Shown: positions 1 through 64,000 of the stretch, piece by piece
Layout: each line of letters opens with the position of its first letter
How positions within the stretch are numbered: the stretch's first letter is position 1
Assembly (NCBI GenBank): GCA_025058315.1
Contig: JANXET010000001.1
Location: 1 to 64,000 of the forward strand
Direction: 5' to 3'
From: Candidatus Bathyarchaeota archaeon
GTDB taxonomy: Archaea > Thermoproteota > Bathyarchaeia > Bathyarchaeales > Bathycorpusculaceae
Length of the DNA stretch: 64,000 nt
Position numbers and translations under genes: made by a program
The notes under the pieces: generated by a model
Seen by the model: the letters and a program-made list of their open reading frames with translations, nothing else
The model's database searches: none
What the model was told of the DNA's origin: nothing

Positions 1-177
1 TTCATTAAACCCTTTTTGCCTTTCTTTGAAGCTACTATTTTAGCGTTTTTTGCTTTTTCGATTACATAGGGCAACGCTTGAAGCTTTTTTGCTTTTTCTG
101 CATGAAACGTAATTTCTGTTAGTCGCTGATAAACGAATGGTGTTCGGGTTAGACCGAAAAATTTATTTAGACTGATA
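1..177 (-). pseudogene. Open frame without start codon, running off the left edge
   Basis: Read on the minus strand the first ~180 bases give an uninterrupted, lysine-rich frame (it includes FVYQRLTEITFHAEKAKK, then several alternating A/K/G residues) that leaves the window at base 1. Towards its 5' end the frame stays open into the tandem repeat before the next gene but meets no ATG, GTG or TTG start in a sensible place. I read it as the inner part of a truncated or decayed gene at the edge of an accessory region. The family is not recognised, and chance openness over 180 bases is possible. Confidence 0.22.
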
Positions 178-211
178 CTTAAGGGGGTTAAGTGCTTAAG
201 GGGGTTAAGTT
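178..211. repeat. Tandem 17-bp repeat overlapping a start region
   Basis: Two adjacent 17-base units, CTTAAGGGGGTTAAGTG (178-194) and CTTAAGGGGGTTAAGTT (195-211), differ only in the last base. The second unit ends in the TTG start of the ATPase gene, so its GGGGG run (200-204) sits where a ribosome-binding site would be. The duplication therefore doubles the purine-rich element. Confidence 0.8.
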
Positions 212-1293
212 TGCCGCTTTTCAGCCTTCACCCGAAAGAAAAAACAGAAGAGCTTTTTGGGAGGGAGAATGAAATTGAAGAGCTTGTTCGCCTAGTTAGA
301 GCTAGAAGATGGGTTGCTATACTTGGTCCAAGAATGGTTGGGAAAACAAGCCTAGTTAAGGCAACCAACAAAAAATTGGAATGCATGGGCATTAAAGCAA
401 TTTACGTTAACCTTTGGGGAACAAGGGGGACTCAGGGCTTGTTAAATGCATTAGCGCAAGGACTTAACCAAGAGAGAAGCGTACTGCAGAAAATTAGGGA
501 CATTGCCGAGCGCATAGAAGGATTATCGATCGGAACAGGAGGCATCTCCATTTCTTTATCCAGAAAGCCCATGACAACGATGTGGGAACTTTTGGCCGCT
601 ATAGGAAAACAAGCAGGAGATTGCGCCATCGAACTTGATGAAGTTCAAGAGCTCTCAGTAATTTCTGGGCATCTCCTAAAACTACTTGCCAACATTTTCA
701 ACACATACCCAAACATAGTCTTCATCTTCACCGGATCCATGTTCGGTATCTTAAAGACGCTGCTTGAACCAAAATCGACTTCACCACTCTACGGAAGATC
801 ACCAGCAAGACTATATCTGCAACCCTTTACAAAGGAAAAAGCAACAGAATTCCTAAGAAGAGGATTCCAAGAATATCGTCACCCCGTAAAAGAAACAGAG
901 GTAAACGAGGCTGTTGAAAAGCTGGACGGTATTCCAGGCTGGCTGACTTTATATGGAAATAATGCTGCAGTCCGAAAAATGCCTCACTATAGGGCGCTAG
1001 AAGAAACAATAATAGAAGGCACAAAAATAGTTAAAGACGAACTTGAACACTTTCTAGAGGGAAGAGACAGAACCCTTTACATAACGACCCTTAAAGTCAC
1101 AGCTACATCAGCCCGCTGGAAAGAAATAAAGAACGCAATAGAAGCACGAAAAGGCTCATTGGTTAACGATGCGACAATAAAGAACATAATAGAAAACCTG
1201 AAGGCAGCAATGCTAATAAATGAACATGAAGGAGTATACACGGTCAAAGACCCGATGCTAAAAAACCTACTATTAACTTCACAGATTACTTAA
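211..1293 (+). CDS. Archaeal AAA/STAND-like ATPase (archaeal ATPase family)
   Basis: A 360-residue P-loop ATPase of the 'ATPase domain predominantly from Archaea' type. Walker A is GPRMVGKTS at residues 39-47, a Walker B-like strand ends in LDE near 141-144, and a TGS sensor-like segment lies near 175. The C-terminal ~120 residues look like a winged helix, the usual architecture of these proteins. Family members are scattered in archaeal genomes, often near mobile elements; no defined substrate is known. The TTG start at 211 follows a GGGGG run about six bases upstream; no ATG occurs near it. It lies between a truncated frame and an integrase remnant, so an accessory origin is likely. Confidence 0.8.
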   Translation: MPLFSLHPKEKTEELFGRENEIEELVRLVRARRWVAILGPRMVGKTSLVKATNKKLECMGIKAIYVNLWGTRGTQGLLNALAQGLNQERSVLQKIRDIAERIEGLSIGTGGISISLSRKPMTTMWELLAAIGKQAGDCAIELDEVQELSVISGHLLKLLANIFNTYPNIVFIFTGSMFGILKTLLEPKSTSPLYGRSPARLYLQPFTKEKATEFLRRGFQEYRHPVKETEVNEAVEKLDGIPGWLTLYGNNAAVRKMPHYRALEETIIEGTKIVKDELEHFLEGRDRTLYITTLKVTATSARWKEIKNAIEARKGSLVNDATIKNIIENLKAAMLINEHEGVYTVKDPMLKNLLLTSQIT

Positions 1294-1369
1294 CAGGTTT
1301 AAGCACTTAAGACGCACCAACACAAAATACAGAAAAAGAGGGAGGTTGCGGGGAGATCACCAATAGTCG

Positions 1370-1728
1370 TTGTTACAGGTTCGAACCCCGGCGGACGCAC
1401 CAAATCAGCTCAAAACAGCCTCCTTTCATGGACCGCTCCGAACAGCATGTTTAGAAGCGTATAGTTTGGACAAGTTGATAGATGCCTACCCTATAGCTGA
1501 AAAGTTGCTTAAAGGTGAAAAGTTGGCGCCCCCAGCCTTGCCTCATGGAAAAGCAGGGTTAAAGAGGGGTTTAAGCGTTGGCTGAAGGCGGACGATAAGC
1601 CATATAGCTACAGAGTTGATTGCCTGTATTATTTTGATAAGTATTGTGGGCTGCTTAAGCTAGGTATTGCCTGTTTTTGTTCAAATTTTGATGCCAAGGC
1701 GATGAGGAAAGTTTTTATTGAGTGTTAA
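1370..1728 (+). pseudogene. Decayed integrase-like fragment reading through the att core
   Basis: From TTG 1370 a frame runs through the tRNA-like core and continues for 71 codons (AYSLDKLIDAYPIAEKLLKG in the middle). It stops at ~1583, but shifting frame near 1572-1576 gives a further ~50 codons (FKRWLKADDKPYSYRVD, then YYFDKYCGLL) to TAA 1728. The second part resembles the SAM-like core-binding domain of archaeal tyrosine recombinases. In SSV-type elements the integrase gene contains the att site and is split on integration, so a reading frame fused to a tRNA 3' end is the expected signature. No catalytic R..HxxR..Y domain is present. Family assignment is by look only. Confidence 0.45.
1378..1402 (+). 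other. tRNA 3'-end-like sequence, candidate att core
   Basis: The 25 bases begin GGTTCGAACC and end GACGCACCA: a T-loop (TTCGAAC), the 3' strand of an acceptor stem (CGGACGC), a discriminator A and CCA. Nothing upstream supplies the matching 5' acceptor strand (GCGTCCG) or an anticodon arm, and the T-stem does not pair with the bases before it, so this is not a tRNA gene. Archaeal tyrosine integrases commonly integrate into tRNA 3' halves, leaving such a core; the integrase-like frame running straight out of it supports that reading. Confidence 0.6.
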
Positions 1729-1743
1729 TGTGGTTTGTGAAAC

Positions 1744-2931
1744 ATGTGGCGGGCAGGGTTTTTCTTTCATGAGATGGCTTTCGGATTGCTTTCTGTTTTT
1801 CTCCCTCTATACGTTGTTAGTGTTGGCGGCTCTCTGCTTGACGTAGGTTTAATGGTCTCAGTGGCTACGCTCATGGCTATTCCCGCATCCTTTTTCTGGG
1901 GTTATATATGCGATAAAACAAGGAGGTATAAGCGCTATATTTTAATCTCGTTTTTTGCCTCATCAACTTTACTATATTTTTTCACGTTTACAAGGGACAT
2001 AGGGTTGTTTATAATTCTTTACGCAGTTATGGCCATTTTTCACATTGCGCATGAGCCACCAAAAAACGTGCTGATAGCTGAGCTTTACGCGCGTGAAGAA
2101 TGGGAGAAGTCTTTTGCCTTTTATGAAGGGTTTACTGAGATAGGTTGGCTTATAGGGCTAGTTCTTGGCGTTCTTATTTCTTTTTTGGGTTTCGACTCAG
2201 TAACAACACTATTAATCTGCAGCAGCTTAAACTTTTTAGCCTTTGTCACCTCCTTCTTTTTGGTTGCAGATCCTCCGCTAATTTTTGAGCGGGGGTTAGT
2301 GCGATTAGAGAGAAGCATAGACTTTACATGTAAAGGCATAACAATTGCTTCAAAGTATTTAGATGGATTCCGTGTTTCTGAAAGCCTAGAGGAAGGAAAC
2401 CTTACACTTTTCTGTGGAGGTCTACTGCTTTTCGCGTTTGCTACAAGCACACTATTTACACCGTTGCCGGTGTTTTTAGCTCAAAACTTACACCTAGACA
2501 TAAGCATGGTATACGCTATTTATGTTTTAAACTCGAGTGCGGCGGCTATAGGCTATTTCTTGGCGGACCAGAAGCTTGAACTGCATACAGAGAAAATGCG
2601 CCTGCAAAAGGTCGTCATGTTTAGAAGCATCCTAGCCTTTCTCCTATCGGTATTTGTCACCATCAACATTAAGGCAATAGCCGTGTTTGCTTTGATTCTA
2701 ACCCTAATGGGCTTTGCATATGCCCTATACCACGTTTATGCGCTCTCCCTGTCAATGGAGCTTATTCCAAAAGGAAAGGTGGGCTTATTCGACGCCTTAA
2801 TAGGTTTGGGAAGCGCTGCAGGAGCCTACTTAGGTCCATTTATCGCTCAAAAATTTAATTTCACACATGCATTCATTTTGTCTGGAGCAACTTTCTTTTT
2901 GGCATATGTGTCCTTCAAGGCTTCCTCCTAA
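1744..2931 (+). CDS. Major facilitator superfamily transporter
   Basis: A 395-residue polytopic membrane protein with about 11-12 hydrophobic segments in two halves separated by a charged loop near residues 175-215. The segment after TM2, GYICDKTRRYKRY (near 57-69), matches the MFS G-x3-D-R-x-G-R-R loop in position and charge, although the glycine-arginine spacing is degenerate. Substrate cannot be told; drug- or sugar-type efflux relatives are possible. ATG 1744 begins 15 bases after the integrase remnant. It stands alone and may belong to the same accessory segment. Confidence 0.8.
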   Translation: MWRAGFFFHEMAFGLLSVFLPLYVVSVGGSLLDVGLMVSVATLMAIPASFFWGYICDKTRRYKRYILISFFASSTLLYFFTFTRDIGLFIILYAVMAIFHIAHEPPKNVLIAELYAREEWEKSFAFYEGFTEIGWLIGLVLGVLISFLGFDSVTTLLICSSLNFLAFVTSFFLVADPPLIFERGLVRLERSIDFTCKGITIASKYLDGFRVSESLEEGNLTLFCGGLLLFAFATSTLFTPLPVFLAQNLHLDISMVYAIYVLNSSAAAIGYFLADQKLELHTEKMRLQKVVMFRSILAFLLSVFVTINIKAIAVFALILTLMGFAYALYHVYALSLSMELIPKGKVGLFDALIGLGSAAGAYLGPFIAQKFNFTHAFILSGATFFLAYVSFKASS

Positions 2932-3403
2932 CAGGCTCGACTAACTTTCAATAAACTTTCCGATAAAATTTGACCAACAACATTTCCCAACTATGTTATG
3001 TAAACTCGCCATTCTGCTGTATTGTGCTGTTTCAGCAAGAAGTTTACCACAATTTTACAGGGATATATGTTCATGGGGTCTAATTTGTGTGGAAAAATTT
3101 TCTTAGGCTTGACATGAGATTTTAAATTGTCTAATCTTTGGATGAATATCTAGTCTAACCGTTTCAATTTCTCATTTTAATACTCCGCTGCCCACCCTTC
3201 ACAACAGTCCAGATAAGGCAAAAATTCATCATTCAAAAACAGTTTTCAATTTTCTAACGGATTAAAACATGCTGATGACGACTAAGACTTTAGTGGTGAA
3301 TTATTTACTCTAACCTCTTCGGCTATAAGCGACAAAAGAACGCCTTATAATATAATTAGCAACGAACCATTTAAAGTATTTTGAGATTTTACGTAAATTT
3401 TAA
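2932..3403. other. 472-bp intergenic stretch with a palindrome and a promoter
   Basis: No convincing gene. A 13-bp palindrome TGCTGTTTCAGCA lies at 3025-3037; the same sequence recurs in the lrp-dapA divergent promoter at 32174-32186. A short minus-strand frame near 3185-3240 (DEFLPYLDCCEGWAAEY) looks faintly coding but ends at once. At the right end a TTTAAAGTATTT element (3371-3382) sits about 27 bp before the TTG start at 3404, and a second palindrome TTTACGTAAA (3388-3397) lies between them. Confidence 0.5.
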
Positions 3404-4435
3404 TTGCGGATCAATGTAAATAATCCCTCAGGATTGTATTGGGTGATCAGGTTGCTTATAGCTGACGGGGTTAAATATGCCTTATACGTTCCCAAGGATG
3501 AAGAGGAGTTTGAGGCGCTTGTTAAGGAGCATCTTTCAGAGATTTTTGGCGCGGGTTTGCTTTATTTTGATATTAAGCCTGAATTGAGATCTAAAGCCGG
3601 TATTGGTTCCAAACCCGATGGCATCGCTATTCTGTTAGATAAACCGTGCGTTTATGTTGTTGAGTTTGAGTTATCAGGCCACCCGATCCACGATCACATT
3701 ATAGCCCAAACAAGCAGATTCAACAAAGCTCTTAAAAGTAGTGATACGCGATTAAAGATTGCTGAGGCAATTTACGGCGAGGTTTCAGCTGACCCTTACA
3801 AGAAGGTTTTTGTGGAGTCTAAGGTGAAAAGCGAGTTTTTTAAGTTTTTAACTGAGCTTTTCAGTTCTAAGCCTAAAATAGCGATTATTGTTGACGAGGT
3901 AACTGAGGAGCTGAGCGAAGCTGTTGAAGACTTGCCTTTTGAAACAAGAATTGTTGAGTTTAAAACCTTCGCTCGGGAAGGCGTCGGATTAGCTGTTCAT
4001 GCGCATCTATTTGAGCCTATACTAGTTTCAGCTCCACCGCCTCCTCAACAACCTTGCGCAGCATGGAACGAAAAACTGAAATTGGCAAGTGAAAATGTCC
4101 GAGAGTTAGTGGAAGATTTAACGAATAGAATTGTCGGCGAGCTGAAAGATGTTATTCATAAACCAATTGGAGACAATTACGAATTCTTCAGAGAGAAAAA
4201 GACTTCAAGGAATAGGTTTGCTGTTTTAATGTTGAGGAAAAGTTGGGTTTCTGTTAGAATAAGGGCTGACCCTAAAACGTTTAAAGATGAAAGAAACTGG
4301 ACTAAGGAAAAAGTGTATAAAGGTTGGTTCTTCACTCGTGGAGTAGGCCAGGAGCGAGAGTTTAAAATATATAGTGAAGAACAATTGGATTATGCAATGG
4401 AGTTAATAAAACAATCATATGCAATTAGTGCATAA
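3404..4435 (+). CDS. PD-(D/E)xK-like nuclease domain with C-terminal DUF5655-like domain
   Basis: 343 residues. The N-terminal ~200 carry a restriction-endonuclease-fold pattern: a helix with E42, then GSKPDGIAI with D72, then strand VYVVEFELSG with E87 and E89, followed by a helix containing Q102. The C-terminal ~115 residues (from NEKLKLASENVRELVEDL onward, including W255 and KVYKGWFFTRG) resemble DUF5655, a domain found with nuclease-like or predicted-transport proteins. A TATA-like element about 27 bp upstream of TTG 3404 suggests a leaderless transcript. No methyltransferase or helicase partner is adjacent, so a restriction role is not shown; a solitary DNA-defence or repair nuclease is the best guess. 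Confidence 0.6.
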   Translation: MRINVNNPSGLYWVIRLLIADGVKYALYVPKDEEEFEALVKEHLSEIFGAGLLYFDIKPELRSKAGIGSKPDGIAILLDKPCVYVVEFELSGHPIHDHIIAQTSRFNKALKSSDTRLKIAEAIYGEVSADPYKKVFVESKVKSEFFKFLTELFSSKPKIAIIVDEVTEELSEAVEDLPFETRIVEFKTFAREGVGLAVHAHLFEPILVSAPPPPQQPCAAWNEKLKLASENVRELVEDLTNRIVGELKDVIHKPIGDNYEFFREKKTSRNRFAVLMLRKSWVSVRIRADPKTFKDERNWTKEKVYKGWFFTRGVGQEREFKIYSEEQLDYAMELIKQSYAISA

Positions 4436-4752
4436 ACGCGAAACCGCTGTTTGATTCACTTACAAATTTTATATTTTAACATTCTATAAGAATATTCTGC
4501 TTATTTCTTGTCATAAAATCTTTAACCCATCCAAAGAATTTAACTATGCTTTGATTTTACCTCGTAAATTTGGCAAGACGACAAAGAGTTCATTGAGTCT
4601 TTTTACTCAAGTTCCCGTCATCAGCTTTGTTAAAATAGGCATCTGTTCAAAAATAAATGTTTTTTATGAAATTTTATACATTGAAATTCTTTATTTGTGG
4701 AAATATTTATATATTATGTTTATTTTAATAAACAAACGTTAAATGACATTTC
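4436..4752. promoter_or_regulatory. 317-bp AT-rich spacer with promoter for the RHH gene
   Basis: The stretch is strongly AT-rich and holds no credible gene. ATTTATATATTA (about 4705-4716) is a good archaeal TATA box; a start about 25 bp on would lie near 4736, giving a short leader to ATG 4753. Confidence 0.55.
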
Positions 4753-5349
4753 ATGGAGATAACGGTGTTCGCGACTGAACGAGGTCCCCAGAAAAATACG
4801 CAAAAGGGCACAATACGGATGACTGTAGCCCTTGACCCCTCAACTGCAAACTTGCTGGAGAAGCTCAGTAAGGATGAAAGGCTTTCACAAAGTGAGATAG
4901 TGCGGAGAGCTTTGAAATTTTTTAATGAAAACAGGGCTTTAACTGATCCTGTTCTAAACAGGAAAATCCACTCTTACATGGAGTTGTTGTTGAGCGGTGA
5001 ACACGTTATCCTTGATGTGGATCACTGGGTTCTCTTCTTGAATTTTCTTGAATATTTACCTGAGCAGGAAGAATTTTGGAATGAGCACAAAAAAGTAGCT
5101 CAATCTCATTGTGAACAACTTAAAAATAAAGTAAATACTGTTGAGAATCTGTTAATTCGCTTAGAAGACTGTAACTTCTTCAAGGTAGTTAAAAATTCTG
5201 AAAATGACTTCACTCTTATCCTCACATCTGAGCGTTCCAAAAAATTTGTCGTGTTGTTTATTGAAGAATTCCTCCACAGTATGGGCGTTAAGTTTGAGAT
5301 TAAAGAAAATCTGGCCAAGTTGAATCTGCGTGTCAAACCACTTAGATGA
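4753..5349 (+). CDS. Ribbon-helix-helix (CopG-like) DNA-binding regulator
   Basis: 198 residues. Residues 20-57 form an MetJ/Arc-type ribbon-helix-helix: strand IRMTVALDPS, helix TANLLEKLSKDER, turn LSQSE, helix IVRRALKFF. The remaining ~140 residues form an acidic/aromatic alpha-beta domain of unknown function, possibly a ligand-sensing module. It precedes, in the same direction, a KaiC-like ATPase and an ammonium transporter, but its own TATA box and the next gene's TATA box (5448-5460) argue for separate transcripts. A role in controlling the following ammonia genes is inference from position. Confidence 0.75.
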   Translation: MEITVFATERGPQKNTQKGTIRMTVALDPSTANLLEKLSKDERLSQSEIVRRALKFFNENRALTDPVLNRKIHSYMELLLSGEHVILDVDHWVLFLNFLEYLPEQEEFWNEHKKVAQSHCEQLKNKVNTVENLLIRLEDCNFFKVVKNSENDFTLILTSERSKKFVVLFIEEFLHSMGVKFEIKENLAKLNLRVKPLR

Positions 5350-5447
5350 TTATTTTTAGATTTTACGCACCTTCTTTACATTTTTTATATCTAAATATTA
5401 ATTTTGATATTTAAATTTCATTTTTTCATAAAAGTTATGAACAAATC

Positions 5448-5462
5448 ACAACAATATTTATA
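5448..5462 (+). promoter_or_regulatory. TATA box before the KaiC-like/amt genes
   Basis: AATATTTATATTTTT lies about 45 bp before ATG 5503; a start near 5480 would leave a ~20-nt leader containing the GGTG ribosome-binding element at 5491-5494. Confidence 0.5.
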
Positions 5463-5502
5463 TTTTTTGTAATCCTTTCTTCCGCCAAAAAGGTGAATTT
5501 GA

Positions 5503-6276
5503 ATGAAAAAGACTGTTAGAGCACTATCGGTAGAAGAAATGAGAGAAAGAGGAAATATTGAGTGGATTGATATTGGCGTTGAGGGCCTCACAAACTTCAT
5601 TCCAGGGCTGCCAAAAGGAGACGCTATCCTTGTAAGAGGCGAGCCAGGAACTGGCAAAACAATTCTATGTCTCCAATTTTTACATAAAGGCGCAGAAAAT
5701 GGAGAGAAATGCATCTACATAACCACCGAAGAAACACCCGAAACAATAATGCGAACTGGCAGAGAGCTTTGGAGTGACTTTCCGCAATTGATAAAAGACG
5801 GCCAAATAGCGGTTGTAGACTTGTCAATAAGCGCCACATATACAAGTGAATACTCATTGGTCAGCAAGGAAGAAGCTGTGGATATAGTTATGCGTGGCTT
5901 AGCGGCACAGCCAGAGGCAAGCAGGATAGTTTTAGACTCCCTCTCATCTCTTGAACGTAGACTCGTGGATCCAACAGAATTCAGAGAAGTTTTCATGAAG
6001 GTGCTTTTAGAGGTCAAAAAAAGAGGTGCAACAACAATATTTACTGCTGAAGGAATACCGCCAACACCCGACATAACAGAATATCTGGTTGACCATCTCA
6101 TATACCTAGACTATCATAAGCACGATGTTGTGTGGACACGCGTATTCATTCTAAGAAAGTCCAGAAGCGTCCCCCTTAAGCCTCAGATTCTCAAGTTGAA
6201 CATAGAGAAAGATGGACTGTCAGTTGAGGAGATTCCAATATCTCTGAAGCCTGTTTGGTTTGCAAGTAAAATCTAG
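5503..6276 (+). CDS. KaiC/RadA-type single-domain RecA-superfamily ATPase
   Basis: 257 residues with one KaiC domain: Walker A GEPGTGKT at 46-53, a TTEE pair near 75-78 in the position of the KaiC catalytic glutamates, and Walker B RIVLDSLSS at 141-149. Archaea carry many such proteins, several tied to signal transduction or motility, most undefined. It ends 10 bp before amt, which has its own GGTGA, so the two are probably co-transcribed. That pairing suggests a link with ammonium uptake or nitrogen state, but the sequence alone does not show it. Confidence 0.8.
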   Translation: MKKTVRALSVEEMRERGNIEWIDIGVEGLTNFIPGLPKGDAILVRGEPGTGKTILCLQFLHKGAENGEKCIYITTEETPETIMRTGRELWSDFPQLIKDGQIAVVDLSISATYTSEYSLVSKEEAVDIVMRGLAAQPEASRIVLDSLSSLERRLVDPTEFREVFMKVLLEVKKRGATTIFTAEGIPPTPDITEYLVDHLIYLDYHKHDVVWTRVFILRKSRSVPLKPQILKLNIEKDGLSVEEIPISLKPVWFASKI

Positions 6277-6286
6277 GTGAAGTTTA

Positions 6287-7607
6287 ATGTCAATTGCGGA
6301 CGAAAATTTTGCGTCTATACAGCAGGTTTTCACAGTAGGCTGGGCCCCAGTAGCTATACTGATAATGGCCACAGCTGGCTTTGCCCTACTTTACGCTGGA
6401 ATGGTGCGAAAGAAGAACGTTGCTCACACAATAATAATGCTGAACATAGGCTGGACATTGGCTTTCGTAATGTACTATCTAGTGGGCTTTCCAGCGGCAT
6501 ATTACACTACAGAACCATTTTTCGGCATTCCTCGATGGCTACCCACCATCGCCAACCCGCTACCCGCCGCTTTATCAACAACTGGAGCCTATGGAATCCC
6601 AGCAAGTCCATCAGGGTATGGAGATCTGGGATTATGGTTTAAAATGTCCATGTTCGCCATAACCGCCACAGGAATAATCCCTGGCGCAACAGCTGAAAGA
6701 GACAAGCTCTGGGGATGGGTTATAGCCGCGGCAGTAATTTCCGCCATCCTATATCCTACGGTGGAACACTGGGTGTGGGGCGGAGGCTGGCTAGCTCAAA
6801 TGGGATACATCGACTATGCAGGCTCGTCAGTGGTGCACTTGACAGGCGGCATGTTTGCTTTGGCAGCAGCAACAACTATTGGACCGAGGATAGGCAAATT
6901 CGTTGGCAAAAAGAAAGAAGCCCGTGCCTTCTTTGGCCATAGTCTGCCCCTATCCGTCATTGGTGCTTGGTTGCTCGTATTCGGCTGGTTTGGGTTCAAC
7001 GTTGGCTCAAGCACCGCGAGCAACGCTCAAATGATAAACGTAGAACTGGCATGGGTAGGTGTTACTACTGCAATGGCAATGGCTGGAGGACTTTTCGGCG
7101 CGGCATTAACCTCAAGAGGGCATGCATTAACCTCAATGGCTGGTCTGCTTGCAGGCGCTGTTGCCATATGCTCAGGTGCAGCAATAATACACCCGATATT
7201 CGCGTTCATAACAGGCATTGTCGCCGGAATACTCACAACCTTCGTCCAGGGATTACTGGAACACAAGTTTCACGTAGATGATGCTTGTGTATGTGTTCCA
7301 GTACATGCAGCATGCGGTTTATGGGGCGTAATTGCCACAGGACTATTTAGCCTGAAAGTTCTTGGAGCCCACCCGATCTACGGAGTTTCAACAGCGGGAG
7401 AGCGGCTTAGACTAATAGGAATACAGGCTTTAGGCGGTTTGGCAATTGAAGCATGGGCTGGGGTTAACTGGCTTCGTGCTCTTCAAGTTTATTCACAAGG
7501 TAGGACTACTTCGGGCCCATAGAGATGCTGAACTCTTCGGCTTAGACATAGCAGACCATAAGACGTATGCGTATCCTGAAGATCAATTGGAAAAAGAATT
7601 TCCATAA
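6287..7607 (+). CDS. amt: Ammonium transporter Amt, frameshifted near the C-terminus
   Basis: Membrane channel for ammonium. The open frame gives 411 residues with the Amt landmarks: GFALLYAGMVRKKN, the twin-His region (GHSLPLSVIGAWLLVFGWFGFN) and DDACVCVPVHAACGLWG. It stops at TAG 7520-7522 in a tail unlike Amt. Removing one G from the GGGG run at 7460-7463 restores a normal ending: GLTGFVLFKFIHKVGLL, then the conserved cytosolic segment AELFGLDIADHKTYAYPE, with stop TAA at 7605-7607. So either a real +1 frameshift removes the regulatory C-terminal tail, or this is a homopolymer error. ATG 6287 follows GGTGA. No PII (glnK) gene follows; a small coiled-coil gene does. Confidence 0.88.
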
Positions 7608-7619
7608 AGAGGTGATTTC

Positions 7620-7760
7620 ATGTCCCAAACTCAAAAAATGTTGGAAGAAAAAAGTGTAGGAGAATTGCGTATAGAAATAGAAGAATTAAAGAAGCGAATA
7701 AAATGTCTTGAAGCGAGCGTGAACACGTTAAAGCTCAAAATGGGCCGGAAATGGGTGTAA
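7620..7760 (+). CDS. Small coiled-coil protein (46 residues)
   Basis: A short gene with a strong ribosome-binding site (GAGGTGA at 7609-7615) directly after the restored end of amt. The product is mostly one amphipathic, charged helix with heptad spacing (LRIEIEELKKRIKCLEASVN, residues 16-35), so it is probably a dimerising coiled coil. No family is recognised. Its place between amt and nadE in the same direction suggests co-expression with ammonium uptake; a PII-like or Amt-partner role is a guess. Confidence 0.65.
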   Translation: MSQTQKMLEEKSVGELRIEIEELKKRIKCLEASVNTLKLKMGRKWV

Positions 7761-7817
7761 AAATCCAGTATAACAAACTTCCCTCTTTTTCTACTTCTTT
7801 TCTTAAGGAGGGACATG

Positions 7818-9482
7818 ATGAAAGTTGCTATGGCGCAAATAAACGCCGTTGTTGGCGACATCTACGGAAATATTGAAAAAATACAAGAATTCTTGGAGTT
7901 AGCCAGAGATTGTGGAGCGGATATAGTGGCCTTTCCAGAGTTAGCGGTTACCGGTTATCCTCCACAAGATTTACTTTACGAGAGAGAATTTGTGAAAGCC
8001 AATAAAGAATATTTGTGGAAGCTCATAAACGAAAATAGAGAACTCGTTGGAATAGTTGGTTTTGTCGATTATGAAGATGGTGCCCTTTATAATGCTGCAG
8101 CGGTTTTTAAAGGAAACAAGTTATTAGCGGTGGTTCATAAAACTCTTCTGCCTACTTATGACGTATTTGATGAAACAAGATACTTCAAGCCTTCAAAAAA
8201 TATTGCTCCAGTAAAAATTGACATTAACGGGGAAAAATTGCTGGTGGGTGTTGAAATTTGTGAAGATTTATGGGATGAAGAGTACTCTGTGAAAGTTACA
8301 GACATTTTAGCAGCAAAAGGCGCTGAATTGATTATTAACATCTCGGCATCACCATTTTACGTTGGAAAAAGGTTTGTCAGAATGAAATTGTTGCAGGAAA
8401 AGTCGAAAAAGAATGGTGTTCCAATTTTTTATGTTAACTTAGTAGGCGGTCAAGATGAGCTTGTTTTTGACGGCCAAAGTTTGGCTGTAGATAAGACAGG
8501 TAATTTGATAGCTGTGGGCAAACAGTTTAGTGAAGACTTGGTAATAGCAGACCTTGACGTAGAAAATGGAACTGCAGAAAAAGTTGAAATGCCGCCTTAC
8601 TGCAAAGAACAGGAAATGTTTAACGCGTTAGTGTTAGGTGTAAAAGATTACTTTAGAAAAACTGGATTCAGAAAAGCGATCGTGGGAATGAGCGGGGGAA
8701 TCGATTCATCTCTAACCACGTGTATAGCGGTTGAGGCTTTAGGTGCAGAAAACGTCATTGGGGTTTACATGCCCTCAAAATATTCAAGTCAACAAAGCAA
8801 AGAAGATGCTCAAAAACTTGCTAAAAATCTCGGCATATTATTTGTTGAAATCCCAATCCAGGAAATTGTTGAATCATACATGAAAACTTTGGAGAGACCT
8901 TTGGAAGAAATACGCGATCATTTTGCATTAACCAAAGAAAGCGATGACCTTGTTGCAGACGAGAATATCCAGCCGCGAATAAGAGGAAACATCCTTATGG
9001 ACATATCCAACAGGCTTAAAGAATTAAAAGTACTTGTTATAAATACTGGAAACAAAACTGAGCTTGCTCTCGGCTACTGCACTTTATATGGGGATATGAC
9101 CGGCGGAATAGGCGCCCTCGGCGACGTAAGCAAACTTGAAGTCTATCGGCTAGCAAGATATGTCAATACGAAGGCTGGAAGAGAAATAATCCCTGAAAAC
9201 GTATTCAAGAAGAAACCATCCCCAGAACTGAAAGAAAACCAATATGACCCATTTGACTTCGAAAATGTAAGTCCACTTGTTGACGACATAATAGAGAAAA
9301 GAAAAGGTAAGTGGGAACTCTTAGAGAAAGGCTATCCGGGAGAACTTGTAGAAGATACCTACTTAAGAATTAAGCGAGCCGAATACAAACGACGACAAGC
9401 ACCTCCATGCATAAAAATCACACCTAAAGCCTTTGGAATTGGATGGAAAATGCCCATTGTCAACAGATGGAACGGACAATAA
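7818..9482 (+). CDS. nadE: Glutamine-dependent NAD+ synthetase
   Basis: Makes NAD from deamido-NAD, ATP and glutamine-derived ammonia. The first ~270 residues are a nitrilase-type glutaminase with its Glu (FPELAVTGYPP), Lys (VVHKTLLPTYD) and Cys (VGVEICEDLWDE); the rest is the N-type ATP pyrophosphatase domain with the PP-loop SGGIDSS near 293-299. Length about 554 is usual. Two ATGs occur (7815, 7818); the AAGGAGGG upstream is too close to the first, so 7818 is preferred. It ends 34 bp from a convergent AsnB-like gene and sits among ammonia-using enzymes. Confidence 0.93.
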   Translation: MKVAMAQINAVVGDIYGNIEKIQEFLELARDCGADIVAFPELAVTGYPPQDLLYEREFVKANKEYLWKLINENRELVGIVGFVDYEDGALYNAAAVFKGNKLLAVVHKTLLPTYDVFDETRYFKPSKNIAPVKIDINGEKLLVGVEICEDLWDEEYSVKVTDILAAKGAELIINISASPFYVGKRFVRMKLLQEKSKKNGVPIFYVNLVGGQDELVFDGQSLAVDKTGNLIAVGKQFSEDLVIADLDVENGTAEKVEMPPYCKEQEMFNALVLGVKDYFRKTGFRKAIVGMSGGIDSSLTTCIAVEALGAENVIGVYMPSKYSSQQSKEDAQKLAKNLGILFVEIPIQEIVESYMKTLERPLEEIRDHFALTKESDDLVADENIQPRIRGNILMDISNRLKELKVLVINTGNKTELALGYCTLYGDMTGGIGALGDVSKLEVYRLARYVNTKAGREIIPENVFKKKPSPELKENQYDPFDFENVSPLVDDIIEKRKGKWELLEKGYPGELVEDTYLRIKRAEYKRRQAPPCIKITPKAFGIGWKMPIVNRWNGQ

Positions 9483-9516
9483 CAAACTTCGTGGAAAAAA
9501 TGGAAACAATTAAATG

Positions 9517-10488
9517 CTAAACTGGAAAAGCCCCGCATGTCCGGCAGAAATTTAATTTTTCTGGAACATTGGAGTTACATTGAGGACAGATTTTACCCAT
9601 TGGATCCTTTGGATGTGGCACACCTATTTCTTCTCTATAAATTTCGTAATAGAATAGTTGTTCTTTATCGCGTATTGTCACCTTATCTATTTCCAGGTAT
9701 TTTTTCTTCTTTTCTTCAAACTCTGAGTCGCTAATTTTTGTGCTGAAAAAGTTTGGCAAAGTCGTTGTTCCTGAGCCTACCTCTATTGGGTCTTTTCTGC
9801 GCCAAGCAATTTCAGCTGGTAAAATATCCTCAAATGCCTTGCGCATTATCCATTTGCCCCATTTTATTCCTCTCTCTTCACGAACCTTATGTTTGACACT
9901 GAGTTTCATTGCGAATTCCTTGAATTCTGGATCGAGATATGGTGTTTTGACTTCAACTCCAATGGCTTTTCCTACGTAGACTGATGAGAAAAACATTGTG
10001 TCCCATATCTTCTGAAGTTCTAGCTCCAGTTCTTTTTCATTCAATTTGAAGAGCCATGGGTAACCCGCCATAAGCTCGTCAAGGGCGTCACCAGTCATAA
10101 CGCTTTGTACTCCATTGTTTTTGGCAAAATTCAGTCCAATATATATAGTGGAGCTGTTCCGCACTTCCATCGGGTCGAACACGCGTAAGACTTTGATGAC
10201 AGAGCGTGCTGCTTTGTAAAGCTCATCTTCTGTGAAAAAGTGCAGGTAATGTGGAAGATTCAGTTTTTTTGCCATGAGAAGGGCATGCTCAACATCAGGC
10301 GCCGGAGCTCCTTGAAAGGCACATGTAAAAGCTTTTAGACGTAACTGTTTGTGTTTTGCGGCTACTGCCGCTAGTATGCTTGTATCTAGTCCTCCTGAAA
10401 GCAGTATTCCTTCAGTTAGGTTTTTCTCGAAAGCTCTTTCAACAAGCATTCTAATTTCCGCGCATATTTCCTCGATTTTTTCATTCAT
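9517..10488 (-). CDS. Asparagine-synthetase-like PP-loop protein with C-terminal zinc ribbon, no glutaminase domain
   Basis: 323 residues containing only the ATP-pyrophosphatase half of AsnB: PP-loop SGGLDTS at 31-37, then MTGDALDELMAGYPW near 131-145 as in the synthetase domain. The class II glutaminase domain that feeds ammonia in AsnB is absent, so it would need free ammonia or a partner. The C-terminus adds a zinc ribbon with cysteines at 301, 304, 315 and 318 (CPQC...CRTC). It starts 5 bp after the Dph6-like gene, so they form an operon. Substrate is unknown; asparagine synthesis, tRNA or protein amidation are all possible. Confidence 0.75.
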   Translation of the reverse strand: MNEKIEEICAEIRMLVERAFEKNLTEGILLSGGLDTSILAAVAAKHKQLRLKAFTCAFQGAPAPDVEHALLMAKKLNLPHYLHFFTEDELYKAARSVIKVLRVFDPMEVRNSSTIYIGLNFAKNNGVQSVMTGDALDELMAGYPWLFKLNEKELELELQKIWDTMFFSSVYVGKAIGVEVKTPYLDPEFKEFAMKLSVKHKVREERGIKWGKWIMRKAFEDILPAEIAWRRKDPIEVGSGTTTLPNFFSTKISDSEFEEKKKKYLEIDKVTIRDKEQLFYYEIYREEIGVPHPKDPMGKICPQCNSNVPEKLNFCRTCGAFPV

Positions 10489-10492
10489 TCTT

Positions 10493-11173
10493 TCACTTCC
10501 AATTGGTTTTAGGTTTCAGGGAGGCCTCCACTATTTTCATGTAGAAAGCCCCATTATGCCTTTCGATGTCGTACTTGGAGATTTCTATAGTTTCCTTTAA
10601 AATAGGAGCGTCAATTATTAATGTATGGTATTCCCCGTTTTCTCCGCAAAGATCTATTCCATAACGGTCTCTTAATGTTTTTAGTTCCTCTATGGCTTCC
10701 CAGGTCAATTCACGTCCAAGCCAATTTTCGTTGAACCATGGCTTTTTAACACATGAAAAAACTGCTTTGCACCCTTGTGAAATCAGTTCCTTCAATATTT
10801 GGTAACGGTCGATTCCCCAAAGAGGCTTAATTACTTCTATGCCTAATTCTTTACAGATGCTGTCCATCCAGTTTCCATGGAAAGCGTCTAAAGGGGCAAT
10901 ATCTCCTGTTACTATTGCTTCTATGCCCTCGTTTTCGGTTAAATGTAATAGAGCGTTCTTGTAATGTTCAAAGTATGGTTCCCTCGTTTCAGCTTTGAAA
11001 TGTTTTGTTTTTAGAGCCTTTGCTTGAAGTTCGACTATACACAGAGGATGGGCATGAGATGGGTTTTCCCAGAGGAAAGTAACTATACCGCAGATTTCGT
11101 GGCCCTGAGTTAGGGCTTTCTGATAAGCTAGGCAAGAGTCTTTACCACCGCTCCATGAAACGACAACCCGCAA
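10493..11173 (-). CDS. Diphthine-ammonia ligase-like ATP-PPase (Dph6 family)
   Basis: An N-type ATP pyrophosphatase with the Dph6 family pattern: VVVSWSGGKDSCLAYQKAL at the N-terminus, VTGDIAPLDAFHGNWMD in the middle, and GENGEYHTLIIDAP near 200. Dph6 performs the last step of diphthamide formation on elongation factor 2, using ammonia and ATP. A longer reading from 11269 is unlikely: GTTATATATTATTTTAA (minus, about 11220-11236) is the TATA box and lies inside that extension. TTG 11173 is preceded by GGAGG (11182-11186) at good spacing. Some archaeal homologues may act on other substrates. Confidence 0.82.
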   Translation of the reverse strand: MRVVVSWSGGKDSCLAYQKALTQGHEICGIVTFLWENPSHAHPLCIVELQAKALKTKHFKAETREPYFEHYKNALLHLTENEGIEAIVTGDIAPLDAFHGNWMDSICKELGIEVIKPLWGIDRYQILKELISQGCKAVFSCVKKPWFNENWLGRELTWEAIEELKTLRDRYGIDLCGENGEYHTLIIDAPILKETIEISKYDIERHNGAFYMKIVEASLKPKTNWK

Positions 11174-11292
11174 AGTGAAAGCCTCCATCGTTTTTAAATG
11201 TTTAGCTGTTACATAGTGATGCTTAAAATAATATATAACTTTTTTGGTTTTTTTAGCTAAAATTATCACTAAAAATAATATTTATTGAACAT

Positions 11293-11424
11293 TTATTCAT
11301 AAAAAGTCGCACAAATCTCAATGTTTTCAATAACGGCATCGGCGAGTCTTTTCGCATCTAAGAGTTCATAGATTTTACGGAAACGTTCGAATACTGCAAT
11401 AAACCATCCCTCTTCACGTGGCAT
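11293..11424 (-). CDS. Possible 43-residue protein downstream of glutamate synthase
   Basis: An ATG-started frame 18 bp beyond the end of the GXGXG gene on the same strand. The product is helical and charged, with a protein-like composition (EGWFIAVFERFRKIYELLDA at residues 5-24). A stop lies two codons upstream of the ATG, so it is not an extension of the previous gene in that frame. No ribosome-binding site stands out. It could be a small real protein at the operon end or a remnant. Confidence 0.35.
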   Translation of the reverse strand: MPREEGWFIAVFERFRKIYELLDAKRLADAVIENIEICATFYE

Positions 11425-11442
11425 CCGTTACAGGAATAGGTA

Positions 11443-12231
11443 TCAAGTGTAAAGTTTTCCATAGGGTCTATGGGATACTGGAACTATTTTTATAAACTCT
11501 TGTTCCATTACCTTGTCAAAGTCGAAATTGAATAGAGCGCAGAATTGTTTGGCTAGTTTGTGGATAAGCTGTAAATCGTTTTCGTTGATTTTCTCCCTTT
11601 TAGCTCCCTTTCCAAAATGAGTTATTTCCCCTCGCACATATATTACCCCGCCATGCATCCCTGTTCCCGCAAACTTTACTTCACGCTGTGCATTTTCATC
11701 TAATCCCAGAAGGAGGATTACGCCACCTGCCATGTATTCTCCTAAAAAATCACCAGCGCGTCCGCCGATGACTAAAGCTGGAGCGGTTCGGTAACCTTTC
11801 ATATGAATCCCAGCGCGGTATCCAACATCACCACGTATGAAAATTTTGCCCCCTCTCATAGAGTAGCCGACAACGTCGCCTGCATTCCCATAGACAACTA
11901 TTAGCCCATCATTCATTGTATTGCCACAGCCATCCTGAACATTTCCATAAACATACATATTTGGCCCATTCATGAAAATTCCAAGGTCATTTCCGGGAAT
12001 CCCATGAACCTTAAATACAATGTTCCCGCTTAGGCCGGCCCCTATGTAACGTTGACCAGAAACATTATGTAAATTGAACTCTTTAAACCCTCTCTTAACA
12101 AGATCTCTTATTAACGCGTTGAGCTTAAAGGAGCACATTTCCGCGGCGTCAATGTTAACAGCACCAATTTTTAAATTGGAGATCTCCAAGTTCTTGGTGA
12201 GATCTTCCATGAGAAACAGAACCCCCTTCAT
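11443..12231 (-). CDS. Glutamate synthase GXGXG-domain subunit
   Basis: 262 residues corresponding to the C-terminal GXGXG beta-helix domain of the large glutamate synthase subunit, which in archaea is often a separate gene. The repeating glycine pattern is clear (GAGLSGNIVFKVHG, YVYGNVQDGCGNTMNDG, GRAGDFLGEYMAGG, GTGMHGGVIYVRGE). It helps build the ammonia tunnel between the amidotransferase and FMN domains. ATG 12231 overlaps the end of the FMN-domain gene by four bases, which couples translation. Third gene of the leftward three-gene set. Confidence 0.9.
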   Translation of the reverse strand: MKGVLFLMEDLTKNLEISNLKIGAVNIDAAEMCSFKLNALIRDLVKRGFKEFNLHNVSGQRYIGAGLSGNIVFKVHGIPGNDLGIFMNGPNMYVYGNVQDGCGNTMNDGLIVVYGNAGDVVGYSMRGGKIFIRGDVGYRAGIHMKGYRTAPALVIGGRAGDFLGEYMAGGVILLLGLDENAQREVKFAGTGMHGGVIYVRGEITHFGKGAKREKINENDLQLIHKLAKQFCALFNFDFDKVMEQEFIKIVPVSHRPYGKLYT

Positions 12232-13739
12232 TCGCCAGCTGGTTTAATATTCAAAATTTTAAGCTCACTTTCGCTCAATCCGATGCCTCTCAATTGTTCA
12301 CGGTTTCCGCGTAGGCTTTCAATGGAGTTTATGCCCATTCCGCCAAGCATCTCCTTGATTTCTATACTCCATGCGTTGAGGAGGTTAATCAGTCTACGTG
12401 AGGCATCTTCCGGGTTAAGTCTTTTGGAGATTTCATGGTCAGCGGTAGCTATTCCCCACGGGCATTTTCCAGTGTAGCATCTTTGGCATAAGGTGCAACC
12501 CATGGCTACTAGAGCCGCAGTACCTATGTAAACAGCATCAGCACCTAGGGCGATTGCCTTAACCACGTCAGCACTGCTACGGATACTTCCAGAAGCTACT
12601 ATGGAGACCTCATTTCGGACGCCTTCATTGCGAAGCCGTTCATCCACAACGGCTAAAGCGAACTCGATGGGTATGCCTATGTTATCCCTTATAACTTTAG
12701 GGGCTGCGCCTGTAGCGCCCCTAACACCGTCTATTACGATGATGTCGGCGCCGCTGCGGGCTATACCGCTTGCTATAGCAGCCACATTATGAACTGCCGC
12801 TATTTTAACGGCCACGGGTTTGGCATATCCCGTTGCCTCTTTCAAGGCATAAACAAGCTGTTTCAGGTCCTCGATTGAGTATATGTCATGGTGCGGAGCG
12901 GGAGATAAAGCGTCTGTGCCAACAGGTATCATTCTCATTTTAGCAATCTCCTCGCCCACTTTCTCTCCTGGCAGGTGCCCGCCTATCCCGGGTTTGGCTC
13001 CTTGCCCTATTTTGATTTCGATTGCGGCACCAGCGTTAAGGTATTCTGGGTGAACGCCGAAGCGTCCAGAAGCCACTTGAACTATTAGGTGGCCTTCATA
13101 CCTGTATAGACTTGGGTGCAGTCCGCCTTCTCCGCAGTTGAAGTACGTTCCGCATTCTACAGCGGCTCTTGCTAAAGCTTCGTGCACATTTAGGCTTACA
13201 GCTCCGTAAGACATAGCGGCAAACATTATGGGAGTTTCGAGGCAAAGTTGCGGAGCTAGTCTAGTTTCTAAAACTACTTCTCCGCCGTTTAACGCGAGCT
13301 CCACTTGCTTGCTTTTTTTGCCGAGATAAGTCCGTATTTCGATAGGTTCCCTCAAAGGGTCTATAGATGGGTTGGTTACTTGGCTTGCATTTAGCAACAG
13401 CTTATCCCAGTATGTTAGGTTGGGTTTGTCGCATCCCATACCAGTTAATATGGCGCTCCCTGTTTCCGCCTGTTTCTTGACAGTTGTTATGGCTTCGTTT
13501 GTCCAGTGGTAGTTTTTGCGGTACGACAACGGGTTTTTCTTGATAATTATGGCGTGTTTTGGACAGAAAACCACGCATCTTTGACAGTTTACGCAATCCT
13601 CGTCCCTGCTAAGCAGGCAATCTTCTTTCTCGTCATAGTAGTGAACGCCATATGTGCATTGTTCGATGCAAAGCTTGCATTTATTGCATCGCTTCACATT
13701 CCTTTTAACGATGTATTCGGGCAGGTGATATGTTTTCAT
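12228..13739 (-). CDS. gltB: Glutamate synthase FMN/FeS catalytic subunit with N-terminal ferredoxin domain
   Basis: 503 residues. The N-terminal ~65 hold a two-cluster ferredoxin domain (CNKCKLCIEQC and CVNCQRCVVFCPKHA). The remainder is the TIM-barrel FMN domain that reduces 2-oxoglutarate plus ammonia to glutamate, with LPGEKVGEEIAKMR, ALSPAPHHDIYSIEDL and the cysteine cluster GCTLCQRCYTGKCPWG near 407-422. Archaeal split enzymes use ferredoxin-like electron transfer rather than a bacterial small subunit; none is seen here. ATG 13739 lies one base after the amidotransferase gene's stop. Confidence 0.93.
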   Translation of the reverse strand: MKTYHLPEYIVKRNVKRCNKCKLCIEQCTYGVHYYDEKEDCLLSRDEDCVNCQRCVVFCPKHAIIIKKNPLSYRKNYHWTNEAITTVKKQAETGSAILTGMGCDKPNLTYWDKLLLNASQVTNPSIDPLREPIEIRTYLGKKSKQVELALNGGEVVLETRLAPQLCLETPIMFAAMSYGAVSLNVHEALARAAVECGTYFNCGEGGLHPSLYRYEGHLIVQVASGRFGVHPEYLNAGAAIEIKIGQGAKPGIGGHLPGEKVGEEIAKMRMIPVGTDALSPAPHHDIYSIEDLKQLVYALKEATGYAKPVAVKIAAVHNVAAIASGIARSGADIIVIDGVRGATGAAPKVIRDNIGIPIEFALAVVDERLRNEGVRNEVSIVASGSIRSSADVVKAIALGADAVYIGTAALVAMGCTLCQRCYTGKCPWGIATADHEISKRLNPEDASRRLINLLNAWSIEIKEMLGGMGINSIESLRGNREQLRGIGLSESELKILNIKPAGE

Positions 13740-13740
13740 G

Positions 13741-14898
13741 CTAATTCCCTAAAAGTGTCGTTACTAATTGAAGTCTCACAAATGCATGAGCTTTAACTGT
13801 GCCTACCACCATTTCTCCACCAGTAAGGTTCCAGACTTTGTCTAGAGTAGGCTGCACAACGCGTATTGCAGCCTCTTCAGACGAGAGATAGAGGAAGTCA
13901 CCCTTCACGCCGGCTGTCAATGGTCTTAACTTTATTCGATCAGTTAACCCAATCATTTGGCCCTGTTGGGCAACAATAACGGAGAAAGGTCCGTTCATTA
14001 ATAATCCGCTGTAAGTTTGCCTCAAGGCAGTTAAAAGCTGCTTCTGTTTTTGTGGCATGCAGTCGATTTCGTCCCAGAAGGGGGGCGTTAAAATTTTTGA
14101 AACTAACTCTAACGGGATTTTATGTCTTCTCACTAGGAGGTCAAATGCATAGGTAAACACTTCAGTATCCGTCTGCATTGTACATTTGTAACCATAAGTT
14201 TCTAGAAAGCGACGGTTAGTGCCATATGATGAAAGCTCTCCGTTGTGGGCAACAGCCCAATCTAATAGGCTGAAGGGATGGGCTCCTCCCCACCAACCAG
14301 GGGTGTTCGTGGGATATCTACTATGGCAGACCCACATGTAACCCTCATATTCTTCAAGGCAGAAGTATTCCGCAATGTCTTCGGGATAACCTACTCCTTT
14401 AAACACACCCATGTTCTTGCCGCTTGAGAAAATCAAAGCTCTGCCGTTCTCTGACACGTTTATATGCATCACATTTTTTACCACGTAATCGTCTTCCGCG
14501 ATCTTTTCCTCATTCACTTTTGACCTATTGGGTTCAATAAAATATCTCCATATTAATGGCGGATTCCAAACTTTGGCCTCTTTTGTTGGTAGCTCCTCGC
14601 TTAGAACCACTCTAAATTTTTCCTTCAGAGATTTTTCTACTCTTCTTTTAGCTTGACGGTTTAAATACATCACGTGAAAGGCGTAAAGTTCTCTATGATC
14701 AGGATAAATGCCATATATTGCGAAGCCACCTCCTAAACCGTTTCCTCTCTCCCGCATATTGGATATAGCTCTAATGGGATCCTTGAAAGGAAATCTTGTT
14801 CCTTCAACGTTAATCATTCCAAAAAGTGCACAACCATCTATGTTCTTGTCGTCCCCGTATGGGTTATTAACTTGACTTAACAACCTCACAGTTTCCAC
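13741..14898 (-). CDS. Glutamate synthase class II glutamine amidotransferase subunit
   Basis: 385 residues with the Ntn-type amidotransferase fold: DGCALFGMIN with the likely nucleophile Cys23, RERGNGLGGGFAIYGIYPD, HSRYPTNTPGWWGGAHPF and AHNGELSSYGTNRRF. Because class II enzymes need an N-terminal Cys, residues 1-22 would have to be removed as a propeptide. It releases ammonia from glutamine for the FMN subunit. First gene of the set; GTG 14898 is preceded by AGGTG, and a GCTTATTTAG element (about 14917-14926) could be its TATA box. Confidence 0.9.
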   Translation of the reverse strand: METVRLLSQVNNPYGDDKNIDGCALFGMINVEGTRFPFKDPIRAISNMRERGNGLGGGFAIYGIYPDHRELYAFHVMYLNRQAKRRVEKSLKEKFRVVLSEELPTKEAKVWNPPLIWRYFIEPNRSKVNEEKIAEDDYVVKNVMHINVSENGRALIFSSGKNMGVFKGVGYPEDIAEYFCLEEYEGYMWVCHSRYPTNTPGWWGGAHPFSLLDWAVAHNGELSSYGTNRRFLETYGYKCTMQTDTEVFTYAFDLLVRRHKIPLELVSKILTPPFWDEIDCMPQKQKQLLTALRQTYSGLLMNGPFSVIVAQQGQMIGLTDRIKLRPLTAGVKGDFLYLSSEEAAIRVVQPTLDKVWNLTGGEMVVGTVKAHAFVRLQLVTTLLGN

Positions 14899-15683
14899 CG
14901 CACCTACATTTTAGAACACTAAATAAGCAAGCCGGTCAATAACGTCGCATTATTCGTTTTTGTGGCAAAATTCGATGAGATAAATGCATAGAAAATGCGT
15001 GCGCGCTTGTTGGACAAGCATTTTTCAAATGTTGTTATGTGTATGGCGCTCAAGTGTAGAGAGTTTCGATGAATTGAGAGCGGCACTTCCACCCCTCACA
15101 ACATATGGATATCGGTAACCTATTGCCGATTAAGAATTTAAACATTTCGGAAACATGTGATTCACACTTCAATAACACGCAGAAAGTTAAGTTAGCAAGG
15201 TTATTTAAAGAGAAAATTATCCTTAATTTTATTCCTATTCCAGGGTTGGCTTGCTGATTATTCCATAAACAACTCTGAAAACTGTGGTACTTCATTAGTT
15301 ATCTTTTAACAGTCCTTATGGTGACGAAATAGTCGTAAACTCTGGCGCCGCAAAACTTGTGGTGTGCGTTTTTGATTGCGTTTATAGGGTGCAAGCGGTG
15401 AAAAACCTAAGTGCGCAGTGAAAAAGTTTAGAAGGTTTTCTCACCAGCGATGGCACGTTTCAAAAAGTTGCGAAGCATCAGCACCTAGTGTAATATTTCA
15501 AAATCTGTACGCTCTCATTCAAAGCGTCTCTGTGGCTATTTCATCTTTTTAACATCCGTTCATGAACCTTTTCCTTTACCGCTAAATTCGAAGATGCTCT
15601 TGCCACAATGGCAGCGAGGTTAAATAAAGCTTCGCGGTGTAAAGCATGAAACCTTCAATGAAAGAATGGGATGTATTTGAAGT
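14899..15683. other. 785-bp region without a clear gene
   Basis: Long spacer between the glutamate synthase promoter and the RAM-domain genes. It has two fragments of weakly protein-like sequence: a minus frame 15050-15295 (ends CCEGWKCRSQFIETLYT) and a plus frame near 15305-15420 (SPYGDEIVVNSGAAKL) without a start codon. A CCACCCCTCACAACA segment (15089-15103) resembles CCACCCTTCACAACA at 3193-3207. These may be decayed coding or mobile sequence; I cannot name a family. No tRNA or other RNA gene was recognised. Confidence 0.45.
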
Positions 15684-15962
15684 TTAGACGGTGTTTACAG
15701 GTGGATGGAAAATTGATATCAATGTTTCCGTGTGGACAACATTTGGATGCTGCTCCACCATTTCATAGATTATCTTCTTAAGTTCTTCTAGACTTTCAGC
15801 TTCTATAACGATTACGGCGTCAAATCTTCCAAGGACGGAATTAGCCATCTTAACACCCTTTATTCTCCTAGACCGCACTATTTCCTCAGATGTACCGGGC
15901 TTCATAGTGACCATGACAAAAGCCCTTAGAGCTTTTTTACGCAAATCTTTACTTGAGGACAT
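15684..15962 (-). CDS. Stand-alone Lrp/AsnC ligand-binding (RAM) domain protein
   Basis: 92 residues consisting of one RAM domain: strand AFVMVTMKPGTSEEIV, helix, NSVLGRFDAVIVIEAESLEE, then VVHTETLIS. There is no helix-turn-helix. In Lrp/AsnC regulators this domain binds amino acids and forms dimers and octamers; DNA-free versions can join full regulators and tune them. It is the last gene of glnA-RAM-RAM, 15 bp after its paralogue, so sensing of glutamine or a related amino acid is a reasonable inference. It has a longer N-terminus (about 12 charged residues) than its neighbour. Confidence 0.82.
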   Translation of the reverse strand: MSSSKDLRKKALRAFVMVTMKPGTSEEIVRSRRIKGVKMANSVLGRFDAVIVIEAESLEELKKIIYEMVEQHPNVVHTETLISIFHPPVNTV

Positions 15963-15977
15963 AGCTCATTTTCTCCG

Positions 15978-16211
15978 TTAAACTGAAAGGGCAAGTGAAG
16001 TTTCTGTATGGATTATGTTTGGGTCTTTCTCAATAACTTTGTATACTATTTCGTTTATGTCTTCAAGCTTCGTTGCCTCTATGATTATTATTGCGTCGAA
16101 TCTTCCGTAAATTGAGTCAGCTTGGACTACTTCTTTAACGTTGCTTTTTATTCTATTAACAACTTCCTCGGAAGTCCCAGGCTTAGTTTTTATAAATATG
16201 TAGGCTCTCAT
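15978..16211 (-). CDS. Stand-alone Lrp/AsnC ligand-binding (RAM) domain protein, paralogue
   Basis: 77 residues, a minimal RAM domain (AYIFIKTKPGTSEEVVNRI, then YGRFDAIIIIEATKLEDINE, then IIHTETSLAL). It is clearly paralogous to the next gene in the operon, with the same motif order and spacing. It starts 21 bp after glnA, so all three are probably one transcript. Two different RAM subunits could make hetero-oligomers with each other or with the divergent full-length Lrp across the glnA promoter. Confidence 0.82.
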   Translation of the reverse strand: MRAYIFIKTKPGTSEEVVNRIKSNVKEVVQADSIYGRFDAIIIIEATKLEDINEIVYKVIEKDPNIIHTETSLALSV

Positions 16212-16232
16212 TTTCCTGATCCCTCCTTCACT

Positions 16233-17693
16233 TTAATAATCTAAATATTTCATAATTTCCCAGGGTGTTACATATAGGCAATATTGGTTCCAGTCATTTG
16301 TCTTATATTCTATGAATGCATCAAATATGTGACTTCCCAGGGTTCGATGGATGACTTCATCGCTTTTCATTTCCTCTAGGGCGTCTTTTAGGGTTGTAGG
16401 AAGCTCCCGTATACCAAGTGCCTTCCGCCTCTCTGGGGGTATCTTGTAGACGTCTTCGTCCACAGGGTCTCCCGGGTCAATTTTCTTTTTAACTCCGTCA
16501 AGTCCAGCCATTAATAGGCAAGCGAAAGCCATGTAAGGATTGCATGATGGGTCTACTCCGCGATATTCAACCCGCTTCTGGTGAGCGAATTCTGGACCTT
16601 TATAGTAGACCGGTATACGTACGAGGGCGGATCTGTTTCTGCGAGACCACATAATATAGATTGGCGCTTCAAAGCCTGGAACCAGCCGCTTGTAGGAGTT
16701 AACCGTTGGGCAGCATATGGCGCTTAAGGCTCGCGCGTGGTCTAAAAGTCCGCCGATAAAGTATCTGCCAGTTTGGCTAAGCTCCGCATATTCATCATCT
16801 TCATCGTACATTGCGTTTTCTCCGTCCTTCCATATGGAGATATGCGTATGCATCCCGCTTGCGTTGTCGAGGTAGATGGGTTTCGGCATGAAAGTGGCGA
16901 TTAAACCATATTTTTTGGCGACGTTTTTCGCCACGAACTTATAGTATATCGCTTTATCAGCAGTTTCAACGATAGACCCATATTTGAAGTTTATTTCAAT
17001 TTGCCCTGCCGTCGCCACTTCATGGTGATGTTTTTCAATTTTAAAGCCAAAATAGTCCTCAAGAATTGAGGAAACCTCGTTTCGGTATTCTATGGTTGTG
17101 TCTTCAGGTGGGGGTCTGTAATAGGCCTCCTTCGGTCTGAGAACAAATTTCCCAGGAGTTATTTCTGGAGACTGAGGCACAACTCTCGGCGGACCCCAAG
17201 AATCGCCTTCTCCACCCTTTGGGCTCACCCAAAGATCCCAAACAAGTTTTGTCGGGTCTATAGATGAAAACAGAAAGTATTCAATTTCTGGAGCTACATA
17301 TGCCTCATAGCCCATTTCCTCAGCAGCTTTTACGGCCCTTTTTGCAACATACCCTCTCGAGCATACCTCTGAAGGGCCGCCGCCGTATGCCTCATACACG
17401 TCGCCTAAGATTATTGCGCTTTTCTGGTCTTCTCCCTCGGCCCACGGTATTATCGCCAACGTTTTAGGGTCCGGCATATAGGTCATGTCTGATTCGTCAA
17501 TGGATTTAAAGCCCCTAACTGAGGAGCCGTCAAAGCCTAAACCTGCCGTGAAAGCGTTGCCTTCCATGTATTCTCTTGCAGGCACAATCATGTCATGCAT
17601 CAACCCACGTATGTCGACGAACGTGGAGTGAATCCATCTTACCTTGTTTGCTTTTAACAGTTCTATGGCTTTTATAGCATCTTCATTTTCCAT
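16233..17693 (-). CDS. glnA: Glutamine synthetase, type I
   Basis: Joins ammonia to glutamate with ATP. 486 residues with the family landmarks: FDGSSVRGF, EIEYFLF (metal ligands), KHHHEVATAGQIEINF, GSGMHTHISI-type NASGMHTHISIWKDG, and NSYKRLVPGFEAPIY with RNRSALVRIP. The length is a little above the common ~440-470, with an insertion near 155-200 (proline- and glycine-rich). ATG 17693; a minus-strand TATA (ATTTATATATC, 17739-17749) sits about 50 bp upstream. First gene of an operon with two RAM-domain proteins, divergent from an Lrp regulator. Confidence 0.95.
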   Translation of the reverse strand: MENEDAIKAIELLKANKVRWIHSTFVDIRGLMHDMIVPAREYMEGNAFTAGLGFDGSSVRGFKSIDESDMTYMPDPKTLAIIPWAEGEDQKSAIILGDVYEAYGGGPSEVCSRGYVAKRAVKAAEEMGYEAYVAPEIEYFLFSSIDPTKLVWDLWVSPKGGEGDSWGPPRVVPQSPEITPGKFVLRPKEAYYRPPPEDTTIEYRNEVSSILEDYFGFKIEKHHHEVATAGQIEINFKYGSIVETADKAIYYKFVAKNVAKKYGLIATFMPKPIYLDNASGMHTHISIWKDGENAMYDEDDEYAELSQTGRYFIGGLLDHARALSAICCPTVNSYKRLVPGFEAPIYIMWSRRNRSALVRIPVYYKGPEFAHQKRVEYRGVDPSCNPYMAFACLLMAGLDGVKKKIDPGDPVDEDVYKIPPERRKALGIRELPTTLKDALEEMKSDEVIHRTLGSHIFDAFIEYKTNDWNQYCLYVTPWEIMKYLDY

Positions 17694-17738
17694 ACTCTCA
17701 CCATTTATTCAGCATTCCTTGCTTTTTATTTCACGAAG

Positions 17739-17780
17739 ATATATAAATCTTTTCTTTTTAAACAAAAATATTTATATATC
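17739..17780. promoter_or_regulatory. Divergent glnA / lrp promoter region
   Basis: Two back-to-back TATA boxes: ATTTATATATC on the minus strand (17739-17749) for glnA and ATTTATATATC on the plus strand (17770-17780) for the Lrp gene, identical 11-mers in opposite orientation about 20 bp apart. The arrangement makes one inverted repeat and lets a regulator bound between them affect both genes. Confidence 0.6.
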
Positions 17781-17798
17781 ATCGGGATAAATGAATAA

Positions 17799-18320
17799 AT
17801 GTTCAGCATAATCTATAACAGTTTAGGGAGAAAGAAGCATATGAAAGCCGTGAAAGAAAGGTTAGATGATATAGATCTGAGAATTATCAACCTGCTCCAG
17901 ATGGATTCTAGGCTTTCATATAACAAAATTGCGAGTAAGCTTGGAATATCTGTTGGAACAGCCTACAACCGCATCAAAAGTTTGGAGGAGAAGGGCATAT
18001 TGAAGGGCTACACAGTACTAATAGACATGGATAAGTTGGGTTATGATTTAACAGCACTTATACTAATCCAGGCGGAGGGAAAACACCTTTTGGACGTCGA
18101 AACTGAAATAGCAAAAATGAACAACGTTGTATCCGTCTACGATATAACTGGAGACTTTGACATAGCTGTAATTGCAAGATTCGAAGATAGGAACAGTCTG
18201 AACCAATTCATAAAAAGCCTCATCAGCTTGCCTCATGTAAAGAGAACAGTTACAAATGTAGTCCTAAATGTAGTCAAAGAAGACATTAGAATAAAAATTG
18301 TTCAGAATTCTAAAATTTAG
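17799..18320 (+). CDS. Lrp/AsnC-family transcriptional regulator
   Basis: About 160-173 residues: N-terminal winged helix-turn-helix (LDDIDLRIINLLQMDSRLSY, KLGISVGTAYNRIKSLEEKG) and a C-terminal RAM domain (LTALILIQAEGKHLLDVE, VYDITGDFDIAVIARFE). ATG 17799 is 24 bp from the TATA centre and would be leaderless; ATG 17841 has GGGAG 10 bp upstream and gives the usual Lrp N-terminus, so either may be used. It is divergent from glnA and the RAM-only genes, and likely regulates them and itself. The ligand is not visible. Confidence 0.88.
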   Translation: MFSIIYNSLGRKKHMKAVKERLDDIDLRIINLLQMDSRLSYNKIASKLGISVGTAYNRIKSLEEKGILKGYTVLIDMDKLGYDLTALILIQAEGKHLLDVETEIAKMNNVVSVYDITGDFDIAVIARFEDRNSLNQFIKSLISLPHVKRTVTNVVLNVVKEDIRIKIVQNSKI

Positions 18321-18540
18321 TCAAACTCGAAAGCAGTTCCCATGGAGAACGTTTTTGCGCGTTGGTCCGGAAAATCGCCCTAGAAGCAAATTAAAAGTTC
18401 AGCCTTAATGAATATCGTACACATCCTAAATTTAACATTGCCAAAATAAATCAACTTTAATTAAATTTAATTTGAGTAAAGTATAAATTCATGCTTGCTT
18501 AAGTAACATGGACGGATAATCCAACCATTGAGGTGGGCAT

Positions 18541-19692
18541 ATGGGAAAAACGTACATAATTTTAACCGTAACAGCGATTATTGCAATAGTAGCCATATCC
18601 ATGATTTTTACATACAAGCCTCAAAGCACTTTCACCGAAAACATTGAAAGTATACCTGAAACGCAAAGTTCCCAGCAGCATACCGCAATCCAGGAGACGC
18701 AAAGTGCTGAGGTGGGGGAGAGCGCTGGAACTCAAAGGGTGAACGCCTCTTACGAAAATAGAGTTCAAGGATTACTTTCCGTAGTAGATTGGCAAGGTGC
18801 AAATGTCACTCTTAAGCGTCCTGCCGAAACAGTTGTAAGTTTAAGTTCAGGGATGACTGAGCTTATATATGCTTTGGGATGTGGACATAAAATTATCGGC
18901 CGTGACTCATATTCTGATTATCCACCAGATGTTTTAGGGAAGCCTGTGGTAGCACCACACGCTTATAATCCTCCGCTAGAGAAAATACTGGAGTTGAAGC
19001 CGGATCTTCTAGTTTCTAACACCGTTCTCGTATACGATAATAATGAAACTCGGAAGATCCTAGAACACGCGGGAATAGCCGTTTACGTAGATGAAACAAG
19101 TAGTCCCAGAAGAGTTAAAGAATGCATAAGAAACATTGGAACATTGTTAGGTGCTGAGAAAAGAGCTCAAAAGCTTATTGAATTTATAGAATATTATGAG
19201 AAACTAATAGAAACTCGAATAACCAAATTGTCTGAAAGCGAGAAACCAAAAGTTTACTTTGAAATTTTCCGCGAATGGAATACCGCTGCAAAGGGAAGTA
19301 TTGCTCACGATCTTTTAGAATTTGTAGGGGCGATAAATATAGCGGCGAATCTTTCTACACCATATCCCATAGTTAATCCGGAATTCGTGATAGATAAAAA
19401 TCCTGACATAATAATTAGGATGAAGATGTCTTGGGATCTGGATTATCCGGAACTGTATCATAAACTTAGGACAAGACCAGAACTTCAAAGCGTAAACGCC
19501 GTCATAAATGACAAAATATTCCTATATGACCCTAACATAATGCAAGGCGTCAGATATCCTGTGGGGCTTCTTTATTGGGCGAAATGGCTTCATCCAAGAC
19601 TATTCTCTGACATAAACCCTGAAACTGTCCATGCTCAACTTGTCCAGGAATTCTTTGGGTTACAGCTTGAAAAGATCTATGCATACCCATAA
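18541..19692 (+). CDS. Membrane-anchored ABC-type substrate-binding protein (iron-siderophore/cobalamin class)
   Basis: 383 residues: an N-terminal hydrophobic anchor (about 5-24), a Gln/Ser/Glu-rich linker to ~70, then a periplasmic-binding-protein-2 domain (TVVSLSSGMTELIYALGCGH, ILELKPDLLVSNT, FLYDPNIMQGVRYPVGLLYW). Such proteins capture ferric chelates, haem or cobalamin for BtuCD-type importers. No permease or ATPase is adjacent, so the partner is elsewhere. ATG 18541 has GAGGTGGG about 6 bp upstream and a TATA (GTATAAATT, about 18480-18488). Confidence 0.82.
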   Translation: MGKTYIILTVTAIIAIVAISMIFTYKPQSTFTENIESIPETQSSQQHTAIQETQSAEVGESAGTQRVNASYENRVQGLLSVVDWQGANVTLKRPAETVVSLSSGMTELIYALGCGHKIIGRDSYSDYPPDVLGKPVVAPHAYNPPLEKILELKPDLLVSNTVLVYDNNETRKILEHAGIAVYVDETSSPRRVKECIRNIGTLLGAEKRAQKLIEFIEYYEKLIETRITKLSESEKPKVYFEIFREWNTAAKGSIAHDLLEFVGAINIAANLSTPYPIVNPEFVIDKNPDIIIRMKMSWDLDYPELYHKLRTRPELQSVNAVINDKIFLYDPNIMQGVRYPVGLLYWAKWLHPRLFSDINPETVHAQLVQEFFGLQLEKIYAYP

Positions 19693-19736
19693 ACCCGGTA
19701 AAAACTACTTTCAAAAAACCAGAGGAGGTTGATACT

Positions 19737-19985
19737 CTGCTTAAGTATGATCGGGACTATACAATGTCCCCAGCCTCGGTTCCATGTTTTAACTGGACAG
19801 ACGAAAATGGAAATACTGCACGTAAAACAGTAATAATTGCACCGATAAAGATAATATGGCATAAAGACTGCATTCAGATAAGTTGGGCATGCAGCAGAGG
19901 AGTATTTTGCAGAGACAAAAATTGCCGATACAGTCATGCCATACAAGAAAAAGAAGAAGATCTCACAGTGACATCAACCCTCTAG
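19737..19985 (+). CDS. Small protein with a CCCH-type zinc-finger motif, probable CTG start
   Basis: An 82-codon frame 44 bp after the binding-protein gene. GAGGAGG (19722-19728) lies 8 bp before an in-frame CTG (19737); the first ATG (19764) is too far from it, so CTG initiation is proposed. Near the C-terminus the sequence WACSRGVFCRDKNCRYSHA gives C-x5-C-x4-C-x3-H (residues 52, 58, 63, 67), the spacing of CCCH fingers known mainly as RNA-binding units in eukaryotes. The tail is acidic. Function is unknown; an RNA- or metal-binding role is inference. Confidence 0.6.
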   Translation: MLKYDRDYTMSPASVPCFNWTDENGNTARKTVIIAPIKIIWHKDCIQISWACSRGVFCRDKNCRYSHAIQEKEEDLTVTSTL

Positions 19986-20443
19986 AACCACTTTTCCAAT
20001 AGTTTGGATTAAGGGTCGCGTGATAGCAAAATCCATACATTGATGAAAGTCTTTCTACTTTCACTAGATACCAACATTAGAATCAAGCGAAACTCTGTAA
20101 GTTGAGAATGTATGGGTAACTTAATTCCTAAATAGCTTGCCGTTCCATAGCAACCGTTGACAATTCCGCAGGTGGCAGTATGAGTGAACTATATATCTTA
20201 TCCGATCTCAGAACTAAACGGCAGGGTTCCACCATTATTTCCCATAATTATTGCAAGGAAATGTCTACATCTGCGTGTTGCTACTGGGCAGTAACCGCGC
20301 GCTCATGGGAACTTCAATCAGCCACTTGCCATTAAAGAAACAAAAAGCGTGGAATAGAGGGGAGCTTTAAAAGCCTTAGGATTCAGCCCAGTGAAAAAGA
20401 GAATAAACCAGTGATTGCTTGACTTCCTTGACATTATCTAACA
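19986..20443. other. 458-bp spacer, one weak ORF
   Basis: No recognised gene. A 51-codon frame from ATG 20180 to TAA 20333-20335 follows AGGTGG (20170-20175), but the product (many Ser, Thr, Cys and Trp, no motif) does not look convincingly protein-like. GAAAGT/ACTTTC repeats near 20046-20063 can form a short hairpin that might act in termination. Confidence 0.35.
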
Positions 20444-21507
20444 TCAGGAAGGTTGTGTAATGTTTTGTGTGATATTTAGGTTTAGGACAACTTCCGCTAT
20501 ATCGCTTGCGTACTCTGCTGTCCGTCGTATGCTCTCCATTATCATTCTTATATTTGAAAAGTCTGCTTGCACAATTTCTGTTTGGATTTCTTTTATTGCA
20601 TCTTCCTCGAGCGACGCTATAATTTTTGCTTTTGAAACCACATCATCAGCTAAAGTGTAATCCTTCCTAAATAATGATTTGATTGAGTCATCGAATGCTT
20701 TTTTTGCGAAAACGCTTACTTCAGAGATTGTCTTGAAAACTTTTTCATTAGGCTTCTCTGTTAGACATAAGACATTCTCAGCGATTCTTGAAGCATGATC
20801 AGCTATTCTTTCCACAAACTTTACGATTACTCTGTAGCCTAGGCAGTCTCGCGGTTGGGAGAGGCCGATGCTCTTGAGGATTTTTCGTTTTGCACCGCTG
20901 CCTTCAACTGTCTTATTATGTAGAGACTGAAACGATCCACTTCATCATCTAAATTGATGACCTCTTGCGCCAGCTTCTTATTTAGGTTTTTTAGGGCGTG
21001 TATTGCATCCTCATGCATTGATGTAGCGATTAAGCACATGCGCCTTAAAGCATCTTCTACCGATAGTTCAGGATAGCTTACTAAAACCTGTAATTTAATT
21101 TCTTTTGGAGATTCCGATATAACTTCCGTGCCCACTAGCATTTTCCTTGCGAGTTCTTTTATTGCGTTTCTTTGTATAGCGTTTATATGCTCATCTTTTG
21201 TTTGTAATTTAATAATGTTATAGCCAACCAAATATGTGGATATGATTTTTCTTGCGATCCTGCCCATGTCGTCTTTGTTTGAAAAGGTTATTGTTGCCTC
21301 CGCAGATTGAGTTGAGGGTTAAGCGAGTTCTTTGGGAGTTAGAATCAGCGAGTTGTTTTGTTGAGAAACTATTATTTGGTTTCCGGCTTTCAGACCCAGC
21401 GAAGTTACCCACTTTTTTGGAAGCGAAATCGTGTACGTGGCTCTTCCCGTAAACTGAATCTTTCGTATCTCCTCGTGTGTTCGAGTTGACACATGCATCA
21501 TAGTCAA
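20444..21507 (-). pseudogene. AbrB-PhoU phosphate regulator, broken by one stop and one frameshift
   Basis: Archaeal PhoU with an N-terminal SpoVT/AbrB domain, ~350 codons. The AbrB part (KIQFTGRATYTISLPKKWV) ends at an in-frame TAA at 21319-21321; the same frame continues after it through the first PhoU domain. A second break lies in the five-T run at 20881-20885: adding one A on the coding strand joins ...QLKAAVQNE to KILKSIGLSQPRDCLGYRV and the second PhoU domain (FVERIADHASRIAENVLCL). With two lesions it is probably inactive unless one is a sequence error. It is divergent from pstS, the usual place for a pst regulator. Confidence 0.85.
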
Positions 21508-21535
21508 TTTTTATCTATATTGATTACTCGGATAA

Positions 21536-21615
21536 CGTTTATAGATTTTGCGTTTTATATAAATATAACGTATAAATTAGATAGAGTATAAATTAGATAG
21601 ATAATCAGAAGGAGG
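21536..21615. promoter_or_regulatory. Divergent AbrB-PhoU / pst promoter
   Basis: For pstS a TATA (TTTTATATAAATATA, 21553-21567) precedes ATG 21625, which has GGAGG at 21611-21615. For the leftward gene CTATAAAC (minus, about 21537-21544) lies ~35 bp from ATG 21507. The tandem 16-bp duplication sits just downstream of the pstS TATA. Confidence 0.6.
21570..21601 (+). repeat. Exact 16-bp tandem duplication in the pst promoter
   Basis: GTATAAATTAGATAGA occurs twice without a gap (21570-21585 and 21586-21601). Each copy carries a TATA-like TATAAATTAG. Position, around the predicted start site and before the ribosome-binding site, fits an operator or doubled start element. Confidence 0.85.
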
Positions 21616-21624
21616 TTGGAGAAT

Positions 21625-22602
21625 ATGGTTAGAAAAGCTAACAAAGGCCTTTCCAAGTTAGTGGCGATAGCAGGCATGGTTTCGCTTCTAATAATTGGCT
21701 TAGTAGTAGGATACTATATAAACGCAATTACCCAACAAAAAAGTAACACAAACTATCCACAAGAATTTGGAGAAGACATTGCGTGGCGGACTTCAAGCAT
21801 AACACTCTCCGGGTCCACTACGGTTCTGCCAATAGCCAACGCATGCGCAGTTGCATTTATGAACAAGCATCCCGGCATTACCATAACCGTTCAAGGCGGA
21901 GGATCCGGTGTCGGTTATAGTAACGTGATAGATGGTGTGGTGGATTTAGGTATGGCTTCAAGGGAACCGAAAACGAGCGAAATAGATGGAGCGAAAAGTA
22001 AAGGAGTTGATCTGTGGCTTCATCCAATAGCTTTGGATGCAGTGTGTGTGGTTGTCCATCCCTCAGTAGCGAATTCCAGTTATCCGCTAAGTCTTACCCT
22101 CCAAGAGGTCGGCAAAATCTTTGCCGGAATATATAAATACTGGGATGAAGTGAAACCCGGGCTACCTCATAAAGAGATAGTCGTAGTTGTCAGAGAACCT
22201 GGTTCCGGCACAAGAGGCACATTCGAAGAGTACACTATGCATCCTTGGAAATACAACGTGACGGCTCGTGCAAGTGTACAACCAAGCAATCCAGCCGTGA
22301 AAAATAAGGTTGAAACTACCCCGTACTCAATAGGATACATTGGTTTTAGCTTTATAAGCGAAAAGATGCACGTAGTAGCCTTGGCCAAGGAAGCTGGAAA
22401 ACCCCACGTTTACCCCACAGTAAATTCGATAGCGAAGGGAGAATATCCAATTTCACGGTACATGTACTTGGTGACTAATGGTCAACCTAAAAGTGGATCG
22501 CTTGCTGATAGGTTCATAGACTTCGTTAGAAGCAAGGAAGGCCAACAAATAGTGGAAGCTAATGGATTCTTGAAGTTGCCATATGTCTACCCTACATCTT
22601 AA
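21625..22602 (+). CDS. pstS: Phosphate ABC transporter, substrate-binding protein
   Basis: About 325 residues. An N-terminal membrane segment (LVAIAGMVSLLIIGLVVGYY) anchors it outside the cell; no lipobox cysteine is seen. The binding domain has the PstS signatures GSTTVLPIANACA, VQGGGSGVGYSNVIDGVVDLGMASR and VREPGSGTRGTFEEY. ATG 21625 is preferred over TTG 21616, because GGAGG (21611-21615) touches the latter. First gene of pstSCAB-phoU. Confidence 0.93.
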   Translation: MVRKANKGLSKLVAIAGMVSLLIIGLVVGYYINAITQQKSNTNYPQEFGEDIAWRTSSITLSGSTTVLPIANACAVAFMNKHPGITITVQGGGSGVGYSNVIDGVVDLGMASREPKTSEIDGAKSKGVDLWLHPIALDAVCVVVHPSVANSSYPLSLTLQEVGKIFAGIYKYWDEVKPGLPHKEIVVVVREPGSGTRGTFEEYTMHPWKYNVTARASVQPSNPAVKNKVETTPYSIGYIGFSFISEKMHVVALAKEAGKPHVYPTVNSIAKGEYPISRYMYLVTNGQPKSGSLADRFIDFVRSKEGQQIVEANGFLKLPYVYPTS

Positions 22603-22622
22603 AGTATAGAAAGGGAAAATCC

Positions 22623-23534
22623 ATGAGTCATAACAAATGTGCATCACCCAATTTTTTGAAATCTTTTGATAAACCTGTAGAGAAGTTGATGTTCCTGTGC
22701 GCCCTATCCTCAATAGTTTTTCTTTTCCTGATGCTTCTGTTTATAACAAGAGAGGGAATGCAAGCCCTTTTTACGTTTGGAGCAGATTTTATAATTGGAC
22801 CAGTTTGGGAAACGAACTCGAATCTTTATGGGGCTCTTCCACTAATATATGGCTCTCTTATGGTTGTAGCTGTGGCCCTTGCTGTGGCTGTTCCAATTGG
22901 AGTTGCCACGGCGATGTTCGTAGAGGAGGTTTTGCCCTTTTCAATTAGAGATCTCGTGAAATCTCTGATCGAGCTTCTGGCATCTATTCCCTCAATAATA
23001 TACGGGTTCATTGGTGTACTTTTTCTTGCTCCACAAATAGCCTCTCTGTTCGGGCTTTCATCCGGAACTGTAGCGTTAACAGCATCGCTTGTGCTTGCGA
23101 TAATGACTATTCCAACAATTGTCAGTGTTTCAGGAGAAACCATAGCTGCCGTTCCAAAAGAGTATAAAGAGGCTGCTTTAGCGCTTGGAGCAACAAAATG
23201 GCAAACGTTAAAGAACGTAGTTGTTCCAACAGCAAAATCTGGGATCCTTGCAAGCGTCATGCTGGGCTTTGGAAGGGCAATTGGCGAAACAGTAGCGGTA
23301 CTTATGGTGGCCGGCAATGTGGCGGTAATTCCCACACCTCCTTGGAACATTTTATCGCCAGTATACACGCTCACAGCCGCCATAGCCATGCAGATGGGTG
23401 AGGCTGCAGTCGGTACTCTCGAGTACAGCGCCCTCTTCGGCTTAGGCTTAATATTGTTCATTATAACTCTTGTCGTGAATTCATTGGCGGACATAATTGC
23501 CAAAAAGGGAATTAAAGGAGAGAAAGGCTTATGA
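22623..23534 (+). CDS. pstC: Phosphate ABC transporter permease
   Basis: 303 residues with six membrane segments and the EAA coupling loop typical of ABC permeases ([22 protein letters not shown] near 180-200). It pairs with PstA to form the phosphate channel. The N-terminal cytoplasmic stretch of ~25 residues is usual for PstC. It begins 20 bp after pstS and overlaps pstA by four bases. Confidence 0.93.
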   Translation: MSHNKCASPNFLKSFDKPVEKLMFLCALSSIVFLFLMLLFITREGMQALFTFGADFIIGPVWETNSNLYGALPLIYGSLMVVAVALAVAVPIGVATAMFVEEVLPFSIRDLVKSLIELLASIPSIIYGFIGVLFLAPQIASLFGLSSGTVALTASLVLAIMTIPTIVSVSGETIAAVPKEYKEAALALGATKWQTLKNVVVPTAKSGILASVMLGFGRAIGETVAVLMVAGNVAVIPTPPWNILSPVYTLTAAIAMQMGEAAVGTLEYSALFGLGLILFIITLVVNSLADIIAKKGIKGEKGL

Positions 23535-24367
23535 TGAGAAGCAGAAGTTGGGAGAAAGTGTTCTTCACAATTTTAGGAGCACCGGCCGCCATTTGCCTCA
23601 CAGTTTTCTTCTGGATAACGTCCGTCCTTCTAACCGGAATTGGCACGATTAGACTGAATCTTCTAACCACAAGTGCACTTCAAGGCGGGCTCTTCGAGAT
23701 GATAGTGGGAACAGCCTACTTATTGCTGGGGGCAGCGGGAGTTGCAGGGCCTGTCGGGGTTTTTGCAGCTATACATCTCACAGAATATGCTCGACATGGA
23801 AGGTTAATTCGTGTTATAGATCAAGCTATCAACAATTTAGCTGGAATGCCATCCATACTTATAGGATTATTTGGATATGCCTTCTTCTGCAGACAGCTTG
23901 GGCTGGGGATTTCTCTTGCTTCCGGATGGCTGACCTTGGCGTTAATGATGCTTCCAATAGTAATAAGGGGAACTGAAGAGGCGATCAAAATGGTGCCATA
24001 CAATTTTAAAGAGGCAGCCTTAGCTCTTGGCGCCTCTAAATGGGAAACCGTGAAATCAGTAACTGTTCCTTCCGCTGCCCCAGGGATAATCACCAGCATA
24101 TTATTGGGCATGGCAAGAGTTGCTGGAGAAACAGCAGCGATACTTTTCACATCATGTGTTCTAGTGACTAGGGGCTTGCCTAAATCGCCTTTTGAACCTG
24201 TTATGGCTTTAGCCTTCAACCTATTCGTGAAAATCGTCGCCTTAGGAGAATCTCCGGACAAGGTTTTCGGAATAGCTCTCATCCTCTTCTTGCTTGTTAT
24301 CTCTTTTGCATCAGTAGGCATAGCATTGAGAATTTACTATCGGAGGAAACAGCCATGGCTGAGGTAG
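23531..24367 (+). CDS. pstA: Phosphate ABC transporter permease
   Basis: 278 residues, six membrane segments, and EAA loop [22 protein letters not shown] matching that of PstC. Second half of the heterodimeric phosphate permease. ATG 23531 overlaps the pstC end and its own end overlaps pstB by 13 bases, so the three are translationally coupled. Confidence 0.93.
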
Positions 24368-25107
24368 ACATAAGGAAACTCAACGTGTGGTTTAAAGACA
24401 ATCATGTTCTGAAGGATCTAACCCTCACTATAGAAGAGAACGCTGTAACCGCCATAATGGGACCGTCTGGATGTGGAAAAAGCACCCTTCTAAGGGCAAT
24501 CAACCGAATGAACGAAACTATAGATGGATGCCGCACCACAGGCGAAATATATATTGATGGACAAAACATCTACAATGGAAATACAGACGTCTACGAGTTG
24601 AGAAGAAGAGTTGGAATGGTTTTTCAGAAGCCAAATCCTCTCCCGAAATCGATTTTTGAGAATGTCGCTTTCGGAGTAAAAATTCACAAATTGGCGGATG
24701 GGAAAAAGTTGAACGAAATTGTGGAAAGAAGTCTAAAAGAGGCAGTTCTATGGGATGAAGTTAAAGACAGATTACATGAAAGCGCCTTTAGCCTTTCCGG
24801 TGGCCAGCAGCAAAGACTTTGTATCGCAAGAGCCTTGGCAGTTAATCCGGAAATAATCCTTTTAGACGAGCCGTGCAGCGCATTAGACCCCATTGCCACT
24901 CAAAAAATAGAGACCTTAATGCGGAAGTTAGCGGAAAAATACACTGTGATAATAGTTACGCATAACGTGCAGCAAGCTGCAAGAGTTTCAGATTACGTCG
25001 CGTTCCTTTATCTGGGCAAACTTATAGAGTATGGCCCCACCAAGCAGGTTTTTGAAAGCCCTAAACATGAGCTTACAGAGAGGTACATAACCGGAGAATT
25101 TGGATAG
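24355..25107 (+). CDS. pstB: Phosphate ABC transporter ATPase
   Basis: 250 residues. Walker [10 protein letters not shown] (about 34-42), Q-loop [15 protein letters not shown] characteristic of PstB, signature [15 protein letters not shown], Walker [13 protein letters not shown] and H-loop VTHN. It powers import through PstCA. ATG 24355 lies inside the 3' end of pstA. Confidence 0.96.
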
Positions 25108-25117
25108 GTGAAAAAGT

Positions 25118-25765
25118 ATGAGCAGGATCATAGACGCGGGTCTTGAAGAATTGTCGGCAACTCTTAATAAGATGGGTGAGCTTGCGTATCGCGCCGTTTT
25201 AGCTGCCATAATGGAATGCATTGAAAACAGGCAAGCTTATAACGAGATTCGCGAAATGTCTAATGCTCTCGTCTCGATGGCGGACAATATTGAAGATAAA
25301 GCATTTGAGCTTATTGCAAGATTTCAACCGGTAGCCTCAGACCTTAGAACCATCAAGTCTTACATGAAAATCGCTTATGATTTTGCACGCTTTGGAAGAT
25401 ACGCCTTAGACATGTCCTATATAAATCAAAAATTTGGCGGAATAAGAAACTGCAACGCATGGATAGTCTTACACATCAAGGGGATGAGTGAAAAAACCTT
25501 AGAAATGATGAGTTTAAGCATAACCGCCCTTAGAAGCCACAACCCGCAACTTGCCGAAAAAGCAGCCCAGTCGGAAAAAGAAATTGATAAAATGTATTTT
25601 GACTTCCTCGACAAACTAGTCGAAAAAGCAGGCGCTGCAACAACAAAATGCATAATTTCCAATGTTTTAATAGTAAGATATCTTGAAAGGATAGCGGACC
25701 ATGCAACTTACATCTGTGAATCAATAATATACATTGCAACAGGACGAAGGGTTATTTTGAGGTGA
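25118..25765 (+). CDS. phoU: PhoU-family phosphate regulator
   Basis: 215 residues with two three-helix PhoU repeats; the second has the RYLERIADHATYICESIIYI motif with acidic metal-binding residues, the first NALVSMADNIEDKAFELIA. PhoU damps pst transport and signalling when phosphate is plentiful. It follows pstB by 10 bp. It is intact, unlike the divergent AbrB-PhoU gene, so it may have taken over the regulatory task here. Confidence 0.9.
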   Translation: MSRIIDAGLEELSATLNKMGELAYRAVLAAIMECIENRQAYNEIREMSNALVSMADNIEDKAFELIARFQPVASDLRTIKSYMKIAYDFARFGRYALDMSYINQKFGGIRNCNAWIVLHIKGMSEKTLEMMSLSITALRSHNPQLAEKAAQSEKEIDKMYFDFLDKLVEKAGAATTKCIISNVLIVRYLERIADHATYICESIIYIATGRRVILR

Positions 25766-25767
25766 AA

Positions 25768-26475
25768 ATGTCATGGAGAATTTTCAACTTTTATGGAGGT
25801 GAAAAATGGTTGGAGAAAGGTAGCTATGCTTGGTTTGAAAAACGTAGAAAGACAAAAGCGCTAGAACTGGCTCAACAGCAAATCATAAAGGCTCTGGACA
25901 CGGCAACCCTTCTCCATCAGGCAGTTCAAAGCTTGGCACAAGGAATAAATAAAGATGTGAATCAACGCATACACTATCTATTTCAAACAGAGGAAGAAGT
26001 TGACAGACTGAGAAGAGAAGTTTTCAAAGAGATGTCTAAGCACACAGCTCTGATAGCGGACTACCGTGAAGACATACTGCACCTCGTGAAAAGACTAGAT
26101 ACCCTTGCGGACCATGTTAAAGACGCAGCAAGATGTCTGGAAATACTTCAGGAGACACAAATACCGCAGGAAATAATCCAAAACACGCTTCGGATAACCT
26201 CAACCCTCGTCGAGTGCACTTCTGCTCTACGCGCAAGCATAGAAAAAATTTCGTCAGCCCCAGCCGAAGCCATGAAATACTCAGCTAAAGTCGAGGAGAT
26301 TGAAAACGAAATAGACAGAGAGTACATAAACATGAAAAAACAACTCGTCATCCGCGGGAAGCAGATGAATATCGGCACGGTAATAATTTTCAACGACTTA
26401 ATAGAATTTATAGAACAAGCCGCGGACACATGCGCGGACACCGCAGACTACATCACAACACTCTCAAGCAGATAA
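25768..26475 (+). CDS. DUF47/PhoU-like protein
   Basis: About 235 residues, all-helical, of the DUF47 (PhoU_div) family that accompanies phosphate transporters (YREDILHLVKRLDTLADHVKDAA near 95-117, and IEFIEQAADTCADTADYI near the end). Last gene of the pst operon. A GTG start at 25762 overlaps phoU; ATG 25768 after GAGGTG (25758-25763) is about as likely. It probably modulates phosphate uptake together with PhoU; which transporter it binds is not shown. Confidence 0.85.
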   Translation: MSWRIFNFYGGEKWLEKGSYAWFEKRRKTKALELAQQQIIKALDTATLLHQAVQSLAQGINKDVNQRIHYLFQTEEEVDRLRREVFKEMSKHTALIADYREDILHLVKRLDTLADHVKDAARCLEILQETQIPQEIIQNTLRITSTLVECTSALRASIEKISSAPAEAMKYSAKVEEIENEIDREYINMKKQLVIRGKQMNIGTVIIFNDLIEFIEQAADTCADTADYITTLSSR

Positions 26476-26599
26476 TGAAAACACGGAATTTCCAACAAAT
26501 AACATGTTTTAAAGTTTCTTAATGAATAGCAGTACTTTATTTTGCGCGAAATTTTTAAATATAGGTTTATTATGGGCGGAGGTTAATGGGGCGAATTTA

Positions 26600-27538
26600 A
26601 TGAAAGTTAGGCCCATTTTGCTCTCCGCTTTACTGTTAGCTTTCACGTCAGCCTTTTTATTGAGTACAGCGTCAAGTGTAAAAGCTGAAGGCCCCCAGCA
26701 GTACCCGGCAAACGTGGAGGTTGGAGTTTGGCTTGTGAATGTGGAGAAGGTTGATTTGTCTGCGGGCAGCTACCGCCTAGATTTTTACCTTTGGTTTAGG
26801 TTCAACTCCTCAAAGATAAGCTTAGACAAAGTGAAAGAGTTTGAGTTCGTTAACGGCTTTCCAACGAAGTATGAGGTTGAAGCGGATGGGGAGAGGGGAT
26901 ACGTAGAATACCGAGTTAGGGGGGACTTCATAAAGACATTTGACTTTTCAAAATACCCTTATGAAACGCATACGCTTACGGTGGAATTGGAACACAAGAA
27001 TCTAAACGCTTCTAAGCTGATCTTCAAAGTGGATCCAACTTCAAGTGTTGATGGAGAGGTCAATGTTGCCGGCTGGGAGATAGGAGAATTTAAAGCCGCC
27101 GTAACTGAGCATTCTTACGGAGGCAACGTTTACTCCAGGTTTATTTTCAGCATACAGCTAAAAAGGCCGGTTTTATCTTCCTTCGTGAAGAGTGTTCTCC
27201 CAGTTACGGTTATAACAACCATATCGCTACTAACCTTCTTCATTTCACCTCAGAATTTCGGCCAGAGAATAGGGCTAGGTGTGACAACCCTAATGTCCGC
27301 AACAACATTCCACTTGGCGCTGCTTAGCGGCATACCTCCAGTTGGCTACTTGACTCTGGCAGATAGGATGATGCTTTCAATATACGCGATTTTCCTTTAC
27401 AACCTCTCAGCCTCCGTCTACATCATGAAGCTTGTGGACGCGAAAAAGACGGAAGAAGCACAGAGATTCAACAAGAAAGCAGCAAAACTATTATCAGTAG
27501 TCATTATAGCCTTAATAATAATTCAGCTGCTTGCCTAA
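26600..27538 (+). CDS. Pentameric ligand-gated ion channel homologue (Cys-loop superfamily)
   Basis: 312 residues from ATG 26600: a signal peptide (PILLSALLLAFTSAFLLSTA), a ~200-residue beta domain with FDFSKYPYETHTLTVELEH at the position of the Cys-loop/FPFD region (no cysteines, as in prokaryotic GLIC/ELIC), then four membrane helices. M1 is VKSVLPVTVITTISLLTFF, M2 is RIGLGVTTLMSATTFHLALL followed by SGIPPVGYLTLADR, M3 MLSIYAIFLYNLSASVYI, M4 LLSVVIIALIIIQLL. This order and the M1-M2-M3 motifs are diagnostic. A longer start (26522) lies before the TATA (TTTTTAAATA, 26552-26561), so 26600 is preferred. Ligand and ion are unknown. It follows the pst operon but has its own promoter. Confidence 0.88.
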   Translation: MKVRPILLSALLLAFTSAFLLSTASSVKAEGPQQYPANVEVGVWLVNVEKVDLSAGSYRLDFYLWFRFNSSKISLDKVKEFEFVNGFPTKYEVEADGERGYVEYRVRGDFIKTFDFSKYPYETHTLTVELEHKNLNASKLIFKVDPTSSVDGEVNVAGWEIGEFKAAVTEHSYGGNVYSRFIFSIQLKRPVLSSFVKSVLPVTVITTISLLTFFISPQNFGQRIGLGVTTLMSATTFHLALLSGIPPVGYLTLADRMMLSIYAIFLYNLSASVYIMKLVDAKKTEEAQRFNKKAAKLLSVVIIALIIIQLLA

Positions 27539-27675
27539 ACCGTAATTGCTTCCAGCACGGTTAACCATCACAGTTTATTCAAAAGAAAAAATACTTTATC
27601 ACAGTATTTCACAGCTTAAAACATAAGAGGAATTAGCTGGCCAAATTAGTATCACAATGCCACGTTTAACCTTTC

Positions 27676-27880
27676 ATGCAAAAACATGACTGGGGTAATT
27701 GTACCATAGTAATCATCTCCTCCAGCAAACCAGACGTCGAACACTATCAATTCCTCAAGGATGAAATTATAATCTTCAGCCATCCAAGAGACACATAATG
27801 AAGTTTTCCGGGACTATTTCCAGCACACGCTAGAGGGAGAGACGCAACTTGAACCATGCCAAGCAATAATGCCTAGATAA
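27676..27880 (+). pseudogene. Possible decayed ORF within a 386-bp spacer
   Basis: The gap 27539-27924 has no intact gene. A 40-codon frame from ATG 27676 (SSSKPDVEHYQFLKDEIIIF) stops at 27796-27798; a shifted frame continues with NEVFRDYFQHTLEGETQLEP to TAA 27878-27880. Both parts look protein-like and join near 27786 with one frameshift, so this may be a small decayed gene. No family is recognised. Confidence 0.25.
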
Positions 27881-27924
27881 ACGCGACTCACACTCAGAAA
27901 AACTCGTTGACCTAAAGCTCCAAG

Positions 27925-28170
27925 TTATGTGAGTTTTTCCTCAAGCATTAAAAGTTTCTCTATGAGCTGATTACACAAGTTTTTATCTATCCAAATGGCT
28001 GGAGTGGTCTTCCAAACACCATCTTCAAAGTAAGAAACGGTTATTCTGGCTCGCCCACCGTAACCGGTATTGTATACTCTAACCCATAAGTTCACACCTT
28101 TAGCGGATATCCTGAAAGCGCCGTCAAGCTCCTTTTCACCACTTTTCTCCACATCAACAATCACGGGCAC
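27925..28170 (-). CDS. Small conserved-looking protein of unknown function
   Basis: 81 residues: several beta strands (VNLWVRVYNTGYGGRARITV, VWKTTPAIWID) followed by a helix (NLCNQLIEKLLMLEEKL). The strand-strand-strand-helix order resembles small ssDNA-binding PC4-like proteins, but the basic residues are few and I would not call it that. GTG start at 28170 follows GGGGGA. Divergent from the DUF2148 gene and alone on its strand. Confidence 0.5.
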   Translation of the reverse strand: MPVIVDVEKSGEKELDGAFRISAKGVNLWVRVYNTGYGGRARITVSYFEDGVWKTTPAIWIDKNLCNQLIEKLLMLEEKLT

Positions 28171-28282
28171 CTGCTTTATTCCCCCAGATCGTCCTCGGCA
28201 CCATGTAAATAGACGCTTTTTGAATGAGTAAATCCCGCTAGTTATTTATTTGAATGTTCCGTTTAGTTCTCAGGTGTTATGT

Positions 28283-28813
28283 ATGACCATAATAGGCTCT
28301 GATAAGGCTGAGGCTGAAGCTGCGTTTGCGGCAGCGAAGCTGATGGTTGCCTCCGCCAGAACAGCTCCCAAGGCCAGGGGAATAGACAAAGTTACAGCTG
28401 CAATTGTAACAGGAGAGGATAAAGACAAGCTAGCTGACGCGATGACACGCATTACTGGACTGCCAATCCCGGAGGAACGCTTGAAGAAGCAGATTATGAA
28501 CGTGAACAACGCGGACGCTGTAGTCCTAATAGGAGTTAAAACTGATGACGTGAAAGATGAAAATGACTGGGTTATGAGACTTGTAGATTTAGGCATAGCC
28601 ATAGGATCCGCTGTTAAAACTGCAAGCATACTGAACATAGACAATCGCGTGATGTTCACTGTAGGAAAGGCTGCGCAGGAATTGAAGCTCTTAGAGGGGG
28701 ACATCATCTTCGGGATACCCATATCCGTCAGGGGAAGCAACATATTTTTTGATAGATACGACCCTCTGAAGACTTGCTGGCAGGAAAAACTACCTTCTAG
28801 AGAGACACGGTAA
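28283..28813 (+). CDS. DUF2148 protein lacking the ferredoxin-like cysteine segment
   Basis: 176 residues of the DUF2148 (COG4739) family: VASARTAPKARGIDKV, DAVVLIGVK, VDLGIAIGSAVKTASILNID, VGKAAQELKLLEGD, GIPISVRGSNIFFDRY. In the family as I know it, a cysteine-rich CGxCG...C stretch lies between the VLIG strand and the LGIA helix. Here about 15 residues (TDDVKDENDWVMRL) replace it and no cysteine is present, so a metal cluster is not expected. ATG 28283 follows GGTG at 28273-28276; an upstream in-frame start at 28250 is less likely. Confidence 0.78.
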   Translation: MTIIGSDKAEAEAAFAAAKLMVASARTAPKARGIDKVTAAIVTGEDKDKLADAMTRITGLPIPEERLKKQIMNVNNADAVVLIGVKTDDVKDENDWVMRLVDLGIAIGSAVKTASILNIDNRVMFTVGKAAQELKLLEGDIIFGIPISVRGSNIFFDRYDPLKTCWQEKLPSRETR

Positions 28814-28851
28814 TGAGCGCGCTACTTAAAAGCCCACAAGTCCCCCTGCTT

Positions 28852-29616
28852 TTATGAACTTGCAAGAAATGCAAGAAGTTTTCTTCCGGCCTCGCATAGA
28901 CTTCTCGTTACGAAATCTGGTTTGTGCATACTCTTTTTAAGCGTCTCAAGAGGATAGAACTGGGATGCCACGTAAATGGTTTTCATCCCCAGATGCTTCG
29001 CACCCTTAATATCCTCGTCAGGACTGTCTCCTACGTAAATCACCTCTGAAGCGTCTACCTCAAGTCTTCGGAGGGCTTCTTCGAATATCTTAACATGGGG
29101 TTTACGCCAGCCCACATCTGCTGAGATAAGTATAGCGTTGAAGAATCCTCCAAGCCCTGTCTTTCTAAGCGCACTATAAATCACAGGAGCATACGTGAAG
29201 TTTGAAACAAGCCCAAGCCGGTAGCCCCTCATAGAAAGTGTTGCCAGCAGCTTTACCGCGCACCGCCTTGCCCTTATAGAAGCCAGATAATCCTCGAAGA
29301 AAACGTTCACAGCCTCCTTCACGCGCGGATCTTCATGAGTCACATCGAAGCCTAAAAGTTTCAGGGCATCTGAAACCCAAAGGGTGTTCGTGATCTCCAC
29401 GAGTTGCTGATAGCGTATAGCACGATACTTCTCATGAGACTGCGCGTATGCCTCCATAAACATTTCACGTGTAACGTTAAACCCCGCTTCGTAAAGCGTC
29501 CTGTACATCTTTACCTTTGAGGCTTCAAGGCTGTAGCCTTTCACACATACCAATGTGCCTATAAAGTCGAATATTACACCCTTAATGGGCAATATACACA
29601 CCTTAACTTTTATCAT
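28852..29616 (-). CDS. HAD-superfamily hydrolase
   Basis: About 250 residues. Motif I is VIFDFIGTLV (the nucleophile Asp followed by F-I-G-T, slightly unusual where DxDGTL is common), motif II LVSNFTY, motif III K in WRKPHVKIF, motif IV VGDSPDEDIKGA. The helical cap after motif I suggests a phosphatase or dehalogenase-like C1 member. ATG 29616 or TTG 29592 (with AAGGTG upstream) are better starts than the far 5' one overlapping the next gene. Last gene after hypA and its ATPase; substrate unknown. Confidence 0.82.
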   Translation of the reverse strand: MIKVKVCILPIKGVIFDFIGTLVCVKGYSLEASKVKMYRTLYEAGFNVTREMFMEAYAQSHEKYRAIRYQQLVEITNTLWVSDALKLLGFDVTHEDPRVKEAVNVFFEDYLASIRARRCAVKLLATLSMRGYRLGLVSNFTYAPVIYSALRKTGLGGFFNAILISADVGWRKPHVKIFEEALRRLEVDASEVIYVGDSPDEDIKGAKHLGMKTIYVASQFYPLETLKKSMHKPDFVTRSLCEAGRKLLAFLASS

Positions 29617-29645
29617 TTTTGCAACGTTAAACCAGTATAAGAGGT

Positions 29646-30380
29646 TTAGGGGCAACTTTCCAATTTAGAGGCTATCTCAGACAGTTTTCTTGCAAAAACG
29701 GTCTCCCTAAGCAGTTTCACGTTTCCCAGAGCATCTTCAACTTTAGGATCGTAGGGTATCTCTCCCAAGTAGGGCACCCCCATGGCAGCTACCTGCCGTG
29801 CCAGAAAAGTACTTTCCCGCATTTTCATGTTTTCAACGACACCTAAAACCGGAGCCTTCATATCAGCAAGCAGCCTCACCAGCTTCCTAACAGTTTCAAA
29901 GGTCAGGAGTGAAGGTGTCGACACGATTATGAACTCAAGCCGCCTCACAAGCCTCATTATATCGAGGGCTGCATCACTTATGCCTGGGGGCATATCGATA
30001 ATTAGGAAGTCAAGTTCACCCCACCTTGTAATTGCAAAAAGCTCAATTAGCACATTAGATACATCTGTACCTCTAAGCGGCAAAGCCTCATCATGGGAGA
30101 AAGCCACGATAGACATGTATCTTAAACCGTGAGCGACGCATGGAACAAGACCATTGTCCTCCAAAGGTTGGATTTTGCTCGCGCCCAAAATCACATGTGT
30201 TGATGGGCTTGTAAAGTCCGCGTCGAAAAGCCCAACTTGGTGTTGTCTATCTGACAAAATGAGGGCTAGAACCGAGGCTACGAGGCTTTTGCCAACTCCT
30301 CCCTTACCCCCTGAAACCGCGATTACACGTTTCACACCCTTAAGCCTGCCGCTGATTACGCTTACCCTTGGATCCATCAT
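29646..30380 (-). CDS. Mrp/MinD-family P-loop ATPase, likely archaeal HypB partner of HypA
   Basis: About 244 residues with the deviant Walker A of ParA/MinD proteins, VSGGKGGVGKSLVAS, then DADFTSPSTHVILG, a switch LIIDMPPGISDAALD and VVENMK. In Thermococcus the nickel-insertion partner of HypA is a Mrp/MinD-type ATPase rather than the bacterial HypB GTPase; direct coupling to hypA here supports the same role. ATG 30380 overlaps the hypA stop (ATGATGG), so it is preferred over 30413. Confidence 0.82.
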   Translation of the reverse strand: MMDPRVSVISGRLKGVKRVIAVSGGKGGVGKSLVASVLALILSDRQHQVGLFDADFTSPSTHVILGASKIQPLEDNGLVPCVAHGLRYMSIVAFSHDEALPLRGTDVSNVLIELFAITRWGELDFLIIDMPPGISDAALDIMRLVRRLEFIIVSTPSLLTFETVRKLVRLLADMKAPVLGVVENMKMRESTFLARQVAAMGVPYLGEIPYDPKVEDALGNVKLLRETVFARKLSEIASKLESCP

Positions 30381-30781
30381 GGATGCTGTACACCTTTTAT
30401 GCTTTCGATCCATACGCCTCTTCCAGTAACCACTTCATAATCTGGGCTTCCACATTTTGGGCATCGAACATAAGCATGCACAGCCTCTGGGATAAAGTGC
30501 ACAGCTTCAGAGGCGTCTCTGGCAAGCGAGTTTCTAGCGAAGCTCCACTCTTTTCCGCATACTCGGCATAATAGCCTAGCAGGAACGGTCTCCAAAACGA
30601 ATTTGGCTTTCTCTAGAATGCCGCTTTTAAGTTGAGTGAGCGCGAACTCGAATATATCAAGCTCCACTTGCTGAAGTTCCCCAACCATTATCTTAACCTG
30701 GCTCACGAATTTTAAGCCCTCACGTTGGGCTATTTGAGAAACCGCTGAAACAACCGCTTCAGCCAGGGCCCATTCATGCAT
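30377..30781 (-). CDS. hypA: Hydrogenase nickel insertion protein HypA
   Basis: 134 residues. It begins MHEWALAEAV, where His2 is the family's nickel ligand, so ATG 30781 rather than 30787 is the start. A zinc domain follows with two CxxC pairs (CRVCGKEW and CPKCGSPD). It delivers Ni to [NiFe]-enzymes. The region between the CxxC pairs is longer than in bacteria, as in archaeal HypA. No hydrogenase structural gene lies in this window. Confidence 0.92.
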   Translation of the reverse strand: MHEWALAEAVVSAVSQIAQREGLKFVSQVKIMVGELQQVELDIFEFALTQLKSGILEKAKFVLETVPARLLCRVCGKEWSFARNSLARDASEAVHFIPEAVHAYVRCPKCGSPDYEVVTGRGVWIESIKGVQHP

Positions 30782-30875
30782 ATACAACCTTTAACCGCCA
30801 AACAATTTAAAGTGTTTTGTTCCAGAGAAGGCAAAATGTTCAAGAGGCAGCTGCTTCAAAACCATCCTGTTGCAT

Positions 30876-31727
30876 ATGAGTCGAGTTGCAATAGTGAAAG
30901 GATCTGATCCGGTGAATACAACGCTTAAGGCGCTGGAAATCATCGGTGGAGACGCGCTAGCTAATATGCCCACTGATAAGCCCATACTAGTAAAACCAAA
31001 TCTTATAAACGCTCAGCCTCCCTCAACAGGGATAACCACTGACGGCAGGGTTGTGGAAGGTGTTGTGAGATTCTTAATGCAGAATGGCTGGAAAAACATC
31101 ATTATAGGGGAGGGAAGCGGCTTTGCAGACACATTCGAAGCCTTCAATGCCGCTGGAATCGACAAGGTTGCCGAGAAATGGAAGGTTAAACTTGTGGATC
31201 TTAACAGGGATAACTTCGTGGAGGTTCATCCATCCGGCCCACTAGCCCTAAAAAGGGTTAAGCTGGCTAAAACAGCCCTTGAGAGCACCATTGTAAGTGT
31301 TCCGAAGCTTAAAGTTCACAGACTGGCAACGGTGACACTTGGCCTCAAGAACATGATGGGTGCATTGGCCCATAAGGGAAAGATGCATAATGGGCATTTA
31401 AGCAAGAATATTGTGGATCTGGCTTCGGTGCTTAGACCCAGTCTGACGGTTATAGATGGGATAATCGCAGGGGAGATCCATGAAACAAGCGGCAGCCCCG
31501 TTAGGATGGACCTCATAATAGCTGGAGCTGATCCGGTGGCTGTAGACGCGGTTGGCGCCGCGGTGATGGGCATAAACCCTGAAGAAGTAGATCATCTAGT
31601 GCTGGCTGAAAGGAAGGGGTTAGGCACGTGCTGCCTTGAGAACATAGAGATCATTGGAGAAAGTATAGATAAAGTGAAGCGGAAGTTTAGAAGATCCATG
31701 ATTTCAAGGATTCTTTCAAGCCTGTAA
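30876..31727 (+). CDS. DUF362 protein
   Basis: About 283 residues of DUF362: PILVKPNLINAQPPSTGITTD, EGSGFADTFEAF, SVPKLKVHRLATVTLGLKNM, HLSKNIVDLASVLRPSLTVI, IAGADPVAVDAVGAAVMG. The family often carries a C-terminal ferredoxin domain; it is absent here. Function is undefined, possibly tied to iron-sulfur or cofactor biology. ATG 30876 is preferred over TTG 30870. Divergent from hypA and convergent with lrp. Confidence 0.85.
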   Translation: MSRVAIVKGSDPVNTTLKALEIIGGDALANMPTDKPILVKPNLINAQPPSTGITTDGRVVEGVVRFLMQNGWKNIIIGEGSGFADTFEAFNAAGIDKVAEKWKVKLVDLNRDNFVEVHPSGPLALKRVKLAKTALESTIVSVPKLKVHRLATVTLGLKNMMGALAHKGKMHNGHLSKNIVDLASVLRPSLTVIDGIIAGEIHETSGSPVRMDLIIAGADPVAVDAVGAAVMGINPEEVDHLVLAERKGLGTCCLENIEIIGESIDKVKRKFRRSMISRILSSL

Positions 31728-31734
31728 GAAGGAA

Positions 31735-32145
31735 CTACCATTTGCGGAGCACTACCATGGTGTTCGTGTCCAAAACGCCTTCGATCTTGCGTATCTGCTC
31801 CACACACTCATTAACCTCAGCTATGTCCGCGGCTGAAATCGCCACCACAATGTCATACTCACCTGTGACCTCATAAATCATTCGGACCTTTGAGAGACTT
31901 CTAAGGGCAGCTGAAACTTTAGAAGTGGGAACAGAGGGATTAACGGATATCATGGATAAGGCTTCAGCCTCGCGAAGCGTGCCTGTTTCAACGGTGAAGC
32001 GCCTTATAACCCCTGACTCCACCAGCTTCTTAACTCTAGCTCTTACGGCTCCTTCTGAAAGCCCAACTGCCTTTCCGATGCTGCCGTATGAAGCGCGGCT
32101 ATTCATCCTAAGTAGCTCCAGTATTTTCTCATCAACCTCGTCCAT
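31735..32145 (-). CDS. Lrp/AsnC-family regulator, divergent from the lysine operon
   Basis: 136 residues: winged HTH (VDEKILELLRMNSRASYGSI, AVGLSEGAVRARVKKLVESG) and a RAM domain (VRMIYEVTGEYDIVVAISA). It is divergent from dapA with a 15-bp palindrome in between, the arrangement of the LysM-type regulators of archaeal lysine genes. Control of lysine synthesis in response to lysine is likely but inferred. Confidence 0.88.
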   Translation of the reverse strand: MDEVDEKILELLRMNSRASYGSIGKAVGLSEGAVRARVKKLVESGVIRRFTVETGTLREAEALSMISVNPSVPTSKVSAALRSLSKVRMIYEVTGEYDIVVAISAADIAEVNECVEQIRKIEGVLDTNTMVVLRKW

Positions 32146-32172
32146 CCAACCGCCACGTTTTACGTAATTCTA

Positions 32173-32220
32173 TTGCTGAAACAGCAAAATAAGTTTTTCT
32201 AAATCCGAAAACTTTATAAA
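32173..32220. promoter_or_regulatory. lrp-dapA operator palindrome and dapA TATA box
   Basis: TTGCTGAAACAGCAA (32173-32187) has 6-bp perfect arms around AAA. CTTTATAAA (32212-32220) is the dapA TATA; the predicted start is near 32242. A shorter palindrome TTACGTAA lies at about 32158-32165 next to the lrp start. The same 13-bp core recurs at 3025-3037. Confidence 0.65.
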
Positions 32221-32258
32221 AAATGCCGATATCACAATGCTAGCCTAAGGTGACCACG

Positions 32259-33290
32259 TTGTTCAGAAGTTGCTACACAGCACTCATAACGCCCATGAAT
32301 AGGAATTATGAAGTAGACTTCGAGGGACTTAAAGCCCTTGTGGAATTCCAACTTTCCCAGGGGGTAAACGGAGTTCTCGCCGTGGGAACAACAGGAGAAA
32401 GTGTCACCCTTGAGCCAGAAGAGCAAAAAAGCGTTATAAAGAGAGTTTACGATCTCGCGGGAGAAGCTAAGACAATAGCCGGCACAGGAAGCAGCTGCAC
32501 CAGAAAGACTCTGAAAAACACGCAGGAAGCCTATGAAGTCGGTGTAAGAAACATCCTCCTAGTCGACCCATACTATAATGGCCCAAGCTCCCTTGAAATT
32601 AGACGCGAATACGTGGAACCCGTAGCCAAAACGTTCCCAGATGTTCAAATAATACCGTACATCATCCCCGGAAGAACTGGGACGCAGCTTCTGCCCTATG
32701 ATCTCGCGATACTGCACCATCAATTCCCAAACGTTAGGGCTGTGAAAGAAGCTACTGGAGACTTGGAAAACATGAAGTTAACTAGAAAACTCTGCGGCGA
32801 AAACTTTGACATACTATCAGGAGATGATGACAAAACCTTCCTCATGATGACTTCTCCAGATATAAGGGCTTCAGGAGTGATTTCTGTTGTCTCCAACATA
32901 GTGCCTGCAGCTGTTCAGCAGATGACAAGTCTGATCCTTGATGGAAGAATAGATGAGGCTAAAAGAATCTGCGAGAAGCTTACTCCACTTTTTCAAATAG
33001 TAACTGTAAAAACATTTGAGGAAACTCCCATGGGAAATGTTGTAGTTAAGGCGAGGAACCCGCTTCCATACAAGACCTTAATGAACATTCTAGGCATGCC
33101 TTCAGGCCCACCTAGGCCGCCTCTTGGGAAAATGACGCATAAGGGTATAGAAGTGGTTCTGAAAGTCGCAAGAGAGGTTTATGAGAAAAGCCCTGAACTT
33201 CTCAAGCCCATAGAGGAATATTTCGACGTAGACCTATCTGAGAGACTTTATGAGGAGCGCTACTGGAAGGGGTTAGCCTATGGCTATTAG
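32259..33290 (+). CDS. dapA: 4-hydroxy-tetrahydrodipicolinate synthase family protein
   Basis: Condenses aspartate semialdehyde and pyruvate, the first step to lysine. ~343 residues, longer than the usual ~290-300 because of a C-terminal extension. Visible motifs: GVNGVLAVGTTGESVTLEPEE, IIPYIIPGRTG (catalytic Tyr region) and AVKEATGDLENM (Schiff-base Lys). AAGGTGA (32247-32253) fits TTG 32259 better than GTG 32250. First gene of a six-gene lysine operon; overlaps dapB by 11 bases. Its context makes DapA the best call despite the extension. Confidence 0.88.
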   Translation: MFRSCYTALITPMNRNYEVDFEGLKALVEFQLSQGVNGVLAVGTTGESVTLEPEEQKSVIKRVYDLAGEAKTIAGTGSSCTRKTLKNTQEAYEVGVRNILLVDPYYNGPSSLEIRREYVEPVAKTFPDVQIIPYIIPGRTGTQLLPYDLAILHHQFPNVRAVKEATGDLENMKLTRKLCGENFDILSGDDDKTFLMMTSPDIRASGVISVVSNIVPAAVQQMTSLILDGRIDEAKRICEKLTPLFQIVTVKTFEETPMGNVVVKARNPLPYKTLMNILGMPSGPPRPPLGKMTHKGIEVVLKVAREVYEKSPELLKPIEEYFDVDLSERLYEERYWKGLAYGY

Positions 33291-34080
33291 GCTTTGTGTA
33301 GCAGGCGCAACTGGGAGAATGGGAAGCCTCCTGATAAGGGAAGCCCTGAACAGAGGCTTTGAGGTAACAGGAGCTATCGCCGCTCCCGATGAGCCGAGCA
33401 TAGGTAGAACCCTCAGGGAGCTGGGAGTATGTAACCTCGACCTGAAAGTTTCACCGCCATCCATGCTCAAGGAAGCCCTTGGCAGAGCAGACGTTTATAT
33501 GAGCTTCACCACGCCGAAGGCGGAGCTTTCAAACCTGCCAATAGTGGCGGATGAGGGAAAACGCATAGTGATGGGAACTACAGGTTTCAGAGAAGCTGAG
33601 ATAACCCAGCTTAGCGAATACGTTTCCAGCAGGGTTCCAGCAGTGTTCTCAACAAACTTTTCAGTAGGAATAAACTTTCTCGCTGGAATGTTGAGGGCCA
33701 TTAAGACGCTTCCAAAAGAATACGATATGAGCATATTTGAAGCTCATCATACGGGTAAAATTGACGCGCCAAGCGGGACAGCCCTCACCCTAGCTAAACT
33801 GATCTCTGAGATGAGAGGCTACAGCAGGATGGTTTACGGAAGGGAGGGAGTAAGTCCTAGAAAACCCGACGAGATGGAGGTGGTCGCAGTTAGGGGAGGA
33901 GGGATCCCGGGCATTCACATAATCTTAATTGCAGGACCTCATGAAATGATCACTGTTGAGCATGTCGCATTTTCTAGAAGCATCTTCGCTCAGGGAGCCC
34001 TCCTCGCCGCTGAATGGGTTATGAAACAGACTAAACCAGGCATCTATTCCATGGAGGATGTTTTGGGGGAAACGCGATGA
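33280..34080 (+). CDS. dapB: 4-hydroxy-tetrahydrodipicolinate reductase
   Basis: 266 residues. N-terminal nucleotide-binding motif VAGATGRMGSLLIREA, then TTGFREAE, and the substrate motif EAHHTGKIDAPSGTALTLA. Reduces the DapA product with NAD(P)H. Start ATG 33280 lies within dapA, end overlaps lysC by four bases. Confidence 0.94.
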   Translation: MAIRLCVAGATGRMGSLLIREALNRGFEVTGAIAAPDEPSIGRTLRELGVCNLDLKVSPPSMLKEALGRADVYMSFTTPKAELSNLPIVADEGKRIVMGTTGFREAEITQLSEYVSSRVPAVFSTNFSVGINFLAGMLRAIKTLPKEYDMSIFEAHHTGKIDAPSGTALTLAKLISEMRGYSRMVYGREGVSPRKPDEMEVVAVRGGGIPGIHIILIAGPHEMITVEHVAFSRSIFAQGALLAAEWVMKQTKPGIYSMEDVLGETR

Positions 34081-35264
34081 GCATGGTTCCAGGCAGGGTT
34101 GTCGTTAAGTTCGGAGGGGGAGAGCTAACCTCAGGCAAAGCCTACAAGGAAGCAGCCCGAATGATAAGTAATTCAGGCTTCAGAGAAGTAGTAGTGGTAG
34201 TTTCAGCCATGAAAGGCGTCACCGACAGCCTGGTGAAATGTATAAATGAAGTGGAGGGCATTGAAGATCAGGACTATGCGGATATCGTGGCCATGGGTGA
34301 ACGGACAAGCGCTAGAATATTCAACTCAGCCCTGAGATCCGTAGGCTTGAAATCCACCTACTTTGACCCGCAACAGGAAAGATGGCCAATAATAACCGAC
34401 TCCAACTATAGAGAGGCAACACCTGACCTGAACGAGACGAGACGGAGGGTTAAGCAACACCTTGAGCCCCTGCTGGGCGAATGCATCCCTGTGGTTTGCG
34501 GCTTCATAGGGAAAGACCGAAGTGGACGCGTCACAACCCTTGGCAGGGGCGGAAGTGACATAACAGCCACACTTTTAGGCAACTGTCTAAGGGCTGAAGA
34601 GGTCATACTTGTCAAGAACACTGTAGGCGTACTCTCCGCAGATCCGAAATATGTCCCAGACGCTAAGCCGCTGGACAAGATAACCATTGAGGAAATGTTC
34701 TCACTGGCTCAGGGAGGAGCTAAAATAATACATCCAGACGCCTTAAGGTATAAGCTTCCAGGCCAAAGGATGAGGGTTATAGGCTTCCCAGGAGATCTAT
34801 CATCAAACGGCACCCAAATCGTAGGGGTGTTCAAGGCGAACCCTGTGGATATTAGGAGGCACCATGGACTAGCAGCCATAACGCTTGTAGGCGAAATTAA
34901 CCCGACGAACCTAAGTAGAACCTTGCAGGTTTTCGATGGAAGGAAAATCTTCGGCATGGGTACAAGCAGAAACTCCATAACAATATTTGTGGAGGTACGG
35001 AACCCCGAACGCGTCCTTAACCAAATATGTCGCCTGAACTACTTCAAGGCTGTAAGCCTCAAAGATAAGGTGGGCGCCATAGAGCTCGTCAGCCCTAGCT
35101 TCGTGGACTCTCCAGGATGGGTTGCCAGAATATCAGGGGCACTTGCTGAAAAATCCATAAACATAATTGAAGTTATAACTAACAAAGCTTCAATAACCAT
35201 ATTTGTGGACGAGGATAAAATGGAGCAAGCTCTAAACGCGGTTAAAGCCAAACTCAGCGAGTGA
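34077..35264 (+). CDS. lysC: Aspartate kinase (lysine-operon copy)
   Basis: 395 residues: kinase domain with VVKFGGGELTSGKAYKEA (normally KFGGTS), MGERTSARIF, TLGRGGSDITATLLG, and two C-terminal ACT domains (from ~270) for feedback control. Phosphorylates aspartate. A second aspartate kinase occurs at 38774. Its place between dapB and lysA suggests lysine-specific regulation. ATGA overlap with dapB. Confidence 0.92.
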   Translation: MSMVPGRVVVKFGGGELTSGKAYKEAARMISNSGFREVVVVVSAMKGVTDSLVKCINEVEGIEDQDYADIVAMGERTSARIFNSALRSVGLKSTYFDPQQERWPIITDSNYREATPDLNETRRRVKQHLEPLLGECIPVVCGFIGKDRSGRVTTLGRGGSDITATLLGNCLRAEEVILVKNTVGVLSADPKYVPDAKPLDKITIEEMFSLAQGGAKIIHPDALRYKLPGQRMRVIGFPGDLSSNGTQIVGVFKANPVDIRRHHGLAAITLVGEINPTNLSRTLQVFDGRKIFGMGTSRNSITIFVEVRNPERVLNQICRLNYFKAVSLKDKVGAIELVSPSFVDSPGWVARISGALAEKSINIIEVITNKASITIFVDEDKMEQALNAVKAKLSE

Positions 35265-35280
35265 ACAGCCGGTGGACAGA

Positions 35281-36564
35281 ATGATTAAGCCGCCTTTAGC
35301 CAACGTCAACGGCATACTTCACATTGATGGAGTCTCAGCGGTGAAGCTTGCAGAAACCTACGGAACACCGTTATACGTGATAGGCGAAAGCAAGATAAGG
35401 GAGAACTATAGGCGGCTTGCAGAGGCTTTCAAGAGAAACTACGGCAAAACCAGGATCCTCTACTCTGCCAAGGCAAACACCAACCTCTCCATCTTGAAGA
35501 TTCTGAAAACTGAAGGGGCCTGGGTGGATGTCGTAAGCACAGGCGAAATTTATCTGGCGCTGGAAGCAGGGTTCCAGCCCAGCCAAATCCTATATACTGG
35601 AGTAAGCGTCTCTGAAGAGGAGCTCAGCTACGCCTTCAAAGCCGGCGTAACAATCAACATAGACTCAGAGTCCCAGCTTAGGAAACTGCTCAGAATAGGA
35701 GTCCCGCACACCTTATCCGTGAGAATCAACACGGAAATAGGTGCTGGACACCATGAATATACTGTAACAGCCAGCAAGACCTCCAAGTTTGGAGTGGACG
35801 AAAAAACCGCGTTGGAAATTTACAGGACCGCAAGACTGGCGGGTGTGGAAAAGTTCGGCATACACATGCACATAGGGTCAGGCATATTGAATCCGGATCC
35901 ATACATAAAAGCAGCTGAAAGGCTTCTACAAGTAGCCAAAAACATCCATGAAGTGGCAGGCGTCAACTTTGAATTCGTTGATGTTGGAGGAGGTATAGGC
36001 GTCCCCTACAGGCCGGATGAGGAAGAGTTTGACATTGAAGGCTTCGCTGATAAGCTTACAGTGCTGTTTAAAGAGAAAATACAAAGCTGCGGCTTAGGGG
36101 AGCCCGAGTTATGGCTTGAACCTGGAAGGTACTTGGTCGCTGAATCCACAATCCTGCTTACGAGAGTTAACATGGTTAAGCAGACGCCGTACAGAAAATT
36201 TGTAGGGGTGGACGCTGGATTCAACGTTCTAATAAGACCCACAATGTACGGATCCTATCATCACGTTGTGGTTGCTAACAGGCTTAACGCTGAGCCCGCT
36301 GAAAAGTGTGACATAGTTGGGCCAATATGCGAGTCAGGGGACTTCCTATGTAGGGAGAGACTTCTGCCTGAAGTAGCTGAGGGAGACTTGATTGCGGTTT
36401 TAACAGCTGGGGCTTACGGTTACTCTATGAGTTCCCAATATAACTCTAGGCCTAGACCCGCTGAGGTTCTGGTGAAGAACGGCTTACACGAAGTTATACG
36501 AGAAAGAGAAACATTGCAGGATCTGCTTAGGGGGCAGAAGACGGCATCATGGTTGAACGTTTAA
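35281..36564 (+). CDS. lysA: Diaminopimelate decarboxylase
   Basis: About 427 residues, fold-type III PLP enzyme: ILYSAKANTNLSILK (PLP lysine), HMHIGSGILNPDPYI, FVDVGGGIGVPY, LEPGRYLVAES, and GPICESGDFL with the active-site cysteine of the partner subunit. Makes lysine from meso-DAP. GGTGG (35271-35275) suits ATG 35281; GTG 35272 overlaps it. Overlaps dapF by 16 bases. Confidence 0.94.
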   Translation: MIKPPLANVNGILHIDGVSAVKLAETYGTPLYVIGESKIRENYRRLAEAFKRNYGKTRILYSAKANTNLSILKILKTEGAWVDVVSTGEIYLALEAGFQPSQILYTGVSVSEEELSYAFKAGVTINIDSESQLRKLLRIGVPHTLSVRINTEIGAGHHEYTVTASKTSKFGVDEKTALEIYRTARLAGVEKFGIHMHIGSGILNPDPYIKAAERLLQVAKNIHEVAGVNFEFVDVGGGIGVPYRPDEEEFDIEGFADKLTVLFKEKIQSCGLGEPELWLEPGRYLVAESTILLTRVNMVKQTPYRKFVGVDAGFNVLIRPTMYGSYHHVVVANRLNAEPAEKCDIVGPICESGDFLCRERLLPEVAEGDLIAVLTAGAYGYSMSSQYNSRPRPAEVLVKNGLHEVIRERETLQDLLRGQKTASWLNV

Positions 36565-37391
36565 GTTTTTGGAAGATGCATGGGCTTGGAAATGACTACA
36601 TCGTCATCGACAACATGGATGATCGTATCCGAAGCCGAGAAATGCCGGAGCTTGCAATGAGGCTTTGCCGGAGGAGATTCTCGGTGGGAGCTGATGGGCT
36701 GATTTTTGCTTGTCCATCCAAAAATGCAGATGTTAGAATGAGGATATTCAACCCTGACGGTTCAGAGGCAGAAATGTGTGGGAACGGGATTAGATGCTTA
36801 GCTAAATTCTGCTACGAAAACCACATAGTTACAAAGAAAAGCTTCACTGTGGAAACCCTCGCCGGAACCAGAAACGTTTGGTTAACCATCAACTCATCAG
36901 ACATGGAAGTAGCGTCCGTGAAGGTTGACATGGGAGAACCCGCCTTTAACAGGGAAGCCATACCCATGCTTGGGACGGGCACTTTCATCAACGAGGAGCT
37001 GAAGGTCAACGGGACAAATTTTAGGGCTACATGCCTTTCAGTAGGTAACCCCCACTGCGTGATCTTCGTAGAAGACGTGGAAAATGTTTCCCTTTCACAA
37101 CTCGGTCCTCTGATAGAGAATCATGAGCTTTTCCCAAGGAGGGTGAACGTAGAGTTCGTACAAATCATAAGCCCCGTTGAGATTAAGGTACGCGTTTGGG
37201 AGAGAGGCGTTGGGGAAACATTAGCCTGCGGAACCGGTGCCTGTGCAAGCGTAGTTGCAGGCTGCAAGCTTGGCAAAACTGGAAGCAGAGTGAAAGTTAA
37301 CCTTTCAGGAGGAACGCTGACAGTGCATTATGACGGGAGGATCTTCATGGATGGACCTGCAGTCAAGGTTTTCGCCGGAACTTTATTCTAG
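36549..37391 (+). CDS. dapF: Diaminopimelate epimerase
   Basis: 280 residues. Both catalytic cysteines are present in their motifs, MCGNGIRCLAKF and LACGTGACASVVAG, plus MHGLGNDYIVID at the N-terminus. Converts LL- to meso-DAP, linking DapL to LysA. ATG 36549 lies inside lysA. Confidence 0.96.
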   Translation: MVERLSFWKMHGLGNDYIVIDNMDDRIRSREMPELAMRLCRRRFSVGADGLIFACPSKNADVRMRIFNPDGSEAEMCGNGIRCLAKFCYENHIVTKKSFTVETLAGTRNVWLTINSSDMEVASVKVDMGEPAFNREAIPMLGTGTFINEELKVNGTNFRATCLSVGNPHCVIFVEDVENVSLSQLGPLIENHELFPRRVNVEFVQIISPVEIKVRVWERGVGETLACGTGACASVVAGCKLGKTGSRVKVNLSGGTLTVHYDGRIFMDGPAVKVFAGTLF

Positions 37392-37407
37392 AAAGGGGGA
37401 AATAAGG

Positions 37408-38583
37408 ATGGGTTTTGAATTTTCAGAACGGGTTAAACAGATCCCACCTTACATATTCTTCGAAATAGAGAAGATTCTGGAGGAGAAGAAACGCGCCGGA
37501 GTGGACATAATATCCCTCAGCATAGGAGACCCTGACCTTCCAGCTCCAAGGTTCATACTGGAGGCCCTAGCGAAGGAAGCTGCTAAACCGGAGAATCACG
37601 GATACTCCAACAGCAGGGGGGAACGGGAATTCAGGGAAGCCGTAGCATGGTGGATGAAGGAAAGGTTCGGCGTAACCGTGGATCCGGAGAGGGAGATAAC
37701 TGCCCTAATAGGATCTAAGGAAGGTATATCCCACCTTACAAGGGCCTTCGTGAATCCTGGGGAAAAAGTGATAATCCCAGATCCAGGATATCCGGCGTAT
37801 CTTAATGGTGGAGCGCTTCTTAACGATGCACAGCCACTCTTTATGCCCTTGGAAAGGGAGAACCATTTCCTGCCGGACGTTGATTTCATAGCTTCCTCGA
37901 AAGCCAGAATCCTATACGTGAACTACCCAAACAATCCCACAGGCGCTGTGGCTGATAAATGGATTCTCAGGGAACTTGTGGAAGTTGCCCGCGACAACAA
38001 AATCATCATATGCTATGACAACGCCTATTCAGAAATAACCTACCAAGGATATAAGGCTCCAAGCATCCTTGAAGTTGAAGGAGCCATGGAAACCGCTGTG
38101 GAGCTTCACTCCTTCTCGAAAACCTTCAGCATGGCTGGTGACAGAATAGGCTTCGCGGTTGGAAACAACAGCCTCATAGAGGGCATAGTTAAAGTTAAAT
38201 CCCAAATGGATTCAGGACAACCCAAATATATTCAGCATGCCGCCGCGCAGGCCTTAAGGACTTACAGGAACGGGGAGCCTCCAGAAGAGGTTAGGAACAA
38301 CATTGCCACCTACTGGGAAAGGGTGAAATTCTTGGCAAAAAGCCTAGGCGAAATCGGGTTTGAATGCGAGGTTCCTAAAGCCACGTACTACGTGTGGGCC
38401 TACTGCGGAGGCAACTCCATGGAAACTGCGAGAAAACTTTTAGACATAGGTGTGGCGGTAACCCCAGGCATCGGTTTTGGAAAGCATGGCGAGGGATTCC
38501 TCAGGTTTTCAGCCACAAGACCAATAAATGACATCATGGAAGCTTGCAACAGACTGGCGAAGCTAAGAAACATCCTGCATTAG
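37408..38583 (+). CDS. dapL: LL-diaminopimelate aminotransferase
   Basis: 391 residues, class I PLP aminotransferase: ISLSIGDPDLPAP, YPNNPTGAV, and HSFSKTFSMAGDRIGFAVGN with the PLP lysine. DapL converts tetrahydrodipicolinate straight to LL-DAP, bypassing acylated intermediates; with dapF and lysA the pathway is complete. ATG 37408 follows AAGGGGGA. Last gene of the operon; a T-rich end (about 38591-38609) follows. Confidence 0.9.
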   Translation: MGFEFSERVKQIPPYIFFEIEKILEEKKRAGVDIISLSIGDPDLPAPRFILEALAKEAAKPENHGYSNSRGEREFREAVAWWMKERFGVTVDPEREITALIGSKEGISHLTRAFVNPGEKVIIPDPGYPAYLNGGALLNDAQPLFMPLERENHFLPDVDFIASSKARILYVNYPNNPTGAVADKWILRELVEVARDNKIIICYDNAYSEITYQGYKAPSILEVEGAMETAVELHSFSKTFSMAGDRIGFAVGNNSLIEGIVKVKSQMDSGQPKYIQHAAAQALRTYRNGEPPEEVRNNIATYWERVKFLAKSLGEIGFECEVPKATYYVWAYCGGNSMETARKLLDIGVAVTPGIGFGKHGEGFLRFSATRPINDIMEACNRLAKLRNILH

Positions 38584-38603
38584 GAGCCCCATTTTTAGAA
38601 AAT

Positions 38604-38773
38604 TTTTTATATGACATATGCGCCTGTACATAGAAAGCGTGTTGAAGCATGCCCCAATGCTTCCTGAAGCCTCAAACCATCTTCAGCTTCTTTAAATGCT
38701 ATTATTACCGCTATTAAAACTAGAACATTTTGAAATCCCATTTTCGCCTTTAACAGTTTTGGAGGCATATTTT
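38604..38773 (+). promoter_or_regulatory. Promoter and ~140-nt leader of the aspartate kinase/aromatic operon with competing hairpins
   Basis: TTTTTATATG (38604-38613) is the TATA; a start near 38634 leaves about 140 nt to ATG 38774. In it GAAGCAT (38644-38650) pairs perfectly with ATGCTTC (38657-38663), and CTGAAG (38664-38669) with CTTCAG (38681-38686). The middle arms can instead pair with each other (GCTT 38659-38662 with AAGC 38667-38670), and GAAGC 38666-38670 with GCTTC 38686-38690. A small ORF overlaps these arms. Confidence 0.5.
38649..38717 (+). CDS. Putative 22-residue Phe/Tyr-rich leader peptide
   Basis: ATG 38649 to TAA 38715-38717. The peptide begins MPQCFLKPQT and ends FKCYYYRY; Phe at 5, 12, 14, 15 and Tyr at 18, 19, 20, 22, i.e. 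8 of 22 residues aromatic. It lies 56 bp before the aspartate kinase that leads the aromatic-acid operon and overlaps the hairpins above. No strong ribosome-binding site is seen, and T-rich DNA alone favours F and Y codons, so it is a candidate only. Confidence 0.35.
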   Translation: MPQCFLKPQTIFSFFKCYYYRY

Positions 38774-40021
38774 ATGGATAAAAACGCTCCAAAGAGATTA
38801 GTCGTGAAGTATGGCGGCGCCAGCCTGGCTGACGGCGTCAGGGTTCAGATGGCCGCTGAAGCCGTGGCTAAGGAAGTTGCCAAAGGAAATAAGGTTGCCG
38901 TTGTTGTTTCAGCCATGGGGAAAACCACTGACCAGCTTTTACATGTGGCTAAAAGTGTCTCCGGAGGCAACATGGAAGGCGGAGAGTTAGATGATGTCTT
39001 AGCTATGGGTGAACGTGTAAGCGTGAGAATTTTCTCAGTGGCTTTGAAGGCTCATGGTGTAGATAACCGTTACTTTGATCCTTCCGACCCTGATTGGCCG
39101 ATAATAACGGATAAAACCTTCTCAAACGCTAACCCAATCTTGGAAGAATGCGAAAATAGAGTAGGGCGGTATGTGCTTCCAGCCTTTGAAAGGGGCACCG
39201 TACCAGTAATCGCAGGCTTCATTGGAAAAACCGTTGATGGAAAAATAACCACGCTGGGTAGGGGAGGAAGCGACACCACAGCGTTCATTCTGGCTAAAGC
39301 GTTAAGGGCAGATGAGATTATTTTGGTGACGGATGTAGATGGAATAATGACGGCGGACCCTAAAATAATACAAAACCCTCAGAAGCTCAGCCGAATCGAT
39401 GTTAACACCCTTGTTGGACTCGCTGACTCCGGAACAAAGTTTATCCATAGAAAGGCTTTGAAGTACAAGGATCCCGGCATAAACGCTAAGATAATCTCAT
39501 ACCGTCACGGCGACCTCTCCCAACAGGGCACAATTATAATAGGAGGATTAAAAATGGAGTTAGACGCTGATTTGGCAAGCTCGGCCCCGGCGGCATCAAT
39601 AACAGTTGTAGGGCTCGGGTTATCCCGCAACCCAAACATTATCATGGAACTCTTGGAAAAAGTGAAAAACTGCTCTTCACTTCTAGGCTCATCAATGGAT
39701 TACAACTCCACTGTACTCTTCGTGCCTGAAGACCCAAACCTAGAACGGCTGCTAAATGAAGTCCACGAAATAATCCTTAGAAACCAAGAGACTGTAGCCA
39801 TGTCTGTAAGGCGAAACTTGGCCTTCCTTAGGATCAGCGGCATCGGTTTGGAGGAGACCCCTGGATTAATAGGTAAAATTTCAGAACCCTTAAGAATAAA
39901 CGGGATAAACATCTTTGGAATAATGACGAACACTTCAAGCATCCTGCTCTTTGTAAACTGGGAGGACAGGGATAAAGCTCTAAGTTTAATTAGAAGCTCG
40001 CTTGGATTAAAAGGGAGGTGA
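38774..40021 (+). CDS. Aspartate kinase (aromatic-operon copy)
   Basis: About 415 residues: VVKYGGASLADG, VVVSAMGKTTDQLL, MGERVSVRIF, TTLGRGGSDTTAFI, and a C-terminal pair of ACT domains (FLRISGIGLEETPGLIGKI). ATG 38774 with GGAGG at 38761-38765 is the start; the in-frame extension to 38696 is not backed by a binding site. Followed 7 bp later by asd and then the aromatic genes, so it may make aspartyl phosphate for aspartate semialdehyde used in DHQ synthesis as well as for threonine and methionine. Confidence 0.9.
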   Translation: MDKNAPKRLVVKYGGASLADGVRVQMAAEAVAKEVAKGNKVAVVVSAMGKTTDQLLHVAKSVSGGNMEGGELDDVLAMGERVSVRIFSVALKAHGVDNRYFDPSDPDWPIITDKTFSNANPILEECENRVGRYVLPAFERGTVPVIAGFIGKTVDGKITTLGRGGSDTTAFILAKALRADEIILVTDVDGIMTADPKIIQNPQKLSRIDVNTLVGLADSGTKFIHRKALKYKDPGINAKIISYRHGDLSQQGTIIIGGLKMELDADLASSAPAASITVVGLGLSRNPNIIMELLEKVKNCSSLLGSSMDYNSTVLFVPEDPNLERLLNEVHEIILRNQETVAMSVRRNLAFLRISGIGLEETPGLIGKISEPLRINGINIFGIMTNTSSILLFVNWEDRDKALSLIRSSLGLKGR

Positions 40022-40028
40022 ATATTAA

Positions 40029-41066
40029 ATGTTGAAGGCAGCAGTTTTAGGCGCAACAGGCATGGTGGGCCAAATCTTCGTGCGGCTACTAGAGGGGCAC
40101 CCATGGTTCGAAACAGCTGTGGTTGCAGCTTCGGAAAGAAGCCGTGGACTCAAATATAAGGAGGCAACCCGCTGGCGTTTCCCAACACCCATACCTGAAA
40201 AGGTTGCAGACCTAGAGGTTGTTGATCCAACTCCAAGCGCCGTCAAAGACGTAGACATCGTTTTTTCAGCACTTCCAGCCGAAGTTGCAGGAAAAATAGA
40301 GGAAGACTTCGCTAAAGCCGGATACACTGTGTTAAGCAACGCTTCATCCCACCGCATGGACCCAGATGTTCCACTGCTGAACCCAGAAGTCAACGGGGGG
40401 CACATATCCCTAATAGATGAGCAGCGGAGAAGACGTAAGTGGGACGGAGCCATCGTAACCAACCCTAACTGTAGCACAGCCATCATGACATTGTCGCTTA
40501 AGCCCATCTACGACACTTTCGGCATAAAAAGAGTGATTGTATCAACTATGCAGGCGCTTTCAGGGGCAGGTTACCCTGGAGTGGCATCCCTTGACATCGT
40601 GGACAATGTGATACCCTACATCAGCAAAGAAGAGGAGAAAATGCAGACAGAGACGCTGAAGATCCTTGGCGAACCTTCTAAACCAGCGGACTTCAGGGTG
40701 TCGGCAAGCTGCCACAGAGTAGCCACCCTAGATGGGCATATGGAGGCTGTTTTCGTGGAGCCGAAAAATGAAGCCAGCCCAGAAGATGTTGCAAAAGCCA
40801 TGAATAACTTCATAGGCGAGCCCCAGAAGCTTAAGCTTCCTACAGCCCCCGCCAAGCCAATAGTTATAAAAACCGAGGAAGACAGGCCGCAGGTTAGACT
40901 TGACCGCATGGAAGGCGGCGGCATGAGCGTCACGGTGGGCAGGATAAGAAAAGACCCCGCTTTGGATGGGATAAAATACATAGTGCTTGGACACAACACT
41001 ATAAGGGGAGCCGCAGGCTGCAGCATCCTCAACGCAGAGTACCTAAAAGCCAAAAAATATCTATAA
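40029..41066 (+). CDS. asd: Aspartate-semialdehyde dehydrogenase
   Basis: 345 residues of the archaeal/fungal type: LGATGMVGQIFVRLLEGHPW, VTNPNCSTAIMTL with the catalytic Cys, and SCHRVATLDGHMEAVFVE with the active-site His. Reduces aspartyl phosphate with NADPH. Only copy in the window, so it must serve lysine too. It ends 4 bp before aroB', whose pathway uses aspartate semialdehyde as an aromatic precursor. Confidence 0.95.
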   Translation: MLKAAVLGATGMVGQIFVRLLEGHPWFETAVVAASERSRGLKYKEATRWRFPTPIPEKVADLEVVDPTPSAVKDVDIVFSALPAEVAGKIEEDFAKAGYTVLSNASSHRMDPDVPLLNPEVNGGHISLIDEQRRRRKWDGAIVTNPNCSTAIMTLSLKPIYDTFGIKRVIVSTMQALSGAGYPGVASLDIVDNVIPYISKEEEKMQTETLKILGEPSKPADFRVSASCHRVATLDGHMEAVFVEPKNEASPEDVAKAMNNFIGEPQKLKLPTAPAKPIVIKTEEDRPQVRLDRMEGGGMSVTVGRIRKDPALDGIKYIVLGHNTIRGAAGCSILNAEYLKAKKYL

Positions 41067-41070
41067 AAAC

Positions 41071-42150
41071 GTGAAGGAAATGAAAGAGCTCTGGCTTAAA
41101 GTGGACAAACATGTTCCACATAACCTAATTGAAAGCCTAGTTGATATGGCGGCTCAGACATGCAACGCAGTGTACTTGGCAGACTGGGAAAACGTCGATG
41201 CCTTCAAAAAGGCTGGACTGAAAATTGCCGGAAGAAACGAACGCTGCGATATCCACGTACTTGAAGATGCAGACCAAACAAAGATTACAGAGCTCAAAAA
41301 TGCAGGTAAAACAATTGCAGCAAAATTCACGGTGAAAAGCAAGGAGGACGAAGATAAAGCCGTCAAAGCGGCAAACAACGCCGACTACATAATAGTCCGC
41401 TGTACAAACTGGAAGGTAATACCTATAGAGAACCTAATAGCAAATGTCAGGGGAAAAAGCAAACTTTTAGCAGAAGTTTCAAACGTGGAAGAGGCCAAAC
41501 TTGCCCTTGAAACCCTGGAGCTCGGAGTAGACGGCATTATAATCGCCACTGCGGATCCCAAAGAGCTTTCGAAAGCAGCCTTCACAGTTAAAAGACAGCT
41601 TCCAAAACTCAAGCTTACATCAGCAAAGATTGTTGGAGTAAAACAGATAGGTACGGGAGCTAGGGTGTGCATAGACACATGCGACCTTATGAGAGCTGGG
41701 GAAGGGCTCCTCGTAGGATGCCAATCAGCATGCCTGTTCCTAGTTGAAGCTGAAGTACATGAAAACCCCTTTGTGCAGCCAAGACCATTCAGGGTTAACG
41801 CTGGACCTGTCTCGCTTTATGCCCTATGCTCTCACGAGAAGACACGATACCTTTCAGAGCTTAAGGCAGGAGATGAAGTGATGATCGTTGAAAGAGACGG
41901 CAAAGCAAGGTTGGCTAACATTGGAAGAGTAAAAATAGAGTGGAGGCCTTTACTGCTCATCGAAGCCGAACATGAAGGGAAAGTTTTCAAAACAATAACT
42001 CAAAACGCTGAGACGATAAGGCTTGTAGCTGAAGAAGACTCCATACCCGTAACAGAGCTTAAGCCAGGCGACAAGGTCCTAGTACATCTTTCCGAAAGTG
42101 GCAGACACTTCGGAACTCTTGTGAAGGATGAAATGGTGGTAGAGCTCTGA
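41071..42150 (+). CDS. aroB': 3-dehydroquinate synthase II (archaeal)
   Basis: 359 residues, family of M. jannaschii MJ1249: LWLKVDKHVPHNLIESLVD, DYIIVRCTNWKVIPIENLIA, GTGARVCIDTCDLMRAGEG, VNAGPVSLYALC, YLSELKAGDEVMIV. It oxidatively deaminates and cyclises the C7 sugar made from an aldolase reaction with aspartate semialdehyde, replacing the DAHP route. That first aldolase (MJ0400-like) is not in this window. GTG 41071; overlaps aroD by four bases if CTG 42147 is used. Confidence 0.93.
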   Translation: MKEMKELWLKVDKHVPHNLIESLVDMAAQTCNAVYLADWENVDAFKKAGLKIAGRNERCDIHVLEDADQTKITELKNAGKTIAAKFTVKSKEDEDKAVKAANNADYIIVRCTNWKVIPIENLIANVRGKSKLLAEVSNVEEAKLALETLELGVDGIIIATADPKELSKAAFTVKRQLPKLKLTSAKIVGVKQIGTGARVCIDTCDLMRAGEGLLVGCQSACLFLVEAEVHENPFVQPRPFRVNAGPVSLYALCSHEKTRYLSELKAGDEVMIVERDGKARLANIGRVKIEWRPLLLIEAEHEGKVFKTITQNAETIRLVAEEDSIPVTELKPGDKVLVHLSESGRHFGTLVKDEMVVEL

Positions 42151-42830
42151 CGGTCAGAATATGCGCCTCCATAATGCCGCGAAATGTTGAGCACGCGTTA
42201 AAACTTATCGATGAAGCTGAAAACCAGCAGGCAGACTTCATCGAAGTGAGGTTAGATCTACTTAAACGATGTGAGAAACTAGTAGACATCGCAAATTCTG
42301 CAAGCACTCCGTTGATTGCGACAAATAGGCCTACATGGTGTAGTGGAAAATTCACCGGACCAGAGACGGAGCGCAAAAACATGCTGCTACATGCTTGTCA
42401 AAGTGGATTCGAATACGTGGACGTTGAAGTTGAAGCTTCATGGCTTAGGGAAGCCATAAAACAGCTGAAGGAGTCAGGGGCTAAACCCATAGTTTCCTTC
42501 CATGATTTTGAAAAAACCCCGGAAAAAGCCGTGCTACAGCAGATCCTTGAAAAGGAAATTTCAAACGAAGCTGATGTATGCAAAATAGTGACGACGGCGC
42601 GGAGTCTCATGGACAACTTAACCCTTCTGAGTTTCCTCTGGGAGGAGAAGGAGAAGGCCAAAATCGTGTGCTTTGCAATGGGACCGCATGGTAAGCCGTC
42701 CAGGATTTTATCTCCAATTTTCGGAGGGTACTTCACCATTGCAGCCTTAAAAAGAGGTGAAGAAACAGCTCCTGGACAAATGACCCTCCAAGAGATGAAA
42801 ACAGCCTACAAAGCTCTAGGAGAACTTTAA
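42147..42830 (+). CDS. aroD: 3-dehydroquinate dehydratase, type I
   Basis: Type I class: strand VRICASIM, FIEVRLDLLK, PIVSFHDFEKTP (catalytic His region), DVCKIVTTARS (Schiff-base Lys) and FAMGPHGKPSRILSPIFG. The first beta strand (VRICASI) lies upstream of the first ATG (42174); the only in-frame start covering it is CTG 42147, preceded by GGTGGT (42135-42140) and overlapping the aroB' stop. Non-ATG/GTG/TTG initiation is therefore proposed. Confidence 0.9.
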   Translation: MTVRICASIMPRNVEHALKLIDEAENQQADFIEVRLDLLKRCEKLVDIANSASTPLIATNRPTWCSGKFTGPETERKNMLLHACQSGFEYVDVEVEASWLREAIKQLKESGAKPIVSFHDFEKTPEKAVLQQILEKEISNEADVCKIVTTARSLMDNLTLLSFLWEEKEKAKIVCFAMGPHGKPSRILSPIFGGYFTIAALKRGEETAPGQMTLQEMKTAYKALGEL

Positions 42831-43690
42831 TGATCGCTGGAACAACGAAAGTTTTCTGCGTTATAGGAGATCCTATTGAGCATTCGCTTAGCCCGGCAAT
42901 GCATAATGCGGCCTTTAGACACCTAGGACTCGACGCGGTTTTCGTGGCCTTCAGGGTGGATAGGAAAAACCTTGAACACGCTGTTAAGGGTATCCGCAGT
43001 TTAGGCATCGCCGGAGTCAACGTCACCATGCCCCATAAAACAGCCATAATCAGCTACTTGGACGAGTTGAACAAGGAGGCAGAGTTCGTAGGAGCCGTTA
43101 ACACTGTGCTTAACGCTGAAGGGAAACTTGTAGGGTTCAACACCGACGGGATTGGCGCAGTGAGGGCTCTCAAGGAAAGTGGATTAACATTAAAAGGGAA
43201 GAAAATTGTTTTAATTGGAGCTGGAGGCGCAGGTAAAGCCATAGCCTTCCAGTTGGCGCAAGAGGCATGCGAACTTAGGATTCTTAACAGGGACGGGGAA
43301 AAGGCAAAGCAGCTGGCCGCTAAACTGGAAAGAAAATTCAACACTAAAATTTTAGGCAACAGCCTCTCACAAGCCACCCTTAAAGAATGCATTAAAGATG
43401 CTGATGTGCTTATTAACGCTACATCCGTGGGTATGCAACCCAACCACAATCAAACACCTGTAGACAGGGAGCTGCTGAAGCCTGGACTTACAGTAATGGA
43501 CATAGTTTACAATCCAGTGGAAACAAGACTTATCAGAGAGGCAAAGTCTGCTGGAGCCAACGTGGTATACGGAACTGAGATGCTTATCTTTCAAGGAGCC
43601 GCTTCCTTTGAAATATGGTGGAAAACCCCAGCTCCTGTGGACGTTATGAGGAAAGCATTGAGTGATAAGCTCTGCCGGGGAGGAGCTTAA
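42830..43690 (+). CDS. aroE: Shikimate dehydrogenase
   Basis: 286 residues: VIGDPIEHSLSPAMHNAAF, GVNVTMPHKTAIISYLDEL with the catalytic Lys, GFNTDGIGAVRAL, IGAGGAGKAIAFQL for NADP(H), and MDIVYNPVETRLI. ATG 42830 overlaps the aroD stop (TAATG). Reduces 3-dehydroshikimate. Confidence 0.95.
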   Translation: MIAGTTKVFCVIGDPIEHSLSPAMHNAAFRHLGLDAVFVAFRVDRKNLEHAVKGIRSLGIAGVNVTMPHKTAIISYLDELNKEAEFVGAVNTVLNAEGKLVGFNTDGIGAVRALKESGLTLKGKKIVLIGAGGAGKAIAFQLAQEACELRILNRDGEKAKQLAAKLERKFNTKILGNSLSQATLKECIKDADVLINATSVGMQPNHNQTPVDRELLKPGLTVMDIVYNPVETRLIREAKSAGANVVYGTEMLIFQGAASFEIWWKTPAPVDVMRKALSDKLCRGGA

Positions 43691-43692
43691 CA

Positions 43693-44565
43693 TTGAAGGC
43701 CAAAGCAACAAGCTATGGCGCAGCAACTATAGTAAACGCCATTGCCATTGGCAAGGGAGCAGCCTTCGGAGTTAAACTCTGGACTAAAGCAGAGGTCAAG
43801 TTGACGAACAACCCCGGAGAGGTTAAGGGTGAAATCACCTCAGATCCATTCGAAAGCACAGTGCTCATAGAGAAAACTGTGAAGAAAGTGTTAGAGCACT
43901 TCAAACTCGCCAATGAATTTGGGGCAGAGGTGAAAACCTGGTCGAACATTCCCATAGCGCGGGGACTTAAAAGCAGCAGCGCAGCAGCTAATGCCATATC
44001 CCTAGCCACAGTGGCTGCGTTAAAAATGGAAGTGGACGACCTCAAAGTAGTTAACCTAGGCGTTGACGGAGCCATAGATGCAAAGGTAACGATAACAGGA
44101 GCATTCGATGATGCTTGCGCCTCCTACTTCGGAGGCATAGTTGTCACAGATAACTTCAAAAGGAAAATTGTGAAACGATGTGAAGCTCCTGAAAACCTCA
44201 CCGTGCTCTTTCATATTCCACACGTGAAAGCCTACACAAGCAAGGTTAACGTTCAAAAAACAGAAGTAATCGCGCCAATTATCAAGATAGCTTATAAAGA
44301 AGCCATAAAAGGAAACTTTTGGCAAGCCCTAACATTAAACGGGCTGATCTACTCCTCAGCTTTGGGATATAACCCTGCAATAACCATAGACGCGCTTACA
44401 GCTGGAGCCATCGCCGCCGGATTATGCGGCAAGGGACCAGCGGTTACGGCTGTAGTGACGGAAGAAAAAGTTGACCAGGTTAAAGAGGCTTTGATGAGTT
44501 ATGAGGGAGAAATTATAGCTACACGAATAAACAACGAGAAAGCCAGAGTTGAATCTTATGGTTGA
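43693..44565 (+). CDS. aroK': Archaeal shikimate kinase (GHMP family)
   Basis: 290 residues. Not related to bacterial AroK: GHMP-kinase motif IARGLKSSSAAANAISLATV near 90-109, N-terminal SYGAATIVNAIAIGKGAA, and TGAFDDACASYFGGIVVTDN. Phosphorylates shikimate. TTG 43693 is preceded by GGGAGGAG. It overlaps aroA slightly. Confidence 0.93.
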   Translation: MKAKATSYGAATIVNAIAIGKGAAFGVKLWTKAEVKLTNNPGEVKGEITSDPFESTVLIEKTVKKVLEHFKLANEFGAEVKTWSNIPIARGLKSSSAAANAISLATVAALKMEVDDLKVVNLGVDGAIDAKVTITGAFDDACASYFGGIVVTDNFKRKIVKRCEAPENLTVLFHIPHVKAYTSKVNVQKTEVIAPIIKIAYKEAIKGNFWQALTLNGLIYSSALGYNPAITIDALTAGAIAAGLCGKGPAVTAVVTEEKVDQVKEALMSYEGEIIATRINNEKARVESYG

Positions 44566-45847
44566 AGTCACCATTAAACCGGCGAAGTCCTTGAAGGGAG
44601 AGGTTGAGGCTCCACCCTCTAAATCCTACACGCATAGGATGCTTATCGCAGCCCTCCTCTCTCAAGGCAAAACAGTGATAGAGAAGCCATTAATCTCAGA
44701 TGACACGTTGGCAACTCTTGAAGCGATAGAGGCTTTCGGGGCTGAGGTAAAGCAGAATCGTGAAGTATGGGAGGTTGCTGGACAGCTGCCTCTAAAAACG
44801 CCAGCTGAGCCTGTAAATTGCCGAGAATCAGGGGCTACACTGCGCTTCATGATACCTGTTGCCGCTTTAGCTATGGGAGAAACCAGGTTCATCAGGGGGC
44901 ATGGGCTAAGTAAAAGGCCAATAGAACCGCTGCTTGAGAGCTTAAGCCAGCTGGATGTGAAAATCAAGTACAACCCTGAAAAACCCCATTTAATAGCGGT
45001 TCAAGGTGGAGGAATAAAAGGTGGAAGAACAACAATCCGTGGGGACATAAGCTCCCAATTTATATCAGGACTAATGTTAGCTTGCCCCATGGCTCAAGAG
45101 GACACCGAAATAGCGCTTACAACCCCTGTAGAGTCTAAAAGTTACATTGAAATGACTGAGGAGGTCCTGTCTAGACACTCTGTTAGAGTTAAAATTTTAG
45201 AGAGTCTCATCCAAGTTCCAAGCGGGCAAGTGTACAAGCCTACGGGACACAGGGTTCCTGGAGATTTCTCGTCGGCGGCTTATCTGCTTGCAGCCGCGGC
45301 AATAACCTCCTCAAACATAAAAATTAGAAACCTTAACTATGCCACTAAGCAGGGCGACAGGGCTATTGTGGAAATACTGGAAAAGGCGGGTTTGGAGGTA
45401 AATATAGGCTGGGACTTCGTCGAAGTTAAAGGCTCACTTTGCAGGGCGGTAGATGTGAACGCAAAGGACATACCTGACCTTGTGCCCGCGTGCGCAGCAA
45501 TCGCATGTTACACGAAGGGTACATCAACCATATACAACGCTGGGAGATTAAGGTACAAGGAGTCCGATAGGCTAAAAGCCCTCTACACAGAGTTCACCAA
45601 AATGGGCGCTGACATAAAAATAGAAGGGGACACCTTAAGGATAAAGGGGCCATGCAGGCTTCACGGTGCAACAATAGACCCGTACAGCGACCATAGAATA
45701 GCCATGGCATGCACGGTTGCAGCCCTAGGCGCCAGCTCTGAAACAGTGATCTTGAACGCTGAATGTGTGAGAAAGTCTTATCCACAGTTCTTTAGAGACT
45801 TAAGCCTAATGGGGGCAGATATTGTTGGCGGCGAACTCTATCGGTAA
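44558..45847 (+). CDS. aroA: 3-phosphoshikimate 1-carboxyvinyltransferase (EPSP synthase)
   Basis: About 429 residues: PPSKSYTHRMLIAALLSQG (substrate Lys-Ser), NCRESGATLRFMIPVAAL, ISSQFISGLMLACPM, PGDFSSAAYLLAAAAI, YKESDRLKAL and DPYSDHRIAMACTVAAL. Start ATG 44558 is preferred over TTG 44549. Overlaps aroC by 26 bases. Confidence 0.95.
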   Translation: MVEVTIKPAKSLKGEVEAPPSKSYTHRMLIAALLSQGKTVIEKPLISDDTLATLEAIEAFGAEVKQNREVWEVAGQLPLKTPAEPVNCRESGATLRFMIPVAALAMGETRFIRGHGLSKRPIEPLLESLSQLDVKIKYNPEKPHLIAVQGGGIKGGRTTIRGDISSQFISGLMLACPMAQEDTEIALTTPVESKSYIEMTEEVLSRHSVRVKILESLIQVPSGQVYKPTGHRVPGDFSSAAYLLAAAAITSSNIKIRNLNYATKQGDRAIVEILEKAGLEVNIGWDFVEVKGSLCRAVDVNAKDIPDLVPACAAIACYTKGTSTIYNAGRLRYKESDRLKALYTEFTKMGADIKIEGDTLRIKGPCRLHGATIDPYSDHRIAMACTVAALGASSETVILNAECVRKSYPQFFRDLSLMGADIVGGELYR

Positions 45848-46928
45848 AGCCTTCACAGTAACATGCTTCGGAGAAAGCCATGGTAAATGCTTAGGTGTGG
45901 TTATAGATGGGTGTCCAGCTGGACTTCTGCTCTCCGAAGACGACATCCAAGCAGAATTGGATAAACGTGTTCCGCCAAAGCTGGAGTTAACATCAGGAAG
46001 AGTTGAAAGAGACATTGTAGAAATCCTTTCAGGGGTTTTTGAAGGACATACTACAGGCGCACCAGTCTGCATGATCGTATTAAATAAAGAGGCTGTTTCT
46101 TCAGAATATAACGCCATAAAGGATTTACCTAGACCTGGACACGCTGACTACCCCGCACACGTTAGGTATGGAGGATTTAACGATTACAGGGGAGGGGGAA
46201 GGTTTTCAGGCAGGATCACCGTTTCGCTTGTTATGGCAGGAGCTGTCGCTAAGAAGCTACTACGCATTTTTGGCGTTGAAGTGTACGCATACGCCAAGGC
46301 TATAGGTAAAGTCAAAATTGATGAGAATGTAACGCTGGAGCAGATCAGGGAAAACACGTATAAAAACCCGGTAAGATGCCCAGATCTTTCATGTGCAGAG
46401 AAAATGGAGCAAGCCATAATTGAGGCTCGAAGTGAAGGAGACAGTCTTGGAGGCATAGTGGAATGTGTAGCCTTGAACGTCCCAGCAGGGGTAGGTGACC
46501 CTGTGTTCGACGCTTTGGACGCAGATATTGCTAAGGCCATTTTCGCCATACCAGCTGTGAAGGGAGTGGAGTTCGGCGCAGGATTCAGCTCCGCCACCAT
46601 GAGAGGGTCAGAGAATAACGATGCATACGCCATATGCGGCGGCAAGATAGTAACTTTAACAAACAATGCAGGCGGGATACTTGGCGGCATATCCACGGGA
46701 ATGCCTATTGTTGTTAGGGCAGCCATCAAGCCTACACCTTCTATACCTAAAAAACAAAAAACCATAGACCTGTCAAAACTTGATGTGGCAGTATTAGAGG
46801 TAAAGGGACGACATGACCCATGCATAGTTCCCAAGGCGGTCTCCGTGATAGAATCCACAGTGGCTATTGTAATAGCGGATCACATGATAAGGGCTGGCAT
46901 AATACCTAGGGTTTTATGGAGAAAGTGA
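45822..46928 (+). CDS. aroC: Chorismate synthase
   Basis: 368 residues with the FMN-enzyme signatures FTVTCFGESHGKCLGVVIDG, RPGHADYPAHVRYGG, DYRGGGRFSGRITVSLVMAG, and NNAGGILGGISTGMPIVVRAAIK. TTG 45822 is preceded by GGGGG (45811-45815) at six bases. Starts inside aroA; followed 6 bp later by chorismate mutase. Confidence 0.95.
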   Translation: MLAANSIGKAFTVTCFGESHGKCLGVVIDGCPAGLLLSEDDIQAELDKRVPPKLELTSGRVERDIVEILSGVFEGHTTGAPVCMIVLNKEAVSSEYNAIKDLPRPGHADYPAHVRYGGFNDYRGGGRFSGRITVSLVMAGAVAKKLLRIFGVEVYAYAKAIGKVKIDENVTLEQIRENTYKNPVRCPDLSCAEKMEQAIIEARSEGDSLGGIVECVALNVPAGVGDPVFDALDADIAKAIFAIPAVKGVEFGAGFSSATMRGSENNDAYAICGGKIVTLTNNAGGILGGISTGMPIVVRAAIKPTPSIPKKQKTIDLSKLDVAVLEVKGRHDPCIVPKAVSVIESTVAIVIADHMIRAGIIPRVLWRK

Positions 46929-46934
46929 TAGGAC

Positions 46935-47201
46935 TTGGAGAAAATAAATGCTCTCAGGGATAGAATTGACAAGATTGATGAAGAAATACTTCATCTCCTA
47001 AAAGAGAGAATGGAAATTTCGAAAACGATAGGCAGGATAAAGCGAGGGCAGGGAGCTCCAATAAGGGACCCTCAGAGGGAAAATGAGAAATACAGTATAT
47101 TAAAGGAGAAAGCCGTCGAGCTAGGGTTAAACCCAGAGGATGTTAACGAAATTTTTCGAAAAATAGTAGAAATGAGCATACGAGTACAGCAGCAAACTTG
47201 A
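46935..47201 (+). CDS. Chorismate mutase, AroQ type
   Basis: 88 residues, all-helical AroQ fold: LRDRIDKIDEEILHLLKERM, IGRIKRGQGAPIRDPQRE, and VNEIFRKIVEMSIRVQQ. Converts chorismate to prephenate. Start TTG 46935. Last gene of the aspartate kinase-aromatic operon; usually fused to PheA or TyrA in bacteria but separate here. Confidence 0.93.
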   Translation: MEKINALRDRIDKIDEEILHLLKERMEISKTIGRIKRGQGAPIRDPQRENEKYSILKEKAVELGLNPEDVNEIFRKIVEMSIRVQQQT

Positions 47202-47233
47202 GTATCTGAGCATTTTTGAAAACTTCACATTGA

Positions 47234-47259
47234 AGTTTACGTAAACTCTTAAATAGAGA
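47234..47259 (+). promoter_or_regulatory. Perfect 14-bp palindrome abutting a TATA box
   Basis: AGTTTACGTAAACT (47234-47247) is a perfect palindrome directly followed by a TATA-like CTTAAATAG (47248-47256); ATG 47285 is about 30 bp beyond, so the transcript is nearly leaderless. A protein on the palindrome would cover the BRE/TATA entry site. Confidence 0.6.
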
Positions 47260-47284
47260 AGGCAATATTCAAACTGGGATTAAC

Positions 47285-48358
47285 ATGTTATATGAAATAA
47301 ATGAGAAAGTAATAAGGCTTGAAAAAGAAGGAAAGAAAATCATAAAATTTAACCTTGGAGACCCTGACCAGCAAACTCCAACGGAAATTATTAATGCTGC
47401 TTTTGAGGCTATGAAAAAGGGTAAAACGAAATACGCCTCCGCCGCTGGAGAGAAGGAGCTTCGAGAGGTCCTAGCGGAAATTCACGGCGTACCAGCCGAC
47501 AACATTGTGGTGACCCCTGGCTCAAAATGGGCAATTTTTGCAGTAATGTATCTCCTGCTGGAAAAAGGCGATAACGTGATAATTCCAAGCCCCCACTGGA
47601 CTGCCTATGATCTGGCGGCTAAAAGCCTCGGAGCTGAGGTGAGACTTCTGAAAACGAGCCTAGAAACCGAGTGGAAGGTGAACCCTGAAAATCTTGAGAG
47701 ACTAATTGACGGAAAGACCAAGCTCATCATTTTAAACAATCCGAACAACCCTACAAGCAAGGTTATGGACGAGAAAGTCGTATCTAAAATTGTGGAAACA
47801 GCAAACCGGAAAGGCGTGAAAATTCTCTCAGACGAAGTGTACGCGGACATCAGCTTCATTAAGACTAAAAGCCTCCTCGAATATGGAGGCGAACACATTA
47901 TAATCAAAAGCTTTTCTAAGACCTTCGCTATGACTGGATGGCGCATTGGCTACGCGATAGCTGACAAACAAATTGCAGACAAAATTATAAAGCTTAACCA
48001 GATAACCCTGACAAACGTTCCAGTTTTCATACAGGACGCTGCGTTGAAAGCGCTGGAGTATAGACAGAAGATCATACAGATGATAAGGGAGGACTACTGG
48101 AAAAGGGCGGAAATGGCCTGTAAAATGCTATCAGATACCAAGTTGAAGTTCACGAAGCCTGAGGCACCCTTCTACCTATTCCCGAAGCTTGAAGGGCTGG
48201 ACTCGGAAAGGTTCGCCTTTGATCTCCTAGACAAGGGGGTTGCAGTAGCCCCAGGAACCTCCTTCGGCGACTATAAGGAACACTTCAGAATAGCCTTAAC
48301 AGCACCAGACGACGAGGTTGAGGTTGGACTTAAGATAATAGCTGAGGCCTTTAGATGA
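47285..48358 (+). CDS. Class I PLP aminotransferase, probably aromatic/aspartate type
   Basis: 357 residues: FNLGDPDQQTP, VTPGSKWAIFAVMYLLLEKG, NNPNNPTSKV, LSDEVYAD, and IIIKSFSKTFAMTGWRIGYA with the PLP Lys. The N-terminus is ~25 residues shorter than most relatives. Between chorismate mutase and tyrA and overlapping tyrA by four bases, it probably transaminates phenylpyruvate and hydroxyphenylpyruvate (or prephenate); aspartate is an alternative substrate. Confidence 0.85.
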   Translation: MLYEINEKVIRLEKEGKKIIKFNLGDPDQQTPTEIINAAFEAMKKGKTKYASAAGEKELREVLAEIHGVPADNIVVTPGSKWAIFAVMYLLLEKGDNVIIPSPHWTAYDLAAKSLGAEVRLLKTSLETEWKVNPENLERLIDGKTKLIILNNPNNPTSKVMDEKVVSKIVETANRKGVKILSDEVYADISFIKTKSLLEYGGEHIIIKSFSKTFAMTGWRIGYAIADKQIADKIIKLNQITLTNVPVFIQDAALKALEYRQKIIQMIREDYWKRAEMACKMLSDTKLKFTKPEAPFYLFPKLEGLDSERFAFDLLDKGVAVAPGTSFGDYKEHFRIALTAPDDEVEVGLKIIAEAFR

Positions 48359-49233
48359 AAATAGCCATAATAGGCGTTGGAAGGATGGGACGATGGTTCG
48401 CCAAATTCTTCGTTGACGAAGGGTTCCACGTGGTGGTTTCAGACGAAAGCCGCGAGAAGGCTTTAAAGCTTAAGGAAGAGTTAAACGTTGAAGTTGCAAG
48501 CAACGTGGAGGCTGTGAAAAATGCGGACAGAATCCTCATATGTGTACCAATTGAAAACTTCCAAAAAGTTGTTGAGGAGATACACCCGCAAATTAGTCCG
48601 GGACAAGAGGTTATGGACATATGCTCTGTTAAAGCATTGCCTGTGAAGATAATGCATAACTACATAAAGCAGGCTGTGACCCTCGGTACGCATCCAATGT
48701 TCGGTCCAGGAGTTAAAAGCGTTAAAAACCAAAAATTCATTTTAACACCAACAAACTCTAAGGAGGAAAAATTGGCTGAGAATTTCAAAAGGTGGCTGGA
48801 GGAGAAAGGGTTCAGAGTTTTCTTTATGAGTCCTGAAGAACATGACAGAGTCATGTCTACGGTTATAGGGCTTCCTTACCTTTTAAGCTACGCGGCTTGC
48901 GACGCATTACTTAGCCAAAGCATATTTTCAGAAGCCAAAAAAGTTTCAGGCGCCAGCTACAGGATTCTCATAACCCTTATAGAAGCCATAGCGTCTGAAA
49001 ATGCTGAGTTCACGGCAAGTCTTCAAATGAACCTGCCTGAAGTTGACGTTGTAGGGGAAAAACTTTTAGAAAAAATTGGGGATTGGCTTGAAACCGTGAG
49101 AAAAGGGGATAAAAAGGGCTTCATAGACAAGGTTGATCGCCTCAAAAGTAGATTAGCAAACGCTGACCCAGACTACGCCAAATCATATGAGACTATGTAT
49201 AAGATGCTTGATGCCATTAAAAATGAAAGTTAG
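48355..49233 (+). CDS. tyrA: Prephenate dehydrogenase
   Basis: 292 residues. Rossmann motif IAIIGVGRMGRWFAKFF, then LICVPIENF, DICSVKALPVKIM, GTHPMFGPGVKS (catalytic His region) and EEHDRVMSTVIGLPYLLSY. Oxidatively decarboxylates prephenate towards tyrosine. ATGA start overlap with the aminotransferase. Its last 17 bases overlap the convergent pheA. Confidence 0.92.
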   Translation: MKIAIIGVGRMGRWFAKFFVDEGFHVVVSDESREKALKLKEELNVEVASNVEAVKNADRILICVPIENFQKVVEEIHPQISPGQEVMDICSVKALPVKIMHNYIKQAVTLGTHPMFGPGVKSVKNQKFILTPTNSKEEKLAENFKRWLEEKGFRVFFMSPEEHDRVMSTVIGLPYLLSYAACDALLSQSIFSEAKKVSGASYRILITLIEAIASENAEFTASLQMNLPEVDVVGEKLLEKIGDWLETVRKGDKKGFIDKVDRLKSRLANADPDYAKSYETMYKMLDAIKNES

Positions 49234-50053
49234 AATTGTCCAGAGAACTGGCCCTGTAGGAGCCCAGAACCTTTAGAAAGGTTGTCTTGTTTTTTATGGC
49301 TTCTAAGGCTTGTTTACACCGTTCTTCGGTTCTATGTCCCTCAAAGTCCAGGTAGAAATTGTATTCCCACGGAGTCTTCTTAGTGGGTCTGGACTCGATC
49401 TTTGTGAGGTTAATGTTTCTTGACGCAAACTCGCCTAGAATGTTATACAGGGAGCCTGGATAAGACTTTATTGAAAAGATTATTGAGGTTTTGTCTTTTC
49501 CGCTGTAGGACGCGTCGTTTTTAGAAAGCACAAAAAAGCGAGTGTAATTGTTTGGAGAATCGCCGATATCTCTTGCAAGAACCTCCATACCATATATTTT
49601 TGCAGCCCTCTCGCTTGCTATCGCAGCCGCGTCCCTGAGACCTTCATCTTTTATCATTTTAACGCTTCCAGCAGTGTCAAATGTAGGTATGACTTTACGA
49701 TTTAATTTTTCAAGGAAGTTCCTACATTGAGCAAGCGCCTGAGGGTGGGAGTAAACAGTTTTTATATCATCCAGCCTGGTTCCGGGATGAGCTATTAGGC
49801 AGTGGACAATTTTAACTATCACTTCTCCGCATACTTTCAAGTCATGCGTAAGAAACAGGTCGTAAGTCTGATTTACGCTGCCTTCTAACGAGTTCTCCAC
49901 TGGGACGACGCCGAAGTCTACTTCGTCAGCCTCGACGCTTTTGAAAACATCTGAAAGGTGTGTACATGGTTTTATTTCAACGTCTAGACCGAAGTATTTG
50001 TAAACCGCAGTTTCACTGTAAGCGCCTATTTCTCCCTGAAAAGCTACACGCAT
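49217..50053 (-). CDS. pheA: Prephenate dehydratase with ACT domain
   Basis: 278 residues: FQGEIGAYSETAVYKYF, VPVENSLEGSVNQTYDLF, GDSPNNYTRFFVLSK with the catalytic TRF, and a C-terminal ACT domain with IESRPTKKTPWEYNFYLDFEG for phenylalanine feedback. No mutase domain. Last gene of the leftward ilv-leu operon, 4 bp after leuA, and tail-to-tail with tyrA. Confidence 0.95.
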   Translation of the reverse strand: MRVAFQGEIGAYSETAVYKYFGLDVEIKPCTHLSDVFKSVEADEVDFGVVPVENSLEGSVNQTYDLFLTHDLKVCGEVIVKIVHCLIAHPGTRLDDIKTVYSHPQALAQCRNFLEKLNRKVIPTFDTAGSVKMIKDEGLRDAAAIASERAAKIYGMEVLARDIGDSPNNYTRFFVLSKNDASYSGKDKTSIIFSIKSYPGSLYNILGEFASRNINLTKIESRPTKKTPWEYNFYLDFEGHRTEERCKQALEAIKNKTTFLKVLGSYRASSLDNSNFHF

Positions 50054-50057
50054 ACGA

Positions 50058-51560
50058 TTATTCCCTCACCGTCTTCTTTTTGATGAGGCACCTGTTTATT
50101 CCCTCAATCATAGCTTCAACGCTAGCTCTCACTATATCCTCGTTAACACCTCTTGCAGATACGATGTTGCCATCCTTATCTTCAACCTTAACAATCACCT
50201 CTGCAACCGCGTCGGAGCCTCCTGTTAAGGCTTCCAGCCTGTACTCGCGCAACTTCACATCTGCTAAGCTGCCCACAGTCTTCTGGATAGCCCTTATGGC
50301 CGCGTCTACAGGCCCTACGCCTGTTTCAGCTGAGATGTATTCCTTGCCGTCCACTATCAATTTAACAGATGCCATAGGAACAATGTTCATTCCGGTTACT
50401 ACTGCAAGGTCTTTAAGCACGACAACTTTTTCTTCCTGAACCGTTTCGCCCATGACAGCCCTGGCGATAGCCATTAAATCAGCGTCTGTCACCACTTTTC
50501 CCTTATCTCCCAGCTCTTTAACCCTCTTAACGATTGTTTTAAGCTGTTCCTGGGTTGGGTAGATTCCTGCCTCTTCAAGCTGCGCTTTTATTCCCTGTCG
50601 TCCTGCAAGCTTGCCAGCTTCTAGACGCCTGTGCTGTCCAACAAGCTCTGGACGTATAGGCTCGAAAGTTGAGGGTTCAACTGTTACGCCGCGTGTATGT
50701 ATTCCGGACTTATGGGAGAACGCGTTCTCCCCTACTATCGCCTTGTTCGGTGGAACAGGGATGCCGGTCAACCTTGAAACTAGTTTAGAGGTAACGTAAA
50801 GCAGACTTGTGTTTATTCCTGTTTTGTACTTATATAGCGCGTGCAACGCCATAACAACCTCTTCGAGGGCTGCGTTTCCAGCTCTTTCACCTAACCCGTT
50901 AACGGTAACGTGGACTTGGGTGGCTCCGGCTTCGACACCTGCAACAGAGTTGGCCACCGCCATTCCGAAATCGTCATGACAGTGGACGCTGATAGGAACC
51001 TTTACCACGGATTTCACTTCGCCTATAAGCTTCTGCATGGCTGTAGGTGTCATAACACCTACTGTGTCAGGAATGTTTATTCTGTCGGCTCCTGCTTCCT
51101 CAGCGGCTTTGCAAAGTTCCTTCAGAAAGCCTATGTCGGCTCTTGTTGCGTCCATAGGGGAGAATTCACATGTTAAGCCGTGACTTTTAATGTACTCCAC
51201 CGATTCAACTGTGGCCTGGAGTACTTTTTGCCGGGTTAAGCCTAAGGCATGCTTAATCTGTATATCCGAGGCTGAGATGAAAGTGTGAACGGAATCCACG
51301 TCGCATTGTATTGCAGCATCTATGTCCTCGCGAACGGTCCTCGCGAGAGCGCACACTTCAGCCTTTAATCCGGCTTTAGCTATCTCTTTAACAGCTTCCT
51401 TTTCACCTTCAGAGGACATTGGGGAGCCAGCTTCTACGGCGTCAACTCCAAGCTGGTCAAGCTGACGTGCTATCTCAATTTTCTCATCAACACTAAGTGA
51501 CACGCCAGGGGTTTGCTCTCCATCACGTAATGTAGTGTCGAAAATACGGATATAAGTCAT
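50058..51560 (-). CDS. leuA: 2-isopropylmalate synthase/citramalate synthase family (probably LeuA)
   Basis: 500 residues: [56 protein letters not shown] (metal ligands), [18 protein letters not shown], and a C-terminal regulatory LeuA-dimer domain from ~385. It directly follows leuB, leuD and leuC, which supports leucine synthesis. A paralogue lies at 57804. Archaeal citramalate synthases look very similar, and which copy does which cannot be settled here. ATGA overlap with leuB. Confidence 0.85.
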
Positions 51561-52603
51561 TTAAAACACCATTTAGCGTTGAATATCTCTTCAGCTATTG
51601 CTACGCCCATTTCTATAGTTTTTGCGTTTCCGCCTAAGTCAGGTACAACCCTCTCCGAATTCAGAGTCTTGGTTACGGCTTCTTCCACGGCTAAAGCCGC
51701 CATAGTGCACACCGGGTCACCATAGCGTTCGCCTAGCCATTCAAGCATCATCTTAGCCGCCAGAATCATTGAGCATGGATTAGCCGTCTGTTTTCCAGCC
51801 CGCGTAGGAGCAGACCCGTGGATGGGTTCGAAGATTGCAAAGTCATCGCCTAAATTTGCACCTGGAGCCATCCCTAAGCCTCCCACCAGTTGAGCAGCTT
51901 CGTCTGAGAGGATGTCGCCGAACATGTTTGTGGTTACGATGACATCATAGTTCTGCGGTTCCTTTATTAGGCGCATGGCGGCTGCGTCAACATACTGCTC
52001 TTCAAAAGCCACGTCAGGGTACTGTTTAGCTACTTCCCTACATGTGTTGGCGAAGAGTCCGCAGGTTAAACGCATTACATTTGCCTTATGAATAGCCGTT
52101 ACCTTTTTCTTCTTGTTTCGCCGCCTGGAAATTTCGAAGGCTTTTCTGGCGATCCTTTCCGAGCCGCGGCGGGAGATTATACGCATACAAATAGCAGTAT
52201 CACCAAGTGAGAACTCGAGCCCCCGATAAACATCTTCAGTGTTTTCCCTGACGAAAACGAAGTCTATGTCTGGTCTGACGGATATTTTCGGTACATAAGC
52301 CTTTATCGGCCGGATGTTGGCGTATAGGTCAAACATTAGTCTAAGTTTAACTATGACGTCAGCTGCAGTTTCACCTACAGGGCCTTTCAGACATGTGTGG
52401 GAACTTTTTATTTTTTTGATGGTTTCCTCTGGCAAGGCTACACCGTACTTGTTGAAGCATTCGTCACCGGCTTCTGCCTCGACAATGTTGAGGCTAAGTC
52501 CAAACCTTTTCTGCACAGCTTCTAAAACTTTCAATGTAGCCTCCGTCAGTTCTGGGCCGATTCCGTCACCTGGAATTATAACAATTTTGTAGGTAACACT
52601 CAT
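51557..52603 (-). CDS. leuB: 3-isopropylmalate dehydrogenase
   Basis: 348 residues: IVIIPGDGIGPELTEATLKV, FVRENTEDVYRGLEF, ITTNMFGDILSDEAAQLVGGLGMAPGAN-type region, and EPIHGSAPTRAGKQTANP. A beta-decarboxylating dehydrogenase; in archaea it often serves both the leucine and the citramalate-isoleucine route. Overlaps leuD and leuA by four bases each. Confidence 0.9.
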   Translation of the reverse strand: MSVTYKIVIIPGDGIGPELTEATLKVLEAVQKRFGLSLNIVEAEAGDECFNKYGVALPEETIKKIKSSHTCLKGPVGETAADVIVKLRLMFDLYANIRPIKAYVPKISVRPDIDFVFVRENTEDVYRGLEFSLGDTAICMRIISRRGSERIARKAFEISRRRNKKKKVTAIHKANVMRLTCGLFANTCREVAKQYPDVAFEEQYVDAAAMRLIKEPQNYDVIVTTNMFGDILSDEAAQLVGGLGMAPGANLGDDFAIFEPIHGSAPTRAGKQTANPCSMILAAKMMLEWLGERYGDPVCTMAALAVEEAVTKTLNSERVVPDLGGNAKTIEMGVAIAEEIFNAKWCFK

Positions 52604-53097
52604 TTTACGCCGAGTCTCCTTCTTAAATTTTCAATTAATCCACCGTCTTTTAGGATCTGCATTATAAACGGTGGAAGCTTGGTAGCTTGGAAAGTCGCGT
52701 TCTTTGTCAAATTTTTTACAAAGCCGTTTTCTAAGTCCACCATTAATTCGTCGCCGTCTGCAATTCTGCCGGACACGTTTTCGCATTCAATAACAGGTAA
52801 GCCTATGTTTATTGCGTTTCGATAGAAAATCCTAGCGAAGGATTCAGCTATTACACATTTTACGCCAGCGTATTTCAGCGCTATAGGAGCTTGCTCTCGG
52901 CTTGATCCGCATCCGAAATTTTTACCCGCGGCAAGTATTACACCGCGCCTTGCTTTTTCATAGAACCCGGGATCTAAACCCTCCATAGCGTGTCGGGCAA
53001 GCTCATTCGGGTCTAACAGCACCAAGTATTTTGAAGGTATGATCACGTCCGTGTCAACATTATCGCTGAACTTAACAGCTTTTCCTGAGATAATCAT
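52600..53097 (-). CDS. leuD: 3-isopropylmalate dehydratase, small subunit
   Basis: 165 residues: [60 protein letters not shown]. Swivel domain partner of LeuC, forming the hydro-lyase that isomerises isopropylmalate or citramalate. Starts 2 bp after leuC. Confidence 0.94.
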
Positions 53098-53099
53098 AA

Positions 53100-54347
53100 C
53101 TATGCCTCCAGCATTCTCGGATCAGTTATTTTCCCTGTTACAGCTGAAGCGGCTACGGTGGCGGGTGAGGCGAGGTAAATTTTAGCCTTAACGCTACCCA
53201 TTCTACCAATGAAGTTCCTGTTTGAAGAGCTTATGCAGACTTCATCTTCAGCCAACAATCCCAAATGACCGCCGAGGCATGGCCCACATGTAGGATTACA
53301 GACAACCGCGCCGGCTTCCATAAGGGTTTCTATCAATCCCTCCCTTAGTGCTTGCAGGTACACCATTCTTGAAGCAGGTATAATGAGCAGTCTAACGCCC
53401 TTCTTAACATTCTTTCCCCTCAGAATCTGTGCAGCCAGCCTTAGGTCTTCAATGCGCCCGTTAGTGCATGAGCCGATGAAAGCCTGGTCGATCTCCACAT
53501 CTGAAACATCGCTTACTGGTTTCACGTTGTCTACTGAGTGGGGGCAGGCAACTTGAGGCTCTAAGCTTGAAACGTCTATTTCTAAAACTTTTTCGTAGTG
53601 AGCGTCTGGATCGCTTTTCACCATCTCAGCCGACTCAAGCCTCAAGTATTTGATTGCGGTTTCATCAGGTTCTATTATGCCGTTTTTTGCGCCCATCTCA
53701 ACAACCATATTGCACAGTGTCATTCGCCCTTCAACACTCATGCGTCTCACTGCGGATCCAGTGAACTCTATGCTCTTGTATATGGCTCCGTCTGCCCCTA
53801 TATGGCCTATTATGTGTAGTATTAGATCTTTAGGCGTGACATAACTATGGAAAAGGCCCACAACGTCTATTCGGATTGTTTCAGGCACTCTTAACCATAT
53901 TTTTCCAGTGGCGAAAACAGCAGCGGCCTCTGTTGATCCTATTCCCGTGGAAAAAGCGCCAAAGGCGCCATAGGTACAGGTGTGGGAATCCGCGCCGACG
54001 ATCAAGGCTCCAGGTTTCACGTATCCTTTTTCCACCATTACTTGGTGGCATACACCCTCTCCAACATCGTATAAGCCGGGTATGCCTTGTTCTTCAGCGA
54101 ATTTTCGCAATATTTTGTGGAGCTCCGCTGCCTTTTCTGAGCTTGCAGGAGCCAAGTGATCCAGCACTATTGCTATTTTCGAGGGATCCCACACTTTTTT
54201 TGCACCTATCTTTCGGAATGAGTCAACGGCCAACGGCCCAGTTAAGTCATTAACCATCACTGCGTCCACGTTTGCCTCAACAATCTCTTTTGGACTGACT
54301 GTTTTCTGGTTTGAGGCTTTTGCCAAAATTTTTTCAGTTATATTCAT
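53100..54347 (-). CDS. leuC: 3-isopropylmalate dehydratase, large subunit
   Basis: 415 residues of the archaeal HACN-like type. 4Fe-4S ligands appear in DSHTCTYGAFGAFSTGIGST, IGSCTNGRIEDL and NPTCGPCLGGHLGLL. Works with LeuD. ATG 54347 lies 14 bp after ilvC. Confidence 0.94.
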   Translation of the reverse strand: MNITEKILAKASNQKTVSPKEIVEANVDAVMVNDLTGPLAVDSFRKIGAKKVWDPSKIAIVLDHLAPASSEKAAELHKILRKFAEEQGIPGLYDVGEGVCHQVMVEKGYVKPGALIVGADSHTCTYGAFGAFSTGIGSTEAAAVFATGKIWLRVPETIRIDVVGLFHSYVTPKDLILHIIGHIGADGAIYKSIEFTGSAVRRMSVEGRMTLCNMVVEMGAKNGIIEPDETAIKYLRLESAEMVKSDPDAHYEKVLEIDVSSLEPQVACPHSVDNVKPVSDVSDVEIDQAFIGSCTNGRIEDLRLAAQILRGKNVKKGVRLLIIPASRMVYLQALREGLIETLMEAGAVVCNPTCGPCLGGHLGLLAEDEVCISSSNRNFIGRMGSVKAKIYLASPATVAASAVTGKITDPRMLEA

Positions 54348-54361
54348 TGTTCTTCTTTCCC

Positions 54362-55351
54362 TTATTTCTCGATTCCAGCCATTTTCCTTATGAACCTGCC
54401 CACTTTCTCAATTGGATGCTCTTCGATTTCCTTCATCATGGCTTCAAGTAGCTCCTTGGCGTTTTCAGCTTTTTCAGTCCATTCCTTAGCGAATTCTCCG
54501 TTTTGCACCCTTTCCACTACTTTTTTCATGCTGTTTTTCACATGTTCATCTATAACCTTTGGACCTACTGTTATGCCGCCATACTTGGCGGTGTCTGAAA
54601 CTGCTCGAAGCATGCCTATGAAGCCCTTCTGGTAAATTAGGTCCATTATCAGTTTGGCTTCATTGCAGACCTCGAAATAGGCGAGCTCAGGCTGGTAGCC
54701 TGCCTCCACAAGAACTTCGAAGCCCTTCTTGATGAGTTCCATAAGGCCGCCTACTAAAACCGCCTGCTCGCCAACCAGATCTGTCTCAGTTTCTTCCTTA
54801 AACGTTGTTTCTAAAACTCCTGCCCGCGTGCATCCTAGGCTTTTGGCAATTGCCAAGGCTGTTTCCAACGCCTTTCCAGAGGGATTCTGATACACAGCTA
54901 CAAGTGCAGGAACTCCGAAGCCTTCAAGGTATGTGCCTCGAAGCCTAGGTCCAGGCGATTTAGGCGCGACCATCATTACGTCGACGTAAGACGGGGGAAC
55001 TATCTGCTTGAAGTGGATGTTGAACCCATGGGAGAAGCAAAGTGCTTTTCCACTACTCATGTAAGGTTCTACCTGGCTCCTGTAGACCTTGGGCTGTTCA
55101 AGGTCAGGCACCAGCATGTGCACTATATCTGCCCTTTTTACAGCTTCAGAAACTTGGTATACTTTAAAGCCGTCATTCACTGCTGCGCTCCATGAAGACC
55201 CCTCGGGCCTCAGTCCAAGTATAACGTTTACTCCTGAGTCCCTCATGTTCTGCGCTTGAGCTTTACCCTGGCTTCCATAGCCTATTATGGCAACGGTTTT
55301 ACCATTCAGGGGTTCTAAACTAACATCGGAGTCATAATATACCTTAACCAT
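54362..55351 (-). CDS. ilvC: Ketol-acid reductoisomerase, class I
   Basis: 329 residues: [28 protein letters not shown] (NADPH-type phosphate-binding loop), [39 protein letters not shown], and [13 protein letters not shown]. Second common step of isoleucine and valine synthesis. Starts 2 bp after ilvN. Confidence 0.96.
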
Positions 55352-55353
55352 TT

Positions 55354-55884
55354 TTAAGTCTCACCTTCTTCAGTGTTAAATGCAACATCTATTGATTTGG
55401 ATCCTCTAGATAAGGCTGCTATGCCCGTTCTAACAAGTTCTTTAATGCCAAACACCTTCATTAACTCGATAAACGCGTCAATCTTGTCTGGTCCGCCGGT
55501 GATTTCAACTATTAATGTTTCAGGTGAAGCGTCAACTACATGTCCTCTAAATATGTCTACATAATGAAGCACATCAGCCCGGATTCTGGCTTCAGGCGCG
55601 TTTATCTTTACGAGGGCAAGTTCCCTTGACACGGCGCTTGCAGGATTCAGTATGCTCACTTTTACAACGTCGATTAACTTTCTTAACTGTTTAACAAGCT
55701 GCTCAACAGTTTTTTCATCACCTTTTATGGTTATGGTCATCCGTGCAAGGTCGCCATTTACAGCACCTACGGTGATGCTGTCTATGTTGAAGTTTCTTCG
55801 GCGAAACATGTTTGCGACGCTGTAGAGCACTCCCGGCCTGTTCTCTACAAGAGCAGATATTATGTGGGTTCTAACTTCACCCAT
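55354..55884 (-). CDS. ilvN: Acetolactate synthase, small regulatory subunit
   Basis: 176 residues: ACT domain [20 protein letters not shown] with [19 protein letters not shown], then the IlvH C-terminal domain ending [20 protein letters not shown]. Binds IlvB and gives valine feedback. Six bases after ilvB. Confidence 0.95.
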
Positions 55885-55890
55885 TAAGCG

Positions 55891-57594
55891 TCACCCTATC
55901 AACATCTCGTTTAGTCCACGTTCTGGAGGAACCATCGGCAGAACATCCTCATCAGGCGATATGGGAACATCTATGACCGTGGTTACATCGCTGTTCACAG
56001 CTTCTTTAACAGCCTTTCTGAACTCTTCTATGGAATGAACTCTTATTCCTCTTGCACCGTAAGCCTCAGCCAACTTAACCATGTCGGGCACTCTGCCAAG
56101 TTTTACTGCGATATATCTTCTATTGTAGAACAGTCTTTGCCATTGAGCCACCATGCCCAGTACAGAATTATTCAAAACAATCACAGTTACCGGTATGTTT
56201 TCCTCGACTGAACAGGCTAACTCCTGCTCATTCATCAAAAAGCTTCCATCTCCAGCTACATCGACAACAATTCTGTCTGGACATGCTACCTTAGCTCCTA
56301 GAGCTGCGGGAAAACCGAATCCCATCGTTCCAAGGCCGCCTGAGGTTATGAAAGTTCTAGGCTTTATTGCTTTGAAGTGCAAAGCCGCCCACATTTGATT
56401 CTGGCCAACTTCCGTGGTAACTATGGCATCTTCAGGTAATAACTGTCTCAGTTCCTTCAGCAATATTTTGGGCTTCAAATCACCGTTATTGTTGGAGAAA
56501 AATCCTTCATAAGTCTCTTTTGCCTCTTTAACTTTTTTAAACCATTCTGAATTTTCCTTTGGTTTGGATACTTTCTCAGACAAAGCCGCATAGATTGCAC
56601 TTAATGCCTTCTTTGCATCCGCTACTATAGGAAGGTCGACGTCTAAGTTTTTACCTATCTCGGCAGGATCTATGTCGATATGTATTATTTTTGCGTCTTT
56701 GCAGAAGGTGTCAATTCTTCCGGTTGACCTGTCTGCAAACCTCGTTCCCACAGCTAACAGGACGTCGGCTTCAAGTATCATTTTGTTTGCAGCGGGGTTT
56801 CCATGCATTCCTATGTGCCCCATAGATAGGGGATGATTTTCTGGGAAGCACCCTTTGCCCATTAGAGTTGTTGCTACAGGAGCCATTAGAAACTCTGCGA
56901 GGTTTAAAAGCTCTTGGAAAGCGTTTGATATTATTACTCCGCCTCCAGCCAGTATGACAAGTCTTTCGGCTGATAGTAAAATTTCGGCAGCTCTTTTAAT
57001 TTGAAGGGGATGTGGATCAGTGACCGGCTTATAGCCTCTGAAGGGTATGTTGCTTGAAAAATCCATTTCCGCAGTATCCATCTGCACATTTTTAGGCAGA
57101 TCTATTAGCACCGGCCCAGGTCGTCCTGATGTTGCAATGTAAAAAGCAGACCTCACTATTTTAGGAATTTCAGAGGCGCTTCTAACCTGATAGTTAAACT
57201 TGGTTATTGGGGTTGTTATTCCAATTATGTCGGCTTCTTGGAAAGCATCTTTCCCTATCGCGTAGGAAGAGCTGCGACTGTAAGTGCTAACTTGCCCTGT
57301 GAAGGCAATTATGGGGGAAGAATCCATGTAAGCGTTAGCAATGCCGGTGACCAAGTTTGTGGCGCCAGGGCCTGAGGTGGCCATGCAAACTCCTGGTCGT
57401 CCAGATGCTCGGGCATAACCATCAGCCGCATGAGCAGCGCATTGTTCATGTCTTGATAATATGTGCCTAATGTCTGAATCGTAAAGAGCGTCGTATACGG
57501 GCAATATAGCCCCGCCTATGATTCCGAATATAACCTTTACATTCTGCCGCTTTAAGGATTCCACAAGAGCACGGGCACCAGTCATTTTAGTCAC
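55891..57594 (-). CDS. ilvB: Acetolactate synthase, large subunit
   Basis: 567 residues: VIFGIIGGAILPVYDALYDS, RHEQCAAHAADGYARASGRP (catalytic Glu), ATSGPGATNLVTGIANAYMD, and the ThDP motif DVAGDGSFLMNEQELACS to VIVLNNSVLGMV. First gene of the eight-gene leftward operon ending in pheA. Confidence 0.96.
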   Translation of the reverse strand: MTKMTGARALVESLKRQNVKVIFGIIGGAILPVYDALYDSDIRHILSRHEQCAAHAADGYARASGRPGVCMATSGPGATNLVTGIANAYMDSSPIIAFTGQVSTYSRSSSYAIGKDAFQEADIIGITTPITKFNYQVRSASEIPKIVRSAFYIATSGRPGPVLIDLPKNVQMDTAEMDFSSNIPFRGYKPVTDPHPLQIKRAAEILLSAERLVILAGGGVIISNAFQELLNLAEFLMAPVATTLMGKGCFPENHPLSMGHIGMHGNPAANKMILEADVLLAVGTRFADRSTGRIDTFCKDAKIIHIDIDPAEIGKNLDVDLPIVADAKKALSAIYAALSEKVSKPKENSEWFKKVKEAKETYEGFFSNNNGDLKPKILLKELRQLLPEDAIVTTEVGQNQMWAALHFKAIKPRTFITSGGLGTMGFGFPAALGAKVACPDRIVVDVAGDGSFLMNEQELACSVEENIPVTVIVLNNSVLGMVAQWQRLFYNRRYIAVKLGRVPDMVKLAEAYGARGIRVHSIEEFRKAVKEAVNSDVTTVIDVPISPDEDVLPMVPPERGLNEMLIG

Positions 57595-57766
57595 ATAGAC
57601 ACCTCCAATGAATCAAATAATCTTTTGGAACATAGCAGAAAGTGTAAATAGCTTGATAATGTAGCGTCATCTGCAGAATTTCAGAGTTTCTATCGAAGGA
57701 AGCGATCCCTCATCGGCATACCTCATTAAACAGCTCCTCAAGCCTTAGCAACCAATATTTAAAAAG
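57595..57766 (-). promoter_or_regulatory. ilvB promoter and leader
   Basis: On the minus strand TTTTTAAATATTGG (57752-57765) is the TATA; a start near 57735 leaves a ~140-nt leader to ATG 57594. The ribosome-binding site of ilvB is GGAGGTG (57600-57606). A short ORF with its own GAGGAG lies at the front of the leader. Confidence 0.5.
57667..57726 (-). CDS. Putative 19-residue leader ORF before ilvB
   Basis: ATG 57726 to TGA 57667-57669, with GAGGAG (57734-57739) seven bases upstream. The peptide begins MRYADEGSLP and ends ETLKFCR; it holds two Leu and one Ile but no Val, so it is not strongly branched-chain rich. The predicted transcript start lies at or just before the GAGGAG, so this site may be incomplete in the mRNA. 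Confidence 0.3.
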   Translation of the reverse strand: MRYADEGSLPSIETLKFCR

Positions 57767-57803
57767 TTTTCGGTTTATTATTAGTAAGCCCAATTTCAAG
57801 CCT

Positions 57804-59360
57804 CTATCCGTCAGGCTTATTGCGTGATGCTTTGTTGTTTATGGTTACCAGCGCATTCATCCCATTCAACATTGCTTCAACGCTGGCCATCACTATGTCC
57901 TCTCTAACGCCTACAGAGGTTACTGTCAAGTCGCCCTTTCGCAGGCGCACGAATACCTCGACCACAGCGTCTGTGCCTCCGGTTATCGCCTTAACACTGT
58001 ACTGCTCGAGAATTACAGGCTCAACTTCCGAAATTGCATTTTTAACAGCGATGATAGCCGCGTCAACAGGTCCTACGCCAATGCCAGTGCCGATTACAGG
58101 CCGACCGTTGATTTTCAGCCTCACCGAGGCTGTTGGTGTAACTTTATTGCCGGTTACAACTGTTATCTCTTCAAGCAGTATCGGTCTAGCGCTTTTTAAG
58201 CCCATGACTTGTTCAGCTATGGCCAACAAATCTACATCCGTTACTCTTTTTCCTTTGTCACCTAGTTCCTTGACTTGCCGGAATATCTCTTCAAGCTGCT
58301 CCTGGCTTGGTTTCAAGCCCATTTCCTCTAACACTGCTTTAACTCCGTGCGAGCCAGCATGTTTACCGACAACCACGCGTCTCACAGCGCCGACGGTTTC
58401 CGGAGGTATAGGCTCATACGTGGCAGGGTGAGATAATACACCATGGGCATGAATGCCGGATTCATGTGCAAAAGCATTTTCACCCACTATGGCCTTGTTA
58501 GGCTGCGGATAAATGCCTGTTAGTCTAGCTACCAGTCTTGATGTGCTGTACAAGAGCTCAGTTTTTATTCCAGTTTTAACGTTGTAAAGTGTTTTCAGAG
58601 CAACCGCTATTTCTTCTAGGGAGGCATTACCTGCCCTTTCGCCTAAACCGTTAATTGTCGCGTGAACCTGGTCGGCGCCAGCCCCTAAGGCGACTATTGA
58701 GTTGGCTACCGCTAATCCTAGGTCGTTATGGCAGTGAACGCTTAGCAGATTGTTCGGAAACGTGCTTCTAATTTCCGAGAAGAGCTTGTAAGCTCTTTCA
58801 ATCGTCAATACCCCTACAGTATCACAAATGCAAATTCTATCGGCGCCAGAAGAGAGCCCGGTTGCAAAAACTTGTTTTAGGAATTGTACATCTGACCTTG
58901 TGGCATCCTCCGCGGATAATTCCACAATTAATCCGTGATCTTTGGCGTATTGAACGCACTCCTCGACAATTCCTAAAAGCGCCTCTCTAGTTTTCTTCAG
59001 CTTATATTGGAGATGCAGATCTGATGTAGGTATCACCAGATGTATACTATCTGCTTCACTTTCTATGACAGCATCTATGTCCGATTTAACACCTCTTGAG
59101 CAGCTGCAGATTTCCGCTTTTAAGCCTTCACGAACTATTCGTTTTATAGCCTCCATTTCTCCATTAGAAACTGAAGCAAACCCTGCTTCTATAACGTCAA
59201 CTCCAAGCTCATCCAGCTGTCTAGCAATTAAAAGCTTATTGTCAGGCGTCAGGGAAACTCCAGGGGTTTGTTCACCGTCTCGGAGCGTCGTGTCTAAAAA
59301 TCTAACTTTTTCAGGGAAGCGGTTAAATAAAGCAATACCTCGGTTCCATTTATAACCCAC
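57804..59360 (-). CDS. 2-isopropylmalate/citramalate synthase family, second copy (possibly CimA)
   Basis: About 518 residues: [86 protein letters not shown], and a C-terminal LeuA-dimer domain. The HCHND and SAEDATRSD wording recalls archaeal citramalate synthases, which start isoleucine from pyruvate; its pairing with ilvD fits that, but LeuA is possible. TATA at 59381-59393 puts the start near 59361, so leaderless GTG 59360 is favoured over TTG 59366/59369. The basic N-terminal ~15 residues precede the usual start of the family. Confidence 0.85.
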
Positions 59361-59380
59361 GCGCAACAAGAGATTGCGAT

Positions 59381-59393
59381 AATTAAATATAAA
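59381..59393. promoter_or_regulatory. Shared bidirectional TATA element, leuA-like gene / ilvD
   Basis: AATTAAATATAAA reads as a TATA box on both strands (TTTATATTTAATT on the minus). It lies ~21-33 bp before GTG 59360 leftward and ~45-55 bp before TTG 59437 rightward, and I see no second TATA for either gene. Confidence 0.5.
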
Positions 59394-59436
59394 GCTTTTG
59401 GTTTCTTCTGTGTTGCAAAAAGTTGGGGTAAACAGT

Positions 59437-61095
59437 TTGAGAAGTGACGAAATAAAGTTTGGAATCGAAAGAGCACCCCACAGATCACTGCTTAAAGCAC
59501 TGGGGCTAACGGATAAAGAGATAACTCAGCCATTCATAGGCATTGCAAATAGCTACACAACAGTTGTCCCGGGGCACATGCATCTTAACATGATAGGTGA
59601 AGCCGTCAAGTCTGGGGTTATAGCAGCAGGAGGCACTCCTTTCGAATTTAATACGATAGCTGTTTGCGATGGAATAGCTATGAACCACATTGGCATGAGA
59701 TATTCGCTACCATCAAGGGAGTTAATTGCGGATTCTGTTGAAATTATGGTTCAAGCGCATAGATTCGACGGTTTAGTTCTGGTTTCAAACTGTGACAAAA
59801 TCACACCAGGCATGCTGATGGCTGCGGCAAGATTGGACATACCTGCAATTCTAGTGACAGGGGGACCTATGCTTTCAGGAATTGTTAATGGAAAACGTGT
59901 TGGTTTTTCTTCAGTTTATGAGGCTGTCGGAGGCGTCCTTGCGAAGAGAACTTCCATGGAAGAGCTTAAAAAACTTGAGGATAATGCTTGCCCAGGATGC
60001 GGATCATGTAACGGCATGTATACAGCCAACACTATGGCATGTGTTTCCGAGGCCCTAGGCATGACTATGCCATACTGCGCCACGGCCCTAGCGGTTAGTT
60101 CTAAAAAACTTAGAATAGCCAAGGAGTCTGGTAAAAGAATTGTAGAGATGGTTAAGGAAAACCTGAAACCTTCAGATATTTTAACTCCAAAAGCTATCGA
60201 GAATGCAATAGCCGTGGACATGGCTCTAGGAGGTTCAACAAACACTGTTCTTCATTTGACAGCTATAGCAAAAGAGGCGAACATCCAGCTACCGTTATCC
60301 ATTTTTGACGAGATAAGCAGAAAAGTGCCGCATCTATGCAACATGATTCCTGGAGGACCCTACGCCTTGGAAGAACTGGATGCCGCCGGCGGCATCCCAG
60401 CCCTTATGAAAGAGTTAAGCCCGCTGATTCACTTAGACGCCCTAACCGTAACAGGAAAAACAATAGGGGAAAACATAGCGAATGCTGAAATTTTAAACCG
60501 TGAAGTAATACGACCCATCGAAAACCCAGTTCATAAAGAAGGCGGAATAGCGGTGCTTTGGGGAAACCTGGCCCCAAAAGGGGCAATACTTAAAACGGCA
60601 GCTGTTCCAGAGAAAATGTTCACATTCAAAGGAAAAGCCAGAGTTTTCGAATCAGAAATGGAGGCAGTTGAAGCTTTACGAAACGGGAAAATACTTCCAG
60701 GCGATGTTGTGGTCATAAGGTATGAAGGGCCCAAGGGTGGCCCAGGCATGCCTGAAATGCTTTCACCTACAGCAATACTTGCAGGGATGGGTCTCACAGA
60801 GTCTGTTGCGCTGATAACTGACGGGAGATTTTCAGGCGCTACAAGAGGACTATGTATAGGGCATGTTTCGCCCGAAGCAGCGGAAGGGGGCCCGATAGCG
60901 GTAATTAGAGATGGAGATACTATAGACATAGATGTGCCTAAAAGGATCATAAACGTTGAATTAACAATGGAGCAACTCGAAAGCCGTTTGAAGGAATGGA
61001 AACCTAAAGAACCGAGGATCAGAAAAGGCTATCTAGCGCGGTACTGTGCCTTTGTACAGTCAGCCTCAACAGGAGCTACATTCAAGACAGCATAA
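59437..61095 (+). CDS. ilvD: Dihydroxy-acid dehydratase
   Basis: About 552 residues: [20 protein letters not shown] at the start, [15 protein letters not shown] and [20 protein letters not shown] for the Fe-S ligands, [37 protein letters not shown]. Third step of valine/isoleucine synthesis. TTG 59437 gives the standard N-terminus and has GGGGT ~8 bp upstream; the longer frame from 59398 lies at the predicted transcript start. Confidence 0.94.
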
Positions 61096-61124
61096 CCATC
61101 ACTAAACCCGAAAATACAGATACG

Positions 61125-61293
61125 CTTATAAGTAAGGTTGAACCGTTCTTTTAGGCTAGTGGTTAAGATGAGGGGTTGCGTTCACAGAAGGCGATTGCTT
61201 TCATCAACAACACCCTAAAAGATAAACGATTAGCCTATATCGCCTTCTGGGCAACTCCTAAAGCTGATTTAGTTTTCGTGGAGGTGAAAGGTT
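61125..61293 (+). promoter_or_regulatory. his operon promoter and leader with an 11-bp stem
   Basis: CTTATAAG (61125-61132) is the TATA; a start near 61154 leaves ~140 nt to hisG. CAGAAGGCGAT (61185-61195) pairs perfectly with ATCGCCTTCTG (61239-61249) across a 43-nt loop. GGAGGTGA (61280-61287) serves hisG. Confidence 0.5.
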
Positions 61294-61301
61294 TTGGTTA
61301 A
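61176..61301 (+). CDS. Possible 41-residue ORF overlapping the hisG start
   Basis: From TTG 61176 to TAA 61299-61301, overlapping TTG 61294 of hisG. The product has a plausible composition (AIAFINNTLKDKRLAYIAFW, then TPKADLVFVEVKG) and no histidine. The upstream purines (GAGGGG) are too close for an ideal binding site. Both stem arms of the leader hairpin lie inside it. It could be a small protein, a coupling ORF or chance. Confidence 0.3.
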   Translation: MRSQKAIAFINNTLKDKRLAYIAFWATPKADLVFVEVKGFG

Positions 61302-62265
61302 GGTAAAGTTTGCTATTCCGGCAGGCTCTCTGCAAAAAGCAACCTTTGACATTCTAGAACGGGCAGGATATAAAGTTTGGGGCCAAGATAGAAGCTATAG
61401 GCCAGCGATAAACGACCCCGACATAGAACTTAAGCTGATGAGACCTCAAGAGATACCGGTACTTGTAAGTGAAGGCATATACGATCTAGGGATAACTGGC
61501 CTGGACTGGATAAAAGAAACAAGCTCAGACGTGGAAATACTGCAGAACCTAGAATATGGAAAAGTGAAAATCGTCGTAGCCGTACCGAAGGATTGGACAA
61601 AGGTTAACTCGCTATCAGACCTTCTGAAGAACTTTCTTGAGGAAGGAAGAAATGTTAGGATATCTGCGGAATATCTTAAAATAACCGCTGAATACATCAA
61701 GAATAATCCGGTGTACCGTTGGTTCTTCGGCGATCTAGACCCGGCAATAGTGACACCATGGTGGAAGAAAGGCAATAATCCGAGAGTCAGCATTTTCCTT
61801 TCATTTGGAGCTACAGAGGCTAAGCCTCCTGAGGTTGCAGACGCCGTTATAGACGTTACTGAAACGGGTACAAGCCTTGAACAGAACAACCTTAAAGCAA
61901 TAGAAAAAGTGATGGAGTCAACAGCTCACTTAGTAGCTAATAAACAAGCCATGAAAGACGACGCTAAACGCGAAAAAATACTGGACGTGCTAGCCTTATT
62001 GAAAGGAGTAGTAGATGGATCAAAAAGGGTACACATATTCGTTAATGTTAAACAGGAAAACCTGGAGGCACTGCTCAAGGAACTTCCAGCCCTAAAGAAA
62101 CCTACAATCGCACCATTATCAGATAAAAATTGGTACTCTGTTAACACGGTTGTGGAAAAAGACATTTTCTTCAAGATTCTACCAGTTATAAGAAAACTTG
62201 CCCAGGGACTTGTAGTCTACGAGCCGAGACAAGTGTTAGCTCTCAACGAAGTTGATTCAAAATGA
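61294..62265 (+). CDS. hisG: ATP phosphoribosyltransferase, long form
   Basis: 323 residues: KFAIPAGSLQKATFDILERA, PVLVSEGIYDLGITGLDWIK, VVAVPKDW, DVTETGTSLEQNNLKAIEKV, and a C-terminal HisG_C regulatory domain (VHIFVNVKQENLEALLKELP) for histidine feedback. First step of histidine synthesis; a ~40-residue insertion near 115-165 lengthens it. TTG 61294 after GGAGGTGA. Overlaps hisD by four bases. Confidence 0.93.
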   Translation: MVKVKFAIPAGSLQKATFDILERAGYKVWGQDRSYRPAINDPDIELKLMRPQEIPVLVSEGIYDLGITGLDWIKETSSDVEILQNLEYGKVKIVVAVPKDWTKVNSLSDLLKNFLEEGRNVRISAEYLKITAEYIKNNPVYRWFFGDLDPAIVTPWWKKGNNPRVSIFLSFGATEAKPPEVADAVIDVTETGTSLEQNNLKAIEKVMESTAHLVANKQAMKDDAKREKILDVLALLKGVVDGSKRVHIFVNVKQENLEALLKELPALKKPTIAPLSDKNWYSVNTVVEKDIFFKILPVIRKLAQGLVVYEPRQVLALNEVDSK

Positions 62266-63563
62266 GCAGAAACTTTGTTCTAAAGTTTTTCAAGGCCGAT
62301 TCGCTGCCTCGAGAATGGTACAACAGAAAGTTTCCTAAAAGCGACTCTCTTGAGAAACAGGTGGAGGCAATAATTGAGACGGTTAAGGAAAAAGGCGACG
62401 ATGCGCTCATCAATTTCACAGAAAAATTTGACAAAATCTCTATTAGCCGAGAGAAATTAAGGGTAAGTAGCAAAGAAATAGAAGACGCGTACAGGAAAGT
62501 CAGCTGCGAACAGCTTTCCGCATTAAAGTCCATTAAGGAAAGAATAGAAACTACTGAAAAAATACTTCTAGAAAAATTAAGAGGCATCGAGATAAACCAA
62601 AATGGCATTCGCATAAAAATAACTACCAAGCCTATCGAAAGCGTAGGTTGCTATGTCCCAGGCGGAAGAGCCGCTTACCCAAGCACTTTAGTTATGGCAG
62701 CCACTCCAGCTAGACTCGCAGGTGTTCCCAGGGTTGTGGTTTGTTCGCCTCCAAAAACAGATGGCTCTGTAAACCCGTTAACATTAGTTGCAGCAGACAT
62801 ATGTGGAGTTGACGAGTTCTACAGGGTTGGAGGAGCTCAAGCCATCGCTGCATTAACTTATGGGACTGAAACCATAAAGCCCGTGCTTAAGATCGTAGGT
62901 CCTGGAAACAAGTATGTAACCGTGGCTAAAAGGCTTGTTTCAAAAGTGGTTGCCGTTGACATGCCAGCTGGACCCAGCGAACTTCTCATATTAGCTGATG
63001 AAACTGCAAACCCAAAGTTGATAGCCTTAGACATGAGCGCACAGGCTGAGCATGGACCGGACTCCGTAGTTGGACTCATAACGACATCTGAAAAAATCGC
63101 TTACGAGGTGATGAGAGAATTGAGCAGAATTGCCTTTTCCGCGTCGAGGAGAGACACGGTGACGCGAGCTTTGGCAAATAACGGTTTCATAGTACTGTGC
63201 AGTAGCTTAGACGAAATGATCAGGCTTGCAAATGAGATCGCGCCTGAGCACGTTGAAATATTAACTGAAAATCCTGAGGAACTTGCTGGAAAAATTTCAA
63301 CAGCGGGCCTAGTTTTACTTGGACAATACAGTCCCGCATCACTAAGTGATTATCTTGCAGGGACAAATCACATATTGCCCACAGGAGGTTTTGGAAAAGT
63401 ATTTTCAGGATTATCAGTTTTGGACTTTATGAGGAGATTCGCATTGCTGGAATGTTCTCCGGATGGATTAATAAAAACATTAGAACCCATTAGGGTTCTG
63501 GCTGAGGCTGAAGGACTACCAAACCATTACTTGGCGATAAAGGGAAGGTTTGAAAATGAATAA
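62262..63563 (+). CDS. hisD: Histidinol dehydrogenase
   Basis: 433 residues: VGCYVPGGRAAYPSTLVMAA, FYRVGGAQAIAALTYGTETI, KIVGPGNKYVTVAKRLV, DMPAGPSELLILADETANP, and SAQAEHGPDSVVGLIT with zinc ligands; IAPEHVEIL near the end. Last two steps to histidine. ATGA overlap with hisG and 8-base overlap with hisC. Confidence 0.96.
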   Translation: MSRNFVLKFFKADSLPREWYNRKFPKSDSLEKQVEAIIETVKEKGDDALINFTEKFDKISISREKLRVSSKEIEDAYRKVSCEQLSALKSIKERIETTEKILLEKLRGIEINQNGIRIKITTKPIESVGCYVPGGRAAYPSTLVMAATPARLAGVPRVVVCSPPKTDGSVNPLTLVAADICGVDEFYRVGGAQAIAALTYGTETIKPVLKIVGPGNKYVTVAKRLVSKVVAVDMPAGPSELLILADETANPKLIALDMSAQAEHGPDSVVGLITTSEKIAYEVMRELSRIAFSASRRDTVTRALANNGFIVLCSSLDEMIRLANEIAPEHVEILTENPEELAGKISTAGLVLLGQYSPASLSDYLAGTNHILPTGGFGKVFSGLSVLDFMRRFALLECSPDGLIKTLEPIRVLAEAEGLPNHYLAIKGRFENE

Positions 63564-64000
63564 GAGATGGCTTAAAGAAACGTTGAAAGCTTTCGAAAAC
63601 TGCGGATACACTTTTGGAGATACTGTTAAAAGCGTAGGGCAGCGTTTCGGCATAAGCCAAAAGCAGATTCTAAAGTTAGATTCCAATGAGAATTTCTTCA
63701 TACCAAAAGAGAACCTGCAGAAAATCTTATTTGAGGTTGTAAGGGAAATTGACCCGAGAATTTACCCCCAGGAGGAAGAGCAAGAGCTCCGAGAGAGAAT
63801 AAGCGCCTACGTTAAATCTCCAAGGGAATGTATAGCGCTGGGAAACGGAAGCGACGAAATCATGGAGAGAATTACACGGACATTTCTACGAGAGGGAGAT
63901 CAAGCTATTACGGTGCAGCCCACCTTTTCCATGTATAAGCACGCTGTCAAATTGCAGAGGGCAGAACTTATAGAGGTACCTCTAAGAGAGGATTTTTCAT
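63556..64000 (+). CDS. hisC: Histidinol-phosphate aminotransferase, partial at right edge
   Basis: The first 148 codons of a class II-type aminotransferase: KLDSNENFFIPKENLQKILF, RIYPQEEEQELRERISAYVK, CIALGNGSDEIMERITRTFL, ITVQPTFSMYKHAVKLQRAE. The PLP lysine lies beyond the window. ATG 63556 overlaps the hisD stop. Converts imidazole-acetol phosphate to histidinol phosphate. Confidence 0.9.
   Translation, partial: MNKRWLKETLKAFENCGYTFGDTVKSVGQRFGISQKQILKLDSNENFFIPKENLQKILFEVVREIDPRIYPQEEEQELRERISAYVKSPRECIALGNGSDEIMERITRTFLREGDQAITVQPTFSMYKHAVKLQRAELIEVPLREDFS

Follow-up and report, generated by a model that had tools for sequence, protein, structure and literature searches.

The stretch of DNA analyzed here, referred to as the window, is 64,000 nucleotides from Candidatus Bathyarchaeota archaeon and includes an operon for aromatic amino acid synthesis. 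Ahead of this operon is a very short reading frame, and the question that it raises is whether an archaeon could adjust aromatic synthesis to the supply of Phe and Tyr by means of a leader peptide. A preliminary description of the locus had proposed this on the basis of a 22-codon ORF with four Phe and four Tyr and of four complementary arms that could form competing hairpins. Comparison with related genomes makes it fairly probable that this region acts in cis as a leader-peptide sensor, with ribosome-mediated attenuation by Phe/Tyr supply, though the arrangement of the conserved helices differs from the one first proposed.

Leader ORF and aromatic operon

The ORF itself was borne out by direct reading of the sequence: Phe is found at codons 5, 12, 14, and 15 and Tyr at codons 18, 19, 20, and 22 of an ATG-to-TAA frame placed between an LL-diaminopimelate aminotransferase-like gene, which ends at 38583, and the aspartokinase gene (Table 1). 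Seven of the last 14 codons are aromatic, a score reached by none of 300 dinucleotide shuffles of the ORF's own upstream region.

Table 1. Features of the leader region and the aromatic operon in the window
Feature	Position	Strand	Basis
BRE AGAAAATT and TATA box TTTTATAT (38605-38612)	38597..38612	+	Same arrangement in most of 72 loci
P1 arm 1, GAAGC, directly before leader ATG; counterpart of class-I GGTTCGAAGC	38644..38648	+	Position and sequence match 45 class-I leaders
Putative leader peptide ORF, MPQCFLKPQTIFSFFKCYYYRY, stop TAA	38649..38717	+	Direct reading; aromatic leader ORF in relatives; selection on aromatic identity
Aromatic cluster F-S-F-F-K-C-Y-Y-Y-R-Y, proposed stall codons	38682..38714	+	Counterpart of cluster in relatives' last 14 codons
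P1 arm 2, GCTTC, within Ser-Phe codons AGC TTC	38686..38690	+	Same codons as class-I arm 2 (AGC TTC GAC)
Weak P2 counterpart, TAAAACTA (38715-38722) with CAGTTTTG (38754-38761)	38715..38761	+	7 pairs at best
Alternative hairpin, GCCTTTAA/TTTGGAGGC-side, burying Shine-Dalgarno GGAGG (38761-38765)	38746..38766	+	Minimum-free-energy fold
Aspartokinase, first structural gene of aromatic operon	38774..40021	+	PF00696; NF005159 above cut-off
Aspartate-semialdehyde dehydrogenase (ASD), DHQ synthase II, AroD, AroE, archaeal shikimate kinase, AroA, AroC	40029..46928	+	Pfam and NCBIfam matches

According to the Pfam and NCBIfam gene assignments, the product of the operon is the precursor of Phe and Tyr. 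In archaea with DHQ synthase II, aspartate semialdehyde is the precursor of the aromatic ring, so the aspartokinase and ASD belong to the aromatic route. A second aspartokinase (34077-35264) is encoded in a lysine-type cluster upstream of the aromatic operon. The longest ORF would place the aspartokinase start at the in-frame ATG 38696, which was rejected, and ATG 38774, behind the GGAGG, is most likely the start because the alignment to relatives begins there. In other families of the class (L121, L123, and L129-L135), an additional gene about 265 codons long, which probably encodes the ADH synthase of the aspartate-based aromatic route, was found between ASD and DHQ synthase II; it is missing from this place in the window operon (40029-42150 compared).

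Conservation of the leader ORF

With the leader DNA as query, no relative was found by sequence alone, and leaders were therefore located via the aspartokinase. Of the 163 genomes of the order, 76 yielded an ortholog of the aromatic aspartokinase, and about half have no such gene. Upstream DNA was read for 74 loci, two of which (L018 and L038) are clipped by contig ends to a degree that makes full judgement of them impossible, and 73 regions were scored. When an aromatic leader was defined as an ORF with at least six Phe, Tyr, or Trp among its last 14 codons, one was present in 70 of the 73 scored regions, compared to 1.6% of dinucleotide shuffles. One of the clipped loci (L038) scored zero, and the part that is visible still reads MMFYRYRFFFYR. 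The same test applied to control genes identified leaders at 0 of 19 HisG and 0 of 7 other aspartokinase loci. Conserved Trp- or His-rich leaders were likewise not found at 30 TrpE and 30 HisG loci of the same order, a weak negative given the mechanical calling of gene starts and the possibility that TrpE does not head its operon.

The peptides end in sequences such as SFDYYFYYFN (L007), SFSYFFYN (L042), SGYWFAYTFTY (L020), and SGYWYIFSY (L021), and those of class I share the tail SF-x-Y-x-FYYYF. The order of the aromatic residues differs greatly between families, and the aromatic codons mostly extend to the last one to three codons of the leader. The N-terminal half of the peptide is not conserved; what is conserved is the aromatic content and its position adjoining the helix P2 described below.

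Selection on the aromatic codons

Single-base changes at aromatic codons were counted between nearest neighbors over the last 12 codons. Of these changes, 34 were synonymous, 14 were Phe/Tyr exchanges, 25 involved other residues, and none involved a stop; for the same classes, neutral change would give 17%, 8%, 67%, and 8%, respectively. This comparison indicates that selection preserves the aromatic identity of the leader residues while the codons vary. At several positions Phe or Tyr was replaced by Trp. The leaders also showed a bias in codon choice: Tyr was encoded by TAT in 73% of cases in the leaders and 33% in the gene downstream (p 3e-18), and Phe by TTT in 56% and 41%, respectively (p 9e-5). 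U-ending codons may be read more slowly, and part of the bias could stem from a leader that is A+U-rich and low in structure.

These data also bear on whether the aromatic peptide itself, or free Phe/Tyr, stalls the ribosome as in the nascent-peptide arrest of TnaC. The common class-I tail is what an arrest peptide would be expected to have, but the great variation in aromatic order between families and the enrichment of U-ending codons fit slowing at the level of the codon better, and an arrest peptide appears to be a distinctly improbable explanation.

Promoter position

The comparison also established the position of the promoter. In most of the 72 loci the BRE and TATA box are 42-50 nt upstream of the leader start (mean 46.7, sd 7.0), and the BRE is purine/A-rich at these loci. 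Given the usual archaeal spacing, transcription in the window would start at about 38634-38640, just before arm 1 of the helix P1. The preliminary description depended on transcription starting ahead of the leader, and the conserved TATA box agrees with this, with the start site itself placed by inference. A second TATA-like stretch at the leader end, CTATTAAAAC, was rejected as a promoter; unlike the upstream TATA box, it showed no conservation in the relatives that were read.

RNA helices in the leaders

Two helices were identified with RNAalifold on 45 class-I leaders. In P1, the 5' end GGUUCGAAGC, adjoining the leader AUG, pairs with the Ser-Phe codons AGCUUCGA. In P2, GCCCAGAAC, which starts at the stop codon, pairs with GUUCUGGGC upstream of the aspartokinase Shine-Dalgarno site. 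Among these 45 leaders, pairing was kept in 99.7% of cells for P1, where variation was mostly by G-U exchange, and in 98.0% for P2, and less than half of the cells paired in slid versions of the helices. Both helices had G-U and compensatory exchanges, and their covariation was greater than in all 500 shuffles, which do not remove relatedness. The P2 arms of other families are in the same place and are unrelated in sequence (GGAGAAACC/GGTTTCTCC, GGAAGAGC/GCTCTTCC, GAGGAAAGGGCT/GGCTCTTTCCTC, and GCTTCGAAACC/GGTTTCGAAGC), and the mean z of P2 across all families was -2.9. The preliminary description had named alignment of the leader among relatives as a check and the loss of both ORF and pairing in relatives as grounds for abandoning its proposal. 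The aromatic cluster is conserved, the helices covary, and relatives keep both the ORF and the pairing.

An alternative is that P1 and P2 serve a repressor as DNA operators, with the ORF a by-product. Archaeal operators often take the form of inverted repeats close to the transcription start, and arm 1 contains the palindrome TTCGAA. However, variation that is largely G-U exchange preserves RNA pairing and breaks DNA symmetry, the arms are wholly different between families, and selection on the aromatic codons would be left unexplained. We regard operators as very unlikely.

In every family P2 runs from the leader stop codon to a point just short of the Shine-Dalgarno site, and the distance from stop to Shine-Dalgarno site is 45.5 nt (sd 5.3). 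This span is also what would be expected if P2 brought the leader stop near the Shine-Dalgarno site of the aspartokinase for re-initiation. Under such translational coupling, full translation of the leader would favor expression, the reverse of attenuation, but synthesis would then rise with plentiful aromatics, which is senseless for a biosynthetic operon, and the aromatic cluster would be unneeded. Coupling is thus an unlikely role for P2, which is treated below as a helix that would hold the operon down.

P1 and P2 are not mutually competing in most families. An alternative in which arm 2 pairs with arm 3, like the 2:3 pairing of the preliminary description, was found only in parts of families f6 and f9 (-21.5 kcal/mol in L084), so the mechanism may differ by family. 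A U tract follows the hairpin in f12, some f9, and some f6 leaders, and there is none behind the class-I P2. Most f6 leaders (for example, L042 and L044) also have CTGGG(C/T) at the 5' end. This motif repeats P2 arm 4 and could pair with arm 3 as well (U:T pairing z -1.8); it is lost in L047. Among the outlying leaders, the most switch-like is L126, in which GAGCCGG...CCGGCTT...GGAATCC...CCGGCTC just after the leader stop permits several mutually exclusive hairpins.

In the window, P1 has only 5 pairs, and the counterpart of P2 (Table 1) is short compared with the hairpins at this place in relatives, which mostly have 8-18 pairs. The leader fold is -16.3 kcal/mol (z -2.5), with 2 of 200 shuffles as good. 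The alternative hairpin, at -10 kcal/mol (z -1.7), is the only terminator-like pattern in the region. With so few pairs in either helix and the Shine-Dalgarno site buried, the window is a weak example of a clear leader family. The alternating arms noted previously are present in the window (GAAGCAT 38644-38650/ATGCTTC 38657-38663 and CTGAAG 38664-38669/CTTCAG 38681-38686), but the scheme built on them inside the ORF, 1:2 plus 3:4 pairing versus 2:3, is not conserved: G022 and G006, the two nearest relatives, lack these local hairpins. The conserved P1 corresponds to the outermost of these arms, and the conserved P2 is beyond the stop codon. The central idea of the preliminary description, that a peptide coding for Phe and Tyr regulates the aromatic operon, gains strong support from the conservation of the ORF, aromatic cluster, promoter position, and helices in relatives; its four-arm scheme does not.

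Distribution of the leaders

A covariance model of the class-I leader had exactly one match per genome in 52 of the 257 genomes of the class. Fifty of the 52 matches were directly before the aromatic aspartokinase, five of these 50 being from f6 genomes outside model building; of the remaining two, one (G086) was at threshold and was not assigned, and one (G093) was on a contig without the gene. This indicates specificity for the aromatic operon. A single copy per genome in front of this operon is also not what would be expected of a functional small protein acting in trans. Constraint at the peptide level is in keeping with such a protein, but the constraint is on aromatic content and on position next to P2, with the N-terminal half unconserved, and a trans-acting protein is the least probable of the explanations considered.

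Leaders of the proposed sensor type extend beyond the order of the window. In families f12, f13, f14, and f19 an aromatic leader precedes the aspartokinase or ASD; the leaders of f14 and f19 are weaker (six aromatics each). The f12 leaders are the most bacterial-looking, with FNPYYYYYYYCFF directly before the stop, followed by a 14-pair hairpin and a U tract. Families f10, f15, f18, and f21 have the same aspartokinase and no aromatic leader. Compared with Rfam, none of seven relatives had a match that reached the gathering threshold, and the window had only a chance-level hit.

Two other arrangements were observed in these families. In f10, f15, f18, and f21 (L121-L123, L129-L135, and L137), a conserved tandem element, approximately GGTGAYNNNNTTTTCGGTGATNNNGTTTA, is found about 100-190 nt upstream of the aspartokinase. 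It has no Rfam match. With no reading frame preserved, this element may function as RNA or be an operator. In G190 (f13), the operon does not have an aspartokinase at its head, and a leader-like ORF, MTGIAEAAKQWRSGFFYFYYNK, precedes ASD (L127, 2910-2978 of the reverse-complemented locus).

Ribosome position and the proposed mechanism

The effect of a ribosome on the leader was modeled by folding each leader with a ribosome-sized mask. For P2 in class I the values were 0.89 unmasked, 0.27 with the ribosome at codon -2, and 0.04 at codon -1. P2 was lost only when the A site had come as close to the stop as about two or three codons. The modeling thus gave no support to the idea that a stall anywhere in the cluster opens P2; a ribosome stalled earlier would sit over arm 2 of P1, and P2 would stay intact. 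A general model in which the ribosome reveals a hidden Shine-Dalgarno site was likewise not supported, as modeled accessibility had no clear response to ribosome position. The site is buried in the window and in G006, and since in the window the Shine-Dalgarno sequence is itself within a hairpin, translational control is plausible in that genome.

In the mechanism that we propose, the mRNA would start just upstream of the leader, and a ribosome would translate the short peptide. When charged Phe- or Tyr-tRNA is scarce, the ribosome would slow or stall at the Phe/Tyr cluster, and its position would set whether P1 and P2 form. With ample aromatics the ribosome would complete the leader and depart, allowing P1 and P2 to form and holding the operon down. 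With aromatics short, a ribosome held on the leader would block P1 and, at the last codons, P2, and the operon would be expressed. The sensor part of this mechanism is well supported by the comparisons. Translation of the leader, stalling, and an inhibitory role for P2 are what the arrangement suggests, and the direction of the response is taken from the logic of the pathway. The output could be through early termination or through limiting translation of the aspartokinase.

Relation to known regulatory systems

The closest parallel is with the ribosome-mediated transcription attenuators of bacterial amino acid operons, of the trpL, pheL, and hisL type (Yanofsky 1981, cited in PMC8576121 and PMC7858274). 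As in those, a short ORF rich in codons for the end product is just behind the promoter, RNA helices overlap its codons, and a hairpin precedes the first structural gene, followed by a U tract in f12 and some f9 leaders. The leaders described here differ from those in several ways: the host and the promoter are archaeal; arm 1 is formed by the mRNA 5' end and not by the regulatory codons; unlike the helices of the bacterial switch, P1 and P2 are mostly not mutually exclusive; and the hairpin begins right at the stop codon, with no U tract behind it in class I. The leaders also head an aspartokinase, because archaea with DHQ synthase II build the aromatic ring from aspartate semialdehyde.

In the translation attenuator ermC, with its leader peptide ermCL (PMC10219788), a ribosome on the leader peptide alters mRNA structure before the regulated gene, as is proposed here, and the burial of the Shine-Dalgarno site in a hairpin in the window is similar. 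However, the signal for ermC is a drug, where here it would be amino acid supply, and in most families the Shine-Dalgarno site is outside P2 and did not change clearly in the modeling. Control of aromatic amino acid synthesis in an archaeon has a parallel in Methanothermobacter. There, TrpY is a DNA-binding repressor of aromatic amino acid synthesis, and unlike the leaders it involves neither a leader peptide nor RNA helices.

Attenuation by a translating ribosome requires coupled transcription and translation. Such coupling has been documented in archaea (PMC7858274 and PMC8576121; French et al. 2007, cited in PMC7858274). The preliminary description had noted that ribosome-mediated attenuation is not established in archaea, and no archaeal amino acid leader-peptide attenuator was found in the open full-text literature, to which the search was confined. 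Potential uORFs have been detected by ribosome profiling in Methanosarcina mazei, in a paper whose text does not mention attenuation (PMC11456600), and a paper describing a tool makes the general statement that leader peptides regulate in archaea too, with no amino acid example in the portion considered here (PMC10219788).

On balance, the data incline us to the view that attenuation by ribosomes sensing charged tRNA exists in archaea, and that it is old, widespread in this class, and non-bacterial in geometry. That geometry would consist of a helix between the 5' end and codons of the leader plus a hairpin that begins at the stop codon and would be accessible only to a ribosome that has arrived at the last codons. 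If confirmed, leader-peptide control of amino acid synthesis would reach a second domain of life, and the aspartokinase, the entry to the aspartate-based aromatic pathway, would be shown to be tied to the supply of Phe and Tyr. The leaders would also serve as dozens of natural variants for studying how a signal of this kind is read by archaeal RNA polymerase or ribosomes.
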